64,000 nt of DNA from Granulicatella elegans ATCC 700633. Lineage in GTDB: Bacteria; Bacillota; Bacilli; Lactobacillales; Aerococcaceae. The notes under the pieces were generated by a model that had not been told where the DNA came from, searched no databases, and saw only the letters and a program-made list of their open reading frames with translations. Made by a program: the position numbers and the translations under genes. Shown here piece by piece: positions 1 through 64,000 of the stretch; the stretch's first letter is position 1, and the number at the start of each line of letters is the position of its first letter. The DNA is taken from NCBI RefSeq assembly GCF_000162475.2, contig NZ_KI391971.1, forward strand, positions 684,901-748,900, in the 5' to 3' direction.

Positions 1-246
1 TTAATTGAAGCTCAAACCAATGGGTTACCTGTAGTCACAGCGTGTCACTTACCGAATGCGAAGATTTTAGAGAATTTCGATAATTCTTTAGCTTTAACGG
101 ACTCACTAGAAAACTGGGCGGACAAGATTTTATCTGTTCGAAATAGTCGAGAATTGGATACAGAAAAAGTGAAGAAAAAAATTGATGAAGCAGGATATGA
201 GATTGAATCCGCAACTCGGAATTTAGAGAAGTTATTCAATAATTGA
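1..246 (+). CDS. Glycosyltransferase family 4-like protein, C-terminal fragment
   Basis: The reading frame is open from the first base and ends at a TGA at 244-246, giving 81 residues of a gene that begins before the window. It starts with LIEAQTNGLPVV, which resembles the E-x7-E/GLPVV nucleotide-sugar-binding region near the C-terminus of GT-B (GT4) glycosyltransferases, then continues into a helical tail. Such enzymes transfer sugars in capsule, exopolysaccharide or glycolipid synthesis. The acceptor and sugar cannot be told from this fragment. A terminator follows 35 bp after the stop, so this is the last gene of its operon. Confidence 0.7.
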   Translation, partial: LIEAQTNGLPVVTACHLPNAKILENFDNSLALTDSLENWADKILSVRNSRELDTEKVKKKIDEAGYEIESATRNLEKLFNN

Positions 247-280
247 TGAAGTGAAACAAAGAAGAATATCTTTATTGTTG

Positions 281-317
281 AATGCTTGTTTACGATATCG
301 TGAGCAAGCATTTTTTA
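281..317 (+). terminator. Rho-independent terminator after the glycosyltransferase
   Basis: AATGCTTG and CAAGCATT form the arms of a hairpin with a short AT-rich loop, followed directly by a run of T. Confidence 0.85.
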
Positions 318-362
318 AGTAGTGTTTATAAGGGTTAAAAATTTAATCAGTGAAGAAACGTA

Positions 363-541
363 AATACAGTATAAAAGAAAGCAGAAAAATCTTTTTGTAG
401 CGAAAGCAATAGAAGCCAAGGTAGGCTTCTATTGCAGGTGAAAATCGAGACAACGGCTCGATTTTTAGCCATGAGACCCATAGGGGCTGCTGGCGACCTC
501 GCAAACAAAAAGCATTTTTCTTCTTTCTTTTATTACGTATT
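363..541 (-). repeat. Dispersed three-hairpin palindromic element, copy A
   Basis: The stretch between the glycosyltransferase and azlC holds no gene. Two arms of about 36 bp are near-perfect inverted repeats (363-398 and 505-541). Inside are a hairpin with arms GCAATAGAAGCC/GGCTTCTATTGC, a second with ATCGAG/CTCGAT, and a core reading AGCCATGAGACC then GCTGCTGGCGACC. The same layout recurs at least seven more times in the window. Here the core reads on the plus strand, as in copies E, F and G; copies B, C, C' and D are the other way round. The strand label is a convention only. Confidence 0.8.
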
Positions 542-543
542 AG

Positions 544-572
544 TTGCAAGGTCATAGAAGATTAGGTACACT
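544..572 (+). promoter_or_regulatory. Promoter of azlCD
   Basis: TTGCAA (544-549) and TACACT (567-572) are separated by 17 bp, about 30 bp before the azlC start codon and directly after repeat copy A. Confidence 0.6.
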
Positions 573-605
573 GTCATTTGTATATGAATGAAAAGGAGTT
601 AAGGA

Positions 606-1310
606 ATGAAAGAGTGGAAACAAGCATTTAAATTATCATTACCAATTTTCTTTGGCTATTTATTTTTAGGAATTGCATTTGCTATTTTAATGGTTCAAGA
701 TGGTTACTCAGGTTGGTGGGCAATTTTTTCTAGTATTTTTATGTATGCAGGCTCAATGCAATTTGCCATTGTCAGCTTTATGAATGCCGGTTTAGGACTT
801 GGAATGATTGCTATTATGACTTTACTCATTAATGCACGTATGATGTTTTATGGAATTAGTTTTATTGAATTATTTAAGCGATTAGGATGGAAAGCTTTTT
901 ATTTAATCTTCGCTTTATCGGATGAAACATTTTCAGTAATGGTAGGGATGAAGCAAGAGGAAGAGGGAACTTATTCTGATATTGTTCATGTGTATCTTGC
1001 GTTTTTAAATCATGTGTACTGGGTATTCGGGACGATGGTTGGTGTTATCGCTGGAAACTTTATTCCTTTTTCTGCAAAAGGAATTGATTTTTCAATGACG
1101 GCATTATTCGTGTTAATTGTTGTGAATCAAATCATGCAAAGTGATCGTTATTATCCATTCTTAATCGGTGGAAGTAGTGCATTATTCTGGTTAATTACAG
1201 TTGGACCAAAATATTTCTTATTACCAAGTTTAGCTTGTACAGTCATTTTATTAATGGTAATTTTTGAAAGAAATATGAAACATCCATTGAAGGAGGGAGT
1301 ATCGAAATGA
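606..1310 (+). CDS. azlC: AzlC family branched-chain amino acid export permease, large subunit
   Basis: This 234-residue, very hydrophobic protein begins MKEWKQAFKLSLPIFFGYLF and carries the FGYLFLGIAFAIL and NARMMFYGISF segments typical of AzlC. Known AzlC proteins work with a small AzlD partner as a two-component exporter of branched-chain amino acids or analogues in the cytoplasmic membrane. The start follows AAGGAGTTAAGG. The next gene begins 4 bp before this one ends, so the two are translationally coupled. The substrate is inferred from the family only. Confidence 0.9.
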   Translation: MKEWKQAFKLSLPIFFGYLFLGIAFAILMVQDGYSGWWAIFSSIFMYAGSMQFAIVSFMNAGLGLGMIAIMTLLINARMMFYGISFIELFKRLGWKAFYLIFALSDETFSVMVGMKQEEEGTYSDIVHVYLAFLNHVYWVFGTMVGVIAGNFIPFSAKGIDFSMTALFVLIVVNQIMQSDRYYPFLIGGSSALFWLITVGPKYFLLPSLACTVILLMVIFERNMKHPLKEGVSK

Positions 1311-1636
1311 CACCAATGATGATTTTTTTAAGTATGATGGTTGCAACGATTGTAACATTCGGATTAAGATTATTCCCTTATGTGATGTTTCGTCATCATG
1401 ATGTATTACCCCCTCGCTTGCAATTTATTGCACAAGTATTGCCTAAAGCAATTATGACGACATTAGTTATATACTGTGTCAAAGATGTAGCTTGGACACA
1501 AGCACCATTTGGGGCAGCAGAACTCATTAGTATTGCTTGTGTAGTAGTTTTACATTGGTGGAAACAAAATACTTTATTAAGCATCTTTGTTCCAACGATG
1601 ATATATATGTTTTTAATTCAAGTAGTATTTGCTTAA
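1307..1636 (+). CDS. azlD: AzlD family branched-chain amino acid transport small subunit
   Basis: This 109-residue protein with about four membrane segments has the usual AzlD size and the features TFGLRLFPYVMF and LPKAIMTTLVIYC. It overlaps azlC by 4 bp (ATGA), and a terminator follows 15 bp after the stop. It is the small partner subunit of the AzlCD exporter. There is no regulator gene such as azlB beside it, so how the pair is controlled is not visible. Confidence 0.88.
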   Translation: MTPMMIFLSMMVATIVTFGLRLFPYVMFRHHDVLPPRLQFIAQVLPKAIMTTLVIYCVKDVAWTQAPFGAAELISIACVVVLHWWKQNTLLSIFVPTMIYMFLIQVVFA

Positions 1637-1650
1637 ATGTAAAAAGTAAT

Positions 1651-1692
1651 AAAAGCTCCTAAAGTCTTTATAAGGCTTTAGGAGTTTTTTGC
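1651..1692 (+). terminator. Terminator of azlCD
   Basis: Hairpin arms CTCCTAAAG and CTTTAGGAG surround a short loop and are followed by TTTTTT. Confidence 0.92.
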
Positions 1693-1781
1693 ATTCTATT
1701 CGAATTTCTTTCAGCAAAACACTATCATTTCAAAACATTTGTTGTTACACTAATAGAAGATGAAATAGAAAGAGGAGTCAC

Positions 1782-2579
1782 ATGAAGTTATTATTTGTTG
1801 GAGACGTTGTTGGTGCTCCAGGTCGTCAAGCTATTGAAGATTATTTACCAAAATTAAAGAAAAAATATAAACCTCAAGTAACAATTGTCAATGGGGAAAA
1901 TGCTGCGAATGGAAAGGGCATTACGGAGAAAATTTATAAGCAATTATTACAGGCTGGTGCAGATGTTGTGACATTAGGAAATCATGCATTTGATAATCGT
2001 GATATTTTTGAATTTATTGATGATGCAAAAAAAATGGTTCGTCCAGCGAATTATCCAGCAGGTGTTCCAGGGCAAGGAATGGTATTTGTAAAGTGTAATC
2101 AAGTGGAAGTTTGTGTGATTAACTTACAAGGCCGTGTGTTTATGAATACGCTAGATGATCCATTTCAAGTGATTCAGTCACTCATTGAAATAGCTCGTAA
2201 GAGAACGCCCATTATTTTTGTAGATTTCCATGCGGAAGTGACAAGTGAAAAACAAGCAATGGGTTGGTTTTTAGATGGGAAAGTAACCGCCGTGATTGGA
2301 ACGCATACGCATGTGCAAACGAATGATGCCCGTATTTTACCTCAGGGAACGGCAGTCATGTGTGATGTGGGTATGACAGGTCCTTATAATGGAATTTTAG
2401 GAATGGAAAGAGAAGCGATTATTGGTAAATTTTTAAACCAATTACCAACACGGTTCGAAGTGTCTGATCCTGATGAGATTCAATTATCCGCTTGTTTTAT
2501 TGAATGTGATGATACAACTGGAAAAGTGAAGAAAATTTTACCTATTAAAATTTCACCAGATCAACCATTTATGGAATAA
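1782..2579 (+). CDS. ymdB: YmdB family metallophosphoesterase (cyclic nucleotide phosphodiesterase)
   Basis: The 265-residue length and the metal-binding motifs match the YmdB/TIGR00282 family: GDVVGAPGR near the start, GNHAFDN about residue 67, DFHAE about 149 and GTHTHVQTND about 174. The Bacillus subtilis homologue is a 2',3'-cyclic nucleotide phosphodiesterase that affects biofilm and motility decisions; that role is family knowledge. In many Firmicutes ymdB follows rny, but here it heads a group with mutS and mutL, 20 bp upstream of mutS. The start ATG follows AGAGGAGTC. Confidence 0.92.
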   Translation: MKLLFVGDVVGAPGRQAIEDYLPKLKKKYKPQVTIVNGENAANGKGITEKIYKQLLQAGADVVTLGNHAFDNRDIFEFIDDAKKMVRPANYPAGVPGQGMVFVKCNQVEVCVINLQGRVFMNTLDDPFQVIQSLIEIARKRTPIIFVDFHAEVTSEKQAMGWFLDGKVTAVIGTHTHVQTNDARILPQGTAVMCDVGMTGPYNGILGMEREAIIGKFLNQLPTRFEVSDPDEIQLSACFIECDDTTGKVKKILPIKISPDQPFME

Positions 2580-2599
2580 TAAAGGAGAAAATTTTACGA

Positions 2600-5218
2600 A
2601 TGCCTCAAAAAACGAAGAGAACGCCCATGATGGAACAATATTTTTCGATTAAGGAACAATATCCGGATTGTTTATTGTTTTATCGTTTGGGAGATTTTTA
2701 TGAATTATTTTATGATGATGCACTAGAAGCTGCTCGTCTATTAGAAATTACATTAACAAGTCGAAATAAAAATGCAGAAGATCCAATTCCGATGTGTGGA
2801 GTTCCTCATCATTCTGCTAAAGAATATATTCGAACATTAATTGAATATGGAAAGAAAGTTGCGATTTGTGAGCAATTAGAAGACCCCAAATTTACTAAAG
2901 GAATGGTCAAAAGAGATGTTGTCCAAGTTTTAACGCCTGGGACATATACGGAGTATTCTCAACAACATGCTAATAATTATTTAGTAGCATTAAAACCATT
3001 GGCGCAAGATTCTTATGCTTTAGGCTATGTTGATGTTGCAACAGGGGAATTAAAAGGAACTTGTGTTCAATCAATGGAAGAAGTTCGTAGTGAATGTTCA
3101 AGTTTAAAAACGAGAGAATTAGTCAAAGTTGGAGATTTTTCTTCGGAAGCATTAGAAGAAATGTGCTTGTATTTTGATATTTTACCATCTACCTTAGCAA
3201 CTGAAGACATTCAAAAAGGTAGTTTTGATGCGTTGTTAGAAGATATTGAACAAGAAGATGTCTATGAAGTTCTGGAAGGTTTATTATCTTATTTAGCGAA
3301 AACTCAAAAGAAAAGTTTTACTCACCTGCAAAAAGCGAGTTATTATGAACGAGATTTTTACTTATTCATGAATTATGAAGCAAAAAGAAACTTAGAGTTA
3401 ACGAGTACGATTCGTACACAGCAAAAACAAGGTTCACTTTATTGGTTCTTAGATGAAACTCAAACAGCGATGGGTGCTCGTTTATTAAAGCAATGGATTG
3501 AAAAACCATTAGTGCTTCAAACTGATATTGAAGAACGACATGATTTAGTAGAAAGTTTGACGCAACATTATTTTGAACGGATAGATTTTATTGAAGCGTT
3601 AAAAGGTGTATATGATTTAGAGCGCATTGTTGGGAAAGTTTCATTTGGAACTGCTAATGCGAGAGATTTATTACAATTAAAACAAACATTAGCGAAAGTT
3701 CCTGTTTTTAGAGCGATTGCAGATAGTTTGAATCATCCGAAGTGGCAAAAGTTAAAACAACAATTACATGCGATTCCAGAATTATATGAACGCATCGAAA
3801 GAGCCATTGATGAAGATGCTCCGGTATCTTTATCAGATGGAAATATTATTAAAAAAGGCTATCATGAAAAACTAGACCTTTACCGTGAAACGATGGCACA
3901 TGGGAAAGAATGGATTGCTCAATTACAACAAACAGAGAGAGAAGCTACTGGAATCAAATCGTTAAAAATTAGTTATAATAAAGTGTTTGGGTATTATATC
4001 GAAGTGACAAAAGCAAATCTTTCTCAGTTAGATGATAGTCGTTATGAACGAAAACAAACATTGAGTAATGCAGAACGTTTTATTACACCTGAATTAAAAG
4101 AAAAAGAAGCGTTGATTTTAGAAGCTGAAGAGAAATCAAGTTTACTAGAATATGAATTATTTGTGGCTGTTCGTGAAGAAGTGAAAACTTATACGGAGCA
4201 ATTACAAGAATTAGCAAAAGCAGTCGCAACCATCGATGTATTGCAATCGTTTAGTACCGTGAGTGAAGCGTATCAATTAACAAGACCTACGATTTCATTA
4301 ATGGATCGCTCGTTAGAAATTATCGATGGTCGTCACCCAGTTGTTGAAAAAGTGATGGGACGTTCTAGCTATGTCCCTAATTCGATTCAAATGTCGCCAG
4401 AAGACCATATTTTATTAATTACAGGACCAAATATGTCTGGTAAATCAACGTATATGAGACAGTTGGCGCTTTGTGTGATTCTATCTCAAATTGGTTGCTT
4501 TGTTCCAGCGACAAGTGCAAAAATTCCAATTTTTACAAAAATCTTTACACGAATTGGAGCAGCAGATGATTTAATCTCTGGTCAAAGTACCTTCATGGTA
4601 GAAATGATGGAAACCAATACAGCATTACGACAAGCTGATCCAACAAGTTTATTATTATTTGATGAAATTGGAAGAGGAACAGCTACTTATGACGGGATGG
4701 CTCTTGCTCATGCCATTATTGGATATATTCATGAACATTTAACTGCGAAAGTCCTTTTTTCAACTCATTATCATGAATTAACAGCTTTAAGTGATACATA
4801 TGAAGATTTGAAAAATGTCCATGTAGGAGCCATTGAAAAAGATGGCGAAGTGGTCTTCCTTCATAAAATTATGGAAGGGCCAGCAGATAAGAGTTACGGA
4901 ATTCATGTCGCTAAATTAGCTGGATTACCTTCATCATTATTAAATCATGCGGAAAATATTTTAACGATTTTAGAAACTAATTCGCAAGCGAATATAAGTC
5001 TTCAAGAAGATGCTCCCGTGGAAAAGGCTGAAGTGGAAATTGTAGAAACTAGTGCTACTGTTGAAGTTCCACGTGTTGAATCAGAACAATTGGATTTATT
5101 TACAAGTAATCTCGATCAAGAAGTATTAGAGGAGATAAAATCTGTTCGAGTGATGAATTTAACGCCACTTCAAGCGTTGCAATTCATCGACCAATGGCAA
5201 ACAAGACTGAAAGGGTGA
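2600..5218 (+). CDS. mutS: DNA mismatch repair ATPase MutS
   Basis: An 872-residue MutS of normal length. The N-terminal mismatch-binding domain begins PMMEQYFSIKEQYPDCLLFY and has the FYELF motif that contacts the mispair. The ABC-type ATPase domain has Walker A GPNMSGKST about residue 609, the signature STFMVEMMET and Walker B LLLFDEIGRG about residue 684. The C-terminus carries an acidic linker and a final helix ending FIDQWQTRLKG. It recognises base mismatches and recruits MutL. The gene lies 4 bp before mutL in one operon. Confidence 0.98.
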   Translation: MPQKTKRTPMMEQYFSIKEQYPDCLLFYRLGDFYELFYDDALEAARLLEITLTSRNKNAEDPIPMCGVPHHSAKEYIRTLIEYGKKVAICEQLEDPKFTKGMVKRDVVQVLTPGTYTEYSQQHANNYLVALKPLAQDSYALGYVDVATGELKGTCVQSMEEVRSECSSLKTRELVKVGDFSSEALEEMCLYFDILPSTLATEDIQKGSFDALLEDIEQEDVYEVLEGLLSYLAKTQKKSFTHLQKASYYERDFYLFMNYEAKRNLELTSTIRTQQKQGSLYWFLDETQTAMGARLLKQWIEKPLVLQTDIEERHDLVESLTQHYFERIDFIEALKGVYDLERIVGKVSFGTANARDLLQLKQTLAKVPVFRAIADSLNHPKWQKLKQQLHAIPELYERIERAIDEDAPVSLSDGNIIKKGYHEKLDLYRETMAHGKEWIAQLQQTEREATGIKSLKISYNKVFGYYIEVTKANLSQLDDSRYERKQTLSNAERFITPELKEKEALILEAEEKSSLLEYELFVAVREEVKTYTEQLQELAKAVATIDVLQSFSTVSEAYQLTRPTISLMDRSLEIIDGRHPVVEKVMGRSSYVPNSIQMSPEDHILLITGPNMSGKSTYMRQLALCVILSQIGCFVPATSAKIPIFTKIFTRIGAADDLISGQSTFMVEMMETNTALRQADPTSLLLFDEIGRGTATYDGMALAHAIIGYIHEHLTAKVLFSTHYHELTALSDTYEDLKNVHVGAIEKDGEVVFLHKIMEGPADKSYGIHVAKLAGLPSSLLNHAENILTILETNSQANISLQEDAPVEKAEVEIVETSATVEVPRVESEQLDLFTSNLDQEVLEEIKSVRVMNLTPLQALQFIDQWQTRLKG

Positions 5219-5222
5219 GTCT

Positions 5223-7211
5223 ATGGGGAAAATTAAAGAATTAAGTGCTTTATTAACCAATCAGATAGCAGCAGGGGAAGTCATTGAACGACCGTCATCT
5301 GTTGTCAAAGAATTATTGGAAAATGCAGTAGATGCTGGCAGTACAAGGATTGTCATTGAAATTGAAGAAGCAGGATTAAAACTCATACGAATCACCGATA
5401 ATGGTTCAGGGATGAGTCGTGAAGATGCTGTACTATCGATTCGCCGTCATACGACGAGTAAAATTTATTCGCCTGAACAATTATTTCGCATTAAAACATT
5501 AGGATTCAGAGGAGAAGCTTTAGCGAGTATTACAGCAGTTTCAAAAGTGACTGTAACGACTTCAACAGGAGAAGAAGTGGGAACTCAGTTAAAAGTGGAG
5601 TCAGGAACGATTGTGGAAGAAACTCAAGTACCTCCATTAAAAGGGACTACCATTGAAGTTTCAGATTTATTTTATAATACTCCTGCTCGGTTGAAATTTG
5701 TTCGAACACTTCAAACGGAAATTGCTCATATTACAGATGTTGTGAGTAAAATCTCTTTAAGTCATCCAGAAATTTCGATTATTTTAAGAAATGAAGGAAA
5801 TGAATTAATTCGAACAGCAGGAAATGGTGACTTACGTCAAGCGATTGCGGGTAATTTAGGTCCTACTAACGCTCGTAAAATGTTAGCATTTAGTGGGGAA
5901 GATGATGATTTCAAAGTCAGTGGATATACTTCTTTGCCAGAATTAACAAGGTCCAATCGAAATTATATTTCGATTTTTATCAATGGTCGTTCAATTCGTA
6001 ACATTGCCATTTCTAAAGCAATTGTGGCAGGATATGGTTCTACTTTAATGGTGGGACGTTTTCCAATTACAGTAATTGATATTGAAATGGATTTCCAATT
6101 AGTCGATGTCAATGTGCATCCAACAAAGCAAGAAGTGCGTATTAGTAAAGAAGTGGAGCTATCAGCACTTATTCAAAAAGCGATCCATGAGTCGATTCAA
6201 GGGGTACAACGAATTCCTGAATCATTAGAAGATTTACCATTTAAACGTAAATCAACGGAATCGACAACTGCTCGACCGGTAGTGGAACAGGAAACGTTAA
6301 ATTTTGACTTAAAACCAGTTCAGCCATCCATTCGAGTTGAAACTCCTAGCGAGTGGATACAAGAGGATGAGATTACTTCGTATACGAGTGAAGCTGTAAG
6401 TTTAGAAGAGTTACCTTTAGAAACTGAAGAGAGTCCATTTAAGGGAGAGATTTCCAAAGAACTAACAGAGGAAATTCCAGTTCAAATAACGAATCATAAC
6501 AAAGAGGGCTGTGAAGATTGCCGAATAGATTTTCACCAAGAAAAAGCGAATTATTGGAAATTATCTCAAGAATTGGATGAAGAAAATTTTGAAACTGATT
6601 TTCCAGAATTACATTATTTTGGACAAATGCATGGGACGTATTTATTTGCGCAAAATGAAAAAGGGTTATACATGATTGACCAACATGCTGCTCAAGAACG
6701 GATTAAATATGAAATATTTAAAGTTTCTATTGGAGAAGTAGCACCAGTGAGTCAATCCTTAATGATTCCGATTATCATGGAATTTTCGAAAAAAGAAGCG
6801 CTAAAATTACAAGAGTCCTTAGAAATGATTCGTGAATTTGGTATTGAAATTGAACCATTTGGGACTCATACGTTTCAAATTCAATCTCACCCTAGTTGGA
6901 TTAAACAGGGAGAAGAAAAGGAAATCATTGAGGAAATTATTGATTTAGTTCTCTCAAATCAAAAAGTAACAGTTGCTCAGTTACGGAAGGCAACTGCCAT
7001 TATGATGAGCTGTAAAGGGTCGATTAAGGCGAATCATCGTTTAACAACGCTTGAGGCGGAACAATTATTAGTGGACTTAGCAAAATGTAAAAATCCGTAT
7101 AATTGCCCGCATGGTAGACCAGTATTAGTTCATTTAAGCAATAAAGATTTGGAAAAATTATTTAAACGAATTCAAGATCCACATCAATCGAAGTGGAAGT
7201 TTGAAGATTAG
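5223..7211 (+). CDS. mutL: DNA mismatch repair endonuclease MutL
   Basis: A 662-residue MutL. The N-terminal GHKL ATPase has [30 protein letters not shown] and GFRGEAL. A variable acidic linker follows. The C-terminal dimerisation domain holds the metal-binding endonuclease motif [12 protein letters not shown] and the CPHGRP motif, so this is the nicking type found in bacteria without MutH. The linker contains an unusual Cys pair (GCEDCRID, about residue 430) of unknown meaning. It is cotranscribed with mutS. Confidence 0.97.
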
Positions 7212-7222
7212 GAGGAAGAAAA

Positions 7223-7657
7223 ATGTCAGATTTTTCAAAAGAAGCATTAAAACAACGATTAACAGAAATTCAATATGAAGTGACGCAAAATGAAGCGACA
7301 GAACGTCCGTTTTCAGGAGAATATGATGAATTTTTTGAAGAAGGTATTTATGTAGATGTAGTGAGTGGTGAACCATTATTTAGTTCAAAAGATAAATTCG
7401 ATGCAGGTTGTGGCTGGCCATCATTTTCAAAACCAATTCAAAATACAACATTAACAGAAAAAGAAGACCATAAATTAAATCGTGTTCGTACAGAAGTTCG
7501 TAGTCAAAAAGCGGATTCTCATTTAGGGCATGTATTTCCAGATGGACCTGAAGAATTAGGTGGATTACGTTATTGTATTAATTCTGCTGCATTAAGATTT
7601 ATTCCAAAGGCAGATTTAGAAAAAGAAGGATATGGAGAATTTCTTCAATACTTTTAA
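7223..7657 (+). CDS. msrB: Peptide-methionine (R)-S-oxide reductase MsrB
   Basis: This 144-residue protein has the MsrB signatures [20 protein letters not shown] and the catalytic-cysteine segment [13 protein letters not shown]. MsrB reduces the R form of methionine sulfoxide in proteins. The usual first CxxC zinc pair is absent, as in many Firmicute forms. It sits 11 bp after mutL with its own GGAGG site, placing protein-oxidation repair in the same transcript as mismatch repair. No MsrA lies in the window. Confidence 0.95.
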
Positions 7658-7676
7658 AGAGAAATGGAGTTAGAAA

Positions 7677-8132
7677 ATGAGTCGTACTGTTCATACTGAA
7701 TTGACAAATATGTGTATGATTTATGACCAAGAGGGTAATGTTTTAGTGCAAGAGAAAAATTTGAGTTATGCACAAGGATTAATCTTTCCTGGTGGTCATA
7801 TTGAACCAATGGAATCGATTGTAGATTCGACTATTAGAGAAATTAAAGAAGAAACAGGTCTAACGATTAGTCAGCTAGAGTTTTGTGGAATTAAAGATTG
7901 GATTCAACCAGATGGTACACGTTATATTGTCTTTTTATATAAAACGAGTCATTACACTGGCGAACTTCGTTCTTCTTCTGAGGGAGATATGTTTTGGATT
8001 TCTTTAGAAGATTTGAAGAAGAGAGAACCATTATGGCATTTGGATCAAATGTTAGACATTTTTGAACAAAAGGGACCTACTGAATTATTTTTCAATCGTG
8101 GAGATGAGGAGTACGTTCCGGAATTGAAGTAG
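7677..8132 (+). CDS. NUDIX hydrolase, likely 8-oxo-dGTP diphosphatase-like
   Basis: A 151-residue NUDIX fold protein. The full Nudix box G-x5-E-x7-RE-x2-EE-x-G is visible from GHIEPMESI to REIKEETGL, about residues 41-63. The tail WISLEDLKKREPLWHLDQML resembles the MutX/MutT-like sanitising enzymes of lactic acid bacteria, which would fit its place 19 bp after msrB and close to mutSL. The substrate is not decided by the sequence. Confidence 0.8.
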   Translation: MSRTVHTELTNMCMIYDQEGNVLVQEKNLSYAQGLIFPGGHIEPMESIVDSTIREIKEETGLTISQLEFCGIKDWIQPDGTRYIVFLYKTSHYTGELRSSSEGDMFWISLEDLKKREPLWHLDQMLDIFEQKGPTELFFNRGDEEYVPELK

Positions 8133-8146
8133 GACAGACTTTTTAT

Positions 8147-8317
8147 ACGAAACTACGAAAGACTTCTGTTATAGTAGCATAGGACGGTAGCGGCCTCGCA
8201 AAAAGCGAGTCTCATGCCTAAATTTCGAGCCTTGGTCTCGAAATTTCCTAATCATAGTAACCGATGTTTCGACTACTATGATATATGCTACTATGGGAAG
8301 TCTTTCTTCGTTTTACG
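8147..8317 (+). repeat. Dispersed three-hairpin palindromic element, copy B
   Basis: Closing arms pair imperfectly (for example AAAGACTTC with GAAGTCTTT, and ATAGTAGCATA with TATGCTACTAT). Inside is the core GGACGGTAGC, a hairpin CTCGC/GCGAG, then TCTCATGCC, the paired AAATTTCGAG/CTCGAAATTT hairpin and a hairpin ATCATAGTA/TACTATGAT. Compared with copies A, D and F, the core pair GCC/GGC is swapped to GGC/ACC, which keeps most of the pairing. The element lies between the NUDIX gene and hicA. Confidence 0.8.
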
Positions 8318-8343
8318 AAATATGAGAGAGAAGGTAATCATTC

Positions 8344-8373
8344 TTGATTAACACGTGTAACACGTGCTATAAT
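8344..8373 (+). promoter_or_regulatory. hicAB promoter with palindrome doublet in the spacer
   Basis: TTGATT (8344-8349) and TATAAT (8368-8373) are 18 bp apart. The whole spacer is two tandem 9-mers, AACACGTGT and AACACGTGC, each containing the palindrome CACGTG. A dyad inside the promoter is what an autorepressing HicB would be expected to bind; that is an inference. Confidence 0.75.
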
Positions 8374-8397
8374 ATTTGTGTCAGGAGGTAGAGCGCT

Positions 8398-8577
8398 ATG
8401 CCGATGACGCAAAATGAGATGGTCAAACTTCTTATCGCTCATGGTTGGTCAAAGACAAAGGGTGGTAAAGGTTCCCATGTAAAAATGGAGAAACAAGGAG
8501 AAAGACCTATCATAATTCCCCACGGTGAGTTAAATAAATTCACTGAAAAAGGGATAAAAAAGCAAGCTGGGTTGTAA
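8398..8577 (+). CDS. hicA: HicA-type toxin (mRNA interferase)
   Basis: A 59-residue protein (MPMTQNEMVKLLIAHGW...) of the HicA double-stranded-RNA-binding-like fold. It has the GGKGSHVKM segment with the catalytic histidine of HicA toxins and the IIIPHGEL strand near the C-terminus. HicA toxins cleave mRNA and are neutralised by HicB. The start ATG follows AGGAGG with 7 bp spacing. It is cotranscribed with hicB, 36 bp downstream, from a promoter with an operator-like repeat. The length and the key histidine look intact. Confidence 0.9.
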   Translation: MPMTQNEMVKLLIAHGWSKTKGGKGSHVKMEKQGERPIIIPHGELNKFTEKGIKKQAGL

Positions 8578-8613
8578 AACTCAGCCTCTGCTTTTCTAAT
8601 TGGAGGTATGAAA

Positions 8614-9069
8614 ATGTTAGTAACTTATCCAGCGTTATTTTATTATGATGATTCAGATGGTACTAGTGCACCTTATTTTGTACATTTTCCAGATTTTTCA
8701 AATATTTCTGGTACTCAAGGAAAAGATATTAGTGATGCATTGGAAATGGCAAGTGAGTGGCTAGGCATGAATGCTGCTGATTGTATCGAAAATGATATCG
8801 ATTTACCTAAGCCATCAGATATAAATTCTTTATCCTTAGTTGAGCATAATCCTTTCAAGGATGATAAAGATATTGAATTAAAATTTGATTCAAAAAAATC
8901 ATTTATTTCTATGGTAGGTGTAAATGTAAATCATTATTTAGGAAATCAAGAACCAGTAAAAAAAACTTTAACGATACCGAGATGGGCTGATAAGTTAGGC
9001 AGAGAATTAGGTTTAAATTTTTCTCAAACTTTAACGGAAGCAATTGTCGAAAGAAAAATAAACTTTTAG
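8614..9069 (+). CDS. hicB: HicB-type antitoxin and autorepressor
   Basis: The protein begins MLVTYPALFYYDDSDG, the partial RNase H fold of HicB antitoxins with FVHFPDF and the amphipathic segment DALEMASEWLGM. The C-terminus LTIPRWADKLGRELGLNFSQ is a ribbon-helix-helix-like DNA-binding part. A start at 8608 is possible, but GGAGG at 8602-8606 leaves only 1 bp to it and 7 bp to the ATG at 8614, so 8614 (151 residues) is chosen. It should block HicA and bind the dyads at 8350-8367. Confidence 0.88.
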   Translation: MLVTYPALFYYDDSDGTSAPYFVHFPDFSNISGTQGKDISDALEMASEWLGMNAADCIENDIDLPKPSDINSLSLVEHNPFKDDKDIELKFDSKKSFISMVGVNVNHYLGNQEPVKKTLTIPRWADKLGRELGLNFSQTLTEAIVERKINF

Positions 9070-9092
9070 GATTTCCTAAGAGTTTATTTTTT
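9058..9092 (+). terminator. Terminator of hicAB
   Basis: ATAAACTTTTAGGA pairs with TCCTAAGAGTTTAT (one G-T pair) and is followed by TTTTTT. The left arm includes the last codons of hicB. Confidence 0.92.
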
Positions 9093-9233
9093 TGATATGA
9101 ATTTGATAGAGCACAAGAAAGCTTTCTAACGTGTTGCTTCTGTACCGTCGAAATATTAAAATCAAAGTACAAAAGCAACCTTCTTTAGCAAGCTTAGCGA
9201 AGCTGATAAAGTAACAGACTCCTATTGAATTAT

Positions 9234-9262
9234 TTGACAAATAAAACAGATTTTCTTATACT
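9234..9262 (+). promoter_or_regulatory. Promoter of the alaS T-box leader
   Basis: TTGACA (9234-9239) and TATACT (9257-9262) are separated by 17 bp, immediately upstream of the T-box leader. The 140 bp before it, after the hicB terminator, holds nothing I can name. Confidence 0.85.
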
Positions 9263-9264
9263 AA

Positions 9265-9478
9265 TTGAGTATGAACCAGTCAGATAAAAGAATTTTAATC
9301 GTAGAGAGGTCTAGTCGGTGAAAATGACCACAAAATTTATGCTCCTGATTGGAATTTTGTAGAAATACAGACGCTTCCCGCGTTATCGGAATGAATGAGG
9401 ATGAAATGCTGTTTCATTGTAAGCAAGGTGGTACCGCGTGGTAGACGCCCTTGTAACAATGGGGCAGTTTTTATTTTT
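9265..9478 (+). ncRNA. T-box riboswitch (tRNA-Ala sensing) upstream of alaS
   Basis: The leader contains the T-box core AAGGTGGTACCGCG (9425-9438), which pairs with the tRNA acceptor end. A terminator hairpin (GCCC at 9447-9450 with GGGGC at 9461-9465) and a T run follow. A GCU in ATGCTCC near 9342 is a candidate alanine specifier codon but I could not fold stem I with certainty. Uncharged tRNA-Ala would stabilise the antiterminator and let alaS be transcribed. Confidence 0.92.
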
Positions 9479-9505
9479 TTATAATAAACGAAAAGGATGG
9501 TAAAG

Positions 9506-12151
9506 ATGAAAAAATTATCTAGTAGTGAAATTCGTCAAATGTATCTTGATTTCTTCCAAGAGAAAGGACATAAGGTACATCCAAGTGCAAGTTTAATTCC
9601 TGTGAATGATCCAACATTATTATGGATCAACTCAGGGGTAGCTACTTTGAAAAAATATTTTGATGGAACAGAAACACCTGAAGTTCCAAGAATTACAAAT
9701 GCTCAAAAGAGTATTCGTACAAACGATATTGAAAATGTAGGTCATACGGCAAGACACCATACATTATTTGAAATGATGGGGAACTTCTCAATCGGCGATT
9801 ACTTCAAAGAAGAAGTAATTCCATGGGCTTGGGAATTTTTAACAAGCGAAAAATGGTTAGCATTAGACCCAAATCGTTTATATGTAACTTATTATCCAAA
9901 AGATCCTGAAACAAAATACTTATGGATGGAAAAAGTTGGATTACCAGAAGACCATATTATTCCAGTAGAAGATAACTTCTGGGATATCGGTGCTGGACCA
10001 TGTGGACCAGATACTGAGATTTTCTATGACCGTGGTGAAAAATATCAAACATTAGCGGAAGATGATCCTGAAAATTACCCAGGAGGAGAAAACGAACGTT
10101 ACTTAGAAATCTGGAACTTAGTATTCTCTCAATTTAACCATATGCCAGATGGAACTTATCCTCCATTACCACATAAAAACGTCGATACGGGGATGGGATT
10201 AGAGCGTGTTGTTTCTGTAATTCAAGATACTCCAACAAACTTTGAAACAGATTTATTCATGCCAATTATTCAACAATTAGAACAACTAAGTGCTGGTAAA
10301 AAATATAATACTTCAAAAGATTTAGATGTTTCATTTAAAGTTATTGCTGACCATATTCGTGCAGTTAGCTTTGCGATTGGTGATGGTGCGTTACCTTCAA
10401 ATGAAGGACGTGGATATATTATTCGTCGTTTAATCCGTCGTTCAGTAATGCATGGTCAACGTTTAGGCATTCAAGGTTCATTCTTAACAAAATTAGTGCC
10501 AACTGTTGCAAGCATTATGCATAGCTACTATCCTGAAGTAACTGAAAATATGGAGTTCATTCAAAAAGTTATTGCAAATGAAGAAAATCGTTTCCAAGAA
10601 ACAATTCATGATGGACTTGCAATTTTAGAAACAGTATTTGCTGAAATGAAAGAACAAAATCAAACTGTATTATCAGGTGAAAATGCCTTTAAACTATATG
10701 ATACTTATGGATTCCCTTATGAATTAACATTAGAATATGCTAGTGATAATGGTTATGAAGTGGATGAAGAAGGATTCCAAGCTGAAATGAAAGCACAAAA
10801 AGAACGTGCTCGTGCAGCTCGTAATACAGAAACTTCTATGAATGTTCAATCAGCTGTTCTACGTGATATTACAGTAGAAAGTACATTTGTGGGATATGAC
10901 CGTACAACTGAAAAAGGTCTATTAAGTGCGATTGTATATGAAGATGAATTAGTAGAATCTGCTTTAGAAGACACAAGAGTACAAGTTGTCTTCAATCAAA
11001 CTCCATTCTATGCTGAAATGGGTGGACAATTATCTGATCATGGTGTGATTAAGGATGAATCAGGTCAAGTAGTTGCAACTGTTGTTCAAGTGAAGAAAGC
11101 TCCAAATGGTCAACCTTTACATACAATTGATGTTATTGCTCCAATGCAATTAAATTCAACTTATGTATTAGAAGTGGATCAACAAGAGCGTGCTAAATTA
11201 ATTAAAAACCACACTGCCACTCACTTATTACACCAAGCATTAAAAGAAGTATTAGGAACACATGCTAACCAAGCAGGTTCATTAGTAGCTCCAGGATACT
11301 TACGTTTTGACTTTAGCCACTTTGGTCAAGTAACAGCTGAAGAATTAGCTGAAATGGAACGTATTGTAAATGAAAAAATTTGGGCAGCTTTAGATGTAGT
11401 GACTGTGGAAACTACATTAGAAGAAGCGAAAAAATTAGGTGCAATGGCTTTATTCGGTGAAAAATATGGTAATAAAGTTCGTATGGTAAACATTGCAAAC
11501 TGGTCTATTGAATTATGTGGTGGGGTTCACGTTTCAAATACTCAAGAAATCGGTCTATTCAAGATTCTTTCTGAATCTGGTATTGGTGCAGGAGTTCGCC
11601 GTATTGAAGCTGTAACTAGTCAAGAAGCCTTTGAGTTATTAGCAAAACATGAATTGTTATTAAAACAAATTGCAAGTGATGTTAAATCGGTACAATTAGA
11701 TAGTACTCCAGAACGAGTTTCTCACTTACAACAAGAATTAAAAGAAGCTCAACATGAAATTTCAGCTCTAAAAGCTAAATTAATGAAATCTGAAGTAGCA
11801 GACTTATTCGAATCTGTTTCTACAGCAGGAAACTACTCATTCATTACTGTTCACTTACCAAACAAAGATATGAATGAATTACGTCAATTAGCAGATACTT
11901 GGAGACAAAAAGCAGCAAGCGATGTATTTGTAGTTGCTACAAATGAAGGTGAAAAAGCGAATTTATTAGCTGCAGTTTCTAAAGATGCGAATGAAAAAGG
12001 AATTAAAGCAGGTGATATTATCAAATCTATTGCTTCACATATCCAAGGTGGCGGTGGTGGCCGTCCAGATATGGCTCAAGCAGGTGGTAAAAATCCAGCA
12101 GGTATTCCAGCTGCGTTAAAAGCAGTAGAAGAGTTCTTAACTCAAGCATAA
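9506..12151 (+). CDS. alaS: Alanyl-tRNA synthetase
   Basis: Class II alanyl-tRNA synthetase, 881 residues from the ATG at 9506 (MKKLSSSEIRQMYLDFF). An ATG at 9497 in the same frame is possible, but it falls inside the likely AAGGATGG ribosome site. The catalytic core has HHTLFEMMGNFSIGDYF. The editing domain has the zinc ligands HTATH and CGGVH. The C-terminal DHHA1 part has the GGGGGRPDMAQAGG loop. It charges tRNA-Ala and clears mischarged Ser and Gly. Regulated by the T-box leader. Confidence 0.98.
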   Translation: MKKLSSSEIRQMYLDFFQEKGHKVHPSASLIPVNDPTLLWINSGVATLKKYFDGTETPEVPRITNAQKSIRTNDIENVGHTARHHTLFEMMGNFSIGDYFKEEVIPWAWEFLTSEKWLALDPNRLYVTYYPKDPETKYLWMEKVGLPEDHIIPVEDNFWDIGAGPCGPDTEIFYDRGEKYQTLAEDDPENYPGGENERYLEIWNLVFSQFNHMPDGTYPPLPHKNVDTGMGLERVVSVIQDTPTNFETDLFMPIIQQLEQLSAGKKYNTSKDLDVSFKVIADHIRAVSFAIGDGALPSNEGRGYIIRRLIRRSVMHGQRLGIQGSFLTKLVPTVASIMHSYYPEVTENMEFIQKVIANEENRFQETIHDGLAILETVFAEMKEQNQTVLSGENAFKLYDTYGFPYELTLEYASDNGYEVDEEGFQAEMKAQKERARAARNTETSMNVQSAVLRDITVESTFVGYDRTTEKGLLSAIVYEDELVESALEDTRVQVVFNQTPFYAEMGGQLSDHGVIKDESGQVVATVVQVKKAPNGQPLHTIDVIAPMQLNSTYVLEVDQQERAKLIKNHTATHLLHQALKEVLGTHANQAGSLVAPGYLRFDFSHFGQVTAEELAEMERIVNEKIWAALDVVTVETTLEEAKKLGAMALFGEKYGNKVRMVNIANWSIELCGGVHVSNTQEIGLFKILSESGIGAGVRRIEAVTSQEAFELLAKHELLLKQIASDVKSVQLDSTPERVSHLQQELKEAQHEISALKAKLMKSEVADLFESVSTAGNYSFITVHLPNKDMNELRQLADTWRQKAASDVFVVATNEGEKANLLAAVSKDANEKGIKAGDIIKSIASHIQGGGGGRPDMAQAGGKNPAGIPAALKAVEEFLTQA

Positions 12152-12161
12152 TTATTAAATT

Positions 12162-12202
12162 GAAATGGAGTAGGATGTGATCCATTCTACTTCATTTTTT
12201 TA
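12162..12202 (+). terminator. Terminator of alaS
   Basis: GGAGTAGGATG and CATTCTACTTC form the arms with G-T pairs, followed by ATTTTTTT. Confidence 0.85.
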
Positions 12203-12229
12203 AGGAAAGTTTAATCTCTATCGTATTTA

Positions 12230-12258
12230 TTGTAGTTTTTAGTAAAATCTAGTAGAAT
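12230..12258 (+). promoter_or_regulatory. Possible promoter of ireB-ruvX
   Basis: TTGTAG (12230-12235) and TAGAAT (12253-12258) are 17 bp apart and 28 bp before ireB. Both hexamers are moderate matches. Confidence 0.5.
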
Positions 12259-12285
12259 GAAGATACAAAGAAATGAGGTGTTAAT

Positions 12286-12552
12286 ATGAGTTCAATGGAT
12301 GAAACAGTTCTATTTAACTTTCATGATAAAGATGAAAAAACAGTACAAGAGACACTAACAATTGTTTATGATGCATTAAACGAAAAAGGTTATAGTGCAG
12401 TGAATCAAATTGTTGGGTACTTATTATCTGGCGATCCAGCTTATATTCCTCGACATCGTGATGCTAGAAATCTAGTAAGACGTCACGAGCGTGATGAAAT
12501 TATCGAAGAATTAATCCGCCATTATATTCGTTCGACAGGTAGAGATTGTTAA
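12286..12552 (+). CDS. ireB: IreB/UPF0297 family regulatory protein
   Basis: An 88-residue protein with the UPF0297 hallmarks [15 protein letters not shown] and [17 protein letters not shown]. In Enterococcus faecalis, IreB is phosphorylated by the PASTA kinase IreK and restrains cephalosporin resistance; that is family knowledge. As in most Firmicutes, it lies immediately before ruvX and UPF0473: its stop TAA shares one base with the ruvX ATG. The kinase is not in this window. An N-terminal Thr (MDETVLF) sits in the usual phosphorylation region. Confidence 0.93.
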
Positions 12553-12974
12553 TGAGAGTAATGGGATTAGATGTCGGCAGTAAAACGGTTGGAGTTGCGA
12601 TTAGTGACCCATTAGGTTGGACTGCTCAAGGTGTTGAAACGATTGTGATTAATGAAGCTGCAAGTGAATTTGGTTTTAACCGTGTGGTGGAATTGGTTAA
12701 AGAATACGAAGTTGAAAAGATTGTTATCGGTATGCCGAAAAACATGAATAATACAGCTGGACCCAGAGCAGAAGCTTCACAAAAATATGGTAGAAGTTTA
12801 GAAAAGCGATTAGAAATTCCAATCGTTTTTCACGATGAACGGTTAACAACGATGCAAGCAGAAAGAATGCTTGTTGAGGAGGCGAATGTTTCTCGTAAAA
12901 AGAGAAAAGAAGTCATTGATAAGTTAGCAGCCGTCATCATTTTACAAAATTATTTAGATTTAAATATTAAATAG
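12552..12974 (+). CDS. ruvX: Holliday junction resolvase RuvX/YqgF family
   Basis: From the ATG at 12552 ([19 protein letters not shown]) this is 140 residues of the RNase H-like YqgF family. Motifs are [10 protein letters not shown] (first acidic residue), [21 protein letters not shown] and [15 protein letters not shown]. An upstream TTG at 12546 could also be read, but the ATG overlapping the ireB stop is the usual arrangement. Family members are implicated in pre-16S rRNA 5'-end maturation and possibly recombination. Confidence 0.95.
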
Positions 12975-12989
12975 AAAAGAGGAAACGTA

Positions 12990-13286
12990 ATGACAGAACA
13001 TACACATGAACATGATGGACATGAACATATTACAATTATTGATGAAGAAGGAAATGAAGTCTTACACGAGGTTTTATTTACTTTCGATTCAGAAGATTTT
13101 GGTAAATCATATGTTTTAGTATACCCAGCAGGAATTCCAGAAGGAGAAGAAGTTGAACTTCAAGCATTTTCATATGTTGAAGCTGAAGATGGTACTGAAG
13201 GCGACTTACTTCCTATTGAAACTGATGAAGAATGGGATATGATTGAGGAAGTTTTAAATACTTTCTTAGATGAAGAAGAAGAATAA
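12990..13286 (+). CDS. UPF0473 (DUF1292) family protein
   Basis: A 98-residue, strongly acidic protein with a His-rich start ([20 protein letters not shown]) and the DUF1292 body [19 protein letters not shown]. It is the third member of the ireB-ruvX-UPF0473 group that is conserved in Firmicutes. Its function is unknown. The histidine-rich N-terminus could bind metal, which is only a guess. A terminator follows at once. Confidence 0.9.
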
Positions 13287-13294
13287 TGATGTGG

Positions 13295-13332
13295 GAAGAC
13301 GCCTGATAGAATGCTATTTGGTGTCTTCTTTT
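13295..13332 (+). terminator. Terminator of ireB-ruvX-UPF0473
   Basis: GAAGACGCC pairs with GGTGTCTTC across a 16-base loop, followed by a T-rich run. It lies directly before repeat copy C. Confidence 0.85.
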
Positions 13333-13343
13333 ACTTTTATGGG

Positions 13344-13490
13344 GCGAAATTGGACTTGACTGAAGTAGCGGAGGACGGCAGCAGCCCTTCGGTCTCATGC
13401 CTAAATTTTGAGCCTAAGGTCTCAAAATTTCCTGTACTAGAAGCCGGTATGGCTTCTAGTACTAACGCTACGTCGTCAAGTCCATTTCGC
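13344..13490 (+). repeat. Dispersed three-hairpin palindromic element, copy C
   Basis: Closing arms begin GCGAAATTGGACTTGAC and end GTCAAGTCCATTTCGC. Inside are GAGGACGGCAGCAGCCC, a hairpin loop at TTCG, TCTCATGCC, the AAATTTTGAG/CTCAAAATTT hairpin and the hairpin GTACTAGAAGCC/GGCTTCTAGTAC. The core pair is GGC/GCC here instead of GCC/GGC in copies A, D and F, a compensatory swap. Confidence 0.85.
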
Positions 13491-13524
13491 TGGACGTGTG
13501 TTTATGAGAGGGCGTTTAAATTAT

Positions 13525-13594
13525 GGGACTTTCCTGAAGTAGCAAGGACGCAAGCAGCTTTGCAAGCGAATTTCATGGCACTGCGTTAAGTCTA
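13525..13594 (+). repeat. Short form of the dispersed palindromic element, copy C'
   Basis: GGGACTTTCCTGAAGTAGC starts the left arm and a matching AAGTCT ends the right. Between them are GGACGCAAGCAGC, a hairpin TTTGCAAGCGAA and TTCATGGCAC. Only the core hairpin is kept; the two inner hairpins of the long form are missing. It lies 34 bp after copy C. The next 115 bp up to mltG hold only its likely promoter. Confidence 0.65.
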
Positions 13595-13708
13595 TTTTGC
13601 TTTCATAGTATATCTTGATAGAATTTGTAACATAATTGTAGAACTCCTAGTCTTCAATTGTTATATGAATTCATGTATAATGACAACGAAGTTAAAAGGA
13701 GGCGGATT

Positions 13709-14851
13709 ATGTCAAAAAAAGAGCGTTTTAAAACAAATTTTATGTATGAAAATGAAGAACTTAGAGCTATTCGAAAAAAAGAATCAAAAATTACTCGAAA
13801 TATTGTTCGCTTATTTGCCATTCTATTTGCAGTAATTGTGATTGGTGGAGGAGTGTATGGTTACTATTATGTTTCCAACTCATTAAAACCAGTGGATACA
13901 AAACAAACTCAAACAGTAGAAGTAGAAATTCCAGCAGGATCTTCTGTAAAACAAATTGCAAAAATTTTAGAAGATAATAAGCTTATACGTAATTCAAAAA
14001 TTTTTAATTTTTATATTAAATTTAAAAATGTAGCTGGATTTAAAGCAGGATTTTATCAATTATCTCCATCTATGGATATTGATCAAATTTTAGGACAATT
14101 AGCAGATGGCGGTAAAGATAAATCTGCTAATGTAGCTAAAGTAGTCGTGCGTGAAGGTGAAACATTAACAGGAATTGCAGAAGAAGTAGAAAAATCTACG
14201 AAATATTCTAAAGAAGACTTTATGAATAAAGTACAAGAGCAAGGTTTTATTGATCAATTGGTACAAAAATTCCCTCGATTATTTAAAGATGCTCAAAAAG
14301 CTCAAAATGTTCGATATTTCTTAGAAGGATATTTATATCCTGCAACTTATGATGCAGATGAAAGCAAAACTTTACAAATGATTATTGAAGAAATGGTTGC
14401 GAAAACAGATAGTATTTTATCAAAATATTATGCAAAAATTTCTCAAGGAGATTATAATGTTCATGAAATTTTAACGATGGCTTCTTTAGTAGAAAAAGAA
14501 GGATTTAAATTAGAAGACCGTCAAAAAATTGCAAGTGTATTTTATAATCGGATTAAAAAGAATATGATGTTACAAACAGATATTTCTGTTCTATATGCTT
14601 TAGGCGAGCATAAAGAAGTCGTAACATTAAAAGATTTAGAAGTAAATTCTCCATATAATTTATATAAGTACAGAGGCTTGGGACCGGGACCGTTTAATAG
14701 TCCAAGTGAAGAAGCGATTTTAGCGGCTATTGATCCAGCTCAAACAGATTATGAATATTTCGTAGCAGATATTCAAACAAAAGAAGTTTATTTTGCAAAA
14801 ACATATGAAGAACACTTAGCCTTAAAAGCTAAATACGTTGATAAGGAGTAA
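13709..14851 (+). CDS. mltG: Endolytic peptidoglycan transglycosylase MltG
   Basis: The ATG at 13709 follows AAAGGAGG and gives 380 residues. The frame is open further up, but a likely promoter (TTCAAT, 17 bp, TATAAT at 13676-13681) lies in that extension. A short basic cytoplasmic tail is followed by one membrane segment (IVRLFAILFAVIVIGGGVYG), a LysM-like part and the YceG catalytic domain with ASLVEKEGFKLEDR, whose first Glu after LV is the catalytic residue, and NPYNLY/RGLGPGPFNSP-like motifs. MltG cuts nascent glycan strands during peripheral wall synthesis. Confidence 0.95.
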   Translation: MSKKERFKTNFMYENEELRAIRKKESKITRNIVRLFAILFAVIVIGGGVYGYYYVSNSLKPVDTKQTQTVEVEIPAGSSVKQIAKILEDNKLIRNSKIFNFYIKFKNVAGFKAGFYQLSPSMDIDQILGQLADGGKDKSANVAKVVVREGETLTGIAEEVEKSTKYSKEDFMNKVQEQGFIDQLVQKFPRLFKDAQKAQNVRYFLEGYLYPATYDADESKTLQMIIEEMVAKTDSILSKYYAKISQGDYNVHEILTMASLVEKEGFKLEDRQKIASVFYNRIKKNMMLQTDISVLYALGEHKEVVTLKDLEVNSPYNLYKYRGLGPGPFNSPSEEAILAAIDPAQTDYEYFVADIQTKEVYFAKTYEEHLALKAKYVDKE

Positions 14852-14854
14852 TTT

Positions 14855-15484
14855 ATGAAAAAGAAGCCAATTGTTATTGGAGTGACTGGTGGTTCTGGTA
14901 GTGGTAAAACTACTGTTAGTAGAAAAATTTTGGAACACTTTCCAGAATTGAGTATTGTAAAAATTGACCAAGACTTCTATTATAAAGACCAAAGTGATAT
15001 GCCTTTTGAAGAACGTTTAAAAACAAATTATGACCATCCATTTGCGTTTGATACGGATTTATTAATTGAACATATGAATAAGTTAATCAATTTTGAATCT
15101 ATTGATGAACCCGTATATGATTATGAAAATCATACGAGAAGTAATCAAACCATTCATCAAGAACCTAAAGATGTTATTTTAATTGAAGGAATCTTAATTT
15201 TGGAAGATGAACGCTTACGTGATTTAATGGATATTAAAGTATATGTAGATACAGACGATGATATTCGAATTATTCGTCGTATTAAACGAGATATGGTTGA
15301 ACGTGGTAGAACTCTTGATTCCATTATCCATCAATATGTTACTGTTGTAAAACCAATGTATCATCAGTTTATTGAGCCTACTAAGAAATTTGCAGATATT
15401 ATTATTCCTGAAGGTGGCTCAAATGTTGTAGCAATTGACTTAATGACAACGAAAATAGCATCTATTTTAAGTGATTTAACATAA
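14855..15484 (+). CDS. udk: Uridine kinase
   Basis: A 209-residue P-loop kinase with Walker [10 protein letters not shown] about residues 11-19, [20 protein letters not shown] and [12 protein letters not shown]. It phosphorylates uridine and cytidine in pyrimidine salvage. It begins 3 bp after the mltG stop, so the two are cotranscribed; the mltG-udk-greA order is common in Lactobacillales. The start ATG follows AAGGAG. Confidence 0.97.
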
Positions 15485-15510
15485 ATTTCTCAGAAATTTT
15501 AAAATAAAGC

Positions 15511-15539
15511 TTGCAATCTTCTTCATAAAATGGTATGTT
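15511..15539 (+). promoter_or_regulatory. Promoter of greA
   Basis: TTGCAA (15511-15516) and TATGTT (15534-15539) are 17 bp apart. TGG before the -10 gives an extended -10. Confidence 0.65.
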
Positions 15540-15584
15540 TTTACCACTGTCAAAACAGTAAAATGGAAAAGAGGGAGAAGCCAA

Positions 15585-16064
15585 ATGACTGAGAAATTAT
15601 ATCCAATGACGCTTGAAGGGAAAGCAAAATTAGAAGCTGAATTGGAAGAATTAAAAGTAGTTAAACGTAAAGAAATCGTTGAGCGTATTAAAATTGCTCG
15701 TAGTTATGGCGACTTATCTGAAAATTCAGAGTACGAATCAGCTAAAGATGAACAAGCATTTGTTGAAGGAAGAATTACAACTCTTGAAAAAATGATTCGT
15801 TTTGCTGAAATTATCGATGATAATAATGTCGAAAAAGATGTCGTTTCATTAGGGCGTAAAATTACTTTTATCGAATTACCAGATGGTGAAGAAGAGTCTT
15901 ATACAATCGTTGGTAGTGCAGAAGCAAATCCAATCGAAGGAAAAATTTCAAATGATTCTCCAATTGCTAAAGGAATCATTGGTAAGAAATTAAATGACGA
16001 AGTTGTTATCCAAACTCCTGGTGGAGACATGAAGGTAAAAATTACTAAAATTGAATCTGTATAA
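15585..16064 (+). CDS. greA: Transcription elongation factor GreA
   Basis: A 159-residue GreA. The N-terminal coiled coil has the tip region [18 protein letters not shown] with the acidic residues that reach into the RNA polymerase secondary channel. The C-terminal FKBP-like domain has the [14 protein letters not shown] segment. It rescues backtracked polymerase by stimulating transcript cleavage. It has its own promoter and terminator. Confidence 0.97.
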
Positions 16065-16077
16065 GAAATCTTTTGTG

Positions 16078-16113
16078 AACTGTAAGAGAATGAGTTTCTC
16101 TTACAGTTTTTTT
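16078..16113 (+). terminator. Terminator of greA
   Basis: AACTGTAAGAGAA and TTCTCTTACAGTT form a perfect 13-bp stem, followed by a T run. Confidence 0.95.
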
Positions 16114-16190
16114 GTTTAAGAAAGAATGTGAACTATGATGTTGGATATGGTATAATTAATTTAGAATATAAAAGAAAAGGTGAAAAATTT

Positions 16191-17522
16191 TTGAGGAAAT
16201 TAACGAAATTTTTTGGAACTATTTCTGTATTATGCTTAATAGGTTTAGTAAAACCAATAGCAGCAGAAACTGTAGATATTGTTGAATTAACAAAAAATGC
16301 AGGATATGAAGTAAATCCTGATGATAAACCTAAGTCATCGATTGTGGTTGATGCATATACTGGTAGAATTTTATGGCAAGATAATATTGATGAAGAGCGG
16401 GATCCAGCAAGTATTAGTAAAGTTTTGACAGTATATTTAGTGATGGAGGCTATTCAAAAAGGTGAATTATCTTTATCTCAAAAGATTACAGCGACAAAAG
16501 AGGATGAAGCTATTTCCAATATTTATGCAATTAGTAATAATAAAATTATTGAGGGTGTTGAATATCCAATTGAAGAATTAATTAAGATGACTCTTGTTCC
16601 TTCTTCAAATGCCGCAACGATAATGTTAGCAAATACATTGGATAAAGATTCTGCAGCATTTATTGGAAAAATGAATGCTAAAGCAAAAGAATTAGGAATG
16701 AATCATACGACATTCAATAATGCTTCTGGTGCAGTGGCTGAATTGTTTCAAGGTTATTATCAACCGGAAGGTTATGATGCTTCAAAACCAAATCAAACAA
16801 CTGCTCGTGATTTAGCAATTTTAGCTATGGATTTAATGAATCATTATCCACAAGTATTACAATACACTAATTCTGCTGTTGTAAAAACAATGGAAGGAAC
16901 GCCATATGAAGAAAAATTTGATACGTATAATTATTCTCTTCCTGGAGCAAAGTATGGAATTGAAGGAGTTAATGGATTAAAAACTGGATCAAGTGGCTAT
17001 GGTGCTTTTAACTATATTGCAACGTATGAAAAGGATCAAATGAAGTTAGTGGAAGTTGTTCTTGGAGTTGGAGATTGGTATAATCAAGCTGGTGAAATGA
17101 TTCGACATACATTTGGGAATGCAATTTTGAATTATGTATTAGAACATTTCTCATTCCAAACGATATTACCCGCAGGAGAGCATAATTTTGATGGGCATAA
17201 GATTACAACTAATCAACCTCTTCAAATGATTGTTGAAAATGGAAAAAAACCTGAATGGGAGGTAGCCAATAAAAGAGTAAGTATTGATTTGCCAGGTGTT
17301 TTCTTAAAAGAAAACCAAAAAAATCCGAGCGTTGAAGTAGTAGCAGAAAGTGGATTTGCAGATTTACCCAAAGAACCAGAGAAAAGACAACAAACACTTC
17401 AAGTGTATATTATACAAAATGCTTTTGCTTTTGCAGTTATAATTGGTGGTTCAATTTTATTTCTTTTAGTATTGTTTGGAGAGAGTCGAGCTAAAAAAAG
17501 ACGAAGCCATAAAAGGAAATAA
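16191..17522 (+). CDS. dacA: D-alanyl-D-alanine carboxypeptidase (PBP5-type, DacA)
   Basis: The start is taken as TTG at 16191, after AAAAGG at 16176-16180, giving a signal peptide (RKLTKFFGTISVLCLIGLVK) cut after a PIAAE-like site. An upstream ATG at 16128 would put the extended -10 TGGTATAAT (16148-16156) inside the gene. The 443-residue product has SxxK in ASISKVLT, SxN in SSNAA and KTG in LKTGSSGYG, then a beta-rich C-terminal domain, a membrane anchor and a Lys/Arg-rich tail. It trims D-Ala from peptidoglycan stem peptides outside the membrane. Confidence 0.94.
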   Translation: MRKLTKFFGTISVLCLIGLVKPIAAETVDIVELTKNAGYEVNPDDKPKSSIVVDAYTGRILWQDNIDEERDPASISKVLTVYLVMEAIQKGELSLSQKITATKEDEAISNIYAISNNKIIEGVEYPIEELIKMTLVPSSNAATIMLANTLDKDSAAFIGKMNAKAKELGMNHTTFNNASGAVAELFQGYYQPEGYDASKPNQTTARDLAILAMDLMNHYPQVLQYTNSAVVKTMEGTPYEEKFDTYNYSLPGAKYGIEGVNGLKTGSSGYGAFNYIATYEKDQMKLVEVVLGVGDWYNQAGEMIRHTFGNAILNYVLEHFSFQTILPAGEHNFDGHKITTNQPLQMIVENGKKPEWEVANKRVSIDLPGVFLKENQKNPSVEVVAESGFADLPKEPEKRQQTLQVYIIQNAFAFAVIIGGSILFLLVLFGESRAKKRRSHKRK

Positions 17523-17619
17523 TAAAAGGATAAAACGGAAAAAATCTTATTAAAATCTGATAAAAATATATACGAATTACTAGACTTTGTGTGTATTTTA
17601 TGACAGAATACACTCGAGG

Positions 17620-17693
17620 GGTACTATAGCTCAGCAGGATAGAGCAAACGTTTCCTAAACGTTAGGTCGGGGGTTCAAATCCCTCTAGTACCG
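17620..17693 (+). tRNA. tRNA-Arg (anticodon CCU)
   Basis: A full cloverleaf can be drawn: acceptor GGTACTA/TAGTACC, D arm GCTC/GAGC, anticodon stem AACGT/ACGTT with loop TTCCTAA, and T arm GGGGG-TTCAAAT-CCCTC. The anticodon is CCT, reading the AGG codon. The 3' CCA is not encoded. A possible promoter TTGTGT (17587)-16 bp-TACACT (17609) sits directly upstream. It stands alone, not in a cluster. Confidence 0.95.
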
Positions 17694-17812
17694 TAATGAT
17701 GATTATTTAATACAAAAATGGGGATTTAGAAAAGAATAGTTTGATCAAGAAACGACAGGAATTGGAGAGTAATGACTCTTCATTCTGAATATATTTTGTA
17801 TGGGTGATAGCT

Positions 17813-18067
17813 ATGTATGCGATGAATCGTCAGTTAAAATCATTGAAATTGTTTATAGAAATCATAGAAAAAGGTCATAGTATCGAATTTGAATTTAATG
17901 GAAATCTCTATCGATTTTCACATATTAATGATGAATATGTATTAATTAATTACACGACTAAAAATGAGTTACATTTCAAGACAATTGAAGAAGTGATGGA
18001 AGCCGAATCTAATGGATTGAATTTCCAAAAGATTTGGAAAAAATTAAAAATTCTGTCTATACGATAG
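17813..18067 (+). CDS. Hypothetical small protein
   Basis: I do not recognise this 84-residue protein. It starts MYAMNRQLKSLKLFIEIIEK and has a basic helical start, a beta-rich middle (IEFEFNGNLYRFSHINDEYVLINY) and a helical end with IEEVMEAES. The ATG at 17813 follows GGGTGAT; a GTG at 17804 and an ATG at 17822 are in the same frame. No signal or membrane segment is seen. It stands alone between the tRNA and the choline operon. It could be a degenerate or lineage-specific gene. Confidence 0.55.
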   Translation: MYAMNRQLKSLKLFIEIIEKGHSIEFEFNGNLYRFSHINDEYVLINYTTKNELHFKTIEEVMEAESNGLNFQKIWKKLKILSIR

Positions 18068-18199
18068 TCATCAGTTTAGTCTAATTTAAAACTATACTAT
18101 TATTGTGTTGGGTATTAGTAATACAGTATTAAATAGAATAATCATCATTTTGTTAGCATGATTCTTCAAATGGGTAGTGGGGATGAAGCTGATTACATT

Positions 18200-18239
18200 A
18201 AGTGGATTGATAACTTTTATGTTGTCATCCACTTTTTTT
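18200..18239 (+). terminator. Terminator before the choline operon
   Basis: AAGTGGATTGATAAC pairs imperfectly with GTTGTCATCCACTT, followed by TTTTT. The rest of 18068-18267 shows nothing I can name. Confidence 0.8.
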
Positions 18240-18267
18240 ATTTTAAAATTTCTTATACATTTTAGTG

Positions 18268-18296
18268 TTGCTATTTAAAGATGATAGGTGTAAACT
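18268..18296 (+). promoter_or_regulatory. Promoter of the choline operon, with a dyad over the -10
   Basis: TTGCTA (18268-18273) and TAAACT (18291-18296) are 17 bp apart. GATAG and CTATC (18283-18299) form an inverted repeat overlapping the -10 box. The winged-helix part of the first gene could bind here, which is speculation. Confidence 0.6.
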
Positions 18297-18331
18297 ATCC
18301 TTAGTTCACAAAAACAGAAAGTGGTGATTAC

Positions 18332-20077
18332 ATGAACGTTCAAGAATTAGATATTCTGAACGCAATTCGAAAGAATCCTAAGGTGAATCAACGAGAAATT
18401 GCAAATCAATCAGGATATTCATTAGGGTTTGTTAATCGTGTAGTAAAAGAATTACAGGAAGAAAAATGGCTTTCTCCTACTGGAGAATTAAGTAAAAAGG
18501 CTAAAACATTTATAAAAGAAAATCAACCACAGCGCGCGATTATTTTAGCAGCGGGATTTGGGATGCGAATGGTTCCAATTAATACGGAAATTCCTAAAGG
18601 ATTAATGGAAGTAAAGGGAGAAGTATTAATTGAAAGAATGATTCGTCATCTTCATGAAGTAGGTATTACAGATATTCAAGTAGTAGTTGGCTTTATGAAA
18701 GAAAGATATGAATATTTAATCGATGAATTCCAAGTGAAATTAGTCGTAAATTCTGAATACCAAGTAAAAAATAATTTACATTCATTAAGTAAGGTAAAAT
18801 CATCATTAGACAAAACGTATATTATTCCTTGTGATATTTGGTCTGAAGAAAATCCGTTTAGTGATTTTGAACCATATTCATGGTATATGGTTACGAATGA
18901 ACAGTCAATTGAAAGTACCGTTCGTGTGAATCGCAAAAGAGAATTAGTGATGATTGATGAAACTGAGGAAGGTAACCAAATGATTGGTCTATCTTATGTA
19001 ATGGGAGAAGAAGCTACGCTTATTCAAGAAAAATTACAAGAATTTTCAAAGAAATCTTCTTATGATCATGAATTTTGGGAATGTACTTTACAAGATAAAA
19101 ATAAATGGATTATTCCTTCTAAGGTTGTAAATTCAAAACAATTGATTGAAATTAACACATATGAACAATTGCGGGAAATAGATGGAAATTCTGCTAACTT
19201 ACAAACAGATGCAATTTCAATTATTCAAGATTGTTTCAATGTTGAAGTTGATGAAATTAAAAATATTACTGTTTTGAAAAAAGGAATGACGAATCGCTCG
19301 TTTTTATTTGAATGTCAAAATCAAAAATATATTATGCGAATTCCTGGTGAAGGAACAGATTATCTAATTAATCGAAAAGAAGAAGCAGATGTTTATCAAG
19401 CTTTAGAAAATCGACAAATTTGTGATGATGTTTTATATATGAATCCAGATAATGGGTATAAAATTACTGCTTATTTAGAAGATGCAACAAATTGTGATGC
19501 AGAAAACTGGGATGAAGTGGAAGCTTGTATGACAAAATTAAGAGAATTTCACGAATTAAATTTAAAAGTAGATCATCGTTTTGATATTTTTGGTCAAATT
19601 GATTTTTATGAAAGTTTGTGGAATGGTGAAAAATCTTATTTTAAAGATTACGAAACTACAAAAACAGCTATTTTCGAGTTGAAAAAGTGGATTGATACAT
19701 TAGAGAAGAATGAAACTCTTGTTCATATTGATGCTGTTCCAGATAACTTCTTATTTATAAAAGATGGCATTCGAATTATCGACTGGGAATATGCGGGAAT
19801 GCAAGATCCTCATGTTGATATTGCGATGTTTAGTATTTATTCATTGTATTCAAGAGAACAAGTGGATCATTTAATTGATTTATACTTTAAAGAAGAAGTT
19901 TCTCCAATCATTCGCACTAAAATTTATGCGTATATTGCAAGTGCGGGATTATTATGGAGTAATTGGTGCGAATATAAGAGAAGTTTAGGAATTGATTTTG
20001 GGGAATATTCATTATGTCAGTATCGCTATGCAAAAGAATATTCTAAATTAGTGCTGTCTACATTAGAAGAACTATGA
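18332..20077 (+). CDS. HTH-nucleotidyltransferase-choline kinase fusion (LicC/LicA-like)
   Basis: A 581-residue, three-part protein. Residues 1-60 form a winged helix like MarR/Lrp (VNQREIANQSGYSLGFVNRV). Residues about 68-285 are a sugar-nucleotide-type nucleotidyltransferase beginning ILAAGFGMRMVPI with PKGLMEVKGE. Residues about 290-581 are a LicA-type choline kinase with GMTNRSFLF, the catalytic HIDAVPDNFLF and IRIIDWEYAG. Together with the next two genes it should activate choline for phosphocholine decoration of wall or membrane polymers. The order HTH-NTase-kinase puts regulator and enzymes in one chain. The exact alcohol (choline or ethanolamine) is not proven. Confidence 0.85.
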   Translation: MNVQELDILNAIRKNPKVNQREIANQSGYSLGFVNRVVKELQEEKWLSPTGELSKKAKTFIKENQPQRAIILAAGFGMRMVPINTEIPKGLMEVKGEVLIERMIRHLHEVGITDIQVVVGFMKERYEYLIDEFQVKLVVNSEYQVKNNLHSLSKVKSSLDKTYIIPCDIWSEENPFSDFEPYSWYMVTNEQSIESTVRVNRKRELVMIDETEEGNQMIGLSYVMGEEATLIQEKLQEFSKKSSYDHEFWECTLQDKNKWIIPSKVVNSKQLIEINTYEQLREIDGNSANLQTDAISIIQDCFNVEVDEIKNITVLKKGMTNRSFLFECQNQKYIMRIPGEGTDYLINRKEEADVYQALENRQICDDVLYMNPDNGYKITAYLEDATNCDAENWDEVEACMTKLREFHELNLKVDHRFDIFGQIDFYESLWNGEKSYFKDYETTKTAIFELKKWIDTLEKNETLVHIDAVPDNFLFIKDGIRIIDWEYAGMQDPHVDIAMFSIYSLYSREQVDHLIDLYFKEEVSPIIRTKIYAYIASAGLLWSNWCEYKRSLGIDFGEYSLCQYRYAKEYSKLVLSTLEEL

Positions 20078-20090
20078 AAAGAGGAGAATT

Positions 20091-20825
20091 ATGACAAATA
20101 CAATTAAAAGAGCCATTTTAATGGCTGCAGGTCAAGGAACAAGAATGAGACCTATTACAAACCATACTCCAAAACCGCTTGTAAAAGTAAATGGAGTTCG
20201 AATGATTGATACGGTTATTCAGGTACTACATAAGAATGGCATTACGGAAATTTATGTAGTAGTTGGATATTTAAAAGACCAATTTTATGCATTAGAACAA
20301 GAATATCCAGGATTAAAAATTATTGAAAATCCTTATTATGATACTTGTAATAATATTTCTTCTCTATATGTAGCAAGACAATATTTAGAAGATGTGATTA
20401 TTTTAGATAGCGACCAATTAATTTATAATCAGGAAATTCTTCATGCTGACTTTACTCACTCAGGTTATAACTGTGTGTGGACTGAAGGACATACCGATGA
20501 ATGGTTAATGACAGTAAATGAACAAGAAAAAGTTATTCAATGTTCACGTACTGGTGGAGAAAAAGGCTGGCAATTATATAGTATTTCTCGTTGGAATAAA
20601 GAAGATGGACAGCGTTTAGCACGTCATTTAGAACAAGAATTTGATGTGAAACAAAATCGTCAAATTTATTGGGACGATGTAGCGATGTTTTGTTATCCAG
20701 AAGAATATGAATTAGGAATTTATCCAATGGAAAAAACAGATATTGTGGAAATCGATAATTTAGAAGAATTATTAGACTTAGATCCAAGTTATCAAAGTAT
20801 CTTGGATGAAGGTGAGGAAGTTTAA
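20091..20825 (+). CDS. licC: CTP:phosphocholine cytidylyltransferase, LicC-like
   Basis: A 244-residue nucleotidyltransferase with LMAAGQGTRMRPIT, TPKPLVKVNG, VVVGYLKDQF, NPYYDTCNNISSLY and LDSDQLIY, close to the arrangement of pneumococcal LicC. It would make CDP-choline from phosphocholine and CTP. It starts 13 bp after the fusion gene, whose middle domain is a paralogous nucleotidyltransferase, so the operon encodes two such enzymes. The transporter gene follows 1 bp after the stop. Confidence 0.85.
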   Translation: MTNTIKRAILMAAGQGTRMRPITNHTPKPLVKVNGVRMIDTVIQVLHKNGITEIYVVVGYLKDQFYALEQEYPGLKIIENPYYDTCNNISSLYVARQYLEDVIILDSDQLIYNQEILHADFTHSGYNCVWTEGHTDEWLMTVNEQEKVIQCSRTGGEKGWQLYSISRWNKEDGQRLARHLEQEFDVKQNRQIYWDDVAMFCYPEEYELGIYPMEKTDIVEIDNLEELLDLDPSYQSILDEGEEV

Positions 20826-20826
20826 C

Positions 20827-22347
20827 ATGCAAAAGAGATTACATCAAGAAATTGACTGGGTATCTACTATAGTACCTTTGTTAGGAGTTTTGTTACTAGG
20901 AGTACTATTTTTAGTCATTCCAGAACAATCATCATTAATTCTAGGCGGAATTCGTACTTGGTTAGGAGATCAATTTAGTATTTATTATGCACTTTTAGGT
21001 GTGGGAATTTTTAGTTGTAGTATGTATGTAGCCTTTTCAAAATATGGTTCTATTGTATTAGGAAAAGGAGAAAAGCCTGAATATACTTCATTCCAATGGG
21101 GAGTGATGATTTTTACTTCTACAATGGCTGCAGATATTTTGTTCTATTCTCTATGTGAATGGGCACTATATGCAAATGAAGATTATGTGGCTCAATTAGG
21201 TGGCATTCAAAGATGGGCTCCTACATTTCCATTATTCCACTGGGGACCAATTGCTTGGGGATTTTATATTATGTTAGCTGTTGCATTTGGTTTTATGTTA
21301 CATGTGCGTAAAGTAGAAAAACAAAAATTCTCTGAAGCATGTCGTCCTATTTTAAAAGATAAAGTAGATGGATGGATGGGGAAAGTCATTGATTTAATTG
21401 CGATTTTTGCGTTAATTGCTGGAACTGCAACAACGTTCTCATTAGCAACTCCTTTATTATCAGCAGCAATGGGTCATGTTTTTGGATTTGAAAACTCAAC
21501 TGGTGCAACAATTGTTATTTTATTATTAATTGCTTTAGTTTACACTTCAACAGTGTTATTAGGAATGGAAGCTGTTTCTAAATTAGCAACGTATTGTTCA
21601 TATTTATTCTTTGCTCTATTAGCTTATTTCTTATTTGCGGGTGGAGAAACAGTTTATATTTTAGAAACTGGGTTTAGCTCTATTGGGAATTTAGCGCAAA
21701 ACTTTATTGGATTATCAACTTGGTTAGATCCATTGCGTGAAACATCATTCCCACAAAAATGGACAATTTATTACTGGGCTTATTGGATGGTTTGGTGTGT
21801 CGCAACTCCTTTCTTTATTGGTAGTATTAGTAAAGGGCGTACGATTAAGCAAACCATTTTAGGGGCTTATTCTTGGGGAATTGCTGGAACATTTACTTCA
21901 TTTATTATTTTAGGAAATTATGGTTTAGCACAACAATTAAAACATGGTTTAGATATTTCTAGTAATTTAGTTACGGATACTCCAGATTATGCAGGTATTA
22001 TCTTGAAAATTTTTGACACAATGCCTTTAAGTCAGTTAGGGTTAATTTTATTAGCTGTGACAATGGTTGCTTTTTATGCGACAACATTTGATGCATTGAC
22101 TTTAGTCATTTCTGCTTATTCTTATAAGACATTAGAGGATACGCATGATTCTGATAAACGTGTTCGTATGTTTTGGGCAGTAGTGTTTATTATTTTACCG
22201 ATTGCATTAATATTCTCAGAAAATTCAATGTATAATTTACAATCTGTTGCGATTATTGCAGCATTCCCAATTGGATTAATTATTATTTTAATTGTGGCAA
22301 GCTTCTTCAAAGACTTGAAAGCTTACGAAAAAGAAGAGAAACGCTAA
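20827..22347 (+). CDS. BCCT family choline/betaine transporter
   Basis: The ATG at 20827 follows GGTGAGGAAG and gives 506 residues with about 12 membrane segments. It has the BCCT features FGWGVMIFTS-like (QWGVMIFTSTMAAD), the aromatic substrate-binding stretch YYWAYWMVWCVATPFFIG, and SKGRT. Family members import choline, betaine or carnitine with Na+ or H+. Its place after the choline kinase and cytidylyltransferase points to choline. In pneumococcal and Haemophilus lic1 loci the permease is LicB of another family, so this is a substitution. A perfect terminator follows. Confidence 0.9.
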   Translation: MQKRLHQEIDWVSTIVPLLGVLLLGVLFLVIPEQSSLILGGIRTWLGDQFSIYYALLGVGIFSCSMYVAFSKYGSIVLGKGEKPEYTSFQWGVMIFTSTMAADILFYSLCEWALYANEDYVAQLGGIQRWAPTFPLFHWGPIAWGFYIMLAVAFGFMLHVRKVEKQKFSEACRPILKDKVDGWMGKVIDLIAIFALIAGTATTFSLATPLLSAAMGHVFGFENSTGATIVILLLIALVYTSTVLLGMEAVSKLATYCSYLFFALLAYFLFAGGETVYILETGFSSIGNLAQNFIGLSTWLDPLRETSFPQKWTIYYWAYWMVWCVATPFFIGSISKGRTIKQTILGAYSWGIAGTFTSFIILGNYGLAQQLKHGLDISSNLVTDTPDYAGIILKIFDTMPLSQLGLILLAVTMVAFYATTFDALTLVISAYSYKTLEDTHDSDKRVRMFWAVVFIILPIALIFSENSMYNLQSVAIIAAFPIGLIIILIVASFFKDLKAYEKEEKR

Positions 22348-22390
22348 AAATAGACATTCCCATAGCAATATGGGAATGTCTATTTTTTTA
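22348..22390 (+). terminator. Terminator of the choline operon
   Basis: AAATAGACATTCCCATA and TATGGGAATGTCTATTT form a perfect long stem followed by Ts; it could act in both directions. Confidence 0.95.
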
Positions 22391-22392
22391 TT

Positions 22393-22420
22393 TTGGCTTT
22401 TATGATTTCTGTGTTAGAAT
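22393..22420 (+). promoter_or_regulatory. Promoter of cvfB
   Basis: TTGGCT (22393-22398) and TAGAAT (22415-22420) are 16 bp apart, with TGT before the -10 giving an extended -10. Confidence 0.55.
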
Positions 22421-22452
22421 AGGAATGCTAAATAAGTAAAGGAGGGAAAGCG

Positions 22453-23316
22453 ATGACAAATGATTTATCTACTATTATTCAAGCTATCGTAACGGATGAA
22501 AATGATAAAGCGTACTTTGTTCAAAAACAAGGTGAAACTTATCGTGTTTCAAAAAATCCCGATGTAACATTAGCCATCGGAGATGTCGTAACAGGCTTTG
22601 TATATGAAAATAGTGATCGTAAGAAAATCATGACCCTTGATATTCCAGAAGTAACTAATGAAACTTATGGATGGGCAACGGTTACTCAAGTGAGAAAAGA
22701 TTTAGGCGTATTCGTATCGATTGGATTACCTGATAAAGATATGGTTGTTTCATTAGATGAATTACCAAACTTAAAAGAATTATGGCCAAAGAAAAATAAT
22801 CGATTATATGTAACTTTAATTAAAGATAAGAAAAATCGTACTTGGGCAACTATGGGAGATGGAACAGAGTTAAAAGCTAAATCCATTAGAGCGAATCAAA
22901 CGTTGAAAAATAAAGATGTATCTGCTACTGTAACCAATGTAAAATTAGTAGGGACATTTTTAATAACAGAAGAAGGGTATCGATGCTTCTTACATCCAAG
23001 TGAACGATTATATGAACCAACACTTGGTGAATTAGTCAATGTACGAGTGATTGGTGTTCGTCCAGATGGTGTATTAAATGTATCCATGAGACCAAGAGCA
23101 TTTGAAGCAATTGGGGATGATGCAGAAATGATTTTAACAATGTTAAGAAATCGTCCAACGCATACATTACCGTATTGGGATAAAACAGATCCAACGATTA
23201 TTAAAGAAATTTTTGGAATTAGTAAGGGACAATTCAAACGTGCGATTGGTTCCTTATTAAAAGCAAAAAAGATTACACAATCAGAAGGATTTATTCAATT
23301 AGTAGAAGAAAAATAA
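22453..23316 (+). CDS. cvfB: CvfB family S1-domain RNA-binding protein
   Basis: A 287-residue protein made of tandem S1-like OB folds (one around TNETYGWATVTQVRKDLGVF, another around ATVTNVKLVGTFLI and GVRPDGVLNVSMRPR) and a C-terminal winged helix (IIKEIFGISKGQFKRAIGSL). This is the CvfB layout. In Staphylococcus aureus and pneumococcus it binds RNA and affects virulence gene expression. The gene starts after GGAGGG and lies 3 bp before the fur reading frame's upstream region, so the two are probably cotranscribed. Confidence 0.92.
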   Translation: MTNDLSTIIQAIVTDENDKAYFVQKQGETYRVSKNPDVTLAIGDVVTGFVYENSDRKKIMTLDIPEVTNETYGWATVTQVRKDLGVFVSIGLPDKDMVVSLDELPNLKELWPKKNNRLYVTLIKDKKNRTWATMGDGTELKAKSIRANQTLKNKDVSATVTNVKLVGTFLITEEGYRCFLHPSERLYEPTLGELVNVRVIGVRPDGVLNVSMRPRAFEAIGDDAEMILTMLRNRPTHTLPYWDKTDPTIIKEIFGISKGQFKRAIGSLLKAKKITQSEGFIQLVEEK

Positions 23317-23340
23317 GGATTGAAATGGGGGGATAGGACT

Positions 23341-23793
23341 GTGTTAACAATGGAAGGCATCAAAAAGAAATTGCAAGAAGAGGGATTTAAGCTAACTCCT
23401 CAAAGACAAGCTACGGTTGCAATTTTATTAGAAAAAGAAGATGACCATCTGAGTGCTGAGGCTATATATATGCTCGTTAAACGGAAATATCCTGATATTG
23501 GATTAGCAACAGTCTATCGAACTTTAGAAATATTAACAGATTTAAATATTACTTATCGAGTTGTGTTCGATGATGGATTAGCTCGTTATGATTTAAAACG
23601 AGATGAATCCAATCGTTTCCACCATCATTTACTATGTAATAAATGTGGGAATATTGAAGAAATTCATGAAAACTTATTAGGTGAAGTGGAAAAAGTAGTT
23701 GAAGAACGATTTCATTTCAAAGTGGAAGATCATCGTTTAACTTTCCATGGCATTTGTCAAAAATGTAGAGAAGGTGAAACTCATGCAACGTAA
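23341..23793 (+). CDS. fur: Fur family metal-responsive repressor (Fur-like)
   Basis: A 150-residue Fur protein from the GTG at 23341, which follows GGGGGGA with 7 bp spacing; an ATG at 23350 is also in frame. The winged helix reads KLTPQRQATVAILLEKEDDH and LATVYRTLEIL. The metal site has HHHLLCNKCG and CQKC, i.e. the two CxxC zinc pairs. Overall it is closer to Bacillus Fur than to PerR or Zur as I remember them. A Fur box precedes a gene at 63968 in this window, supporting an iron role. It overlaps xerD by 11 bp. Confidence 0.88.
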   Translation: MLTMEGIKKKLQEEGFKLTPQRQATVAILLEKEDDHLSAEAIYMLVKRKYPDIGLATVYRTLEILTDLNITYRVVFDDGLARYDLKRDESNRFHHHLLCNKCGNIEEIHENLLGEVEKVVEERFHFKVEDHRLTFHGICQKCREGETHAT

Positions 23794-24676
23794 TTTGGAT
23801 TATTTTGTGGATTCATTAGCAATTCAAGGATTATCTCAAAATACAGTGATGAGTTATCAAAGAGATTTAATGAAATTTTACCAATTTTTGAAAGAGCAGC
23901 AAATTCGAGATTGGAAAGAAGTCGATTATTCTCTAATTGTATTATTTTTACAAGACTTAAAACAGGATGGTTATGCGACAAGTTCTACTAGTAGAATGAT
24001 TAGTTGTCTAAAAAAATTTTTTAAATTTTTACAACAAGAACAATTAGTTGAAACAAATCCAGTACAACCCCTGAAAGTTCCTAAAAAGAGTAAGATGTTA
24101 CCAAAAGCATTAACGGTTGATGAAGTGACACAAGTATTAAATTCCTGTGATACTTCAACGGTATTAGGATTAAGAGATAAAGCAATGTTAGAACTCCTTT
24201 ATGCGACCGGAATGCGTGTTAGTGAGTTAATTACTTTAAAACTTAGTGATTTACATTTAGAATTAGGATTTCTTCAAACGATTGGTAAAGGAAATAAACA
24301 AAGAATTATTCCTATTGGACAAGCTGCCACTAATTGGGTTCAGCATTATTTAACTTATGCAAGAGTGGTTTTAGAGCAAGAATCAAATCCAGTAGAATAT
24401 TTGTTTTTAAATCACCGTGGAAATGGATTTACAAGACAAGGATTTTGGAAAAATTTAAAGAAAATTGTTCAAGAAGCAGGCGTTCATAAAGACGTAAGTC
24501 CCCATACATTGCGTCATTCTTTTGCGACACATATTTTAGAAGCAGGGGCTGATTTGAGAATTGTACAAGAATTATTAGGACATAGCGATATTAGTACAAC
24601 TCAAATTTATACACACTTAACCAATGAACGAATGAAAGAAATTTATCAACAGGCACACCCACGTGCTAAAAAATAA
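23783..24676 (+). CDS. xerD: Tyrosine recombinase XerD-like
   Basis: The ATG at 23783 gives 297 residues (MQRNLDYFVDSLAIQGL...), with AAGGTG 8 bp before it. It has an N-terminal SAM-like core-binding domain and a catalytic domain with R in TGMRVSELI, HTLRHSFATH, H in LLGHSDISTT and the Tyr of QIYTHL. XerD acts with XerC at dif to resolve chromosome dimers. The pairing with scpA/scpB just downstream is seen in many Firmicutes and supports the housekeeping role rather than a phage integrase. Confidence 0.92.
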   Translation: MQRNLDYFVDSLAIQGLSQNTVMSYQRDLMKFYQFLKEQQIRDWKEVDYSLIVLFLQDLKQDGYATSSTSRMISCLKKFFKFLQQEQLVETNPVQPLKVPKKSKMLPKALTVDEVTQVLNSCDTSTVLGLRDKAMLELLYATGMRVSELITLKLSDLHLELGFLQTIGKGNKQRIIPIGQAATNWVQHYLTYARVVLEQESNPVEYLFLNHRGNGFTRQGFWKNLKKIVQEAGVHKDVSPHTLRHSFATHILEAGADLRIVQELLGHSDISTTQIYTHLTNERMKEIYQQAHPRAKK

Positions 24677-24703
24677 AATTTATACTAGAAAGAAGAATGC
24701 CAG

Positions 24704-25873
24704 ATGAAATTTAAAAGAATTCACGTAATTGTAATGGACTCAGTAGGGATTGGAGAAGCACCTGATGCTGCTGCATTTAATGATGCAGGTTCTCATACAT
24801 TAGGACATATTTCAGAACGAGTTGGTTTAAATGTTCCAAATATGCAAGCATATGGATTAGGAAATATTGCTCCATTAAAAACTGTACCGCCAGTTGAAAA
24901 TCCAAAAGGAAGTTACACTAAATTAGAAGAAGTTTCTGTAGGAAAAGATACAATGACAGGTCACTGGGAATTAATGGGATTAAATATTAAAACACCATTT
25001 AGAGTATTCCCTGATGGATTCCCTCAAGATTTATTAGATAAAATTACAGAATTCTCTGGAAGAAATATTGTTTGTAATAAACCATATAGTGGAACAGCTG
25101 TTATTGATGATTTTGGTAAACATCAAATGGAAACAGGCGATTTAATCGTTTATACAAGTGCTGACCCAGTATTACAAATTGCAGCTCATGAAGAAATTAT
25201 TCCTTTAGAAGAATTATATCGTATTTGTGAATATACAAGAGAAATTACAAAAGATGATCCATATATGATTGGTCGTATTATTGCTCGTCCATATGTAGGA
25301 ACTCCTGGTAACTTCCAACGTACTTCAAACCGTCATGACTATGCATTAAGTCCATTTGGTCAAACAACATTAGATTTCTTAAAAGAAAAAGGATTTGATG
25401 TTATTGCGATTGGTAAAATTAATGACATTTTCAACGGTCAAGGAATTACTGAATTTGTTCGTACGAAAAACAATATGGATGGTGTCGATAAATTAGTAGA
25501 TATCTTGAAAAAAGATTTCACTGGAATGAGTTTCTTAAACTTAGTAGACTTTGATGCTGCTTATGGACACCGTAGAGATACTGTTGGATATGGGAATGCA
25601 TTAGAAGAATTCGATGCCCGTATTCCAGAAATTTTAGAGCATATGCATGAAGATGACTTATTAATTATTACAGCTGACCATGGTAATGACCCAACATTCC
25701 CAGGAACTGACCATACTCGTGAGTATATTCCAGTGTTAGCAATTAGTAAATCTCTTCAACATCCAACACGCTTAACTCAAGGACATTTTTCAGATATTGC
25801 TGAAACCATTTCTGAAAACTTTGGCGTATCTTCAACTGGAAACGGACAAAGCTTCTTAAGTGAATTACAATAA
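24704..25873 (+). CDS. deoB: Phosphopentomutase
   Basis: A 389-residue alkaline-phosphatase-superfamily enzyme. The motifs [30 protein letters not shown] with the phosphorylated Thr, and [21 protein letters not shown] with the metal ligands are all visible. It interconverts ribose-1- and ribose-5-phosphate (and the deoxy forms) in nucleoside salvage. It is followed by punA, the enzyme that supplies ribose-1-phosphate, but a terminator-like hairpin separates them. Confidence 0.97.
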
Positions 25874-25877
25874 TATA

Positions 25878-25926
25878 ATTGTGGAAATTCAATGAGTTCC
25901 ATTATTGGATTTCCACTTCTTTTTTA
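25878..25926 (+). terminator. Terminator or attenuator between deoB and punA
   Basis: GTGGAAATTCAAT pairs with ATTGGATTTCCAC across a short loop, followed by TTCTTTTTT. Confidence 0.75.
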
Positions 25927-25957
25927 AATAACCTAAATAAAGAGAGGACAGAGTAGC

Positions 25958-26782
25958 ATGGCTTTAGATGATCAATTACTACATTTAGAACAAACAAAAC
26001 GATTTTTACAAAACAATGGAGTTCAAAACATTGATTTTGGACTAATTTTAGGTTCAGGATTAGGAGAATTAGCAACAGAAGTAGAAAATCCAATTATCTT
26101 CAATTACAAAGATATTCCACACTTCCCAGTATCTACAGTAGTAGGTCACGCTGGTCGTTTAGTATACGGCGAATTATGTGGTAAAAAAGTTTTAATTATG
26201 GATGGACGTTTCCATTTTTATGAAGGATATCCAATGGAAACAGTTACGTTCCCAATTCGTTTAATGAAATTATTGGAAGTTGAAACAATGATTGTGACAA
26301 ACTCTGCAGGAGGAAGCAATCCAAACTTCAAACCAGGGGACTTAATGTTAATTACAGACCATATTAATATTACAGGGACAAATCCATTAATTGGACCAAA
26401 TGCTGATAGTTTTGGACCTCGTTTCCCTGATATGTCTCATGCTTATCATGTCTATGGACAAGAAGTTGTTCGTAAGGCTGCAAAAGAAGTAGGAGTGCAA
26501 TTACAAGAAGGAGTTTATACAGGTTTATCTGGCCCAACTTATGAAACACCTGCTGAAGTTCGTATGGTACAAGTATTAGGTGGAGATGCAGTTGGTATGT
26601 CAACGGTTCCGGAAGTCATTATTGCAAACCATTCAGGAATTAAAGTGATCGGTATTTCTTGTATTACAAACTTAGCAGCTGGATTACAAGCAAACTTAAA
26701 CCATGAGGAAGTTGTAGAAACAACTCAACGTGTAAAAGAATCATTCAAAGGTTTAGTTCGTAAAGTCATTGAAATTTATTAA
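25958..26782 (+). CDS. punA: Purine nucleoside phosphorylase (class II trimeric type)
   Basis: A 274-residue PNP with LILGSGLGELA, HAGRLVYGEL, FHFYEGY, TNSAGGSNPNFKPGDLM, GPTYETPAEVRM and VGMSTVPEVI, which are the phosphate and purine contacts of the trimeric inosine/guanosine-type PNP. It cleaves purine nucleosides to base and (deoxy)ribose-1-phosphate, the substrate of DeoB upstream. It lies 20 bp before scpA and is probably cotranscribed with it. Confidence 0.95.
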   Translation: MALDDQLLHLEQTKRFLQNNGVQNIDFGLILGSGLGELATEVENPIIFNYKDIPHFPVSTVVGHAGRLVYGELCGKKVLIMDGRFHFYEGYPMETVTFPIRLMKLLEVETMIVTNSAGGSNPNFKPGDLMLITDHINITGTNPLIGPNADSFGPRFPDMSHAYHVYGQEVVRKAAKEVGVQLQEGVYTGLSGPTYETPAEVRMVQVLGGDAVGMSTVPEVIIANHSGIKVIGISCITNLAAGLQANLNHEEVVETTQRVKESFKGLVRKVIEIY

Positions 26783-26802
26783 TTAGAATAGGAGTAGAGA
26801 AA

Positions 26803-27555
26803 GTGGATGCGTTAACGCTACGTATTGGGGAATTTGAAGGCCCAATGGATTTGTTATTACATTTAATTAAAGAGATGAAAATTGATATTTATAACATTCC
26901 AATGGTGGAATTAACGCATCAATATTTATCCTATATTCATTCCATGCAAGAAATGGAATTAGAAGTAGCTAGCGAGTATTTATTAATGGCAGCAACTTTA
27001 TTAGAAATTAAAGCAAGAATGCTTTTACCGAAACCAAAAGTGGAAATTGATGAAGTAGAAGTAGAAGAAGATCCTAGGGACGAGTTAGTTGAAAAATTAA
27101 TGGAATATAAGCAATTCCAAGAAGGTGCCAAAAAATTGGAAGAACTTTCTTTTCAAAGAGGCATGCATTATGGAAAAGAAGCTAGTGATTTATCTACTCT
27201 TCAAGAAATTATTCCATTACAAGAAGGTCAAGTAACGACTCAAGATTTATGGAATGCATTAAAGAAAATCGCAAGAAGAAATCTTGATAAAATGCCTCTA
27301 CAAGCAAATATTCAACATGAAACACATACAGTAGAGGAAATGATGGATTCGATTTTAACAAAAATTCAAGAAAATCCTCAAAAAAGTATTCGATTTGATA
27401 AATGTTTTCCTTCGTTTCATCGTCATGCCATTGTAACAACATTTTTGGCGATGTTACAATTAGTAAGAGAACATAAAATTCGATTGGTACAACATGTGCC
27501 TTATGAAGATATTGTTTTAGAAACTTTCGATAAAGGTGGTGCATTTAGTGAATAA
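26803..27555 (+). CDS. scpA: Segregation and condensation protein A
   Basis: A 250-residue kleisin starting at GTG (GTGGATGCGTTAACG). The N-terminal FEGPMDLLLHLIKEMKIDIYNI and the YLLMAATLLEIKARMLLP helix bind the SMC neck, and the C-terminal winged helix (FLAMLQLVREHKIRLVQ) binds the SMC head. With ScpB and SMC it forms the condensin that separates chromosomes. The gene overlaps scpB. Confidence 0.95.
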   Translation: MDALTLRIGEFEGPMDLLLHLIKEMKIDIYNIPMVELTHQYLSYIHSMQEMELEVASEYLLMAATLLEIKARMLLPKPKVEIDEVEVEEDPRDELVEKLMEYKQFQEGAKKLEELSFQRGMHYGKEASDLSTLQEIIPLQEGQVTTQDLWNALKKIARRNLDKMPLQANIQHETHTVEEMMDSILTKIQENPQKSIRFDKCFPSFHRHAIVTTFLAMLQLVREHKIRLVQHVPYEDIVLETFDKGGAFSE

Positions 27556-28156
27556 TTATTTAGCAGCAACTCAAGCTTTATTATTTGTAGCAGGAGATGA
27601 TGGCTTAACACTAGAAGAAATTAGTTATGTCGTTGGCATTGATAAAACGGCAGTTCGACAACTATTGGAAGAATTAATGGAACAATTAAAAGATGAAACA
27701 AGCGGCTTAGAATTGATTTTAACGGCGCAACGATATAAATTTGTAACGAAAGCATCGTTAAAACCCTATCTTGAAAAATATGCTGTTTCCCCATTTTCTT
27801 CTCAATTATCTAGTGCAGCTCTTGAAACATTGGCCATTATTGCTTATAAACAACCAATCACAAGATTAGAAGTTGAAAGTATACGTGGAGTTCAATGTAG
27901 TGGAGCCATTCAAAAATTATTGTTAAGAGATTTAATTGAAGAAGCAGGTCGAATGGATAGTCCAGGTCGTCCAAAATTATATCGTACGACTACTTATTTT
28001 ATGGATTATTTCGGATTAGAAACATTAGATCAATTGCCAGATGTTGAATCATTACTAGAATTAAATCAAGAAGAAAGTAAGCAATTATTTAAAAATAATG
28101 AAGATTTGTTTGCAGAATTAGAACAAATGCATCAAGATGAAGAAACTATTTCGTAA
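27551..28156 (+). CDS. scpB: Segregation and condensation protein B
   Basis: Read from the GTG at 27551 (MNNYLAATQALLFVAGDDG), which follows AAAGGTGG, giving 201 residues; the frame is open to 27536. It has two winged-helix domains and the family motif ALETLAIIAYKQPITRLEVE followed by IRGV. The C-terminal tail is acidic. ScpB dimers bind ScpA to regulate condensin. The gene overlaps scpA by 5 bp. Confidence 0.95.
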   Translation, partial: NNYLAATQALLFVAGDDGLTLEEISYVVGIDKTAVRQLLEELMEQLKDETSGLELILTAQRYKFVTKASLKPYLEKYAVSPFSSQLSSAALETLAIIAYKQPITRLEVESIRGVQCSGAIQKLLLRDLIEEAGRMDSPGRPKLYRTTTYFMDYFGLETLDQLPDVESLLELNQEESKQLFKNNEDLFAELEQMHQDEETIS

Positions 28157-28174
28157 GGGAAGAAGGAGTATCTA

Positions 28175-28900
28175 GTGGAAAGATTACAAAAAGTCATGGC
28201 ACATGCCGGAATTGCATCTCGTAGAAAATGCGAAGCATTTATTGAAGAAGGTCGTGTTAAAGTAAATGGCACAGTTGTGAGAGAATTGGGATATAAAGTG
28301 TCTCAATCGGATAAAATTGAAGTAGATGGCATTCCGATTTATAAAGAAGAACCAGTTTACTTTATGTTTTATAAACCAAAATCTGTATTATCCAGTGTAA
28401 CAGATGATAGAGGACGTACCGTTATTAGTGATTATTTTAAAGATATCCCACAACGTGTCTATCCAGTAGGAAGATTAGACTATGATACAACAGGATTAAT
28501 TTTATTAACGAATGATGGTGAATTTGCGAATTTAATGACGCATCCAAAACATCATGTTGAAAAGAAATATATTGCTAAAGTAAAAGGTGTTCCAACACCA
28601 CGCCATATGAGACAATTAGAAAGAGGTATTTGGATTGATGGCAAGAAAACTTCTAAAGCAGTTGCCAGAATTTTATCCGTTGATACTGAAAAAAATACAG
28701 GAATTGTTTCTTTAACGATTCACGAAGGTTGGAATCACCAAGTGAAGAAAATGTTTGAAGCGGTAGAATTACCCGTTCAAAAATTAAAACGTGAAGAATT
28801 CGGATTTTTAACATTAGAAAATTTAAGACCGGGAGATTATCGTGAACTTCGTGCATTTGAAGTTCAAAAATTAGTTCGTTTAGCAAAAAATGAGATTTAA
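28175..28900 (+). CDS. rluB: 23S rRNA pseudouridine synthase, RluB/RsuA family
   Basis: A 241-residue pseudouridine synthase. The N-terminal S4 domain is MERLQKVMAHAGIASRRKCEAFIEEGRVKVNG, and the catalytic domain has GRLDYDTTGLILLTNDGE with the catalytic Asp, and HEGWNHQVKKMFEAV. Position after scpB, as in many Firmicutes, supports RluB (23S U2605-type) over RsuA or RluE. It starts at GTG after AAGAAGGAG. Confidence 0.92.
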   Translation: MERLQKVMAHAGIASRRKCEAFIEEGRVKVNGTVVRELGYKVSQSDKIEVDGIPIYKEEPVYFMFYKPKSVLSSVTDDRGRTVISDYFKDIPQRVYPVGRLDYDTTGLILLTNDGEFANLMTHPKHHVEKKYIAKVKGVPTPRHMRQLERGIWIDGKKTSKAVARILSVDTEKNTGIVSLTIHEGWNHQVKKMFEAVELPVQKLKREEFGFLTLENLRPGDYRELRAFEVQKLVRLAKNEI

Positions 28901-28901
28901 T

Positions 28902-28980
28902 TGACTTTTCTGAAGTAGTTATGAATGCCTGTAGCCAGTTTTTACTGGTTATGGGCAAACTACTAGGTAAAGTCATTTTT
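28902..28980 (+). terminator. Large stem terminator after rluB, with arms resembling the dispersed element
   Basis: The arms TGACTTTTCTGAAGTAGTT and AACTACTAGGTAAAGTCA pair, with an inner hairpin (GCC...GGC) and a T run after the right arm. The left arm (GACTTTTCTGAAGTAG) is close to the left arms of copies C and C', but the conserved core is absent. Confidence 0.7.
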
Positions 28981-29053
28981 GTTTTTCATACTAATCAATC
29001 ACTGAATTATGTTATAATGTTTTTGAGGAATTTTCACTGAAATGAGGAAAAAT

Positions 29054-29539
29054 ATGACGATCACAATTCAAACGACATCACAAGAAGAAACAATGAAAAT
29101 AGGAGAATTATTAGCAAAAGGTGCCTTTTCTAACAGTACAATCATTTTGTCTGGAGATTTAGGAGCTGGTAAAACGACTTTTACAAAAGGATTTGCTTTA
29201 GGATTAGACATTACACGTGTCATTAAAAGTCCAACCTATACTTTAATTCGTGAATATACTAAAGGTCGCTTACCTTTATTTCATATGGATATGTATCGTA
29301 TTGAAGAAAGTGGAGGAGCGAGTGAAATTGGTTTAGAGGAGTATTTTCATCGTGAAGGTGTCGTAATGGTTGAATGGGCAAATTTTATCGAAGAAGAATT
29401 ACCTATGAATCGATTAATTATTTCTATTGAACAAACTTCTCTCACTACTCGATCCATTACACTTGATGCTATAGGAAAAGAATACGAAAAATGGTTGAAT
29501 CAATTTGAGGGTTGGTGGACAAATGAAAGAGAAAGTTGA
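29054..29539 (+). CDS. tsaE: tRNA threonylcarbamoyladenosine biosynthesis ATPase TsaE
   Basis: A 161-residue P-loop protein starting at ATG 29054, which has GAGG at the right distance; an ATG at 29042 is also in frame. It has Walker A GDLGAGKTTFTKG, KSPTYTLIREY and FHMDMYRIE, as in TsaE/YjeE. It supports the TsaB-TsaD complex that makes t6A37 in tRNAs; those partners are not in the window. An extended -10 (TGTTATAAT, 29010-29018) lies upstream. Confidence 0.95.
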   Translation: MTITIQTTSQEETMKIGELLAKGAFSNSTIILSGDLGAGKTTFTKGFALGLDITRVIKSPTYTLIREYTKGRLPLFHMDMYRIEESGGASEIGLEEYFHREGVVMVEWANFIEEELPMNRLIISIEQTSLTTRSITLDAIGKEYEKWLNQFEGWWTNERES

Positions 29540-30050
29540 ATTAGAAATTGAAGTAGTGTCTGTAGAAGATGCAGAAGCTTTAATTGAATATACAAAAAAA
29601 GTTGGAAAAGAAACAAATTTTTTAAGTTTTGGTGAAGAAGGATTAGAGTTAACTGTCCAACAAGAAGAATTATATATTCAATCTGTTTTAGAAAGTGATA
29701 ATCAAATGTTGCTACTTGCAAAATTAGGGCAAGAAATTATTGCAGTCGCTTCAATTGGTGGAAATTCAAAAGAAAAATTTCAACATGTGGGTGAACTAGG
29801 CATTAGTATTTTAAAAGAATATTGGGGTCAAGGATTAGGAAGTGCCTTAATGGAAGAATTACTTTCATGGGCAAAAGACTATTCACCTCTTGAAAAAATT
29901 AGATTAGCAGTTGTTCAAGAAAATGTTGCAGCAATTGCTTTATATAAAAAGTTTGGGTTTGAAATAGTAGCGATTGAAGAAAAAGAAATGAAAGTAAATG
30001 GTCAATATTATGATGTCATTCAAATGGCCTATTTCGTAGAAAAGGAGTAA
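29523..30050 (+). CDS. GNAT family N-acetyltransferase
   Basis: A 175-residue GNAT protein from ATG 29523, which overlaps the tsaE end and has GGTTGGTGG upstream. Motif A is visible as LGISILKEYWGQGLGSALMEELLSWA, followed by ENVAAIALYKKFGFE. The acetyl-CoA fold is clear but the acceptor is unknown. It does not read like RimI (TsaB neighbour in other species); it looks closer to the small-molecule or spermidine/amino-acid-type acetyltransferases. Cotranscribed with tsaE and mtnN. Confidence 0.85.
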   Translation: MKEKVELEIEVVSVEDAEALIEYTKKVGKETNFLSFGEEGLELTVQQEELYIQSVLESDNQMLLLAKLGQEIIAVASIGGNSKEKFQHVGELGISILKEYWGQGLGSALMEELLSWAKDYSPLEKIRLAVVQENVAAIALYKKFGFEIVAIEEKEMKVNGQYYDVIQMAYFVEKE

Positions 30051-30053
30051 TAC

Positions 30054-30755
30054 ATGAAAGTCGGAATTATTGCAGCGATGGAAGAGGAAAAACGTCTTCT
30101 ATCTGAAGAAATGACAATTGAACAGGAAGTAAAAATTGCAGGATGGACATTTTTAGAAGGACGTTTAAATGGCGTATCTATTGTATTAGTGCAATCTGGT
30201 ATTGGTAAAGTAATGTCTAGTGTAACAGCTGCTTTATTAATTCACCATTTTAATGTGACCCTAGTCATTAATACAGGATCAGCAGGTGGATTTGGAACAG
30301 AAATGAATATTGGAGATATTGTGGTTGCTACAGAATTAGCGTACAGTGATGCAGATGTAACAGCTTTTCAATATGAATATGGACAAATGCCAGGAATGCC
30401 TGCACGCTTCCAAGCTCAAGTGATTGAAGATGACGTTATAAAAGCAATTCAATCTGAGTTGAATTTATCTGTGTATAAAGGACTGGTTGTTTCAGCAGAT
30501 AGTTTTATTCATCGTGAAGATCAACGATTATTAATTTTAAAACATTTCCCAGATGTTTTAGCAACTGAAATGGAAGGAGCCTCTATTGCACAAGCTTGTT
30601 ATGCATTACAAACTCCAGTCATTGTTGTCAGAGCAATCTCGGATATGCCACAAAAAGGAACATCAGCAGTTGATTTTGATACATTTATTGTTGAAGCAGG
30701 TCGTAAATCAGCATTGATTGTTCATCAATTATTACATCATTTAAAAGAAGATTAA
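30054..30755 (+). CDS. mtnN: 5'-methylthioadenosine/S-adenosylhomocysteine nucleosidase
   Basis: A 233-residue nucleosidase with MKVGIIAAMEEEKRLL, VLVQSGIGKV, VINTGSAGGF, GDIVVATELAYSDAD and ATEMEGASIAQ, covering the adenine and ribose contacts and the catalytic Asp near the end (RAISDMP). It cleaves methylthioadenosine and S-adenosylhomocysteine, supplying the activated methyl cycle and AI-2 synthesis. luxS is not in the window. Confidence 0.96.
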   Translation: MKVGIIAAMEEEKRLLSEEMTIEQEVKIAGWTFLEGRLNGVSIVLVQSGIGKVMSSVTAALLIHHFNVTLVINTGSAGGFGTEMNIGDIVVATELAYSDADVTAFQYEYGQMPGMPARFQAQVIEDDVIKAIQSELNLSVYKGLVVSADSFIHREDQRLLILKHFPDVLATEMEGASIAQACYALQTPVIVVRAISDMPQKGTSAVDFDTFIVEAGRKSALIVHQLLHHLKED

Positions 30756-30773
30756 TGATTAGGGGGAGTTCTC

Positions 30774-31715
30774 TTGTTAAATATTGGAGTAGTTGGGATT
30801 GGTGCGATTGCACAAAAAGCCTATTTACCAGTAATGCGTTCAATTGGTAATGTAAAATGGTATATGTGTACTAGAAATGTAGAAGTTTTACAACGAGAAT
30901 CAAAATTATTAGGGCGTTGTATTCCATGTAGTAGTGTAGAGGAATTATTACAGTTTGATTTAGATGGAGTCATGATTCATGTTTCAACGGAGGCTCATGT
31001 TGAAGTTGCCAAGCAATTTTTAGAAAAAGGAATTCCAGTATATTTAGATAAACCGATTGCTCCTAGTTATGAAGAAACGCTTGAATTATATCGATTAGCC
31101 AAAGAAAATCAAACTTTTTTAACAGCAGGATTTAATCGACGTTTTGCTCCCAAAGTAGTGGAATTAAAAAATGTCCTTCATAAGAAGAGAATTATTACAG
31201 AGAAGAATTGTACGATTCCAAGTTTTGATAATCGTACACGTATTTTTGATGTTTTTATTCATCCTTTAGATACAGCATTATTTTTAATGGATGAAAAACC
31301 AAACCGTGGATCATTCTATTATAAGAAAAATCGCGGTGTTATTGAACAATGTACAATTTATTTAGAAAATGAAGAACAATCAGCTATTGTAATGATGAAT
31401 ACAGAATCTGGTGCGAATCTTGAAAGAATTGAAGTTCAAGCTGAAACGGGTACTTTTTCATTACAAAATTTAACAGACTTAACCATTTATCAAGGTGGAG
31501 AAGAAATTAAAGATCATTTTTCATCCTGGGATTCTACTTTATATAAGAGAGGATTTGAAAGTATTGTTCATTCCTTTATTATTGCTGTTCAAACTAATGG
31601 TGAAAATCCAGTTTCTCCTATTTCAAGCTTATTAAGTCATTTTATTTGTGAGAGATTAGCACATGCAAAAGCATCTGAAGGCTTTTTATCATTTGACGTA
31701 GAAACTGATGAATAG
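30774..31715 (+). CDS. Gfo/Idh/MocA family oxidoreductase
   Basis: A 313-residue protein with an N-terminal Rossmann fold (LNIGVVGIGAIAQKAYLPV), the family motif LDKPIAPSYEE in place of the common EKP, and FIHPLDTALFLM in the substrate domain. It probably uses NAD(P) to oxidise or reduce a sugar-like or imine substrate. The substrate is unknown. The start is TTG at 30774 after AGGGGGAG. It sits between mtnN and murB with short gaps. Confidence 0.85.
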   Translation: MLNIGVVGIGAIAQKAYLPVMRSIGNVKWYMCTRNVEVLQRESKLLGRCIPCSSVEELLQFDLDGVMIHVSTEAHVEVAKQFLEKGIPVYLDKPIAPSYEETLELYRLAKENQTFLTAGFNRRFAPKVVELKNVLHKKRIITEKNCTIPSFDNRTRIFDVFIHPLDTALFLMDEKPNRGSFYYKKNRGVIEQCTIYLENEEQSAIVMMNTESGANLERIEVQAETGTFSLQNLTDLTIYQGGEEIKDHFSSWDSTLYKRGFESIVHSFIIAVQTNGENPVSPISSLLSHFICERLAHAKASEGFLSFDVETDE

Positions 31716-31754
31716 TATCATAAAAAAGATATTGCATAAATAGGAGAGAAGAAG

Positions 31755-32657
31755 ATGAAAGAATGGTGGAAAGAGCAATTTCCAGAAGTGAAAGTATGCT
31801 TCCATGAACCTTTAAAAAAATATACTTATACAAAAACAGGTGGGGAAGCTGAATGTTTAATTTTCCCAAAAGATAAACATGAAACTGCCAAAATTATTAA
31901 AGCTTTACAAGAAAAACAAATTCCAATTACAGTATTAGGAAATGCCAGCAATGTCATTGTTAGAGATGGTGGCATAAAAGGAGCTGTTATTTTATTAAAT
32001 GAAATGACGGCTATGAAAGTAATGGGAAATAAAATTTTAGCAGAAGCTGGTGTGTCTTTAATTGAAGTGACAAAATGCGCATTAGAACAATCTTTAACAG
32101 GATTAGAATTCGCATGTGGTATCCCAGGAAGTGTTGGTGGAGCCATGTATATGAACGCAGGTGCCTATGGTGGTGAAGTTTGCGAAGTAGTAGAATTTGT
32201 GGATGTTGTCACTCGTACAGGTGAAATCAAACGTCTAACAAATGAAGAATTAGAGTTTTCATATCGTCATAGTGCTTTACAAGAAAGTGGAGATTTAGTG
32301 ATTGATGTCTGCTTTAATTTAAGTCCAGGGAAAAGGGAATCAATTAAAGCAAAAATGGAAGAATTAACTCATTTACGTGAAAGTAAACAGCCATTAGAAT
32401 ATCCTTCTTGTGGAAGTGTGTTTAAGCGACCAGAAGGTCATTTTACTGGAAAATTAATCCAAGATGCAGGACTTCAAGGATTCCAAATTGGTGGTGCTCA
32501 AGTGTCTAAAAAACATGCAGGGTTTATTGTAAACATTGATCATGCAACAGCTACAGATTATTTAGCGGTGATTCAACATGTTCAAGAAATTGTGTTCGAA
32601 CAATTCCAAGTAAGACTCGAGCCCGAAGTGAAAATTATTGGTGAAGAGTCAAGATAG
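31755..32657 (+). CDS. murB: UDP-N-acetylenolpyruvoylglucosamine reductase
   Basis: A 300-residue type IIa MurB. FAD-binding motifs TYTKTGGEAECLIFP and LGNASNVIVRDGG are followed by GIPGSVGGAMYMNAGAYGGE and the active-site region YPSCGSVFKRPEGHF. The C-terminal EPEVKIIGE holds the last catalytic Glu. It makes UDP-MurNAc, the second committed step of peptidoglycan synthesis in the cytoplasm. Confidence 0.97.
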   Translation: MKEWWKEQFPEVKVCFHEPLKKYTYTKTGGEAECLIFPKDKHETAKIIKALQEKQIPITVLGNASNVIVRDGGIKGAVILLNEMTAMKVMGNKILAEAGVSLIEVTKCALEQSLTGLEFACGIPGSVGGAMYMNAGAYGGEVCEVVEFVDVVTRTGEIKRLTNEELEFSYRHSALQESGDLVIDVCFNLSPGKRESIKAKMEELTHLRESKQPLEYPSCGSVFKRPEGHFTGKLIQDAGLQGFQIGGAQVSKKHAGFIVNIDHATATDYLAVIQHVQEIVFEQFQVRLEPEVKIIGEESR

Positions 32658-32667
32658 AGGAGAAAAA

Positions 32668-33222
32668 ATGATGAAAGAGAATAAATTCTTACAAACAGGT
32701 CTTCTTCATGTAGTTTCGTTAATTGTTTTAGTTCTAAGTTATCACTATGTAGGGATTACATTGCCAATTTTTAATGGAGTGGATATTAACTTCTTTTATA
32801 TTTTATTAGCGATTGTGGCTGGTTTAGCGGGTTCGTTATTTGCTGCAATTGTTGGTGTAGCAACGATTATTATTGATTTATTATTAGGGACGACAGAGCA
32901 GTGGATTGCAATTGCGATTTCTGTAGGGATTCTTGGATATGTTTTTGGTCTAGGTATTCGACGTAAGTCATTTTTAGCGGGTACTTTTTCTCGTCATGAT
33001 GCTTTGCGTTTTAATGTGATTCAAGTGGTTGCGAATGTGATTATTTTTGGTTTGATTTTACCGACGTTAGAGGTCTTTTTCTATCAAGCTTCTACGGCAG
33101 TTGTTTTTATTAATGGTTGGATTTTTAGTATGATTAATTCAATTTTGATTGCCATTTTCGCAACAGCATTGTTTAAATTAATTGCGAATCGTGTGAAAGT
33201 TAAACGTACAAATAACAAATAA
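32668..33222 (+). CDS. ECF transporter S-component-like membrane protein (UPF0397-like)
   Basis: From the ATG at 32668 (after GAGGAG) this is 184 residues, the usual length of UPF0397/ECF S components, with about six membrane segments. The FNVIQVVANVIIFGLILPTLEVFFYQ region resembles the C-terminal half of that family. Such proteins bind a vitamin or cofactor and dock on a shared energising module, which is not in this window. The ligand is unknown. The stop lies within the left arm of repeat copy D. Confidence 0.6.
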   Translation: MMKENKFLQTGLLHVVSLIVLVLSYHYVGITLPIFNGVDINFFYILLAIVAGLAGSLFAAIVGVATIIIDLLLGTTEQWIAIAISVGILGYVFGLGIRRKSFLAGTFSRHDALRFNVIQVVANVIIFGLILPTLEVFFYQASTAVVFINGWIFSMINSILIAIFATALFKLIANRVKVKRTNNK

Positions 33223-33392
33223 AGAATACAAAAAATATTTCCTGATTTAGCTAGGACGCCAGCAGCTTCGCTTTGCGAATCTCATGGCTAAAATTTGAGC
33301 CTAAGGTCTCAATTTTTCCAATAGTGACAAAAACACTTCCTAGTGTTTCTGTCACTAAAGCTAAAAAGGAAATATTTTTTATATTCTTTATT
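33218..33392 (+). repeat. Dispersed three-hairpin palindromic element, copy D
   Basis: The arms AATAAAGAATACAAAAAATA and the matching TATTTTTTATATTCTTTATT are near-perfect inverted repeats of about 35 bp. Inside are CTAGGACGCCAGCAGC, a hairpin TTCGCTTTGCGAA, TCTCATGGCT, the AAATTTGAG/CTCAATTTT hairpin and a hairpin TAGTGACA/TGTCACTA. The left arm covers the last codons of the ECF-like gene. Confidence 0.88.
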
Positions 33393-33411
33393 TTTTACGT
33401 AGTGAACATTT

Positions 33412-33450
33412 GGTAGCTGAAGTGATAGAAATGGTAATTGCGTTTATATA
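33412..33450 (+). repeat. Possible truncated copy of the dispersed element
   Basis: TAGCTGAAGTGATAGAA at 33414-33430 matches TAGCTGAGGTGATAGAA in copy F, then continues ATGGTAATTGCG without the rest. It looks like the remnant of an inner hairpin of another copy. Confidence 0.45.
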
Positions 33451-33490
33451 TGATACGTAAGAATATCGTCTAAGAAAACTAAATAACATT

Positions 33491-33636
33491 AATAAAGAAA
33501 TAAAAAATAATTTTTTATAGCTATAGCGATTTAATCGCTAAGGAAAATTTGAGACCAAGGTTCAAATTTTAGCCATGAGACCGCGAGGTCTGCTGACGTC
33601 CTAGCTATACGAAAAATCATTTTTTATTTCTTTATT
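33491..33636 (-). repeat. Dispersed three-hairpin palindromic element, copy E
   Basis: Arms AATAAAGAAATAAAAAAT and ATTTTTTATTTCTTTATT close a stem ended by TAGCTA/TAGCTA. Inside are a hairpin TAGCGATT/AATCGCTA (33524-33540), a hairpin AAATTTGAG/TTCAAATTT and the core AGCCATGAGACC-GCGA-GGTCTGCTGACGTCC. The core reads on the plus strand, opposite to copy D. The 37 bp before it resemble those before copy F. Confidence 0.9.
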
Positions 33637-33663
33637 CTAGGCTAAGAACTTTTCTTTAACATC

Positions 33664-33692
33664 TTGTTAAAAACTTATCATGGTAGTAAAAT
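33664..33692 (+). promoter_or_regulatory. Promoter of the 58-residue membrane peptide gene
   Basis: TTGTTA (33664-33669) and TAAAAT (33687-33692) are 17 bp apart, 41 bp before the start codon. Confidence 0.6.
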
Positions 33693-33733
33693 AAGCGTAT
33701 ACATAGATAGATTAATAAAAGGGGGAAACTATC

Positions 33734-33910
33734 ATGAATCGTTTGCAAAAAATTTGTTTAGCTGTTATTTGGAATCTAGGAACTTTTACCGGTTGCGTGC
33801 TAAGTTCATTTGATTATCGTTTTATAATCTTTTTCCTAATTACATTAATCACTACACCTCTTGTTATTAAGTTGTTAGAAAAATTTATTCAAAAAAATTT
33901 TGTAAAATAA
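33734..33910 (+). CDS. Small two-segment membrane protein, unknown function
   Basis: A 58-residue protein (MNRLQKICLAVIWNLGTF...) with two predicted membrane segments joined by CVLSSFDYR and a basic C-terminal tail (EKFIQKNFVK). The ATG follows a strong GGGGGA site and has a fitting promoter, so it is likely real. I do not recognise it. It is the only gene between repeat copies E and F and stands alone. Size and charge would suit a membrane-acting peptide, an immunity-like protein or a regulator; none is supported further. Confidence 0.6.
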   Translation: MNRLQKICLAVIWNLGTFTGCVLSSFDYRFIIFFLITLITTPLVIKLLEKFIQKNFVK

Positions 33911-34004
33911 CTTTAAAATAATTTAATTGTCTTACTACATCAAAAATTGATTTCTATTTTTGTAAGATGCGTAAGAACGTAACGTCAGAAAACTAAATAA
34001 CTAA

Positions 34005-34171
34005 AATAAAGAAATAAAAAATAATTTTTTTATAGCTGAGGTGATAGAATTGCTGAATAGCGATTCTATCACAAAGGAAAATTTGAGACCAAGGCTCAAA
34101 TTTTAGCCATGAGACCGTCAGGTCTGCTGGCGTCCTAGCTATACGAAAAATTATTTTTTTATTTCTTTATT
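34005..34171 (-). repeat. Dispersed three-hairpin palindromic element, copy F
   Basis: Arms are nearly the same as in copy E (AATAAAGAAATAAAAAAT, ATTTCTTTATT). The first inner hairpin is different and longer (GTGATAGAAT/ATTCTATCAC), the second is AAATTTGAG/CTCAAATTT and the core is AGCCATGAGACC-GTCA-GGTCTGCTGGCGTCC. The 36 bp before it resemble those before copy E, so a unit larger than the element was duplicated. Confidence 0.9.
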
Positions 34172-34276
34172 CTACGTCTAAAACTTTTATGTTCCAATGA
34201 TTTTTTCTTGCTTATTGTTAGAAATCGTGTTTGAATAAAAGACAAGCAGATTCAATTTAGAAATGGAGGTCATTTC

Positions 34277-37201
34277 ATGACAAAAGAATTTAACAGTTTT
34301 ACACTCGTAGAACAAAAACCATTACCAGATATCCGTTGCGATTACTATTTATATAAACATGACAAAACAGGTGCTCAAGTCATGTACTTAAAAACAGACG
34401 ATGACAACAAAGCATTCTCCATCGCATTCCGTACACCACCATATGACGACAACGGAATTGCGCACATTATCGAACACTCCGTATTAAACGGATCAAAAAA
34501 ATACCCAACAAAAGAACCATTCGTAGAATTATTAAAAGGTTCCCTACAAACATTTTTAAACGCATGGACATTTTCTGATAAAACAATGTACCCAGTAGCT
34601 TCAAGAAATCAGAAAGATTTTGAGAATTTAATGGACGTATATTTAGACGCAGTATTTTATCCAAATCTTTTATCAAACCCACAAATTTTAATGCAAGAAG
34701 GATGGCATTATCATTTAGAAAATAAAGAAGATGAATTAACTTATAAAGGCGTTGTTTATAATGAAATGAAGGGAGCATTTTCTCAACCAGAATCAGAATT
34801 AAATCGCCTAGTTGAACCAACATTATTCCCAGATACATTTTATAAACATGTTTCTGGAGGAATGCCAGCTTCAATTCCAACACTGACACAAGAAAAATTC
34901 ATTGATTTCCATCAAACGTATTATCACCCAAGTAATGCTCGAGTAACTTTATATGGGAATTTAGATTTAGCAAAAGCAATGGAACAATTATCAGAATACT
35001 TTGATGCTTTTGAAGCAAAAGAAGTTCCATTTGTAGGATACCAACAAGAACCATTTACAAGTGTTAAAGAACTAACAAGTACGTATTCTGTTTCTAAAGG
35101 CGACTCAACTGAGAATAAAACATTGTTAGAATATGCTTGGGCTACAGGAACGAGTACTAATGGAGAAGAAGGAATTGCTTTAAGTATTTTAGATGAATTA
35201 CTATTAGGTAGTAATACAGCACCATTGAAGAAAGCTTTATTAAAAGCGAATATTGGTAGTGATGTTATGGGTGGATATTCTGCTTATACGTATTCTCCAA
35301 CATTTGAAGTTGTTTTAAAAGATACAGATGCTGATAAAAAAGAACAATTTGTTCAAATTATTCAACAGGAATTACAACGTTTAGTGAAAGAAGGAATTTC
35401 TAGAAAAGCGATTCAAGCTGCTTTAAATAAAACAGCTTTCCGTTATAAAGAATTAACAGCTTTGGAAGGTAGTACACCAAAAGGTGTTATGTATGGAATG
35501 AATGCTTTAACAAGTTGGTTATATGATGGAAGTCCATATGTATCATTTGAATACCAACAACATTTAGATGCCATTCAAGCTAAAGTTGAAGAAGGATATT
35601 TTGAAAACATTATTCAAAAATATTTATTAGACAATACTCATGCTGCTATTATTACTTTAAAACCAGAAGCAGGTTTATTAGAAGAAAAAGAAGCAGAATT
35701 AGCTAAAAAATTAGCAGAGTACAAAGCAAGTCTAAGTGAAGAAGAGTTAGATCAATTAGTCGAAACGACTCAAAAATTAATCGAAAGACAAGAATCTCCT
35801 GATAGACCAGAAGATTTAGCGAAAATTCCAACACTATCCATTGATGATATTCAAAAGAAAGCAACTCAATATCCATTAACCGTTGAAGAAGGAAACGATA
35901 CACCGACTTTCTTACATTATGAAGACTTCACAGCAGGTATTTCATATGCGAAATATTTCTTTGATATGAGAGGGATTAAAACGGAAGAAATTCCGGTAGC
36001 TGCTTTTGTCACTGAATTATTAGGTGAAATTAGTACAAAACATTTTGCTGATGAAGATTTAAATACGGAGATGGATTTCTATACCGGTGGAATTTCAACA
36101 AATGCTTTTGTCATGACAGAAGATGTTGCGAAAAATGTGTATTATCCATTCTTCACAGTTTCAGGAAAAGCTTTATCTCAATATTTACCAAAATTAATTG
36201 AATTAGTGGAAGAAATTGTCTTCCGTTCAAACTTGGAAGATTATGATAAGATTAAAGAACTGTTATTAAATACAAAAGCGAATTTAGAAATGCATATGAA
36301 TTATGCTTCGCATACCATTGCAGTCCGTAGATTAGAATCTTACTATTCAGAAGGAGCAAAATATGCTCAAGCATTAGAAGGTATTGATTACTATGATTAT
36401 ATTTCTAATTTAGTGAAACATTATGATGAGAGAAAAGAAAGCTTTAGTCAACAATTGATTGCTGTACTTCGTCAAATCTTAAATATTCATGGAGTAACTG
36501 CTACATTTGTCGGAAGTAAAGAGGATTTTGAACAATTTAAAGCTTTATCTCAATCATTCTTCCAACACTTATCACAAGAAGTAGTGACACCACAACCATT
36601 CACAACTCCTGTTGAAGTATTGAATGAAGGATTTAAAACTGCTCAAGAAATTCAATATGTAGCAAAAGGGTACAATCAAACATTACTAGGTGTTCCATTT
36701 GAAGGATCTAATGCATTCTTACAAACGGTTTTAGGGTTAGATTATTTATGGAATACAGTTCGTGTTAAAGGTGGTGCGTACGGTGGAATGAGTGTGATTG
36801 GTGGAAAAGGTGAAGTAGCTGCTGTGTCCTATCGTGATCCAAACTTAGTAGAAACTCTGAAAACTTATGATGGACAAGTTCAATATTTAGAAAATTACAA
36901 TCCATCAAAAGAAGAATTTGAGAAAAATCTCATTGGAACATTTAGCAGTATTGATCGTCCACTTTCTGCAAATCAAAAAGGAAATATTGCCTTTACTCGT
37001 TACTTTACTCATGTGACAAATGAACTTGTTCAAAAAACTCGTGATGAAGTTTTAAATGTAACACCTGAAAAAGTTCGTTCATTTGCTCCAACAATGAAAA
37101 AAGTATTAGATCAAAATGCCTTTGTAGTAGTTGGAAATGATGTAAAAATCGAACAAAATAAGGAAATTTTCAAAACAATTCGTTCATTATTCAATGACTA
37201 A
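34277..37201 (+). CDS. M16C family zinc metallopeptidase (presequence peptidase-like)
   Basis: A 974-residue peptidase of the pitrilysin/insulinase clan, M16C branch. The inverted zinc motif HIIEH lies about residue 63, with the remote Glu in VVYNEMKGAFSQPE about residue 160. Four M16 modules are present in one chain, linked at the middle by a helical hairpin (about residues 480-520). RVKGGAYG about residue 835 is the conserved C-terminal motif. Members form a closed chamber and cut peptides of a few dozen residues, here presumably in the cytoplasm since there is no signal peptide. It stands alone with its own terminator. Confidence 0.93.
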   Translation: MTKEFNSFTLVEQKPLPDIRCDYYLYKHDKTGAQVMYLKTDDDNKAFSIAFRTPPYDDNGIAHIIEHSVLNGSKKYPTKEPFVELLKGSLQTFLNAWTFSDKTMYPVASRNQKDFENLMDVYLDAVFYPNLLSNPQILMQEGWHYHLENKEDELTYKGVVYNEMKGAFSQPESELNRLVEPTLFPDTFYKHVSGGMPASIPTLTQEKFIDFHQTYYHPSNARVTLYGNLDLAKAMEQLSEYFDAFEAKEVPFVGYQQEPFTSVKELTSTYSVSKGDSTENKTLLEYAWATGTSTNGEEGIALSILDELLLGSNTAPLKKALLKANIGSDVMGGYSAYTYSPTFEVVLKDTDADKKEQFVQIIQQELQRLVKEGISRKAIQAALNKTAFRYKELTALEGSTPKGVMYGMNALTSWLYDGSPYVSFEYQQHLDAIQAKVEEGYFENIIQKYLLDNTHAAIITLKPEAGLLEEKEAELAKKLAEYKASLSEEELDQLVETTQKLIERQESPDRPEDLAKIPTLSIDDIQKKATQYPLTVEEGNDTPTFLHYEDFTAGISYAKYFFDMRGIKTEEIPVAAFVTELLGEISTKHFADEDLNTEMDFYTGGISTNAFVMTEDVAKNVYYPFFTVSGKALSQYLPKLIELVEEIVFRSNLEDYDKIKELLLNTKANLEMHMNYASHTIAVRRLESYYSEGAKYAQALEGIDYYDYISNLVKHYDERKESFSQQLIAVLRQILNIHGVTATFVGSKEDFEQFKALSQSFFQHLSQEVVTPQPFTTPVEVLNEGFKTAQEIQYVAKGYNQTLLGVPFEGSNAFLQTVLGLDYLWNTVRVKGGAYGGMSVIGGKGEVAAVSYRDPNLVETLKTYDGQVQYLENYNPSKEEFEKNLIGTFSSIDRPLSANQKGNIAFTRYFTHVTNELVQKTRDEVLNVTPEKVRSFAPTMKKVLDQNAFVVVGNDVKIEQNKEIFKTIRSLFND

Positions 37202-37232
37202 TCATTTGACTTAATTTCATCTATCGTTAAAA

Positions 37233-37266
37233 GAGGAATTTTCTATTTAGTAGAAATTCCTTTTTT
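37233..37266 (+). terminator. Terminator of the M16C peptidase gene
   Basis: AGGAATTTTCTA and TAGAAATTCCT form the stem, followed by TTTTT. Confidence 0.9.
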
Positions 37267-37309
37267 ATTTATTTGAACAATTATGAGGGGGGATGTTTTA
37301 AGATTTTGT

Positions 37310-37338
37310 TTGAGTTTTTAAGCTTTTAATTATACAAT
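37310..37338 (+). promoter_or_regulatory. Promoter of the GH25 lysozyme gene
   Basis: TTGAGT (37310-37315) and TACAAT (37333-37338) are 17 bp apart, 38 bp before the start codon. Confidence 0.7.
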
Positions 37339-37376
37339 GTCAAAGTGAGACTTTTAGTAAAGGAGAATTAGACTAG

Positions 37377-39062
37377 ATGAAATTAAGAAATATCGCATTG
37401 ACATTGTCTGCATTGGTACTGTTATCTTTACCGACAGTTAATGCAAAAGAAGAAAAAACTGAAAAATTAACAGGATGGCAAACGGTTAATGGCCAACAAT
37501 ATTTTTATAATGAAGATGGTACAAAAGCAACTTCTTCATGGATCGATCATTTCTATGTAAATAAAGAAGGAAAAAAAGTTGTTTCTGAATTCATTTATGA
37601 TGAAAATTATAAAGCATCATTTTTCTTAAAAGCAGATGGAACATTTGCTGAAAATCAATGGCTTGAAATTAATGGAAAATGGTATTACTTCAAAGCTGGT
37701 GGATACATGGCTAAAAATCAATGGAAAGATCGTTATTATTTAAAAGATAATGGTCAGATGGCTATTAATGAATGGGTTTATACACCAGAAGCCTTTTATG
37801 TTAAAGCAGATGGTAGTTACGCTGAAAATCAATGGTTGGAAATTGGGACTAAATGGTATTATTTTAAAGAATCAGGATTCATGGCTAAAAACGAGTGGAA
37901 AGGGAATTATTATTTAAATCCAAATGGAGCAATGGCGAAACAAGAATGGATTTATGATGATCAGTATAAATCTTATTTCTATGCAAAAAAAGATGGAAAA
38001 TATGCTGAAAAAGAATGGATTCAAGATGGAGGAAAATGGTATTACTTACTATCTGCTGGATATTTAGCAACTCGTCAATGGGTTGGTGATTATTTTGTGA
38101 ATGGTAGTGGAGCGATGATGACTAAAGAATGGTTATTTGATCCAAGTTATCAATCTATGTTTTATTTAAATGCAGATGGCCGTTATGCACGTAATGAATG
38201 GGTTCAAATTGACGGAGATTGGTATTACTTTAAAGCAAACGGTGCTAGAGCTGAAAGAGAATGGGTAGGTAATTATTATTTAGGTGACGCTGGTGCAATG
38301 GCTACCGGTGTTGTAACAGTTGGAGATACAAAATATACATTCTCAAATTCTGGAACGATTGAAAAGCAAGAAAAAGTCAATAGAGGTTGGGTTCAAAAAA
38401 ATGGTCAACGTTATTTCTATAATGGACGATCTGAACAAGTTGGTGGAAGTAATGCCAAGAAAGTCATCGATGTGAGTGAACATAATGGAAAAATCCAAAA
38501 CTGGAGTCAAGTGATTCGTGATAATGGCATTGATGGAGTTATCGTTCGTTTAGGATATTACGCTTATGATGAAGATAAACAGTTGGCTTATAATATTAAA
38601 GAATTGAACCGTTTGGGGATTCCATATGGTGTTTATTTATATACTTATGCAGAAAATGAATCAGATGCTGAATTAGAAGCGAAACATACTATTAAACTAA
38701 TGGAAAAATATCATATTCAACCAAGTTACCCAATTTATTATGATGTTGAAAATTGGGAATATGTGAATAAAACAAAAGCTGCTCCTAAAGATACAAAAAC
38801 ATGGGTAAAAATTGTAAATAAATATATGGATACCATGCATAAAGCAGGCTATACGAATGTAAGAATTTATAGCTATAGACATTTATTACAAACACGTTTA
38901 AATCATCCAGATATTTTAAAATATGTGGACTGGGTAGCTGCTTATACAGATGCATTAGATTGGAATAATCCTCATTATTCAGGATCTAAAGGTTGGCAAT
39001 ATACTTCAAGCGAATACTTAAAAGGTATTAGCGGAAAAGTAGACGTTAGCGTTTGGTATTAA
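37377..39062 (+). CDS. Secreted choline-binding GH25 lysozyme
   Basis: A 561-residue exported wall hydrolase. Signal peptide residues 1-23 (MKLRNIALTLSALVLLSLP) end near VNA-KE. Residues about 35-355 are choline-binding-type repeats (GW..NGKWYYFKAGGYMAKNQW), arranged as four or so triple units of about 63 residues with alternating WLEINGKWYYF, YYLNPNGAMA and WIYDDQYKSYFY segments, like pneumococcal LytB-type modules. Residues about 362-561 are the GH25 muramidase with VIDVSEHNG and the YYDVENW acid pair. It would bind choline-decorated polymers and cut the glycan. The choline operon at 18268-22390 gives the likely source of that ligand. Confidence 0.92.
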   Translation: MKLRNIALTLSALVLLSLPTVNAKEEKTEKLTGWQTVNGQQYFYNEDGTKATSSWIDHFYVNKEGKKVVSEFIYDENYKASFFLKADGTFAENQWLEINGKWYYFKAGGYMAKNQWKDRYYLKDNGQMAINEWVYTPEAFYVKADGSYAENQWLEIGTKWYYFKESGFMAKNEWKGNYYLNPNGAMAKQEWIYDDQYKSYFYAKKDGKYAEKEWIQDGGKWYYLLSAGYLATRQWVGDYFVNGSGAMMTKEWLFDPSYQSMFYLNADGRYARNEWVQIDGDWYYFKANGARAEREWVGNYYLGDAGAMATGVVTVGDTKYTFSNSGTIEKQEKVNRGWVQKNGQRYFYNGRSEQVGGSNAKKVIDVSEHNGKIQNWSQVIRDNGIDGVIVRLGYYAYDEDKQLAYNIKELNRLGIPYGVYLYTYAENESDAELEAKHTIKLMEKYHIQPSYPIYYDVENWEYVNKTKAAPKDTKTWVKIVNKYMDTMHKAGYTNVRIYSYRHLLQTRLNHPDILKYVDWVAAYTDALDWNNPHYSGSKGWQYTSSEYLKGISGKVDVSVWY

Positions 39063-39080
39063 TGAATTTAAGAAATATAA

Positions 39081-39110
39081 AAAAAGTCAGACATAAGTCT
39101 GGCTTTTTTT
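39081..39110. terminator. Bidirectional terminator between the lysozyme gene and copY
   Basis: AAGTCAGAC and GTCTGGCTT form a stem between an A run and a T run, so it can serve both convergent genes. Confidence 0.88.
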
Positions 39111-39540
39111 AGTGATGACAACAACGACATTGCCCTGGAATACATGTACAAGCTAAATGTTCAGGAGCATCCATTTCTTTTTCTTGTAATAATTTTTGTA
39201 ATTGATGAGTATCTTGTTTTGATAATTGAGCTTTTTGAATAAGTAAGGCTAGTAATTCACCTTGTTTTTTTTGGCAAACATGACTTAATAACTCATTGCA
39301 TTCTATATCTAGTAGTTCTTCTTCTGTTAATGTTGCAATATATTGATAAGGTCTTTTAGAAGTTGGTACAATAAATTCTTTTTTCAAAAGTCGATTGATG
39401 AGAGTTTTAATCGTAGCAGCTTGCCAATTGAAATTTGTAGATAATGCTTCAATAATAAAAGAACTCGTGCATTTTGGGTTTGCCCATATTACTCGAAGAA
39501 CTTGTCTTTCTGAAGCACTAATTGTATGAGAAAGTGTCAT
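39109..39540 (-). CDS. copY: CopY-type copper-responsive repressor
   Basis: The ATG at 39540 has AAAGGAG before it and gives 143 residues. The N-terminal winged helix is of the BlaI/MecI/CopY family (SASERQVLRVIWANPK and WQAATIKTLINRLLKK). The C-terminus CTCIPGQCRC fits the CxCx4CxC metal-binding motif of CopY exactly, so copper displacement of zinc should release DNA. The usual partners copA, copB and copZ are not adjacent: the next genes are a lysozyme and nrdI. No clear full cop box TACAnnTGTA is seen at its own promoter, so its target may be elsewhere. Confidence 0.9.
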   Translation of the reverse strand: MTLSHTISASERQVLRVIWANPKCTSSFIIEALSTNFNWQAATIKTLINRLLKKEFIVPTSKRPYQYIATLTEEELLDIECNELLSHVCQKKQGELLALLIQKAQLSKQDTHQLQKLLQEKEMDAPEHLACTCIPGQCRCCHH

Positions 39541-39568
39541 TTTTATTCTCCTTTCTTTGATATTTATT

Positions 39569-39597
39569 AGTGTAAATCTGAAAAATCTCTTTGTCAA
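39569..39597 (-). promoter_or_regulatory. Promoter of copY
   Basis: On the minus strand TTGACA (39597-39592) and TACACT (39574-39569) are 17 bp apart, about 28 bp from the start codon. The -10 contains one half (TACA) of a cop box. Confidence 0.7.
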
Positions 39598-39621
39598 TAT
39601 ATTGATGGAGACTTAATTTTA

Positions 39622-39668
39622 TCACTATATTTTGTGTTATTGTTTTTATGAAATACTAAATATAGAAT
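39622..39668 (+). promoter_or_regulatory. Two NrdR boxes upstream of nrdIEF
   Basis: TCACTATATTTTGTGT (39622-39637) and ATACTAAATATAGAAT (39653-39668) fit the NrdR palindrome ACACwATATATwGTGT. The second is weaker. Their starts are 31 bp apart, three helical turns, as expected for cooperative binding. Here the boxes lie upstream of the -35, so the mode could be different from a simple roadblock. Confidence 0.8.
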
Positions 39669-39676
39669 TTTTTTTG

Positions 39677-39705
39677 TTGATATAAGACTGGAAAGTAGAT
39701 ATAAT
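39677..39705 (+). promoter_or_regulatory. Promoter of nrdIEF
   Basis: TTGATA (39677-39682) and TATAAT (39700-39705) are separated by 17 bp, 28 bp before nrdI. Confidence 0.85.
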
Positions 39706-39732
39706 AGGGAGGTATGAAATAGAGGAGTAAGT

Positions 39733-40098
39733 ATGAAAGTAGTTTTTTTATCATTGACAGGACAGACGAGAAGATTTGTTCAAAAATTGGAGTTTCCCAC
39801 TGTAGAAATTACACCACAAAATGTATTTCAAACAATGGATGAGCCATATATTATTATAAGTCCTACTTATGATATGGAAGTATTTGAATATTTTCAAGAT
39901 TTTATTGAAACAGGTAATAACCAAGCTTTATTAAAAGGAGTAGCTGGTTCTGGAAATCGCAATTTTAATACGTCCTTTTGTCAAACAGCAAAAATTATTT
40001 CTGCTACTTATGAAGTTCCACTATTGCATTGTTTTGAGTTTCATGGAACTCAAAAAGACGTAACTATAATAAAGGAAAAGGTGAGCGAACTTGGATAG
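39733..40098 (+). CDS. nrdI: Ribonucleotide reductase-associated flavodoxin NrdI
   Basis: A 121-residue flavodoxin-like protein with SLTGQTRRFVQKL, PTYDMEVFEYFQDF and GVAGSGNRNFNTSFCQTA, matching NrdI. It supplies oxidant to assemble the Mn(III)2-tyrosyl cofactor of NrdF. The gene overlaps nrdE by 8 bp. No nrdH glutaredoxin is in this operon. Confidence 0.94.
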   Translation: MKVVFLSLTGQTRRFVQKLEFPTVEITPQNVFQTMDEPYIIISPTYDMEVFEYFQDFIETGNNQALLKGVAGSGNRNFNTSFCQTAKIISATYEVPLLHCFEFHGTQKDVTIIKEKVSELG

Positions 40099-42268
40099 TC
40101 CAAAATTAATTAGTAAATCTCAAGAAGTAACATATTTTTCATTAAATAATGAATTGAACCGTCCGGTTGATGGAAAAATTCCGTTGCATAAGGATAAAGA
40201 AGCAGTACGTGCTTTCTTCTTAGAACATGTCAATCCAAACACGGTATTTTTCTATACATTAGATGAAAAATTAGATTATTTACTTGAACATGATTATTTA
40301 GAAGAAGAGTTTTTAAATAAATATGATCGTGAATTTGTTAAAAGCTTAATGCAAGAAATTTATAAGAAAAAATTCCGTTTTCGTTCATTTATGTCAGCAT
40401 TTAAGTTTTATAAGCAATATGCTTTAAAAACAAATGATGGCGAACGTTATTTAGAACGTTTTGAAGATCGTATTGTCTTTAATGCTTTATTTTTAGCAGA
40501 TGGAGATGAACAATTAGCTAGAGACTTAGCTGAAGAGATGATTCATCAACGTTACCAACCAGCGACTCCAACATTTTTAAATGCTGGAAGAAAGCGTCGT
40601 GGTGAATTAGTTTCTTGTTTCTTAATTCAAACAACGGATGACATGAATAGTATTGGCCGTACGATTAACTCTGCATTACAATTATCAAGAATTGGTGGAG
40701 GCGTTGGAGTAAGCTTATCAAACGTTCGTGCAGCTGGAGACCCAATTAAGAAAATTGAAAATGCTTCTAGCGGGGTTGTTCCAATTATGAAATTATTAGA
40801 AGATAGTTTCAGTTATTCAAACCAATTAGGACAACGTAATGGTGCAGGAGCCGTTTATTTAAATGTTTTCCACCCAGATATCGTATCATTCTTGTCGACT
40901 AAAAAAGAAAATGCGGATGAAAAAATTCGTGTTAAAACATTATCATTAGGGCTAGTAGTTCCAGATAAGTTTTACGAGTTAATTAAGAATGATGATATGA
41001 TGTACTTATTTAGTCCATATGATGTGGAACGTATTTATGGTGTTCCTTTCTCTTATGTAGATATTACAAAAGAGTATGAGAATATGGTGAATAATTCAGA
41101 AATTCGTAAATCAAAATTGCGTGCACGTGATTTAGAACAAGAAATTAGTAAATTACAACAAGAATCTGGTTATCCATATATCGTAAATATCGATACAGTG
41201 AACAAAGCAAATCCAATTGATGGAAAAATCATTATGAGTAACTTATGTTCAGAAATTTTACAAGTACAAAGTCCTTCAGTAATTAATAATGCCCAAGAGT
41301 ATGAAGTGCTTGGAACGGATATTAGTTGTAATTTAGGTTCTACAAATATTGTTAATTTAATGCAATCACCTGATTTTGAACGTTCAATTGAAGTAGCAGT
41401 TCGTGCATTAACATTTGTCACAGATCACTCAAGTATCGATGCAGTTCCAACAGTGAAAAATGGAAACCAAAAAGCTCATACAATTGGTTTAGGAGCAATG
41501 GGCTTACATACATTCTTTGCGTTAAATCAAATGGAATATGGTTCGCCTGAATCGATTGAAGTAACAGATTTATACTTCCGTCTATTGAATTTCTATACAT
41601 TAAAAGCAAGTCATAAAATTGCGAAAGAACGTGGTGTAACATTTGATGGCTTTGAAAAATCTGCCTATGCATCAGGAACTTATTTCGATGCTTACACGGA
41701 ATCAGATGTAGAAATTAAATCTGAAAAAGTAAAAGAAATTTTTGAAAACTTACCAATTCCAACGGCAGAAGATTGGAAACAATTAAAAGCAGATGTTATG
41801 GCTGATGGATTATATCACCAAAATCGTTTAGCAATTGCTCCAACAGGCTCAATCAGCTATGTAAATGAAACAAGTGCAAGCTTGCATCCAATTACTCGTT
41901 TAATTGAGGAGCGTCAAGAGAAGAAAACTGGTAAAACATATTATCCAGCACCATTCTTATCAAATGAAACATTACCATATTATAAATCAGCTTATGATAT
42001 TGATATGCGTAAAGTGATTGATGTATATGCAGCAGCTCAAAAACATATTGACCAAGGAATGAGTTTAACATTATTCATGCGTTCTGAATTACCAGAAGGT
42101 TTATATGAATGGAAAAATGGACGTACAAGAAAAATGACAACAAGAGATTTAAATATCTTAAGAAACTATGCTTGGAATAAAGGAATCAAATCAATTTATT
42201 ATGTTCGTACATTTACAGAAAATAATGATGAAATTGGAAGTAATGGTTGCGAAAGTTGTAGTATTTAA
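40091..42268 (+). CDS. nrdE: Class Ib ribonucleoside-diphosphate reductase, alpha subunit NrdE
   Basis: A 725-residue catalytic subunit read from a TTG after AAGGTGAG, overlapping nrdI. It has the active-site parts GELVSCFLIQTTDD, SNLCSEI and the radical-path Tyr-Tyr (SIYYVRT) near the end. The C-terminus is NGCESCSI with the redox Cys pair that passes electrons from NrdH or thioredoxin. It lacks the long N-terminal ATP cone of class Ia enzymes. It reduces NDPs to dNDPs with NrdF. Confidence 0.97.
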   Translation: MDSPKLISKSQEVTYFSLNNELNRPVDGKIPLHKDKEAVRAFFLEHVNPNTVFFYTLDEKLDYLLEHDYLEEEFLNKYDREFVKSLMQEIYKKKFRFRSFMSAFKFYKQYALKTNDGERYLERFEDRIVFNALFLADGDEQLARDLAEEMIHQRYQPATPTFLNAGRKRRGELVSCFLIQTTDDMNSIGRTINSALQLSRIGGGVGVSLSNVRAAGDPIKKIENASSGVVPIMKLLEDSFSYSNQLGQRNGAGAVYLNVFHPDIVSFLSTKKENADEKIRVKTLSLGLVVPDKFYELIKNDDMMYLFSPYDVERIYGVPFSYVDITKEYENMVNNSEIRKSKLRARDLEQEISKLQQESGYPYIVNIDTVNKANPIDGKIIMSNLCSEILQVQSPSVINNAQEYEVLGTDISCNLGSTNIVNLMQSPDFERSIEVAVRALTFVTDHSSIDAVPTVKNGNQKAHTIGLGAMGLHTFFALNQMEYGSPESIEVTDLYFRLLNFYTLKASHKIAKERGVTFDGFEKSAYASGTYFDAYTESDVEIKSEKVKEIFENLPIPTAEDWKQLKADVMADGLYHQNRLAIAPTGSISYVNETSASLHPITRLIEERQEKKTGKTYYPAPFLSNETLPYYKSAYDIDMRKVIDVYAAAQKHIDQGMSLTLFMRSELPEGLYEWKNGRTRKMTTRDLNILRNYAWNKGIKSIYYVRTFTENNDEIGSNGCESCSI

Positions 42269-42288
42269 TTCAAAAAAGGAGACTTATC

Positions 42289-43299
42289 ATGAGTGAGAAA
42301 CGTTATTTTAATGAGATTTTGTCACAAAATGCTTCTGCACCAGTAGCTTATTATAAAGCAATCGACTGGAACCAAGTAGAAGATATGATCGACAAAATGA
42401 CATGGGAAAAGTTAACCGAGCAATTTTGGTTAGATACTCGTATTCCTGTTTCAAATGACTTAGATGACTGGAGAACATTATCACCAGCTGAAAAAGATGT
42501 TGTAGGGAAAGTATTTGGAGGATTGACTTTATTAGATACATTGCAATCTGAAGAAGGTGCAAGTCTGATGAAAGACTATGTTCGTACACAACATGAAGAA
42601 GCAGTATGGAATAATATTCAATTTATGGAATCTGTTCATGCGAAAAGTTATTCAACGATTTTCAGTACTTTACATACAAAAGCTGAAATCGAAGAAATTT
42701 TTGAGTGGACAAATAATAATGAGTTTTTACAATATAAAGCTCAAAAAATTAATGAAATTTATCAAAGTAGAGATGCACTAAAAATGAAAGTAGCTTCAAC
42801 TATGTTAGAAACATTTTTATTCTATAGCGGCTTCTTTACACCATTGTATTATTTAGGAAATAATAAATTAGCTAATGTAGCGGAAATTATTAAATTAATT
42901 ATTCGTGATGAATCTGTTCACGGAACTTATACAGGCTATAAATTCCAACAAGGATACAATGAATTACCATTAGAAGAACAAGAAACTCTTAAAATGTGGG
43001 TTTATCAATTATGTTTAGAATTGTATCAAAATGAAGTGAAGTATACACAATCAATTTATGATCAAGTTGGTTGGACTGAAAAAGTAAAAGTATTCATTCG
43101 ATATAATGCGAATAAGGCTTTACAAAATTTAGGGTTTGATCCATTATTCCCAGACACAGCTGAAGATGTGGATCCAATTGTGATGAATGGTATTTCAACA
43201 GGTACAAGTAACCATGACTTCTTCTCTCAAGTAGGGAATGGTTATTTACTTGGAACAGTAGAAGCTATGGAAGATGACGATTATTCTAAATGGATGTAA
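42289..43299 (+). CDS. nrdF: Class Ib ribonucleoside-diphosphate reductase, beta subunit NrdF
   Basis: A 336-residue radical subunit. Metal ligands are seen in SEEGASLMKDY, QFMESVHAKSYS and IIRDESVHGTYTG, and the C-terminal tail (about 20 residues, ending DDDYSKWM) is the part that binds NrdE. The third gene of nrdIEF, 20 bp after nrdE, and followed by a perfect terminator. Confidence 0.97.
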   Translation: MSEKRYFNEILSQNASAPVAYYKAIDWNQVEDMIDKMTWEKLTEQFWLDTRIPVSNDLDDWRTLSPAEKDVVGKVFGGLTLLDTLQSEEGASLMKDYVRTQHEEAVWNNIQFMESVHAKSYSTIFSTLHTKAEIEEIFEWTNNNEFLQYKAQKINEIYQSRDALKMKVASTMLETFLFYSGFFTPLYYLGNNKLANVAEIIKLIIRDESVHGTYTGYKFQQGYNELPLEEQETLKMWVYQLCLELYQNEVKYTQSIYDQVGWTEKVKVFIRYNANKALQNLGFDPLFPDTAEDVDPIVMNGISTGTSNHDFFSQVGNGYLLGTVEAMEDDDYSKWM

Positions 43300-43301
43300 T
43301 C

Positions 43302-43340
43302 AAAATAAAGACTTTTATGCGCGCATAAAAGTCTTTATTT
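43302..43340. terminator. Bidirectional terminator between nrdF and tag
   Basis: AAATAAAGACTTTTATGC and GCATAAAAGTCTTTATTT form an almost loopless perfect palindrome. It covers the stop codon of tag on the other strand. Confidence 0.93.
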
Positions 43341-43886
43341 GTGTTTAAATGGACAAGAATCAAGGTGATCATTGATGATGCCAGATGCTTGTAAAAATGA
43401 ATAGAGAGTAGTCGGTCCGATAAACTTAAAACCCATTTTTTTAAATTCTTTACATAATTGTTCAGTTAGTGGAGTAGAAGATGGAACATCTTCCATTTTT
43501 TCCCAATGATTGATGATGGGAGTGTGTTCAAACTTGCTCCATAAAAATTCATGAAAACTTCCGTATTGTTTTTGTAGTTGCAAAATAATTTTCGCATTTT
43601 GAATAGTCGCTTCAATCTTTTGACGATGACGAATAATTTTAGGATTTTGGAGTAATGTTTCTACATCATCTTTTGTAAATTGACTAACTTTATGGATTTC
43701 AAATTGTTCGAAGGATTCTCTGAAACCTTCTCGTTTTTTCAAAATGGTCGACCAACTAAGTCCCGCTTGCATCACTTCTAAAGTCAATATCTCAAATAGT
43801 TTTTGATCATCAAAACAAGGAACTCCCCATTCTTCATCATGATATTTTTGATCGAGTTCAGAAATAGTTGCCCAAGCACAACGCAT
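43335..43886 (-). CDS. tag: DNA-3-methyladenine glycosylase I
   Basis: A 183-residue Tag protein (MRCAWATISELDQKYHDEEW), with the zinc ligands Cys3 and His16 and the C-terminal HLDSC pair, the WGVPCFDDQKLFE motif and GLSWSTILKKREGFRE. It excises 3-methyladenine from alkylated DNA. The start has AAAGGGGGGA upstream. It stands alone and converges on nrdF. Confidence 0.95.
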   Translation of the reverse strand: MRCAWATISELDQKYHDEEWGVPCFDDQKLFEILTLEVMQAGLSWSTILKKREGFRESFEQFEIHKVSQFTKDDVETLLQNPKIIRHRQKIEATIQNAKIILQLQKQYGSFHEFLWSKFEHTPIINHWEKMEDVPSSTPLTEQLCKEFKKMGFKFIGPTTLYSFLQASGIINDHLDSCPFKHK

Positions 43887-43961
43887 AAAATTTCCCCCCT
43901 TTAAGAATGAAAAAATTATATCATGATGAAGTGTTAAAAGCTAACAAATGATTGATATAAC

Positions 43962-43990
43962 TTGACTTTTGAAGGAAAAATCAGTAATAT
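43962..43990 (+). promoter_or_regulatory. Promoter of the glyQS T-box leader
   Basis: TTGACT (43962-43967) and TAATAT (43985-43990) are 17 bp apart. Confidence 0.8.
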
Positions 43991-43997
43991 TAATGCA

Positions 43998-44199
43998 GTA
44001 AATATGATGTTGAAAATGAGACTTTAATTCTAGATATGTATAGAGAGAGCGGGCTAGGTGGAATCCGTTTGATAGAGAATTAATAGTGGCGCATTGGAGT
44101 CAATCAACAATGAAGCTTAGAGTTTTCTAAGAAATTAGGGTGGAACCGCGATGAATCGTCCCTATGTATGCTTTTTTAGTGTACATAGGGATTTTTTTA
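43998..44199 (+). ncRNA. T-box riboswitch (tRNA-Gly sensing) upstream of glyQS
   Basis: The T-box core AGGGTGGAACCGCG lies at 44137-44150. A terminator with arms TCCCTATGTA (44159-44168) and TACATAGGGA (44182-44191) and a T run follow. An AGAGAG bulge motif near 44041 marks stem I. A GGC at 44092-44094 is a possible specifier, not proven. The 89 bp from the T run to glyQ hold only an ordinary ribosome-binding region. Confidence 0.92.
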
Positions 44200-44288
44200 T
44201 AGGGAAAAGGAGGAAAGACTTCATTTTACAATAAGAGATTCTAGATGAATTTTATCCTGTCATAAAAATTATAGAAAGTAGGAATACT

Positions 44289-45170
44289 ATGTCAAAAAAA
44301 TTAACAGTACAAGAAATTATTTTAACATTACAAAATTATTGGTCAAATCAAGGCTGTTTATTATTACAAGCTTATGATACTGAAAAAGGTGCTGGAACAA
44401 TGAGTCCATATACTTTTTTACGTGCGATTGGACCAGAACCATGGAATGCTGCCTATGTAGAACCATCTCGCCGTCCAGCTGATGGTCGTTATGGTGAAAA
44501 TCCAAATCGTTTATTCCAACATCATCAATTCCAAGTTGTTATGAAACCATCTCCTGAAAACATTCAAGAGTTATATATCGGAAGTTTAATTGCATTAGGG
44601 ATTGACCCATTAGAACATGATATTCGTTTCGTTGAAGATAACTGGGAAAATCCATCACTAGGCTGTGCTGGTCTTGGATGGGAAGTATGGTTAGATGGAA
44701 TGGAAGTCACTCAATTTACATACTTCCAACAAGTAGGGGGATTAGAATGTCACCCAGTAACAAGTGAAATTACTTATGGACTAGAACGTTTAGCTTCTTA
44801 TATCCAAGAAGTAGAAAGTGTATATGATTTAGTGTGGACTGGTGATGTAAAATATGGAGATATTTTCAAACAACCAGAATTTGAACATTCTAAATATGCA
44901 TTTGAAGAAAGTAATCCTGAATTATTAATGCAATTATTTACTGAATATGAAAAAGAAGCAACAATCCTAATGGAAAAAGGTCTTGTTCACCCAGCTTATG
45001 ACTGTGTATTAAAATGCTCTCATGCCTTTAACTTAATGGATGCACGTGGCATTATTTCTGCGACAGACCGTGCAGGATTTTTAGGTCGTATTCGTAAAAT
45101 GGCCCGTACAATTGCTAAAACATTCGTAGCTGAAAGAGAATCTTTAGGATTCCCATTATTGAAAGACTAA
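44289..45170 (+). CDS. glyQ: Glycyl-tRNA synthetase alpha subunit
   Basis: A 293-residue class II subunit with [53 protein letters not shown] and [19 protein letters not shown] (motif 3). It forms the alpha2beta2 enzyme with GlyS that charges tRNA-Gly. Transcription is controlled by the T-box leader. Confidence 0.98.
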
Positions 45171-45202
45171 TAGGATAGTCTAGTAACATTAGGAGGACAA
45201 TT

Positions 45203-47278
45203 ATGACAAAATCATTATTATTAGAAATTGGTTTAGAAGAATTACCAGCACAATATGTTCGTACAAGTTCAGAACAATTAGCAACTCGTGTAGAAGACTT
45301 TTTCAAACAAGAAAACTTAGCTTTTGAATCTGTAGAAGCTTTTGCAACACCAAGAAGATTAGCTGTTCGTGTAAATGGATTAGAAGAAGAGCAAAAGGAC
45401 CGTATTGAAATTTTCAAAGGTCCATCATTAGCGATTGCTCAAAAAGATGGAGCTTGGACAAAAGCTGCTGAAGGATTTGTTCGTGGAAAAGGATTAACAA
45501 CAGACGACATTTATGTGGAAACAATTAAAGATGTGGACTATATTCACGTTAAACAATTATTAAAAGGTAAATCTACAAAAGAAGTTGTTAAGAATTTATC
45601 TTCAGTTATTACAGATATGAAATTCCCAGTTACAATGCGTTGGGCTGCTCATACTTTTGAATATTTACGTCCAATTCATTGGATTGTTGCTTTATATGGA
45701 GAAGAAGTCATTGAAGAAATTCAAGTATTAGATGTGAAAGCTGGTCGAGTTTCAAGAGGACATCGTTTCTTAGGAAAAGATACTGAGATTGCTAGCCCAG
45801 AACAATATGAAAAAGCTTTAGCGGAACAATTTGTAATTGTAAATCAAGATGAAAGAAAAGCGTTAGTTCGTAAACAAATTGAAGAATTAGCAGCTAAAAA
45901 TGCTTGGATAGTTCCAATTGATGAAGAATTATTAGAAGAAGTAAGTTCTATTTTAGAATATCCAACAGCATTTGCTGGAACATTTGATGAAAAATATTTA
46001 GTTGTTCCAGAACCAGTATTAGTCACTTCTATGAAAGAACACCAACGTTACTTTGTTGTGTATAATGCTAAAGGTAAATTACAACCTTATTTCATTTCTG
46101 CACGTAACGGAAATGACTACATGATTGAAAATGTCGCAAAAGGAAATCAAAAAGTATTAACAGCTCGTCTAGAAGATGCTTTATTCTTCTATGAAGAAGA
46201 TAAAAAAGTTCCAATGACAGCATTCTTGAAGAAATTAGAAACATTAAACTTCCATGCGAAAATTGGTTCAATGACTGAAAAAATGAATCGTGTTCAATTA
46301 TTAGTAGGGCGTATTGCAAGTGAATTAAACTTAGATGCAAAAGATGTTGAAACAGCTCAACGTGCAGCTGAAATTTATAAATTTGACTTAGTAACGAATA
46401 TGGTTGGTGAATTCCCAGAATTACAAGGAATTATGGGTGAAATTTATTCGAAAAATTATGGAGAAACTCCAGAAGTAGCTAGAGCGATTCGTGAACATTA
46501 CATGCCAATTAGTGCAGATGCTGAATTACCTTCATCAGTTCCAGGTGCATTATTAGCGATTGCAGATAAATTAGATACATTCTTAAGCTTTACAGCAGCA
46601 GGTATGTTACCAACAGGATCAAATGACCCTTATGCATTACGTCGTCAAGTAATGGGATTAGTACAAATTTTAGAAGCGTTCGAATGGCACTTAGACATTG
46701 ATGATTTCGCTAAAACATTATTAGCATTGGATTATGCATCATTCTTAGTGGATAAGAAAGAAGATGTTCAAGCATTTATTTTAGGATTTATTCGTGAAAG
46801 ACTTGCACAAAGAATGACTTCAATTTCAAAACGTCATGATGTGATTGAAGCAGTATTAAATTCTAACTCTAATAGTGTTCCAGAAAAAATGCAGGCAGTA
46901 GCAGTATTAGAAAAAGAAGTGACTACTTCAGAAATCAAAGATATTACTGAAGCTTTAAACCGTGTGATTAATATTAGTGCAAAAGGATTTGACGAAGCTC
47001 GTCATTCTTCAGAATACTCATTAGATAAAGTTGAGACAGAAAGTGAACGTCAATTAGTAGAATCAATTGCTACTTTAAGAAAAGACTTCGAGAACTATTC
47101 AGCTGAAGAAAAATTTGCAGCATTTGCATCGATTACTCCAAAAATTCATGAATTCTTTAATGAAAATATGGTCATGGTTGATAATGAAGAAATTCGTACA
47201 AATCGTTTACGTTTCTTACGTGAATTAGCGCTAATGATTTTAGAGTTTGCTGACTTCACAGAGTTAATTGTTAAATAG
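45203..47278 (+). CDS. glyS: Glycyl-tRNA synthetase beta subunit
   Basis: A 691-residue beta subunit beginning LLLEIGLEELPAQYVR, with the family segment MRWAAHTFEYLRPIHWIVAL, an HD-like region (FDLVTNMVGEFPELQG) and the C-terminal anticodon-binding part. It lies 32 bp after glyQ. No terminator is seen before obg, 30 bp downstream, so some read-through is likely. Confidence 0.97.
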   Translation: MTKSLLLEIGLEELPAQYVRTSSEQLATRVEDFFKQENLAFESVEAFATPRRLAVRVNGLEEEQKDRIEIFKGPSLAIAQKDGAWTKAAEGFVRGKGLTTDDIYVETIKDVDYIHVKQLLKGKSTKEVVKNLSSVITDMKFPVTMRWAAHTFEYLRPIHWIVALYGEEVIEEIQVLDVKAGRVSRGHRFLGKDTEIASPEQYEKALAEQFVIVNQDERKALVRKQIEELAAKNAWIVPIDEELLEEVSSILEYPTAFAGTFDEKYLVVPEPVLVTSMKEHQRYFVVYNAKGKLQPYFISARNGNDYMIENVAKGNQKVLTARLEDALFFYEEDKKVPMTAFLKKLETLNFHAKIGSMTEKMNRVQLLVGRIASELNLDAKDVETAQRAAEIYKFDLVTNMVGEFPELQGIMGEIYSKNYGETPEVARAIREHYMPISADAELPSSVPGALLAIADKLDTFLSFTAAGMLPTGSNDPYALRRQVMGLVQILEAFEWHLDIDDFAKTLLALDYASFLVDKKEDVQAFILGFIRERLAQRMTSISKRHDVIEAVLNSNSNSVPEKMQAVAVLEKEVTTSEIKDITEALNRVINISAKGFDEARHSSEYSLDKVETESERQLVESIATLRKDFENYSAEEKFAAFASITPKIHEFFNENMVMVDNEEIRTNRLRFLRELALMILEFADFTELIVK

Positions 47279-47308
47279 TTACTAAAAATAAGAAAGGAGT
47301 AAATCCTA

Positions 47309-48619
47309 ATGGCAGTTTTTTATGATCGTGCGACGATATGGGTGAAAGCCGGAGACGGTGGTAACGGTATGGTAGCATTTAGAAGAGAAAAATACGTCCC
47401 AGATGGAGGTCCTGCTGGTGGAGATGGCGGACGAGGCGGTAGTGTCATTTTTAAAGTCGATTCAGGACTTAGAACGTTATTAGATTTCCGTCACAAACGT
47501 CATTTTAAGGCAAAACCTGGTGAAAATGGGATGAGTAAAAGTATGTATGGTCGTGGAGCAGATGACTTAATTGTTAAAGTACCTGCTGGAACAATTGTTC
47601 GTAATGCTCAAACAAAAGAATTGATTGCAGACTTAGTAGAAGTAGATCAAGAAGTAGTAGTAGCAAAGGGTGGTCGTGGAGGCCGTGGAAATATTCGCTT
47701 TGCTACTCATAAAAATCCGGCTCCAGATATTGCTGAAAATGGAGAACCAGGAGAAGAATTTGAAATTGAATTAGAATTAAAAGTATTAGCAGATGTCGGT
47801 TTAGTTGGATTCCCATCTGTAGGAAAATCAACTTTATTATCGGTAATTTCTAGCGCAAAACCAAAAATTGCGGATTATCATTTTACAACTTTAAATCCAC
47901 AATTAGGGATGACACAAGCTCCAAATGGTGAACAATTTGTTGTAGCTGACCTTCCTGGATTAATCGAAGGAGCTCATATGGGCGTTGGTTTAGGAATCCA
48001 TTTCTTAAAACATATTGAACGTACAAAAGTATTACTACATGTCATTGATATGGCTTCAATGGAAGGAAGAAATCCTTATGAAGATTATCAAGTCATTATG
48101 CAAGAACTAGGTTCTTATCATTTAAGATTACTAGAACGTCCAATGATTATTGTTGCAAATAAAATGGATCAGCCACAGTCTGAAGAATTATTAGAACAAT
48201 TTAAAAAAGATTTACAAGAAAACTTACCAGATGGTCAAGAAATGCCTGAAATTTTCCCGATTTCTGCTTATCGTAAAGATGGCTTACAAGCACTACTAGC
48301 AAGAACAGCAGAAATATTAGAAGAAACAGAATTCTTCCCATTAGATGAAGTACAAGAAGCTCAAACTCATATGGTTTATGGATTGGAAGAAGAAGAACGT
48401 CCATTTGATATTACAAGAGATCCTGATGGTACATGGGTATTATATGGAGAAAAACTAGAAAAATTATTCTTAATGACGAATATGGAACATGATGAATCTG
48501 TGATGCGTTTTTCACGTCAATTACGTGGAATGGGTGTCGATGCTGCCTTACGTAGTCAAGGTGCTGAAAACGGTGATATGGTTAGAATTCGTAAATTTGT
48601 CTTTGAGTTTGTCGATTAG
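47309..48619 (+). CDS. obg: Obg family GTPase
   Basis: A 436-residue GTPase. The glycine-rich Obg fold reads [17 protein letters not shown] and [12 protein letters not shown], the G domain has G1 [10 protein letters not shown]3 DLPGLIEGA and G4 NKMD, and the C-terminal OCT domain begins about residue 360. It helps 50S ribosome assembly and the stringent response. In streptococci it also lies near rnz and recJ, but here an acyltransferase gene stands between. Confidence 0.96.
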
Positions 48620-48627
48620 GTGATGTC

Positions 48628-50448
48628 ATGATTGATAGAACTGAAATTGAAAAACGAGATTATATCGCAGCTTTTGATGGTTTAAGAGCCATTGCGATTA
48701 TGAGTATAGTAGGCCATCAAATGATGGCTTACCGTATTCCAGGTGGATTTCTAGGCTTAAATATCTTTTTACTATTATCAGGCTATTTTATGACTGCTAG
48801 TCTAATGGATTCTTTAATGAAAAATGGAAAAGTACCATTAAAGTCATTTTTAACGAAAAGATTAAAACGAATTATTATTCCAACGTTTGCGATGATAGTA
48901 GCAGTTATTTTTTATTTATTGCTATTTCAAAGGGAACTCTTAGTGAATTTAAGAAGTACAATGGTTTCCAATTTATTCTTTATGAATAACTGGTGGCAAA
49001 TTATTCAGGAAAATGATCATGCGATAACGGTATTAACGCAATCGCCATTTTCTCATTTATGGTATATGTCATTAGCAGTTCAATATTATTTATTGTGGCC
49101 AATTTTATTTGTATTTTTAAGTGTGATGATTAAAAAACATCAAGTGTTACAAAAGGTAGTGCTTGCTCTTTTAGTAGCTTCTGTTTTATTAATGATTACA
49201 AAAGATTTTTCAAATGTTCACTTCCTAAGAATTTTCTTTGGTACGGACACACGAGCTTTTTCTGTTTTAACAGGAGCAGTTGTAGCCTTATTATTTCCAA
49301 TTCAAAGATTTTATGGGGAATATATTCAAAAATATCGTTATGAGTCAGTCATTCGTTTTGTACCAATTGTATTATTAGTTCTAACCTTATTTATAATGAA
49401 AGAGCATAGTCATTTAACATTTAGAGGTGGAATGTTTATCTTTGATGTAATTGTGGCTGCTTTAATAATGATTTCATTGCATCCTAAATCAGTAACATCA
49501 TTATTTTTCCGTTTAAAACCTTTAACAGTTATTGGAAGAAGAAGTCTTTCTTATTACTTATGGTATTTACCTTTATCGGTTTTATACCAAGCTAAAATTG
49601 GGGATACAAGTTCTACGCCTTTTTTACATAGAATTGTAGAAATTGTGTTATTAGTTATTTTAGGGGAACTTTGGTATCAATTGTTTGAAAAAGGGAAATT
49701 CTCTAAAGTGATGAATCAATTATCTGCTCAATGGACTCATTCGACTCGTAGAACTGTAAAAATGGTTTATAGTGCTGCAGTTGTATTGATTTTATTGATT
49801 GGATTTATTCAAGCAAGTCCGAGATTATCAGCTCAAGAATCAGCTTTACAAGAAGTAATATTGGCAAGTGAATCCTTGTCACAAAACACACGTAATACTG
49901 ATAAGAAAGTTGTTAAAACGATTAATAATATTCAAGGACTTAGTAGAGAAGAAACAGTCTTTAGTTCAAATACTTCTATTACATTTATTGGAGATACGAT
50001 GTTATTAGCAATGGCACAAGAAATTCCGACATTATATCCAAATGCAGTAATTAGTGCAAATAGAGATCTTCAAGTATTTGAATTAGGAGAAATGATTGAC
50101 CAATTGAAAGAACAAAAACAATTAGGGGATATCATTGTATTAATGGTAGGAAGTAATGGAGCATATACTAAAGGACAATTAGATGCTGTTTTAAAAAATA
50201 TTGGTATGGACAAACAAATCTTCTTAGTGTCAAATACGATTAATCGCACTTGGCAACAAGAAATTAATCATATTTCTGAAAGTTTGGCACAAAAATATTC
50301 AAATGTTCATTATATTGATTGGAAATCTGAATCAAGTACACATCCAGATTGGTTTTATGAAAAAGCGTCTATCGTAAATACAACTGGGGCACATCAACAA
50401 GGTTTGTGGATTGCAAAAATGATTTATCAAACATTAAGAGGTAGTTAG
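48628..50448 (+). CDS. OatA-like membrane acyltransferase with a degenerate SGNH domain
   Basis: A 606-residue protein. Residues about 1-400 are an acyltransferase-3 membrane domain with [16 protein letters not shown] and about ten membrane segments. Residues about 435-606 are an extracytoplasmic SGNH-like domain aligning with OatA, which O-acetylates MurNAc to resist lysozyme. Where OatA has GDS, this protein has GDTM, and where OatA has the DxxH pair (YDGIHLE) this one reads YEKASIVN, so the serine, aspartate and histidine of the triad all appear replaced. [10 protein letters not shown] is kept. It could use another transfer mode or be regulatory. It starts 8 bp after obg. Confidence 0.8.
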
Positions 50449-50456
50449 GAGCCATT

Positions 50457-51382
50457 ATGGAATTACAATTTTTAGGTACAGGTGCTGGGGTTCCAGCCAA
50501 AATGAGAAATGTTTCGTCAATCGCTTTGAAACTATTAGATGAAAGAAATGAAATTTGGTTATTTGATTGCGGAGAAGCAACGCAACAACAAATTTTAAAT
50601 ACAACCATTCGACCAGGAAAAATTAAAAAATATTTATTACCCATCTTCATGGAGATCATATTTTTGGGTTGCCAGGCTTATTAACGAGTCGATCATTCCA
50701 AGGTGGAGAAGATGAATTAATCGTTTATGGGCCAAAAGGCATTAAACGTTTTATTGATGCGAGTATTTCTGTTTCTTATTCGAAATTGGGCTATCCATTG
50801 AAAGTTGTGGAATTTGAAGAGGATGGAGTATTATTTTCTGATCAACAATTCAGAGTAGAAGCGATGAAGTTAGAACATGGAATTCCTTCTTATGGATTTC
50901 GAATTACAGAATCTGACCAAATTGGTGAGTTAAAGGCAGAAGAATTAAGAGCTATAGGAGTCCCATTTGGTCCTGTCTTTGGTCGATTAAAACGTGGAGA
51001 AGTTGTTACTTTAGAGGATGGTCGTGTCATTGATGGAAAAGACTATGTGAGCGAGGATATTAAGGGACGTGTTGTTGTAATCTGTGGAGATACAAGATTT
51101 ACTCCAAAAAGTATTACTTTATCGCAAAATGCTAATGTTCTCGTTCATGAAGCTACTTATGAAGCGGATAAAGAAAAAACTGCTCGTCAACATTTCCATT
51201 CAACAAGTAAACAAGCGGCAACGATTGCTTTAGAAGCGAATGTTCAACAATTGTATTTAACTCATATTAGTGCGCGTTATTTAGGGCATCAAGTGAGTCA
51301 ATTAGAACAGGAAGCTCGTAAAGTATTCCCACAAACAAAAGTAGTTAAAGATTTTGATACATTTACGATTGGAAGAAATTAA
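50457..51382 (+). pseudogene. rnz: Ribonuclease Z with a frameshift in an A6 run
   Basis: The first frame ([15 protein letters not shown]... [18 protein letters not shown]) matches the RNase Z N-terminus but leaves frame at the A run 50625-50630 and stops at 50684. A -1 shift there restores ITHLHGDH, with HLHGDH encoded at 50642-50659, followed by [14 protein letters not shown] and the rest to a normal C-terminus (TAA 51380-51382). One missing A explains it. RNase Z trims tRNA 3' ends and is essential in B. subtilis. The tRNA-Arg in this window lacks an encoded CCA, so the enzyme should be needed. A sequencing error or slippage is as likely as real loss. Confidence 0.85.
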
Positions 51383-51383
51383 T

Positions 51384-52184
51384 ATGGTAAAACGTGAACA
51401 GTTTTCAATAAATGGGAAAATGGTATTGATTACAGGAGCTAGTGGAGGCTTAGGCGAACAATTAGCTTATGAATGTGCCAAACAACAAGCCGGTTTAATA
51501 TTAGTGGCAAGACGTGAGGAAGTCTTAAAGAAAGTAGCTAACACTTGTCAACAATGGACAAATCAACCCGTCTATTATTATGCCTGTGATTTATCGAATG
51601 TAGTTAAAGTAGAATTACTATTAGAAAAAATTCAATCCATTGATGTCGATATTGTCATTAATAATGCAGGTAGAGGATATTTAAAACAAGCTGTTGATTT
51701 ATCAAAAGAAGAAATTGAAGAAATGTTACAATTGAATTTATATACTTTGATTCAAATCACTCAACAATATCTTCCTAAATTCATTCAGAAAAAATCAGGA
51801 ATGTTCGTACAAATTGCTTCTCAAGCTGGAAAAACAGCAACTCCAAAAACTTCGGTTTATTCAGCTTCAAAATTTGGAGTGTTAGGTTATTCCAATGCTT
51901 TACGATTAGAATTAAAAGAACAAGGCATTCATGTAATGACGGTCAATCCTGGACCAATTGCTACTCAATTTTTTGAAAAAGCAGAACCCACAGGAAAATA
52001 TTTAGCAAGTGTGTCTAGGTATGTTTTAACAAGTAAGGAAGTTGCAAGAAAAATTGTTCGAGGAATGAAACTTCAAAAAAGAGAAGTGAATGTACCGTAT
52101 AGTATGAATCTTGCAGCAAAATTAAACTTCTGTTTCCCAAAAATTGGAGACATGAGTATTTTAAAATTATTTAATAAAAAATAA
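51384..52184 (+). CDS. Short-chain dehydrogenase/reductase family protein
   Basis: From the ATG at 51384 (266 residues; the frame is open upstream to 51354 inside rnz). The SDR cofactor motif TGASGGLG, the NNAG motif and the catalytic Ser...Tyr-x3-Lys (YSASK) are present, and VNPGPIATQF follows. Substrate unknown. In streptococci and enterococci an SDR of this kind stands between rnz and recJ, so the order is conserved. Confidence 0.88.
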   Translation: MVKREQFSINGKMVLITGASGGLGEQLAYECAKQQAGLILVARREEVLKKVANTCQQWTNQPVYYYACDLSNVVKVELLLEKIQSIDVDIVINNAGRGYLKQAVDLSKEEIEEMLQLNLYTLIQITQQYLPKFIQKKSGMFVQIASQAGKTATPKTSVYSASKFGVLGYSNALRLELKEQGIHVMTVNPGPIATQFFEKAEPTGKYLASVSRYVLTSKEVARKIVRGMKLQKREVNVPYSMNLAAKLNFCFPKIGDMSILKLFNKK

Positions 52185-52201
52185 GTTCTGGAGGTGATAG
52201 G

Positions 52202-54517
52202 ATGTCTTTTGCAAATGCTAAATGGGATTTAATCAATAATGAGATAGAGGAAAGTTCAAAAGAAATTGCGAAAGCATTAGGACTTTCTCCTTTATTGATT
52301 CAAATTTGTAGGAGAAGAGGATATCAAACTGAGGAACAAATTCAAGAATTTCTATCATCTTCACCGACATTATGGCATGATCCATATTTAATGTATGATA
52401 TGGAAAAAGCAATTCAACGTATTCAACAAGCGATTGAAACGGATGAAAGTATTTTAATATTCGGGGACTATGATGCTGACGGTATTACTAGTACTGCAGT
52501 ATTATACGAAACATTAGAAATGATGGGTGCACAAGTAGAATATTATCTACCAAATCGTTTTATAGATGGATATGGTCCGAATATCCGTGTTTTTGAAGAG
52601 TATCTTGAAAAAGGAGTATCTTTAATTATAACGGTTGACTGTGGAATTGCGGCTCATGAAAGTGTTGAATGGGCAATGAGTCAACAATGTGATGTTATTG
52701 TAACAGATCACCATGAGATTCCTCCTGTTCTCCCTAAAGCTTATGCAGTGATACATCCTCGCCATCCCGATGGTGAGTATCCATTTGGAGATTTATCTGG
52801 AGCAGGAGTTGCTTTTAAATTAGCACATGCATTATTAGGAGAACTTCCTGTTGAATTAGCAGAAATTGCTTGTATTGGAACAATTGCAGACCTAGTTAGT
52901 TTAACGGATGAAAATCGTAGTTTAGTAAAATTAGGTTTGCAACAATTAAATCAAACGGAGCGAATTGGGTTAAGTTACTTATTTCAAGAATTACAATTAA
53001 TTCCTGGTTCAATAGATGAAAAAACAATAGGGTTTCAAGTAGGTCCTTGTTTAAATGCTCTTGGAAGACTTGGAGATGCGACTCCAGGGGTTGCTTTATT
53101 TACGACTTTTGATGATGAAGTCGCTCAAGAAGTTGTGACTTTAATGCAACAAGAAAATGCTAAGAGAAAACAAATTGTAGATGATATTACAAAAGAAGCA
53201 TTAGAATTAGCCAAAGCTCAAATAGATCACAAAGTGTTAGTATTAGCTCAATCTAATTGGCATGAAGGTGTATTGGGAATTGTTGCGAGTCGAATCGTCG
53301 AACAATTACAAAAACCGACGATTGTTTTAGGAATTCAATCAGATGGATTAATGGCAAAAGGTTCTGCAAGATCTTGCGCTCAGTTTAATCTCTATGATGC
53401 ACTATCTTATTGCCAAGAGACTTTAGCTAAATTTGGAGGCCATCATATGGCTGCTGGACTAAGTGTCGAAACAGTGATGTTACCAGGATTTATGGAAGCT
53501 ATCGAAACTTATGCGAAACAGCATCCCGAATTGTTGGAAGATGAAAAAGTAATTCCTATCGAAGAAGCATTATCACTTTCGCAAGTAAATGTTGAGTTTA
53601 TCGATTCTCTTCAAGCATTAAAACCATATGGAACGAATAATGCTGAACCGATTTTTAAAATTAGTAATATATTAGTAGGTCAAAAACAAAAGATTGGTGC
53701 TCAACAGCAGCATTTAAAATTAACGTTGAATTCTGAACAGAATCAGTTACAGGCTTTAATTTTTAATAAAGGAGAATGGGCAGATAGCTTAAATCTTCAA
53801 GCAGAGGTTGAAGTCATTGGGACTTTAGAAATTAATGAATGGCAACAAAATCGTTTACCTCAATTAATGTTAAAAGATATCTCTGTTAAAGATGCGTTAA
53901 TTTTTGATTGGCGTACCAATAAAATTCGACCAGAACATTTATCAGTGAAGAAGGCAGCTTATTTAGTTGAAAGAGATGCTCTAAAACCATTAGTGAGTGA
54001 AAGAATTGATACAAGTTCTAAAGTCTTTTCAATGGAAGAATGGATAAAAGAAGAAAAACAAGAGGATTTTAATTCGATTGTATTCTTTGATTGTCCGCAA
54101 TCTAAAGAAGTGATTCAAGAATTTCGTAAACATTCCTATACGCAAAAAATGTATATTATTGCGTATACACCTAAATCTATTATGACAATGGGAATCCCCA
54201 CAAGGGAACGATTTGTGGCTGTTTATCAATATTTAAAAACACATTCAAATGTACCCTATAATGAAAAAACAGGAGAATTAGCCACTTATTTAAAAATTCC
54301 TTTAGATCAATTTAAAGTAATTTTAAAAGTGTTTTTTGAATTAAAATTTGTTATAATAGAAAACGGCTGTTTAAGTTTAAATCCAGAATCCACATCAATG
54401 GATTTAATGCAGTCAACCTTAATGAAACAATTGCAAGAAGAACTTTGGCTCGAAAGAGTATTTATCTATAGTCAATTTTCTGAATTAACAAATTGGCTGA
54501 CAAATATGGAGGAATAA
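52202..54517 (+). CDS. recJ: Single-stranded-DNA-specific exonuclease RecJ
   Basis: A 771-residue RecJ. DHH motifs are [20 protein letters not shown] and VTDHHEIP, with [11 protein letters not shown] and the DHHA1 GGHHMAAG motif. An OB fold and the Firmicute-specific C-terminal extension follow (from about residue 560). It degrades single-stranded DNA 5' to 3' in recombination and repair. The start follows GGAGG. The apt ATG comes 2 bp after its stop. Confidence 0.95.
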
Positions 54518-54519
54518 AA

Positions 54520-55047
54520 ATGAATTTAAAAAATTACATTGCAAGTGTACCAAACTACCCTAAAGAAGGTATTATTTTTAGAGATATTTCACCTTTAATG
54601 GCAGATGGGAAAGCATACCAATATGCGACACAACAAATTGTAGACTATGCGAAAAGTAGAGGAGCTGACATGATTGTTGGTCCTGAAGCTCGTGGATTTA
54701 TCGTTGGGTGTCCTGTTGCATATGAATTAGGAATTGGTTTTGCACCAGCACGAAAAAAAGGAAAATTACCTCGTGAAACAGTTTCTGTAGAATATGATTT
54801 AGAATATGGTACTGCAGAATTACATTTACATAAAGATGCTGTAAAACCAGGTCAAAAAGTATTAATTTGTGATGACTTATTAGCAACAGGTGGAACAATG
54901 GATGCTTGTGCTAAATTAGTTGAAAAATTAGGTGGAGAAGTTGTTGGTTTAGCATTTTTAGTGGAATTAACAGACTTAAAAGGCCGTGAAAAAATCGAAG
55001 GATATGACATCTTTACATTGATGGAATACACAGAAGACGAAAGATAA
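54520..55047 (+). CDS. apt: Adenine phosphoribosyltransferase
   Basis: A 175-residue PRTase starting [18 protein letters not shown], with [19 protein letters not shown] and the PRPP loop [14 protein letters not shown]. It converts adenine to AMP and supports (p)ppGpp balance in the recJ-apt(-rel) region of many Firmicutes. The gene is the last of the obg-to-apt run. Confidence 0.97.
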
Positions 55048-55075
55048 AGAAATAGATTTTTCTGAAGTAGTAACG

Positions 55076-55115
55076 AAAGCCATGATATTCGGATTTGCGA
55101 ATATCATGGCTTTTA
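55076..55115. terminator. Bidirectional terminator between apt and mvaA
   Basis: AAAGCCATGATATTCG and CGAATATCATGGCTTTT pair perfectly. The preceding TTTTTCTGAAGTAGT (55057-55071) is again like the left arm of the dispersed element. Confidence 0.92.
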
Positions 55116-55118
55116 TGC

Positions 55119-56396
55119 TTATCTAATGCTTTCTAATATTTTTTGTACGGTTTCTAAATTTAAATGTTTTTGTTCTTTCAGTAATTGGATAATTTGTGGA
55201 ATTTCTTCTTCTGTTGCTCCAGCCGTTAAAGCTAGAGATTTTACTTGTAAATTCATATGTCCTTTTTGAATCCCATCGGTTACTAATGCTTTTAAGGCGG
55301 CAAAATTTTGTGCTAAACCTATAGAAGCAATAATTACTGCTAATTCTTTAGCAGATGGATTCATCAATAATTCATGAGAAAATTGAGCAGCAGGATGAAT
55401 TGATATAGAACCACCAACTGTTCCGATAGGCATTGGAATACTTAATGTTCCTACTAATTTCTTATCATTATGGATAAACCATTTACTAAAAGGTTGATAA
55501 GTTCCTGATAGAGTTGCATATGCATGTGCTCCAGCTTCAATGGCTCGCCAATCATTTCCAGTTGCAATAACAACTGCATCAATTCCATTCATAATTCCTT
55601 TATTATGAGTAGCAGCACGATAAGGATCGACTTGGGATAGTTCGCTAGCAATTTCAATTCTACGGGCAATTTCTTCACCTGAGATTGTCTTTGTTTCTAA
55701 ATTTTCAAAAGGAATATGGCATGTAGTCGTGACAACGGAATGAGTTGACAAATTCGATAAAATTGCCATAATACAAGTTCCATTTGTAAAAGTTTCGATA
55801 GGAGAAACTAAGGCTTCTAAAATCGTATTTAAAATATTTGCCCCCATTGCTTCCTTTGTATCTACAGAAATATAAAATACATAAAACGTATGATTTGGAT
55901 GTTGTTTTTTCTCTACCCAAATCGATTGGATTCCACCACCGCGTTTCACAATAGAAGGGTGGGCTTCATGAGCAATAGTAAATAAATGATCGATTTCCTT
56001 TGAAAGTTTTTTCTCTATTTCTTCTATAGAATATGGGGAATCATAGATTGCAATTTCACCAATCATTTCTCTCTTTTCTTGAGTAGTAGTAAATCCCCCA
56101 GAACGATGAATGATTTTACAACCATTACTTGCTGCAGCAATGACGGAAGGTTCCTCTGTTACCATTGGAACAGTATAAGTTTTACCATTTACGGTAACTT
56201 CAGGAACAATTCCAAGTGGTAAATCATATAGTCCGATTTGATTTTCAATCATTTGATTAGCTACAGATTCTGGTAAGTTAAATCCAGTTAATAAGTTTGC
56301 TTTTTTTTCATCTGATAAATGAGATAAGTTTGTTAAAATATTTTTTCTTTCTAGCGGTGTTTTTTGATAAAATTTATAAAATAAATGCTCGTTCAT
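55119..56396 (-). CDS. mvaA: Hydroxymethylglutaryl-CoA reductase (class II)
   Basis: A 425-residue class II HMG-CoA reductase (MNEHLFYKFYQKTPLERK). It has the ENQIGLYDLPLGIVPEVTVNGK and EEPSVIAAASNGCK segments, the RGGGIQS stretch and IMNGIDAVVIATGNDWRAIEAGAHAYA. It reduces HMG-CoA to mevalonate for isoprenoids, needed for undecaprenyl phosphate. The start is preceded by AAGGGGGC. The partner HMG-CoA synthase is not adjacent. It stands alone on the minus strand. Confidence 0.95.
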   Translation of the reverse strand: MNEHLFYKFYQKTPLERKNILTNLSHLSDEKKANLLTGFNLPESVANQMIENQIGLYDLPLGIVPEVTVNGKTYTVPMVTEEPSVIAAASNGCKIIHRSGGFTTTQEKREMIGEIAIYDSPYSIEEIEKKLSKEIDHLFTIAHEAHPSIVKRGGGIQSIWVEKKQHPNHTFYVFYISVDTKEAMGANILNTILEALVSPIETFTNGTCIMAILSNLSTHSVVTTTCHIPFENLETKTISGEEIARRIEIASELSQVDPYRAATHNKGIMNGIDAVVIATGNDWRAIEAGAHAYATLSGTYQPFSKWFIHNDKKLVGTLSIPMPIGTVGGSISIHPAAQFSHELLMNPSAKELAVIIASIGLAQNFAALKALVTDGIQKGHMNLQVKSLALTAGATEEEIPQIIQLLKEQKHLNLETVQKILESIR

Positions 56397-56502
56397 AATA
56401 AGCCCCCTTAGTGACTCTAGTATAACAAATTTATTAGTATGAGGGGAAGATACAAGAAAAAATGTTTCAAATACTGTATACTAGAATACAAGGAGTGATG
56501 AA

Positions 56503-57093
56503 ATGAAATTTACGAGAACAATTCAAGAACATTTATTTATTGTAGAAGCCAAAGAGGCTTATCAAAAAGAAGTAGAAGATTTATTAACGATTGTAGAAGA
56601 GTATTTTGAAGAAAATTTAGAAGAATTAAATCAATTGATTCCAATTCATTATGGAAATATTAAAGTTGTGTCCATTGAAAATGAGTATCATGTTTGCGTT
56701 CCGAATTATGAACAAAAACAATTAGAGGAATGGATTACAGATTGTAGTTATTTCTTAGAGATTGTTCAAAAAACATTTAAAGCAGGGAAACGTACGAAAA
56801 CATTAGGAAAGTTAGTTCCATTCCGTTTTGATAGTCCTGTTATTATTGCAAATCATACATTTGAAGTGGAAGATTTTTATGCGCATCGTTTTGATGATGA
56901 AACATGGTATGTAGCACCTGTGGATCAAGAAATTGAATCTCAACCATTATCAGGAGCAAAAGCTTATGAAATTTTCCCGGATTATCCTAGCTTTTATGAT
57001 ATGATGCATTTACCAACAGATACAATTGTGATTTTCCATAAAGGAGAAATTGTATCGGTATTAAATGAAAATAGTGAAGATATTTGGAACTAA
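56503..57093 (+). CDS. Conserved-looking protein of unknown function
   Basis: I do not recognise this 196-residue acidic protein. It has no signal or membrane segment. The first half is helical (KEAYQKEVEDLLTIVEEYF) and the second half beta-rich with FDDETWYVAPVD, FPDYPSFYDMMHLPTD and IVIFHKGEIVSVL. The ATG follows AAGGAGTGATG, and a likely -10 TATACT (56477-56482) is upstream. It is 12 bp before the thioesterase gene and surely cotranscribed with it. Confidence 0.75.
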   Translation: MKFTRTIQEHLFIVEAKEAYQKEVEDLLTIVEEYFEENLEELNQLIPIHYGNIKVVSIENEYHVCVPNYEQKQLEEWITDCSYFLEIVQKTFKAGKRTKTLGKLVPFRFDSPVIIANHTFEVEDFYAHRFDDETWYVAPVDQEIESQPLSGAKAYEIFPDYPSFYDMMHLPTDTIVIFHKGEIVSVLNENSEDIWN

Positions 57094-57105
57094 TAGGAGG
57101 CTGCT

Positions 57106-57867
57106 ATGACGGTTGACGTAATTTGCCAAATAGAGCGTACAATTCTTCCTTATGAATGTGATTGGAAAGAGAATTTATTATTAAGCCAAGCTCTAGGAAT
57201 GATGATGTTAGCTTCTAGAAAGCAACAACAACAATTACAAAATCCAAACTTAATTTATGAAAAAGGCTATACATGGATCGTGATTCAACACGAAATTGAG
57301 ATTCAGCGTATGCCAAAAGTAGATGAAGAAGTGATCATTGAAACACAAGCGATTAGCTATAATAAATTTTTTACTTACCGTGAATATCGTATTCTTTCAA
57401 AAGAAAGAGAAGAGTTGTTTAAATGTATCACGACATTTGCAATGCTTGATATGAAGGCACGCAAAATTGTTTCAATAGATGAAGAAGTTGTGTTGGAATA
57501 TCCACTATCTATTGGAAAAGAAATGAGAAAAGCAACTCGAATTCCTAAAAAAGATTTTTCAGATGCTACAACGGGGGAATACAAAATTCGAATCAATGAT
57601 ATTGATGCTAATCTCCACGTTAATAATGCTCGATACTTTGATTTTGCTTTTAGTGAATTAGGAATGGAGTTTATAGAGGATCATCAGTTGAAACAAGTTG
57701 TGATTAAATATGAAAAAGAAGTATTACCAGAATCAACGATTTCATGTTCGACTTTATGGGAAGAAAATACATTAGAAAGTCAAGAGAGAAGACAAACGTA
57801 TCATTTAATTTCGCAGGATGGAAATCGATGTGCGAATATTCAAATGAAATGGGAAGAAATCGTATAA
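57106..57867 (+). CDS. Acyl-ACP thioesterase (FatA/FatB-like, bacterial)
   Basis: A 253-residue double hot-dog protein. The first hot-dog has LPYECDWKENLLLSQALGMM and YTWIVIQHEIEIQRMPKVDE. The second has IRINDIDANLHVNNARYFDF, carrying the Asn/His catalytic residues of the plant-like thioesterase family. It releases fatty acids from acyl-carrier protein. The partner unknown gene upstream gives no further hint. Its stop is 6 bp before the rpsD promoter. Confidence 0.88.
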   Translation: MTVDVICQIERTILPYECDWKENLLLSQALGMMMLASRKQQQQLQNPNLIYEKGYTWIVIQHEIEIQRMPKVDEEVIIETQAISYNKFFTYREYRILSKEREELFKCITTFAMLDMKARKIVSIDEEVVLEYPLSIGKEMRKATRIPKKDFSDATTGEYKIRINDIDANLHVNNARYFDFAFSELGMEFIEDHQLKQVVIKYEKEVLPESTISCSTLWEENTLESQERRQTYHLISQDGNRCANIQMKWEEIV

Positions 57868-57873
57868 AATAGT

Positions 57874-57902
57874 TTGCATTTTATTCAAACATCTGATACA
57901 AT
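57874..57902 (+). promoter_or_regulatory. Promoter of rpsD
   Basis: TTGCAT (57874-57879) and TACAAT (57897-57902) are 17 bp apart. Confidence 0.8.
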
Positions 57903-57909
57903 AATTTTT

Positions 57910-58065
57910 GTGTAAAATATGCAGCAGAAATAAGAGAAGCTCGTCAACAGTCCTATCCATTAAGAGGAAGGTAGTAACCACGGCTGCAAAGGTGAACCCT
58001 AGTAGAGACTGCACGAATCTACTGTTTCGCAATTATTTTACTCCAAAAAAAATTTTTTATTATTG
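57910..58065 (+). ncRNA. rpsD 5' leader, probable S4 autoregulatory element
   Basis: A 170-base untranslated leader holds several short stems, including GGTAGTAACCAC and GGTGAACCCTAGTAGAG-like segments. Firmicute rpsD genes are known to carry an S4-binding leader pseudoknot near this spot. The placement and length fit, but I did not derive the full fold. Confidence 0.6.
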
Positions 58066-58077
58066 GAGGAATGTTCA

Positions 58078-58689
58078 ATGTCACGTTACACTGGACCAAG
58101 CTGGAAGTTATCTCGTCGTTTAGGAATTTCACTTTCAGGAACAGGAAAAGAAATCGCTCGTCGTCCATACGCACCAGGTCAACACGGACCAAATAACCGT
58201 AGTAAATTATCTGAGTATGGTCAACAATTACAAGAAAAACAAAAATTACGTCATATGTATGGTATGAACGAACGTCAATTTGCTACTTTATTCAAAAAAG
58301 CTGGCAAAATTAAAGAAGGAAAACATGGTGAAAACTTCATGATCCTTCTAGAACAACGTTTAGATAACGTAGTTTACCGTTTAGGATTAGCTTCAACTCG
58401 TCGTCAAGCTCGTCAATTAGTAAACCACGGTCACGTTACTGTAAATGGTAAACGTGTAGATATCCCTTCATTCCAAGTACAAGTTGGAGATGTTGTTGGT
58501 GTTCGTGAAAAATCACGTAACTTAACAATCATTAAAGAATCTTTAGAATCTTTATATGGACGTCCAGAATTTGTTACATTTGATGAAGAAAAATTAGAAG
58601 GTTCATTAAACCGTCTACCATTACGTGATGAGTTAACATCTGATGTTGACGAATCATTAATCGTTGAATACTATAACAAATTAGGCTAG
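58078..58689 (+). CDS. rpsD: 30S ribosomal protein S4
   Basis: A 203-residue S4 ([20 protein letters not shown]), with the [18 protein letters not shown] segment, the S4 RNA-binding domain about residues 95-155 ([20 protein letters not shown]) and a normal C-terminus. It binds 16S rRNA early in 30S assembly and can repress its own mRNA. The zinc-ribbon Cys residues of the N-terminus are absent, so this is the zinc-free form. It is a single-gene transcript. Confidence 0.98.
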
Positions 58690-58709
58690 GATTATTCCTA
58701 GATTTATCG

Positions 58710-58752
58710 AACTCAAGAATCGTTAAAATAGTAGCGATTCTTGAGTTTTTTA
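58710..58752 (+). terminator. Terminator of rpsD
   Basis: AACTCAAGAATCG and CGATTCTTGAGTT form a perfect stem followed by TTTTT. Confidence 0.95.
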
Positions 58753-58810
58753 TATTTTAAATTTCAGTTAAAATAGAATGAAATTTTTTATAATAGAAAA
58801 GCTAAATTAG

Positions 58811-58839
58811 TTGAAACAATTTTCAATTGATGATAATAT
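58811..58839 (+). promoter_or_regulatory. Promoter of dnaG-rpoD
   Basis: TTGAAA (58811-58816) and TAATAT (58834-58839) are 17 bp apart, 73 bp before dnaG. Confidence 0.7.
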
Positions 58840-58912
58840 ATATCCTGTATCATTAGGGATATTAGGTGTAAAAGGAAAAGTTCCTTAATAATTCAGGAAA
58901 AGGAGGCAGTTT

Positions 58913-60742
58913 ATGAGTCAAGTCATCCCTGAAGAAACGCTGAATCAGATTCAATCGCAAGTAAATATTGTCGATATTGTAAGTCAGTATGTTTCTTTGA
59001 AAAAACGAGGGAAGAACTATTTTGGCCATTGTCCTTTTCATGATGAACGGACACCTTCATTTTCAGTAACTGAGGAAAAACAAATCTATCATTGCTTTAG
59101 TTGTGGTAGAGGAGGAACTGTTTTTTCATTTATATCAGAGATTGAAGGACTTTCTTTTGTTGAATCCGTAGCAAAAGTTGCAGAATTAGCTCAAATCCCA
59201 TTTGAAAATAAATATTTGAGTTCTCGACCATCTGTTCAAGATACTTATCAACCGATTGTTGCGGCTCATGAAAAAGCTGCTGAATTTTATCAACATGTGT
59301 TATTACAAACACGTGGAGGTGAAAAAGCTTTAGAGTATCTTCAACATAGAGGATATACACTAGAGACGATTCAAACCTTTAAAATGGGACTAGCATTAAA
59401 AGATCGCACTTATGTGACGAATTTGATTAAACAAATCCCATTAACACCTCAACAAATGGAAGAATCAGGACTATTCATTGCAAGAAATGATGATTTTATC
59501 GATCGTTTTTATCATAGAATTATGATTCCGCTTCGTAATGAGCAAGGAAAAGTGATTGCTTTTTCTGGTCGGATTTTACCTAATGATGAGGAAATGGTCG
59601 ATGAACAAGAAGCGAAATATTTAAATAGTTCTGAAACACCTATTTTTAATAAGCGACAGTTCTTATTTAATTATGATTTAGCAAAATCAGCGATTCGTAA
59701 AACTGGACAAGTTGTCTTATATGAAGGATATATGGATGTCATTGCTTCTTGGCAAGCTGGTGCTAAAAACGGTGTAGCATCAATGGGGACTTCTTTAACA
59801 AAAGAACAAATCCAAATTTTATCACGAGTAGCAAATGAAATTATTATTGCTTATGATAGTGATAGGGCAGGTTTAGATGCAACGAATCGGGCAATTGAAT
59901 TATTGCAAGAAAATTCAGCTTTAACGATTTCAATCTTATCTTTAGATGCTGGAAAGGACCCAGATGAATTTATTCAACAAAGAGGTGCAGAAGCTTATCT
60001 TGAACAATTAGCTCATCATACAGAATCTGTTTTCCAGTTTAAAAAGAGATATTTTTCAAAACAATATCGATTAGAAATTGAACGAGAAAAAGTACAATTT
60101 TTAGAACAAATGACGATTGAATTGGCAAAAATTTCTAAACCAATTGAACGTGAATTTGCGATTAAATCATTGGCAGATGAATACGGAATATCCGCAGAAT
60201 TACTTTCCAGTCAAGTCAATTTTGTTCAACGAAAATTCAAGCAACAATCTTCTCACTCAACAGGGGAGTGGACGGCAAGTCCTATGAGAATTTCACAGGA
60301 TGGTCCAATGGAAGTTTCTCAAAAGCAACTTCTGTATCGTCTATTACATTCTCCGGAAGCATGGAGTTATTTAGCAAGAGAAAATGAAGAGTTTGAATTT
60401 CCTTATGTAGATTATCAACAATTTTATATTTTGTTGAGAAGCTATCGTGAGCAGCATCTTGAAGAATTACTTGTACAAGAATTTATGAATTTTTTAGATG
60501 AATCCGATGCAGTGAATCGTAATCTATTATCGATGATTGAATGGCTAGAAATGCCTGAAGAATGTACGGAAAAAGAAATTCATGACTTAATGTATTTTTT
60601 ATCGAAAAAAGAAGATTTAAAACAACAATATCAAAGATGTATGCAAGAAATGAAAGAAGCTCAATTATCAAATGATGCTACTAGAGCAAATCAATTGATG
60701 ATGGAGTTAGTTAATATTCAGAAACAATTAAAAAAATCATGA
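58913..60742 (+). CDS. dnaG: DNA primase DnaG
   Basis: A 609-residue primase. The CHC2 zinc finger has Cys40, His43, Cys61 and Cys64 (CPFH, HCFSCG). The TOPRIM core has VLYEGYMDVIASWQAG and IIAYDSDRAGLDA. The C-terminal helicase-binding domain is helical with the KEAQLSNDATRANQLM end. It makes RNA primers at the fork. It is followed 15 bp later by rpoD in the usual Firmicute arrangement. Confidence 0.97.
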   Translation: MSQVIPEETLNQIQSQVNIVDIVSQYVSLKKRGKNYFGHCPFHDERTPSFSVTEEKQIYHCFSCGRGGTVFSFISEIEGLSFVESVAKVAELAQIPFENKYLSSRPSVQDTYQPIVAAHEKAAEFYQHVLLQTRGGEKALEYLQHRGYTLETIQTFKMGLALKDRTYVTNLIKQIPLTPQQMEESGLFIARNDDFIDRFYHRIMIPLRNEQGKVIAFSGRILPNDEEMVDEQEAKYLNSSETPIFNKRQFLFNYDLAKSAIRKTGQVVLYEGYMDVIASWQAGAKNGVASMGTSLTKEQIQILSRVANEIIIAYDSDRAGLDATNRAIELLQENSALTISILSLDAGKDPDEFIQQRGAEAYLEQLAHHTESVFQFKKRYFSKQYRLEIEREKVQFLEQMTIELAKISKPIEREFAIKSLADEYGISAELLSSQVNFVQRKFKQQSSHSTGEWTASPMRISQDGPMEVSQKQLLYRLLHSPEAWSYLARENEEFEFPYVDYQQFYILLRSYREQHLEELLVQEFMNFLDESDAVNRNLLSMIEWLEMPEECTEKEIHDLMYFLSKKEDLKQQYQRCMQEMKEAQLSNDATRANQLMMELVNIQKQLKKS

Positions 60743-60757
60743 ATGGAGGAATAGTGG

Positions 60758-61882
60758 ATGACAGTTGAAAACAATAAGAATGGTCAAACGCTAAAAGAAG
60801 CTACAAGTAAATTGCTAGCAGAACGAAAATTGTTTGGGCAAATTTTATATGATGATTTATCAGCGCAAATTGCGATTCCATATGAATTAGATGCAGAAGG
60901 AATGGATAAATTAATCCAACAATTCGAAGATGCTGGTGTGAGTGTAGTAGATGCAGATGGTGGACCAACTAGTCGTCAATTATCTTCAGAATCTGCAAAA
61001 GAACCTGAAGTAGAAATGACAGAAGACGAAACAGCTTTATCGTCAAATGTAAAAATTAATGACTCTGTTCGTATGTATTTAAAAGAAATTGGACGTGTTC
61101 CATTATTAAGTGCGGATGAAGAAGTAAACCTTGCTTTACGTATTCAACAAGGAGATCAAGAAGCAAAACAAGAATTAGCAGAAGCTAACTTACGTTTAGT
61201 AGTTTCGATTGCAAAACGTTATGTAGGACGTGGAATGCAATTTTTAGATTTAATTCAAGAAGGAAATATGGGCTTAATGAAAGCTGTTGAAAAATTTGAC
61301 CATACAAAAGGATTTAAGTTTTCAACTTATGCTACATGGTGGATTCGTCAAGCAATTACTCGTGCGATTGCTGACCAAGCACGTACTATTCGTATTCCAG
61401 TTCATATGGTAGAAACAATCAATAAATTAGTTCGTATCCAAAGACAACTATTACAAGATTTAGGACGCGAACCTACTCCTGAAGAAATTGGAGCAGAAAT
61501 GGATTTACCAACTGAAAAAGTAAGAGAAATTCTAAAAATTGCTCAAGAACCAGTGTCGTTAGAAACTCCAATTGGGGAAGAAGATGATTCACATTTAGGA
61601 GACTTTATTGAAGATGATAATGCAACAAGTCCAGCTGAACATACAGCTTATGCATTATTAAAAGAACAATTAGATGAAGTATTAGAACAATTAACGGATC
61701 GTGAAGAAAATGTATTACGTTTACGTTTTGGTCTAGACAAAAATGGAGAAATCCGTACATTAGAACAAGTAGGCCAAGTATTTGGAGTTACTCGTGAAAG
61801 AATCCGTCAAATTGAAGCGAAAGCACTTCGCAAATTACGTCATCCAAGTCGTTCAAAACAATTGAAAGATTTCTTAGACTAA
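60758..61882 (+). CDS. rpoD: RNA polymerase primary sigma factor SigA/RpoD
   Basis: A 374-residue primary sigma factor. Region 1.1 is short and acidic; region 1.2 starts at [20 protein letters not shown]; region 2 has [20 protein letters not shown]-like text ([20 protein letters not shown]); region 4 has [20 protein letters not shown] and [19 protein letters not shown]. It gives the housekeeping holoenzyme its -10 and -35 specificity. Terminator follows. Confidence 0.98.
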
Positions 61883-61890
61883 TATTGATG

Positions 61891-61920
61891 GAGACTGGGC
61901 AGTAGCCTAGTCTCTTTATT
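61891..61920 (+). terminator. Terminator of dnaG-rpoD
   Basis: GAGACTGGGC and GCCTAGTCTC with an AGTA loop, then TTTATT. Confidence 0.75.
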
Positions 61921-61941
61921 TATAAATGAAAGGAGAAACTT

Positions 61942-62814
61942 ATGTTTCGTCAAATTTTAAATGGTTTTTGTATGGCATTAGCCGATAGTGTTCCTGGAGT
62001 TTCTGGAGGAACAGTAGCTTTTATTATGGGGTTTTATGACCAATTTATTGGTTCCATTCATGATATGGCATTTGGAAGTAAAAAGGAGAAGAAAGAAGCT
62101 TTTACTTATTTAGTAAAATTAGGAATTGGTTGGGTTATTGGAATGGTCAGTGCCATTTTAGTATTATCTTCATTATTTGAATCACATATTTATGGAGTAA
62201 GTTCTTTATTTATTGGATTCATTGCAGGAGCCATTCCTTTAATGATGATGGAAGAAAAAGAATCTTTGAAAAAACCATTAATGGGAATTTTTTATATTTT
62301 AGTAGGGGTGGCTATTGTTGCAGGAATTACTTGGATGAATTCTCGTACAGGTAAAGGTAGTTTTGATTTAAGCCAGTTTTCTCTTGTAGCTTCCATTAAA
62401 TTATTCTTTATTGGAATGATTGCTATTTCAGCAATGTTTTTACCAGGAATCTCTGGTTCAACTTTATTATTAATTTTTGGAGCTTATATTCCAGTCGTTT
62501 TTGCTGTAAAAGCAGTATTAACTTTCCAATTAGCATATGTTCCAAGTTTAGCTATTTTTGCTTTAGGAGTGTTAGCTGGAGCTTTATTTGTAGTTAAAGC
62601 CATTAAATATTGTTTAGAACATTACCGTAGTCAAATGATTTATGGCATCATTGGAATGATGATTGGTTCATTTTATGCGATTGTAATGGGACCAACGACA
62701 TTAAAAATTCCTCAAGAAGCAATGAATTTCTCAACATTTTCACCAATTGCGGCTTTAGTTGGTTTGTTATTAGTATTAGGATTACAAAAATTAAAAGAAA
62801 AGGATTCTAAATAG
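61942..62814 (+). CDS. DUF368 family membrane protein, likely undecaprenyl-phosphate translocase (PopT-like)
   Basis: A 290-residue protein with about eight membrane segments and two copies of the signature PGxSGxT: DSVPGVSGGTVAFIMGFYDQ about residue 17 and FLPGISGSTLLLIFGAY about residue 172, which point to an inverted internal repeat. DUF368 proteins such as PopT have been linked to recycling of undecaprenyl phosphate across the membrane. The next gene is a PAP2 phosphatase starting 1 bp later, which fits a C55-P recycling role. Confidence 0.85.
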   Translation: MFRQILNGFCMALADSVPGVSGGTVAFIMGFYDQFIGSIHDMAFGSKKEKKEAFTYLVKLGIGWVIGMVSAILVLSSLFESHIYGVSSLFIGFIAGAIPLMMMEEKESLKKPLMGIFYILVGVAIVAGITWMNSRTGKGSFDLSQFSLVASIKLFFIGMIAISAMFLPGISGSTLLLIFGAYIPVVFAVKAVLTFQLAYVPSLAIFALGVLAGALFVVKAIKYCLEHYRSQMIYGIIGMMIGSFYAIVMGPTTLKIPQEAMNFSTFSPIAALVGLLLVLGLQKLKEKDSK

Positions 62815-63336
62815 ATGACAGAATTACAAATTCTTGATGGATTTCAAAAATTACACAATCCAATATTAGATTTTATCATGATTTTTATTACTTCATTAGG
62901 AAATGTTGGATTCATTTGGCTAGCGATAATTGCAGTTTTGTTAATGAATAAGAAAACAAGATCTCTAGGGATTCTGTTAGCTATTGCGGTAGTAATCAAT
63001 ACAATTTTGTGTAATGGTCTCATTAAACCAATTGTAGCTAGAACACGTCCGTATGAGGTTAATTCAGCAGTTTCTTTATTAATTACAAAACCATTAGATT
63101 ATTCATTCCCATCAGGGCATACAGCTATTTCATTTACAGTAGTTAGTGTATTGTATTTCCTTCGTATGAAAAAGTACTGGATTATGGCTTTCGTTTTAGC
63201 AAGCCTCATTGCTTTTTCAAGAATGTATTTATACGTTCATTATCCAACAGATGTACTAGCAGGAGCAATCGTAGGAACATTCAGCGGCTGGATCACCGTA
63301 AAATGGAGCCAATCAAAACATAGAAGATTTGTATAA
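62815..63336 (+). CDS. PAP2 family phosphatase, possible undecaprenyl-pyrophosphatase
   Basis: A 173-residue protein with about five or six membrane segments and all three PAP2 motifs: KPIVARTRP (C1, KxxxxxxRP), PSGHTA (C2) and SRMYLYVHYPTDVLAG (C3). Small enzymes of this type, such as BcrC, remove a phosphate from undecaprenyl pyrophosphate outside the membrane; others act on phosphatidylglycerol phosphate. Direct coupling to the DUF368 gene favours the first. A terminator follows. Confidence 0.85.
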   Translation: MTELQILDGFQKLHNPILDFIMIFITSLGNVGFIWLAIIAVLLMNKKTRSLGILLAIAVVINTILCNGLIKPIVARTRPYEVNSAVSLLITKPLDYSFPSGHTAISFTVVSVLYFLRMKKYWIMAFVLASLIAFSRMYLYVHYPTDVLAGAIVGTFSGWITVKWSQSKHRRFV

Positions 63337-63340
63337 GAAG

Positions 63341-63385
63341 AAAAGGTATAAAAGCGAGTACAGCCTTGCTTTTATACCTTTTTTG
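63341..63385 (+). terminator. Terminator of the DUF368-PAP2 pair
   Basis: AAAAGGTATAAAAGC and GCTTTTATACCTTTT form a perfect stem followed by Ts. The A run on its left lets it also serve the minus-strand micro-ORFs. Confidence 0.93.
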
Positions 63386-63400
63386 TGTTGGAACTAGAAA

Positions 63401-63499
63401 TTAAATATTTTTAATCCATCTAACTATTTTTTTAAAATTAATTACCAATCCAATAACAATTAACGCAAAGATTACTGTGGCGATTTCAGCACCTAACAT
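63401..63499 (-). CDS. 32-residue hydrophobic membrane peptide (type I toxin-like)
   Basis: An ATG at 63499 preceded by AAAGGAGG encodes MLGAEIATVIFALIVIGLVI and then NFKKIVRWIKNI: one membrane segment with a basic, amphipathic tail. That shape is typical of small type I toxins and related peptides. I do not recognise the exact family and no antitoxin RNA promoter is clear. The transcript runs toward the bidirectional terminator at 63341-63385. Confidence 0.6.
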   Translation of the reverse strand: MLGAEIATVIFALIVIGLVINFKKIVRWIKNI

Positions 63500-63572
63500 A
63501 TAAATTCCTCCTTTATAGAAAGTGACTAAATACTGTTATGATTTTAAACAGTTTATCTAATAGAATTCTATC

Positions 63573-63629
63573 TTAAAATTGATAAAAAGAATCTCCATTT
63601 TTATACCTTTGAGGATCTATAACCATCAT
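63573..63629 (-). CDS. 18-residue micro-ORF of unknown function
   Basis: An ATG-ATG start (63629 and 63626) follows TTGGAGG with fitting spacing and encodes MMVIDPQRYKNGDSFYQF. It is the first ORF downstream of the promoter at 63682-63687 and the small hydrophobic peptide follows 73 bp later, so it may be a leader peptide or a regulator. The evidence is the ribosome-binding site and promoter only. Confidence 0.35.
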   Translation of the reverse strand: MMVIDPQRYKNGDSFYQF

Positions 63630-63681
63630 AACAAAACCTCCAATTAATTAAATTAAGATTTGATAACGTTTTCTTGCGAAT

Positions 63682-63711
63682 ATTATACCTTATTTAGTAC
63701 GCTAAATAAAG
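63682..63711 (-). promoter_or_regulatory. Minus-strand promoter with an operator-like inverted repeat
   Basis: On the minus strand TATAAT lies at 63687-63682. Directly upstream TTATTTAG (63690-63697) and CTAAATAA (63702-63709) are an 8-bp inverted repeat with a TACG spacer, covering the region between -10 and -35. A repressor could bind there; which one is not known. Confidence 0.6.
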
Positions 63712-63763
63712 TAGCAGTGAATAAATTTTGAATTGAGAAAAATCAAAAGAAAGATCCCCTCAC

Positions 63764-63844
63764 AGACTTTTTAAAGTAGTTGTATAGCCAAGAGACACCA
63801 AAGGTGGCTACTGGCGTCCAAATACTACGGTACCCAAGAAGTCT
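63764..63844 (-). repeat. Short form of the dispersed palindromic element, copy G
   Basis: AGACTTTTTAAAGTAGT and ACTACGGTACCCAAGAAGTCT are the arms. Inside is only the core: TAGCCAAGAGAC, a hairpin ACCAAAGGT and GGCTACTGGCGTCC. The two inner hairpins of the long form are missing, as in copy C'. Confidence 0.75.
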
Positions 63845-63935
63845 ATAAACAAGATGTACTATTTTAGAATAAGTCCAATCTTCCCCAAAACCATTGCAAT
63901 CACAGAAATTTTTGGTAAACTAATAATTATGTAAT

Positions 63936-63950
63936 TGAGAATGATTATCA
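63936..63950 (+). promoter_or_regulatory. Fur box upstream of the last gene
   Basis: TGAGAATGATTATCA matches the 7-1-7 Fur motif TGATAATnATTATCA with one change. TTGCAA (63894-63899) and TAAACT (63916-63921) may be its promoter, placing the box just after the start of transcription. Confidence 0.8.
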
Positions 63951-63967
63951 ATTAGGAAGGAGAGACT

Positions 63968-64000
63968 ATGAAATTTAAACATTTAAGCATCCTTTTGCTC
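63968..64000 (+). CDS. Start of a probably exported iron-regulated protein
   Basis: An ATG after AGGAAGGAGAG gives MKFKHLSILLL before the window ends. A basic start followed by a hydrophobic stretch looks like a signal or lipoprotein leader. With the Fur box 18 bp upstream, an iron or heme uptake lipoprotein is a reasonable guess, nothing more. Confidence 0.55.
   Translation, partial: MKFKHLSILLL

Follow-up and report, generated by a model that had tools for sequence, protein, structure and literature searches.

A covarying helix in the folded core of a small mobile repeat of Granulicatella elegans, a candidate portable terminator

The base pair block P2 of Granulicatella elegans ATCC 700633 is a helix of the core into which a small, non-coding mobile repeat folds; on the sequence evidence, and with somewhat better than even confidence, this repeat acts as a portable, often bidirectional intrinsic terminator. 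The fold, its covariation, the patchy spread in many copies and the MITE-like unit of streptococci are established at the level of sequence. The pairing is either under selection or actively restored, and the two-sided changes in its stems need not be independent, selected point mutations of an RNA.

Results

Copies in the window and their fold

The window is a 64-kb part of the 1.74-Mb single-contig genome (G000) and holds six recognizable copies of the repeat, A to F, and two decayed ones (Table 1); the letters were assigned by matching the text of the initial annotation to the cores found. Cores lie on the minus strand near 464–498 (A), at 33601 (E) and at 34135 (F), and on the plus strand at 8182 (B), 13373 (C) and 33254 (D). 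Copies D, E and F fall inside 1 kb (33202–34188), E and F being 91% alike over 103 nt, with a short ORF between them that starts near 33735. Directly 3′ of copy B are a HicA-type toxin gene (PF07927; 8398–8577) and an ORF with a sub-cut-off HicB-like match (8608–9069). Elsewhere in the window, we noted T-box-like leaders at 9262–9455, 5′ of an alanyl-tRNA synthetase gene, and at 44001–44166, both scoring under the Rfam threshold, and one gene (37377–39062) that combines choline-binding repeats with a GH25 domain and contains four 169-nt direct repeats. At the gathering threshold, the Rfam scan of the window returned a tRNA only.

Copy C, a palindromic element of 147 nt, is flanked by a DUF1292 gene and by a gene of the YceG family, which we take to be MltG. 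Its folding is much stronger than that of shuffled sequences, both as DNA (13344–13490, z −11.0) and as RNA (13320–13500, z −7.3). The core of the element is branched and about 110 nt long, outer arms are added to it, and the tandem unit measures about 185 nt. In the consensus fold of 26 copies, P1 (GTAGC/GCTAC) is continued by the long outer stem, P5 (AGGA/TCCT) surrounds P2 with its hairpin hp1 and P3 with its GAGCC–GGTCTC tip, and the hairpin P4 follows P5. As a rule, an outer arm pairs specifically with its own partner: the pairing score was 13.8 for own and 7.2 for swapped arms in G000, and the difference was weaker in streptococci (9.7 and 7.2). The internal loop beside P2 covaries without Watson–Crick pairing (GC/CA 91, GT/CT 13, GT/CA 4, others 2; n = 110), and this coupling of unpaired bases, C with A or T with T, suggests a non-standard contact.

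Table 1. Features of the repeat and its copies in the window
Feature	Position	Strand	Partner, basis or context
Copy A core	396–507	−	Model match
Copy B core	8173–8292	+	P1 begins 41 nt past the end of a NUDIX gene
Terminator-like hairpin, separate, 3′ of the DUF1292 gene and ahead of copy C	13290–13336	+	Fold −20.3 kcal/mol; sister species G001 has a matching hairpin
Outer arm 5′ side, copy C	13344–13363	+	Partner 13473–13490; folds
P1 helix 5′ side	13364–13370	+	Partner 13466–13472; consensus fold, pair counts
P5 helix 5′ side, AGGA	13372–13375	+	Partner 13430–13433, TCCT
P2 helix 5′ side, GGCA, flagged block	13377–13380	+	Partner 13398–13401, TGCC; four base pairs
hp1, core hairpin, AG/CT closure	13383–13395	+	Consensus fold
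P2 helix 3′ side, TGCC	13398–13401	+	Consensus fold, pair counts
P3 hairpin, conserved GAGCC–GGTCTC tip	13404–13429	+	Consensus fold, pair counts
P5 helix 3′ side, TCCT	13430–13433	+	Partner 13372–13375
P4 hairpin, highly variable stem	13434–13462	+	Consensus fold, pair counts, streptococcal rows
P1 helix 3′ side	13466–13472	+	Consensus fold
Outer arm 3′ side, copy C	13473–13490	+	Folds
C2, decayed tandem copy 3′ of C	13546–13606 (end approximate)	+	Single decayed copy at the same site in G001
Copy D core	33246–33365	+	Outer arm starts at or adjoining the stop codon of the ECF transporter gene that ends at 33222
Copy E core	33516–33609	−	Model match
Copy F core	34031–34143	−	Model match
Copy G, decayed	63710–63829	−	Weak match, E 0.0019; outside the 123 counted copies

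Pairing at P2 and across the core

Read on the GGACG strand, P2 is GCCA/TGGC in copies A, D and F, GGCA/TGCC in C, GGTA/TGCC in B and GTCA/TGGC in E. The letters given in the initial annotation (GCC/GGC, GGC/GCC and GGC/ACC) agree with this once it is recognized that they were read on the opposite strand. The single mismatch reported for copy E is a C–A on that strand, where copy B has a C–A as well; read on the GGACG strand, the two copies have G–T wobbles instead, so all six copies pair. The two-sided swap described for B and C is real and amounts strictly to one base pair, C–G to G–C.

We scored 150 of 1,250 first-look candidates in G000 and obtained 132 matches at E up to 0.01; 123 of these (E up to 2.6e-5) were carried forward and 9 weaker ones dropped. 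The own-genome alignment took in 150 of 163 matches and retained 123 distinct copies without duplicates and antisense hits. Counted genome-wide, as the initial annotation had proposed, changes in the 244 P2 cells were two-sided in 57, wobbles in 8 and unpaired in 10, and the predominance of unpaired substitutions that it had named as telling against a stem is absent in the 123 copies. The first variable pair was CG in 81 copies, GC in 32, TG in 3, AG in 2, GG in 2, AT in 1 and AC in 1, with one gap (Watson–Crick in 114 of 122), and the second CG in 88, AT in 17, TA in 7, TG in 5, CT in 2, TT in 2 and AC in 1, again with one gap (112 of 122); cells in all such counts are copies and not independent events. 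The general pattern is G-N-N-A with T-N-N-C. Among 100 strong copies, the commonest types were GCCA/TGGC (52), GGCA/TGCC (20), GCAA/TTGC (12) and GCTA/TAGC (4). Streptococcal copies contribute additional pair types at P2, GTCA/TGAC being dominant there, and the family as a whole shows at least eight fully paired types (seven and GTCA/TGAC).

Across the 45 pairs of the 26-copy alignment, 95.0% of 1,149 cells were paired compared with 80.2% after shuffling, and 154 cells were two-sided compared with 39.6; neither value was reached in 500 shuffles. A two-sided change was found in 28 of the 45 pairs. The covariation score of 0.395 was likewise reached in none of 500 shuffles and fell to at most 0.086 when the partner was slid by one, two or three columns. 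Of the five covariation measures, the number of further pair types was the weakest, being reached in 7 of 500 shuffles. For streptococci, 100 of 110 loci were searched, giving 109 matches of which 90 were kept; the 93 distinct rows had a covariation score of 0.463 and 700 two-sided cells compared with 191 shuffled, in an alignment that leans towards the model because it was fitted to it.

Placement after genes and T-tracts

Placement was counted for strong copies, defined as those of about 80 bits or more, with genes called as simple ORFs; streptococcal contexts mix orthologues and were left out. Of the 99 strong copies in G000, 49 lie in sense orientation after a gene whose next gene is codirectional and 9 in antisense. 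The others comprise 29 copies between convergent genes, a single copy between divergent genes, 10 copies overlapping an ORF call and 1 with no gene on the right. The sense bias among codirectional strong copies (49 of 58, P = 9e-8) was not matched by the weak copies, with 7 sense and 6 antisense (7 of 13; Fisher P = 0.024). In the sister species G001, the orientation was sense in 22 of 26. The median distance from stop codon to P1 was 28 nt (79 copies).

T-tracts, defined as at least 7 T in 9, accompanied 77 of 100 strong copies on the 3′ side of the GGACG strand; for the other strand, the number was 43 of 100. In G000 and G001 together, the other-strand tract was found in 33 of 53 copies where the right-hand gene reads towards the element, compared with 19 of 72 others (P = 1e-4). 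This sense placement and the tracking of T-tracts with the gene in need of termination fit a portable terminator, working in both directions where genes converge. The sense-side tract was no commoner near a stop codon (36 of 50 close and 22 of 28 distant copies). Copy C has no good T-tract and is preceded by an intact terminator-like hairpin, so that this copy is probably dispensable there. Among arm mismatches, a 3′ T was kept over a 5′ A in 54 cases against 21, and a 5′ T over a 3′ A in 40 against 21; as T is favored on both sides, we take this as a general pyrimidine–pyrimidine excess and not as the signature of a U-tract. The T-tracts may have been inherited from the invaded terminator and not selected later.

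Distribution and mobility

In addition to the matches in G000, one sister species had 60 under stricter filters, at which none of five further genomes of the genus (two of seven positive) and none of 18 from elsewhere in the family had a match. The repeat was present in 82 of 98 genomes of a group taken as Streptococcus, since a named S. infantis chromosome yields identical coordinates in both searches, and, order-wide, in 32 of 246 genomes and 3 of 64 genera, one genus by way of a single weak match. A pattern scan of genome contigs, which may omit records near the window's own genome, found at least 110 loci, and 80 titles among the matches listed were all Streptococcus. The core is common to two bacterial families, and the surrounding sequence differs. 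Two further observations concern individual loci. At the same gene junction in a sister species without model matches (L276 in G006, about 2412–2590), another long-armed palindromic element has a GTGAGCCTAGGTCTCAC hairpin and is perhaps distantly related to the core. In the mitis group, at L163, L170 and like streptococcal loci, orthologous elements precede ORFs that by eye resemble yhbY and purE in their start peptides; the strand of these elements is the reverse of that usual for sense placement.

In streptococci, the core sits within a MITE-like unit whose ends, CAGATTGAAGACAAAG ... TTTGTCTACATTCT, are terminal inverted repeats, and many units lie within an intrinsic terminator whose hairpin is present on both sides as a target duplication. 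Thirty sites had both ends and differed in their right flanks, although some may be orthologues between strains. Of these, 19 were flanked on either side by a hairpin of 5 bp or more, and at 13 the flanks shared the arm by a strict automatic rule; several had no flanking hairpin. At the sole empty site compared in a relative (L258 with L262), the repeat was by eye about 7 nt and not a hairpin. A transposase element with PF13751 in the genome G027, presumably of the IS1182 family, has one end identical to the streptococcal MITE over 18 nt and the other with 1 difference in 14, and is located in an exactly repeated 24-nt terminator-like hairpin.

In G000 itself, neither inverted ends, a target duplication nor a mobilizer was established, and there was no PF13751 match; its repeat unit of about 185 nt is without a DDE transposase, the PF13751 transposase being a separate element. 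Nine same-strand core pairs stand in tandem, 66–70 nt apart, and decayed neighbors were found to the right of 11 and to the left of 7 of 89 strong copies, compared with 1 and 2 after shuffling. As a local mobilizer we rejected the PF13751 copies of G001, which occupy 14 places (12 with near-equal scores and two partial): the two copies compared were 99.8% identical, and their ends are unlike those of the streptococcal MITE. A Y1 transposase (PF01797), present in G000, G002, G004, G006 and G035 and absent from G001, G003, G005 and G027, was rejected since its presence does not track the repeat. The idea that the variable outer arms are an inverted copy of the target was dropped because many arms share GACTT/AAGTC across copies. 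At L280 in G035, roughly 0.9 kb separate one element copy from a gene for a transposase with a sub-cut-off PF13751 match.

These findings bear on a possible, though not likely, alternative in which the repeat is a purely selfish MITE. Its transposase would prefer hairpins, the placement, orientation and T-tracts would be inherited from the target, and the pairing would be kept by recombination between copies and by palindrome-correcting replication errors, not by selection on a product. The hairpin duplications at streptococcal sites and the ends shared with the G027 element fit this account, as do the helix-wise clustering of differences and the scarcity of G–U pairs described below. So does the behavior of IS1272, a member of the IS1182 family that, in the available text of PMC4923244, inserts into terminator hairpins; it is the nearest known terminator-seeking element. 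According to the same text, IS1272 deletes part of the hairpin without duplication, whereas the whole hairpin is duplicated at the 13 streptococcal sites; unlike IS1272 and the IS1182 family, the MITE encodes no transposase. A purely selfish MITE sits less well with a sense bias that is seen in strong copies and not in weak ones, small as the weak set is, and with a core conserved over two bacterial families amid different surroundings. The streptococcal unit resembles MITEs in general, which the available part of PMC10969869 describes as short, non-coding and multicopy with terminal inverted repeats and target duplication. Unlike in these, the conserved part is the inner folded core, which recurs with different flanking ends in another bacterial family.

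How the stem changes arise

To see changes at matching sites, we used 31 copies shared by G000 and G001, with one or both flanks 82–97% identical; 24 pairs were kept for counting pair differences and 20, with at least 3 differences each, for the clustering test. In the best 24, two-sided changes affected 104 base pairs and one-sided changes 65, of which 18 were G–T and 17 A–C. Differences clustered by helix segment (P2 with hp1, P3 and P4), with a value of 64.0 compared with 30.6 (SD 6.6) in the null; none of 4,000 null replicates reached the observed value. Segments matching their orthologue at less than 0.75 numbered 20 of 72, compared with 3,099 of 5,461 in random cross-genome pairs. Of these 20, 19 have a clearly closer paralogue, a count without a null in which the paralogue is chosen among more than 100. 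The clustering fits block exchange between copies or a one-step rewriting of the stem.

G–U pairs were four to seven times rarer in the cores than in tRNA stems: the share of G–T cells was 1.1% in G000, 2.0% in G001 and 1.2% in streptococci, against 8.0% in the tRNA stems of G000. In this control, based on the acceptor and T stems of 26 distinct tRNAs (34 found, 30 with loci) and counted in the same way, 312 cells contained 25 G–T and 2 A–C. On the GGACG strand of the core, all helices together gave 131 G–T and 96 A–C (P = 0.02), a ratio of 1.4 to 1 against the 25 to 2 of tRNAs. With P5 excluded, the numbers were 122 and 73 (P = 0.0006); P5 alone was reversed, with 9 and 23. P1 had a summed excess on one strand, with 46 G–T and 17 A–C, and the outer arms had 18 and 21 in G000, 6 and 6 in G001 and 11 and 3 in streptococci (P = 0.06). 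On the same strand, T–T exceeded A–A in all three sets (44/20, 26/8 and 76/15). The balance of G–T and A–C showed no clear shift with gene context (for sense copies, e.g., 39 and 26; for antisense copies, 7 and 8). The excess of G–T over A–C and of T–T over A–A means that a single-strand role may apply. The initial annotation took a two-sided change as direct evidence of a functional stem and not of shared ancestry alone. The stem is indeed clearly kept, as covariation in two sets of copies and at orthologous sites indicates, but the inference is too simple: with G–U intermediates scarce and orthologue differences clustering by whole helix, a two-sided change is not by itself proof of an RNA stem.

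The same counts weigh on the view that the repeat is a folded RNA with a function of its own, acting for instance in trans as a small RNA or in a 3′ UTR as a stability element; SSRC8 of Streptococcus pyogenes would be a case. The opposite strand matches RF02616 (SSRC8_2) twice in the window, at 37.7 and 37.0 bits, with model positions 152–209 aligning to P2, hp1 and P3 as a shared core, and the G–T and T–T excesses are as expected if the GGACG strand folds. In the available text of PMC3675131, SSRC8 is an expressed RNA detected by Northern blots and mapped by RACE, and a table gives only nt 149–210, which correspond to the core of the repeat, as matching S. dysgalactiae. RF02616 is curated as a single sRNA and that text does not describe SSRC8 as a repeat, unlike the repeat in the window. 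We consider this view unlikely: both matches are far under the gathering score of 72, wobbles are scarce and only slightly in excess of A–C when set against tRNAs, P5 is reversed, and at least 100 diverged copies per genome are unlike one regulator.

Doubtful, too, is the idea that the repeat is a self-restoring DNA palindrome whose arms are rewritten together, by template switching or block conversion, and which is used as a bidirectional terminator on about 100 genes. A DNA-level structure, in which a protein reads the palindrome as a cruciform or single-strand hairpin so that both strands must pair and G–T is not tolerated, seems rather improbable. The great excess of two-sided changes over wobbles in the 93 streptococcal rows, the near-equal G–T and A–C in the outer arms of G000 and G001, and the same balance among one-sided orthologous changes are in its favor. 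It is opposed by the one-stranded G–T excess of P1, the streptococcal arms leaning the same way, and more pyrimidine–pyrimidine than purine–purine mismatches on the GGACG strand, and its protein partner is putative. That the swap reflects merely chance or two repeat lineages is very improbable: P2 types are common to many copies, leaving fewer independent events than cells, yet the shuffles, the collapse of slid pairings and the number of fully paired P2 types already disfavor it.

Discussion

The reading we prefer remains that of a portable terminator. In the species of the window, the long outer stem and the T-tract would end transcription of the gene ahead of the repeat, and between convergent genes the repeat would terminate both. 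The core stems, P2 among them, would keep their pairing even as entire helices are rewritten or exchanged in blocks, and mismatched copies would be lost. A role as terminator, taken alone, leaves the core's conserved unpaired bases unaccounted for; as a guess, these probably serve recognition, either in transposition or by a protein that binds RNA or DNA.

The nearest kind of repeat is that of SPRITE, BOX and RUP, which the available text of PMC3049150 presents as small streptococcal repeats that fold and are over-represented between convergent genes, SPRITE resembling an intrinsic terminator. Their descriptions there set them apart from the present repeat: SPRITE is an 18-bp duplex with a U-rich tract, whereas ours has a branched core from P1 to P5, and the three are almost confined to pneumococcus and S. 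mitis, apart from BOX relatives in S. suis, while ours occurs in most of the sampled Streptococcus genomes. The available parts of PMC3875467 and PMC10969869 contain no description of the present repeat, and titles and abstract openings in the open literature do not treat it as a family, which is not proof of absence.

Covariation is widely taken as proof of RNA structure, and our results caution that it can be built by helix swapping between repeat copies; the ratio of G–T to A–C, with a tRNA control, provides a simple check on RNA claims that rest on it. If the repeat were a self-restoring palindrome, pairing would persist despite fast sequence drift, and covariation nearly without G–U would be a mark separating DNA-level palindromes from RNA structures. 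The repeat is common to most of the streptococci sampled and is held in Rfam only as an sRNA. If it is a portable terminator, one mobile repeat would supply many of the gene ends in this genome.
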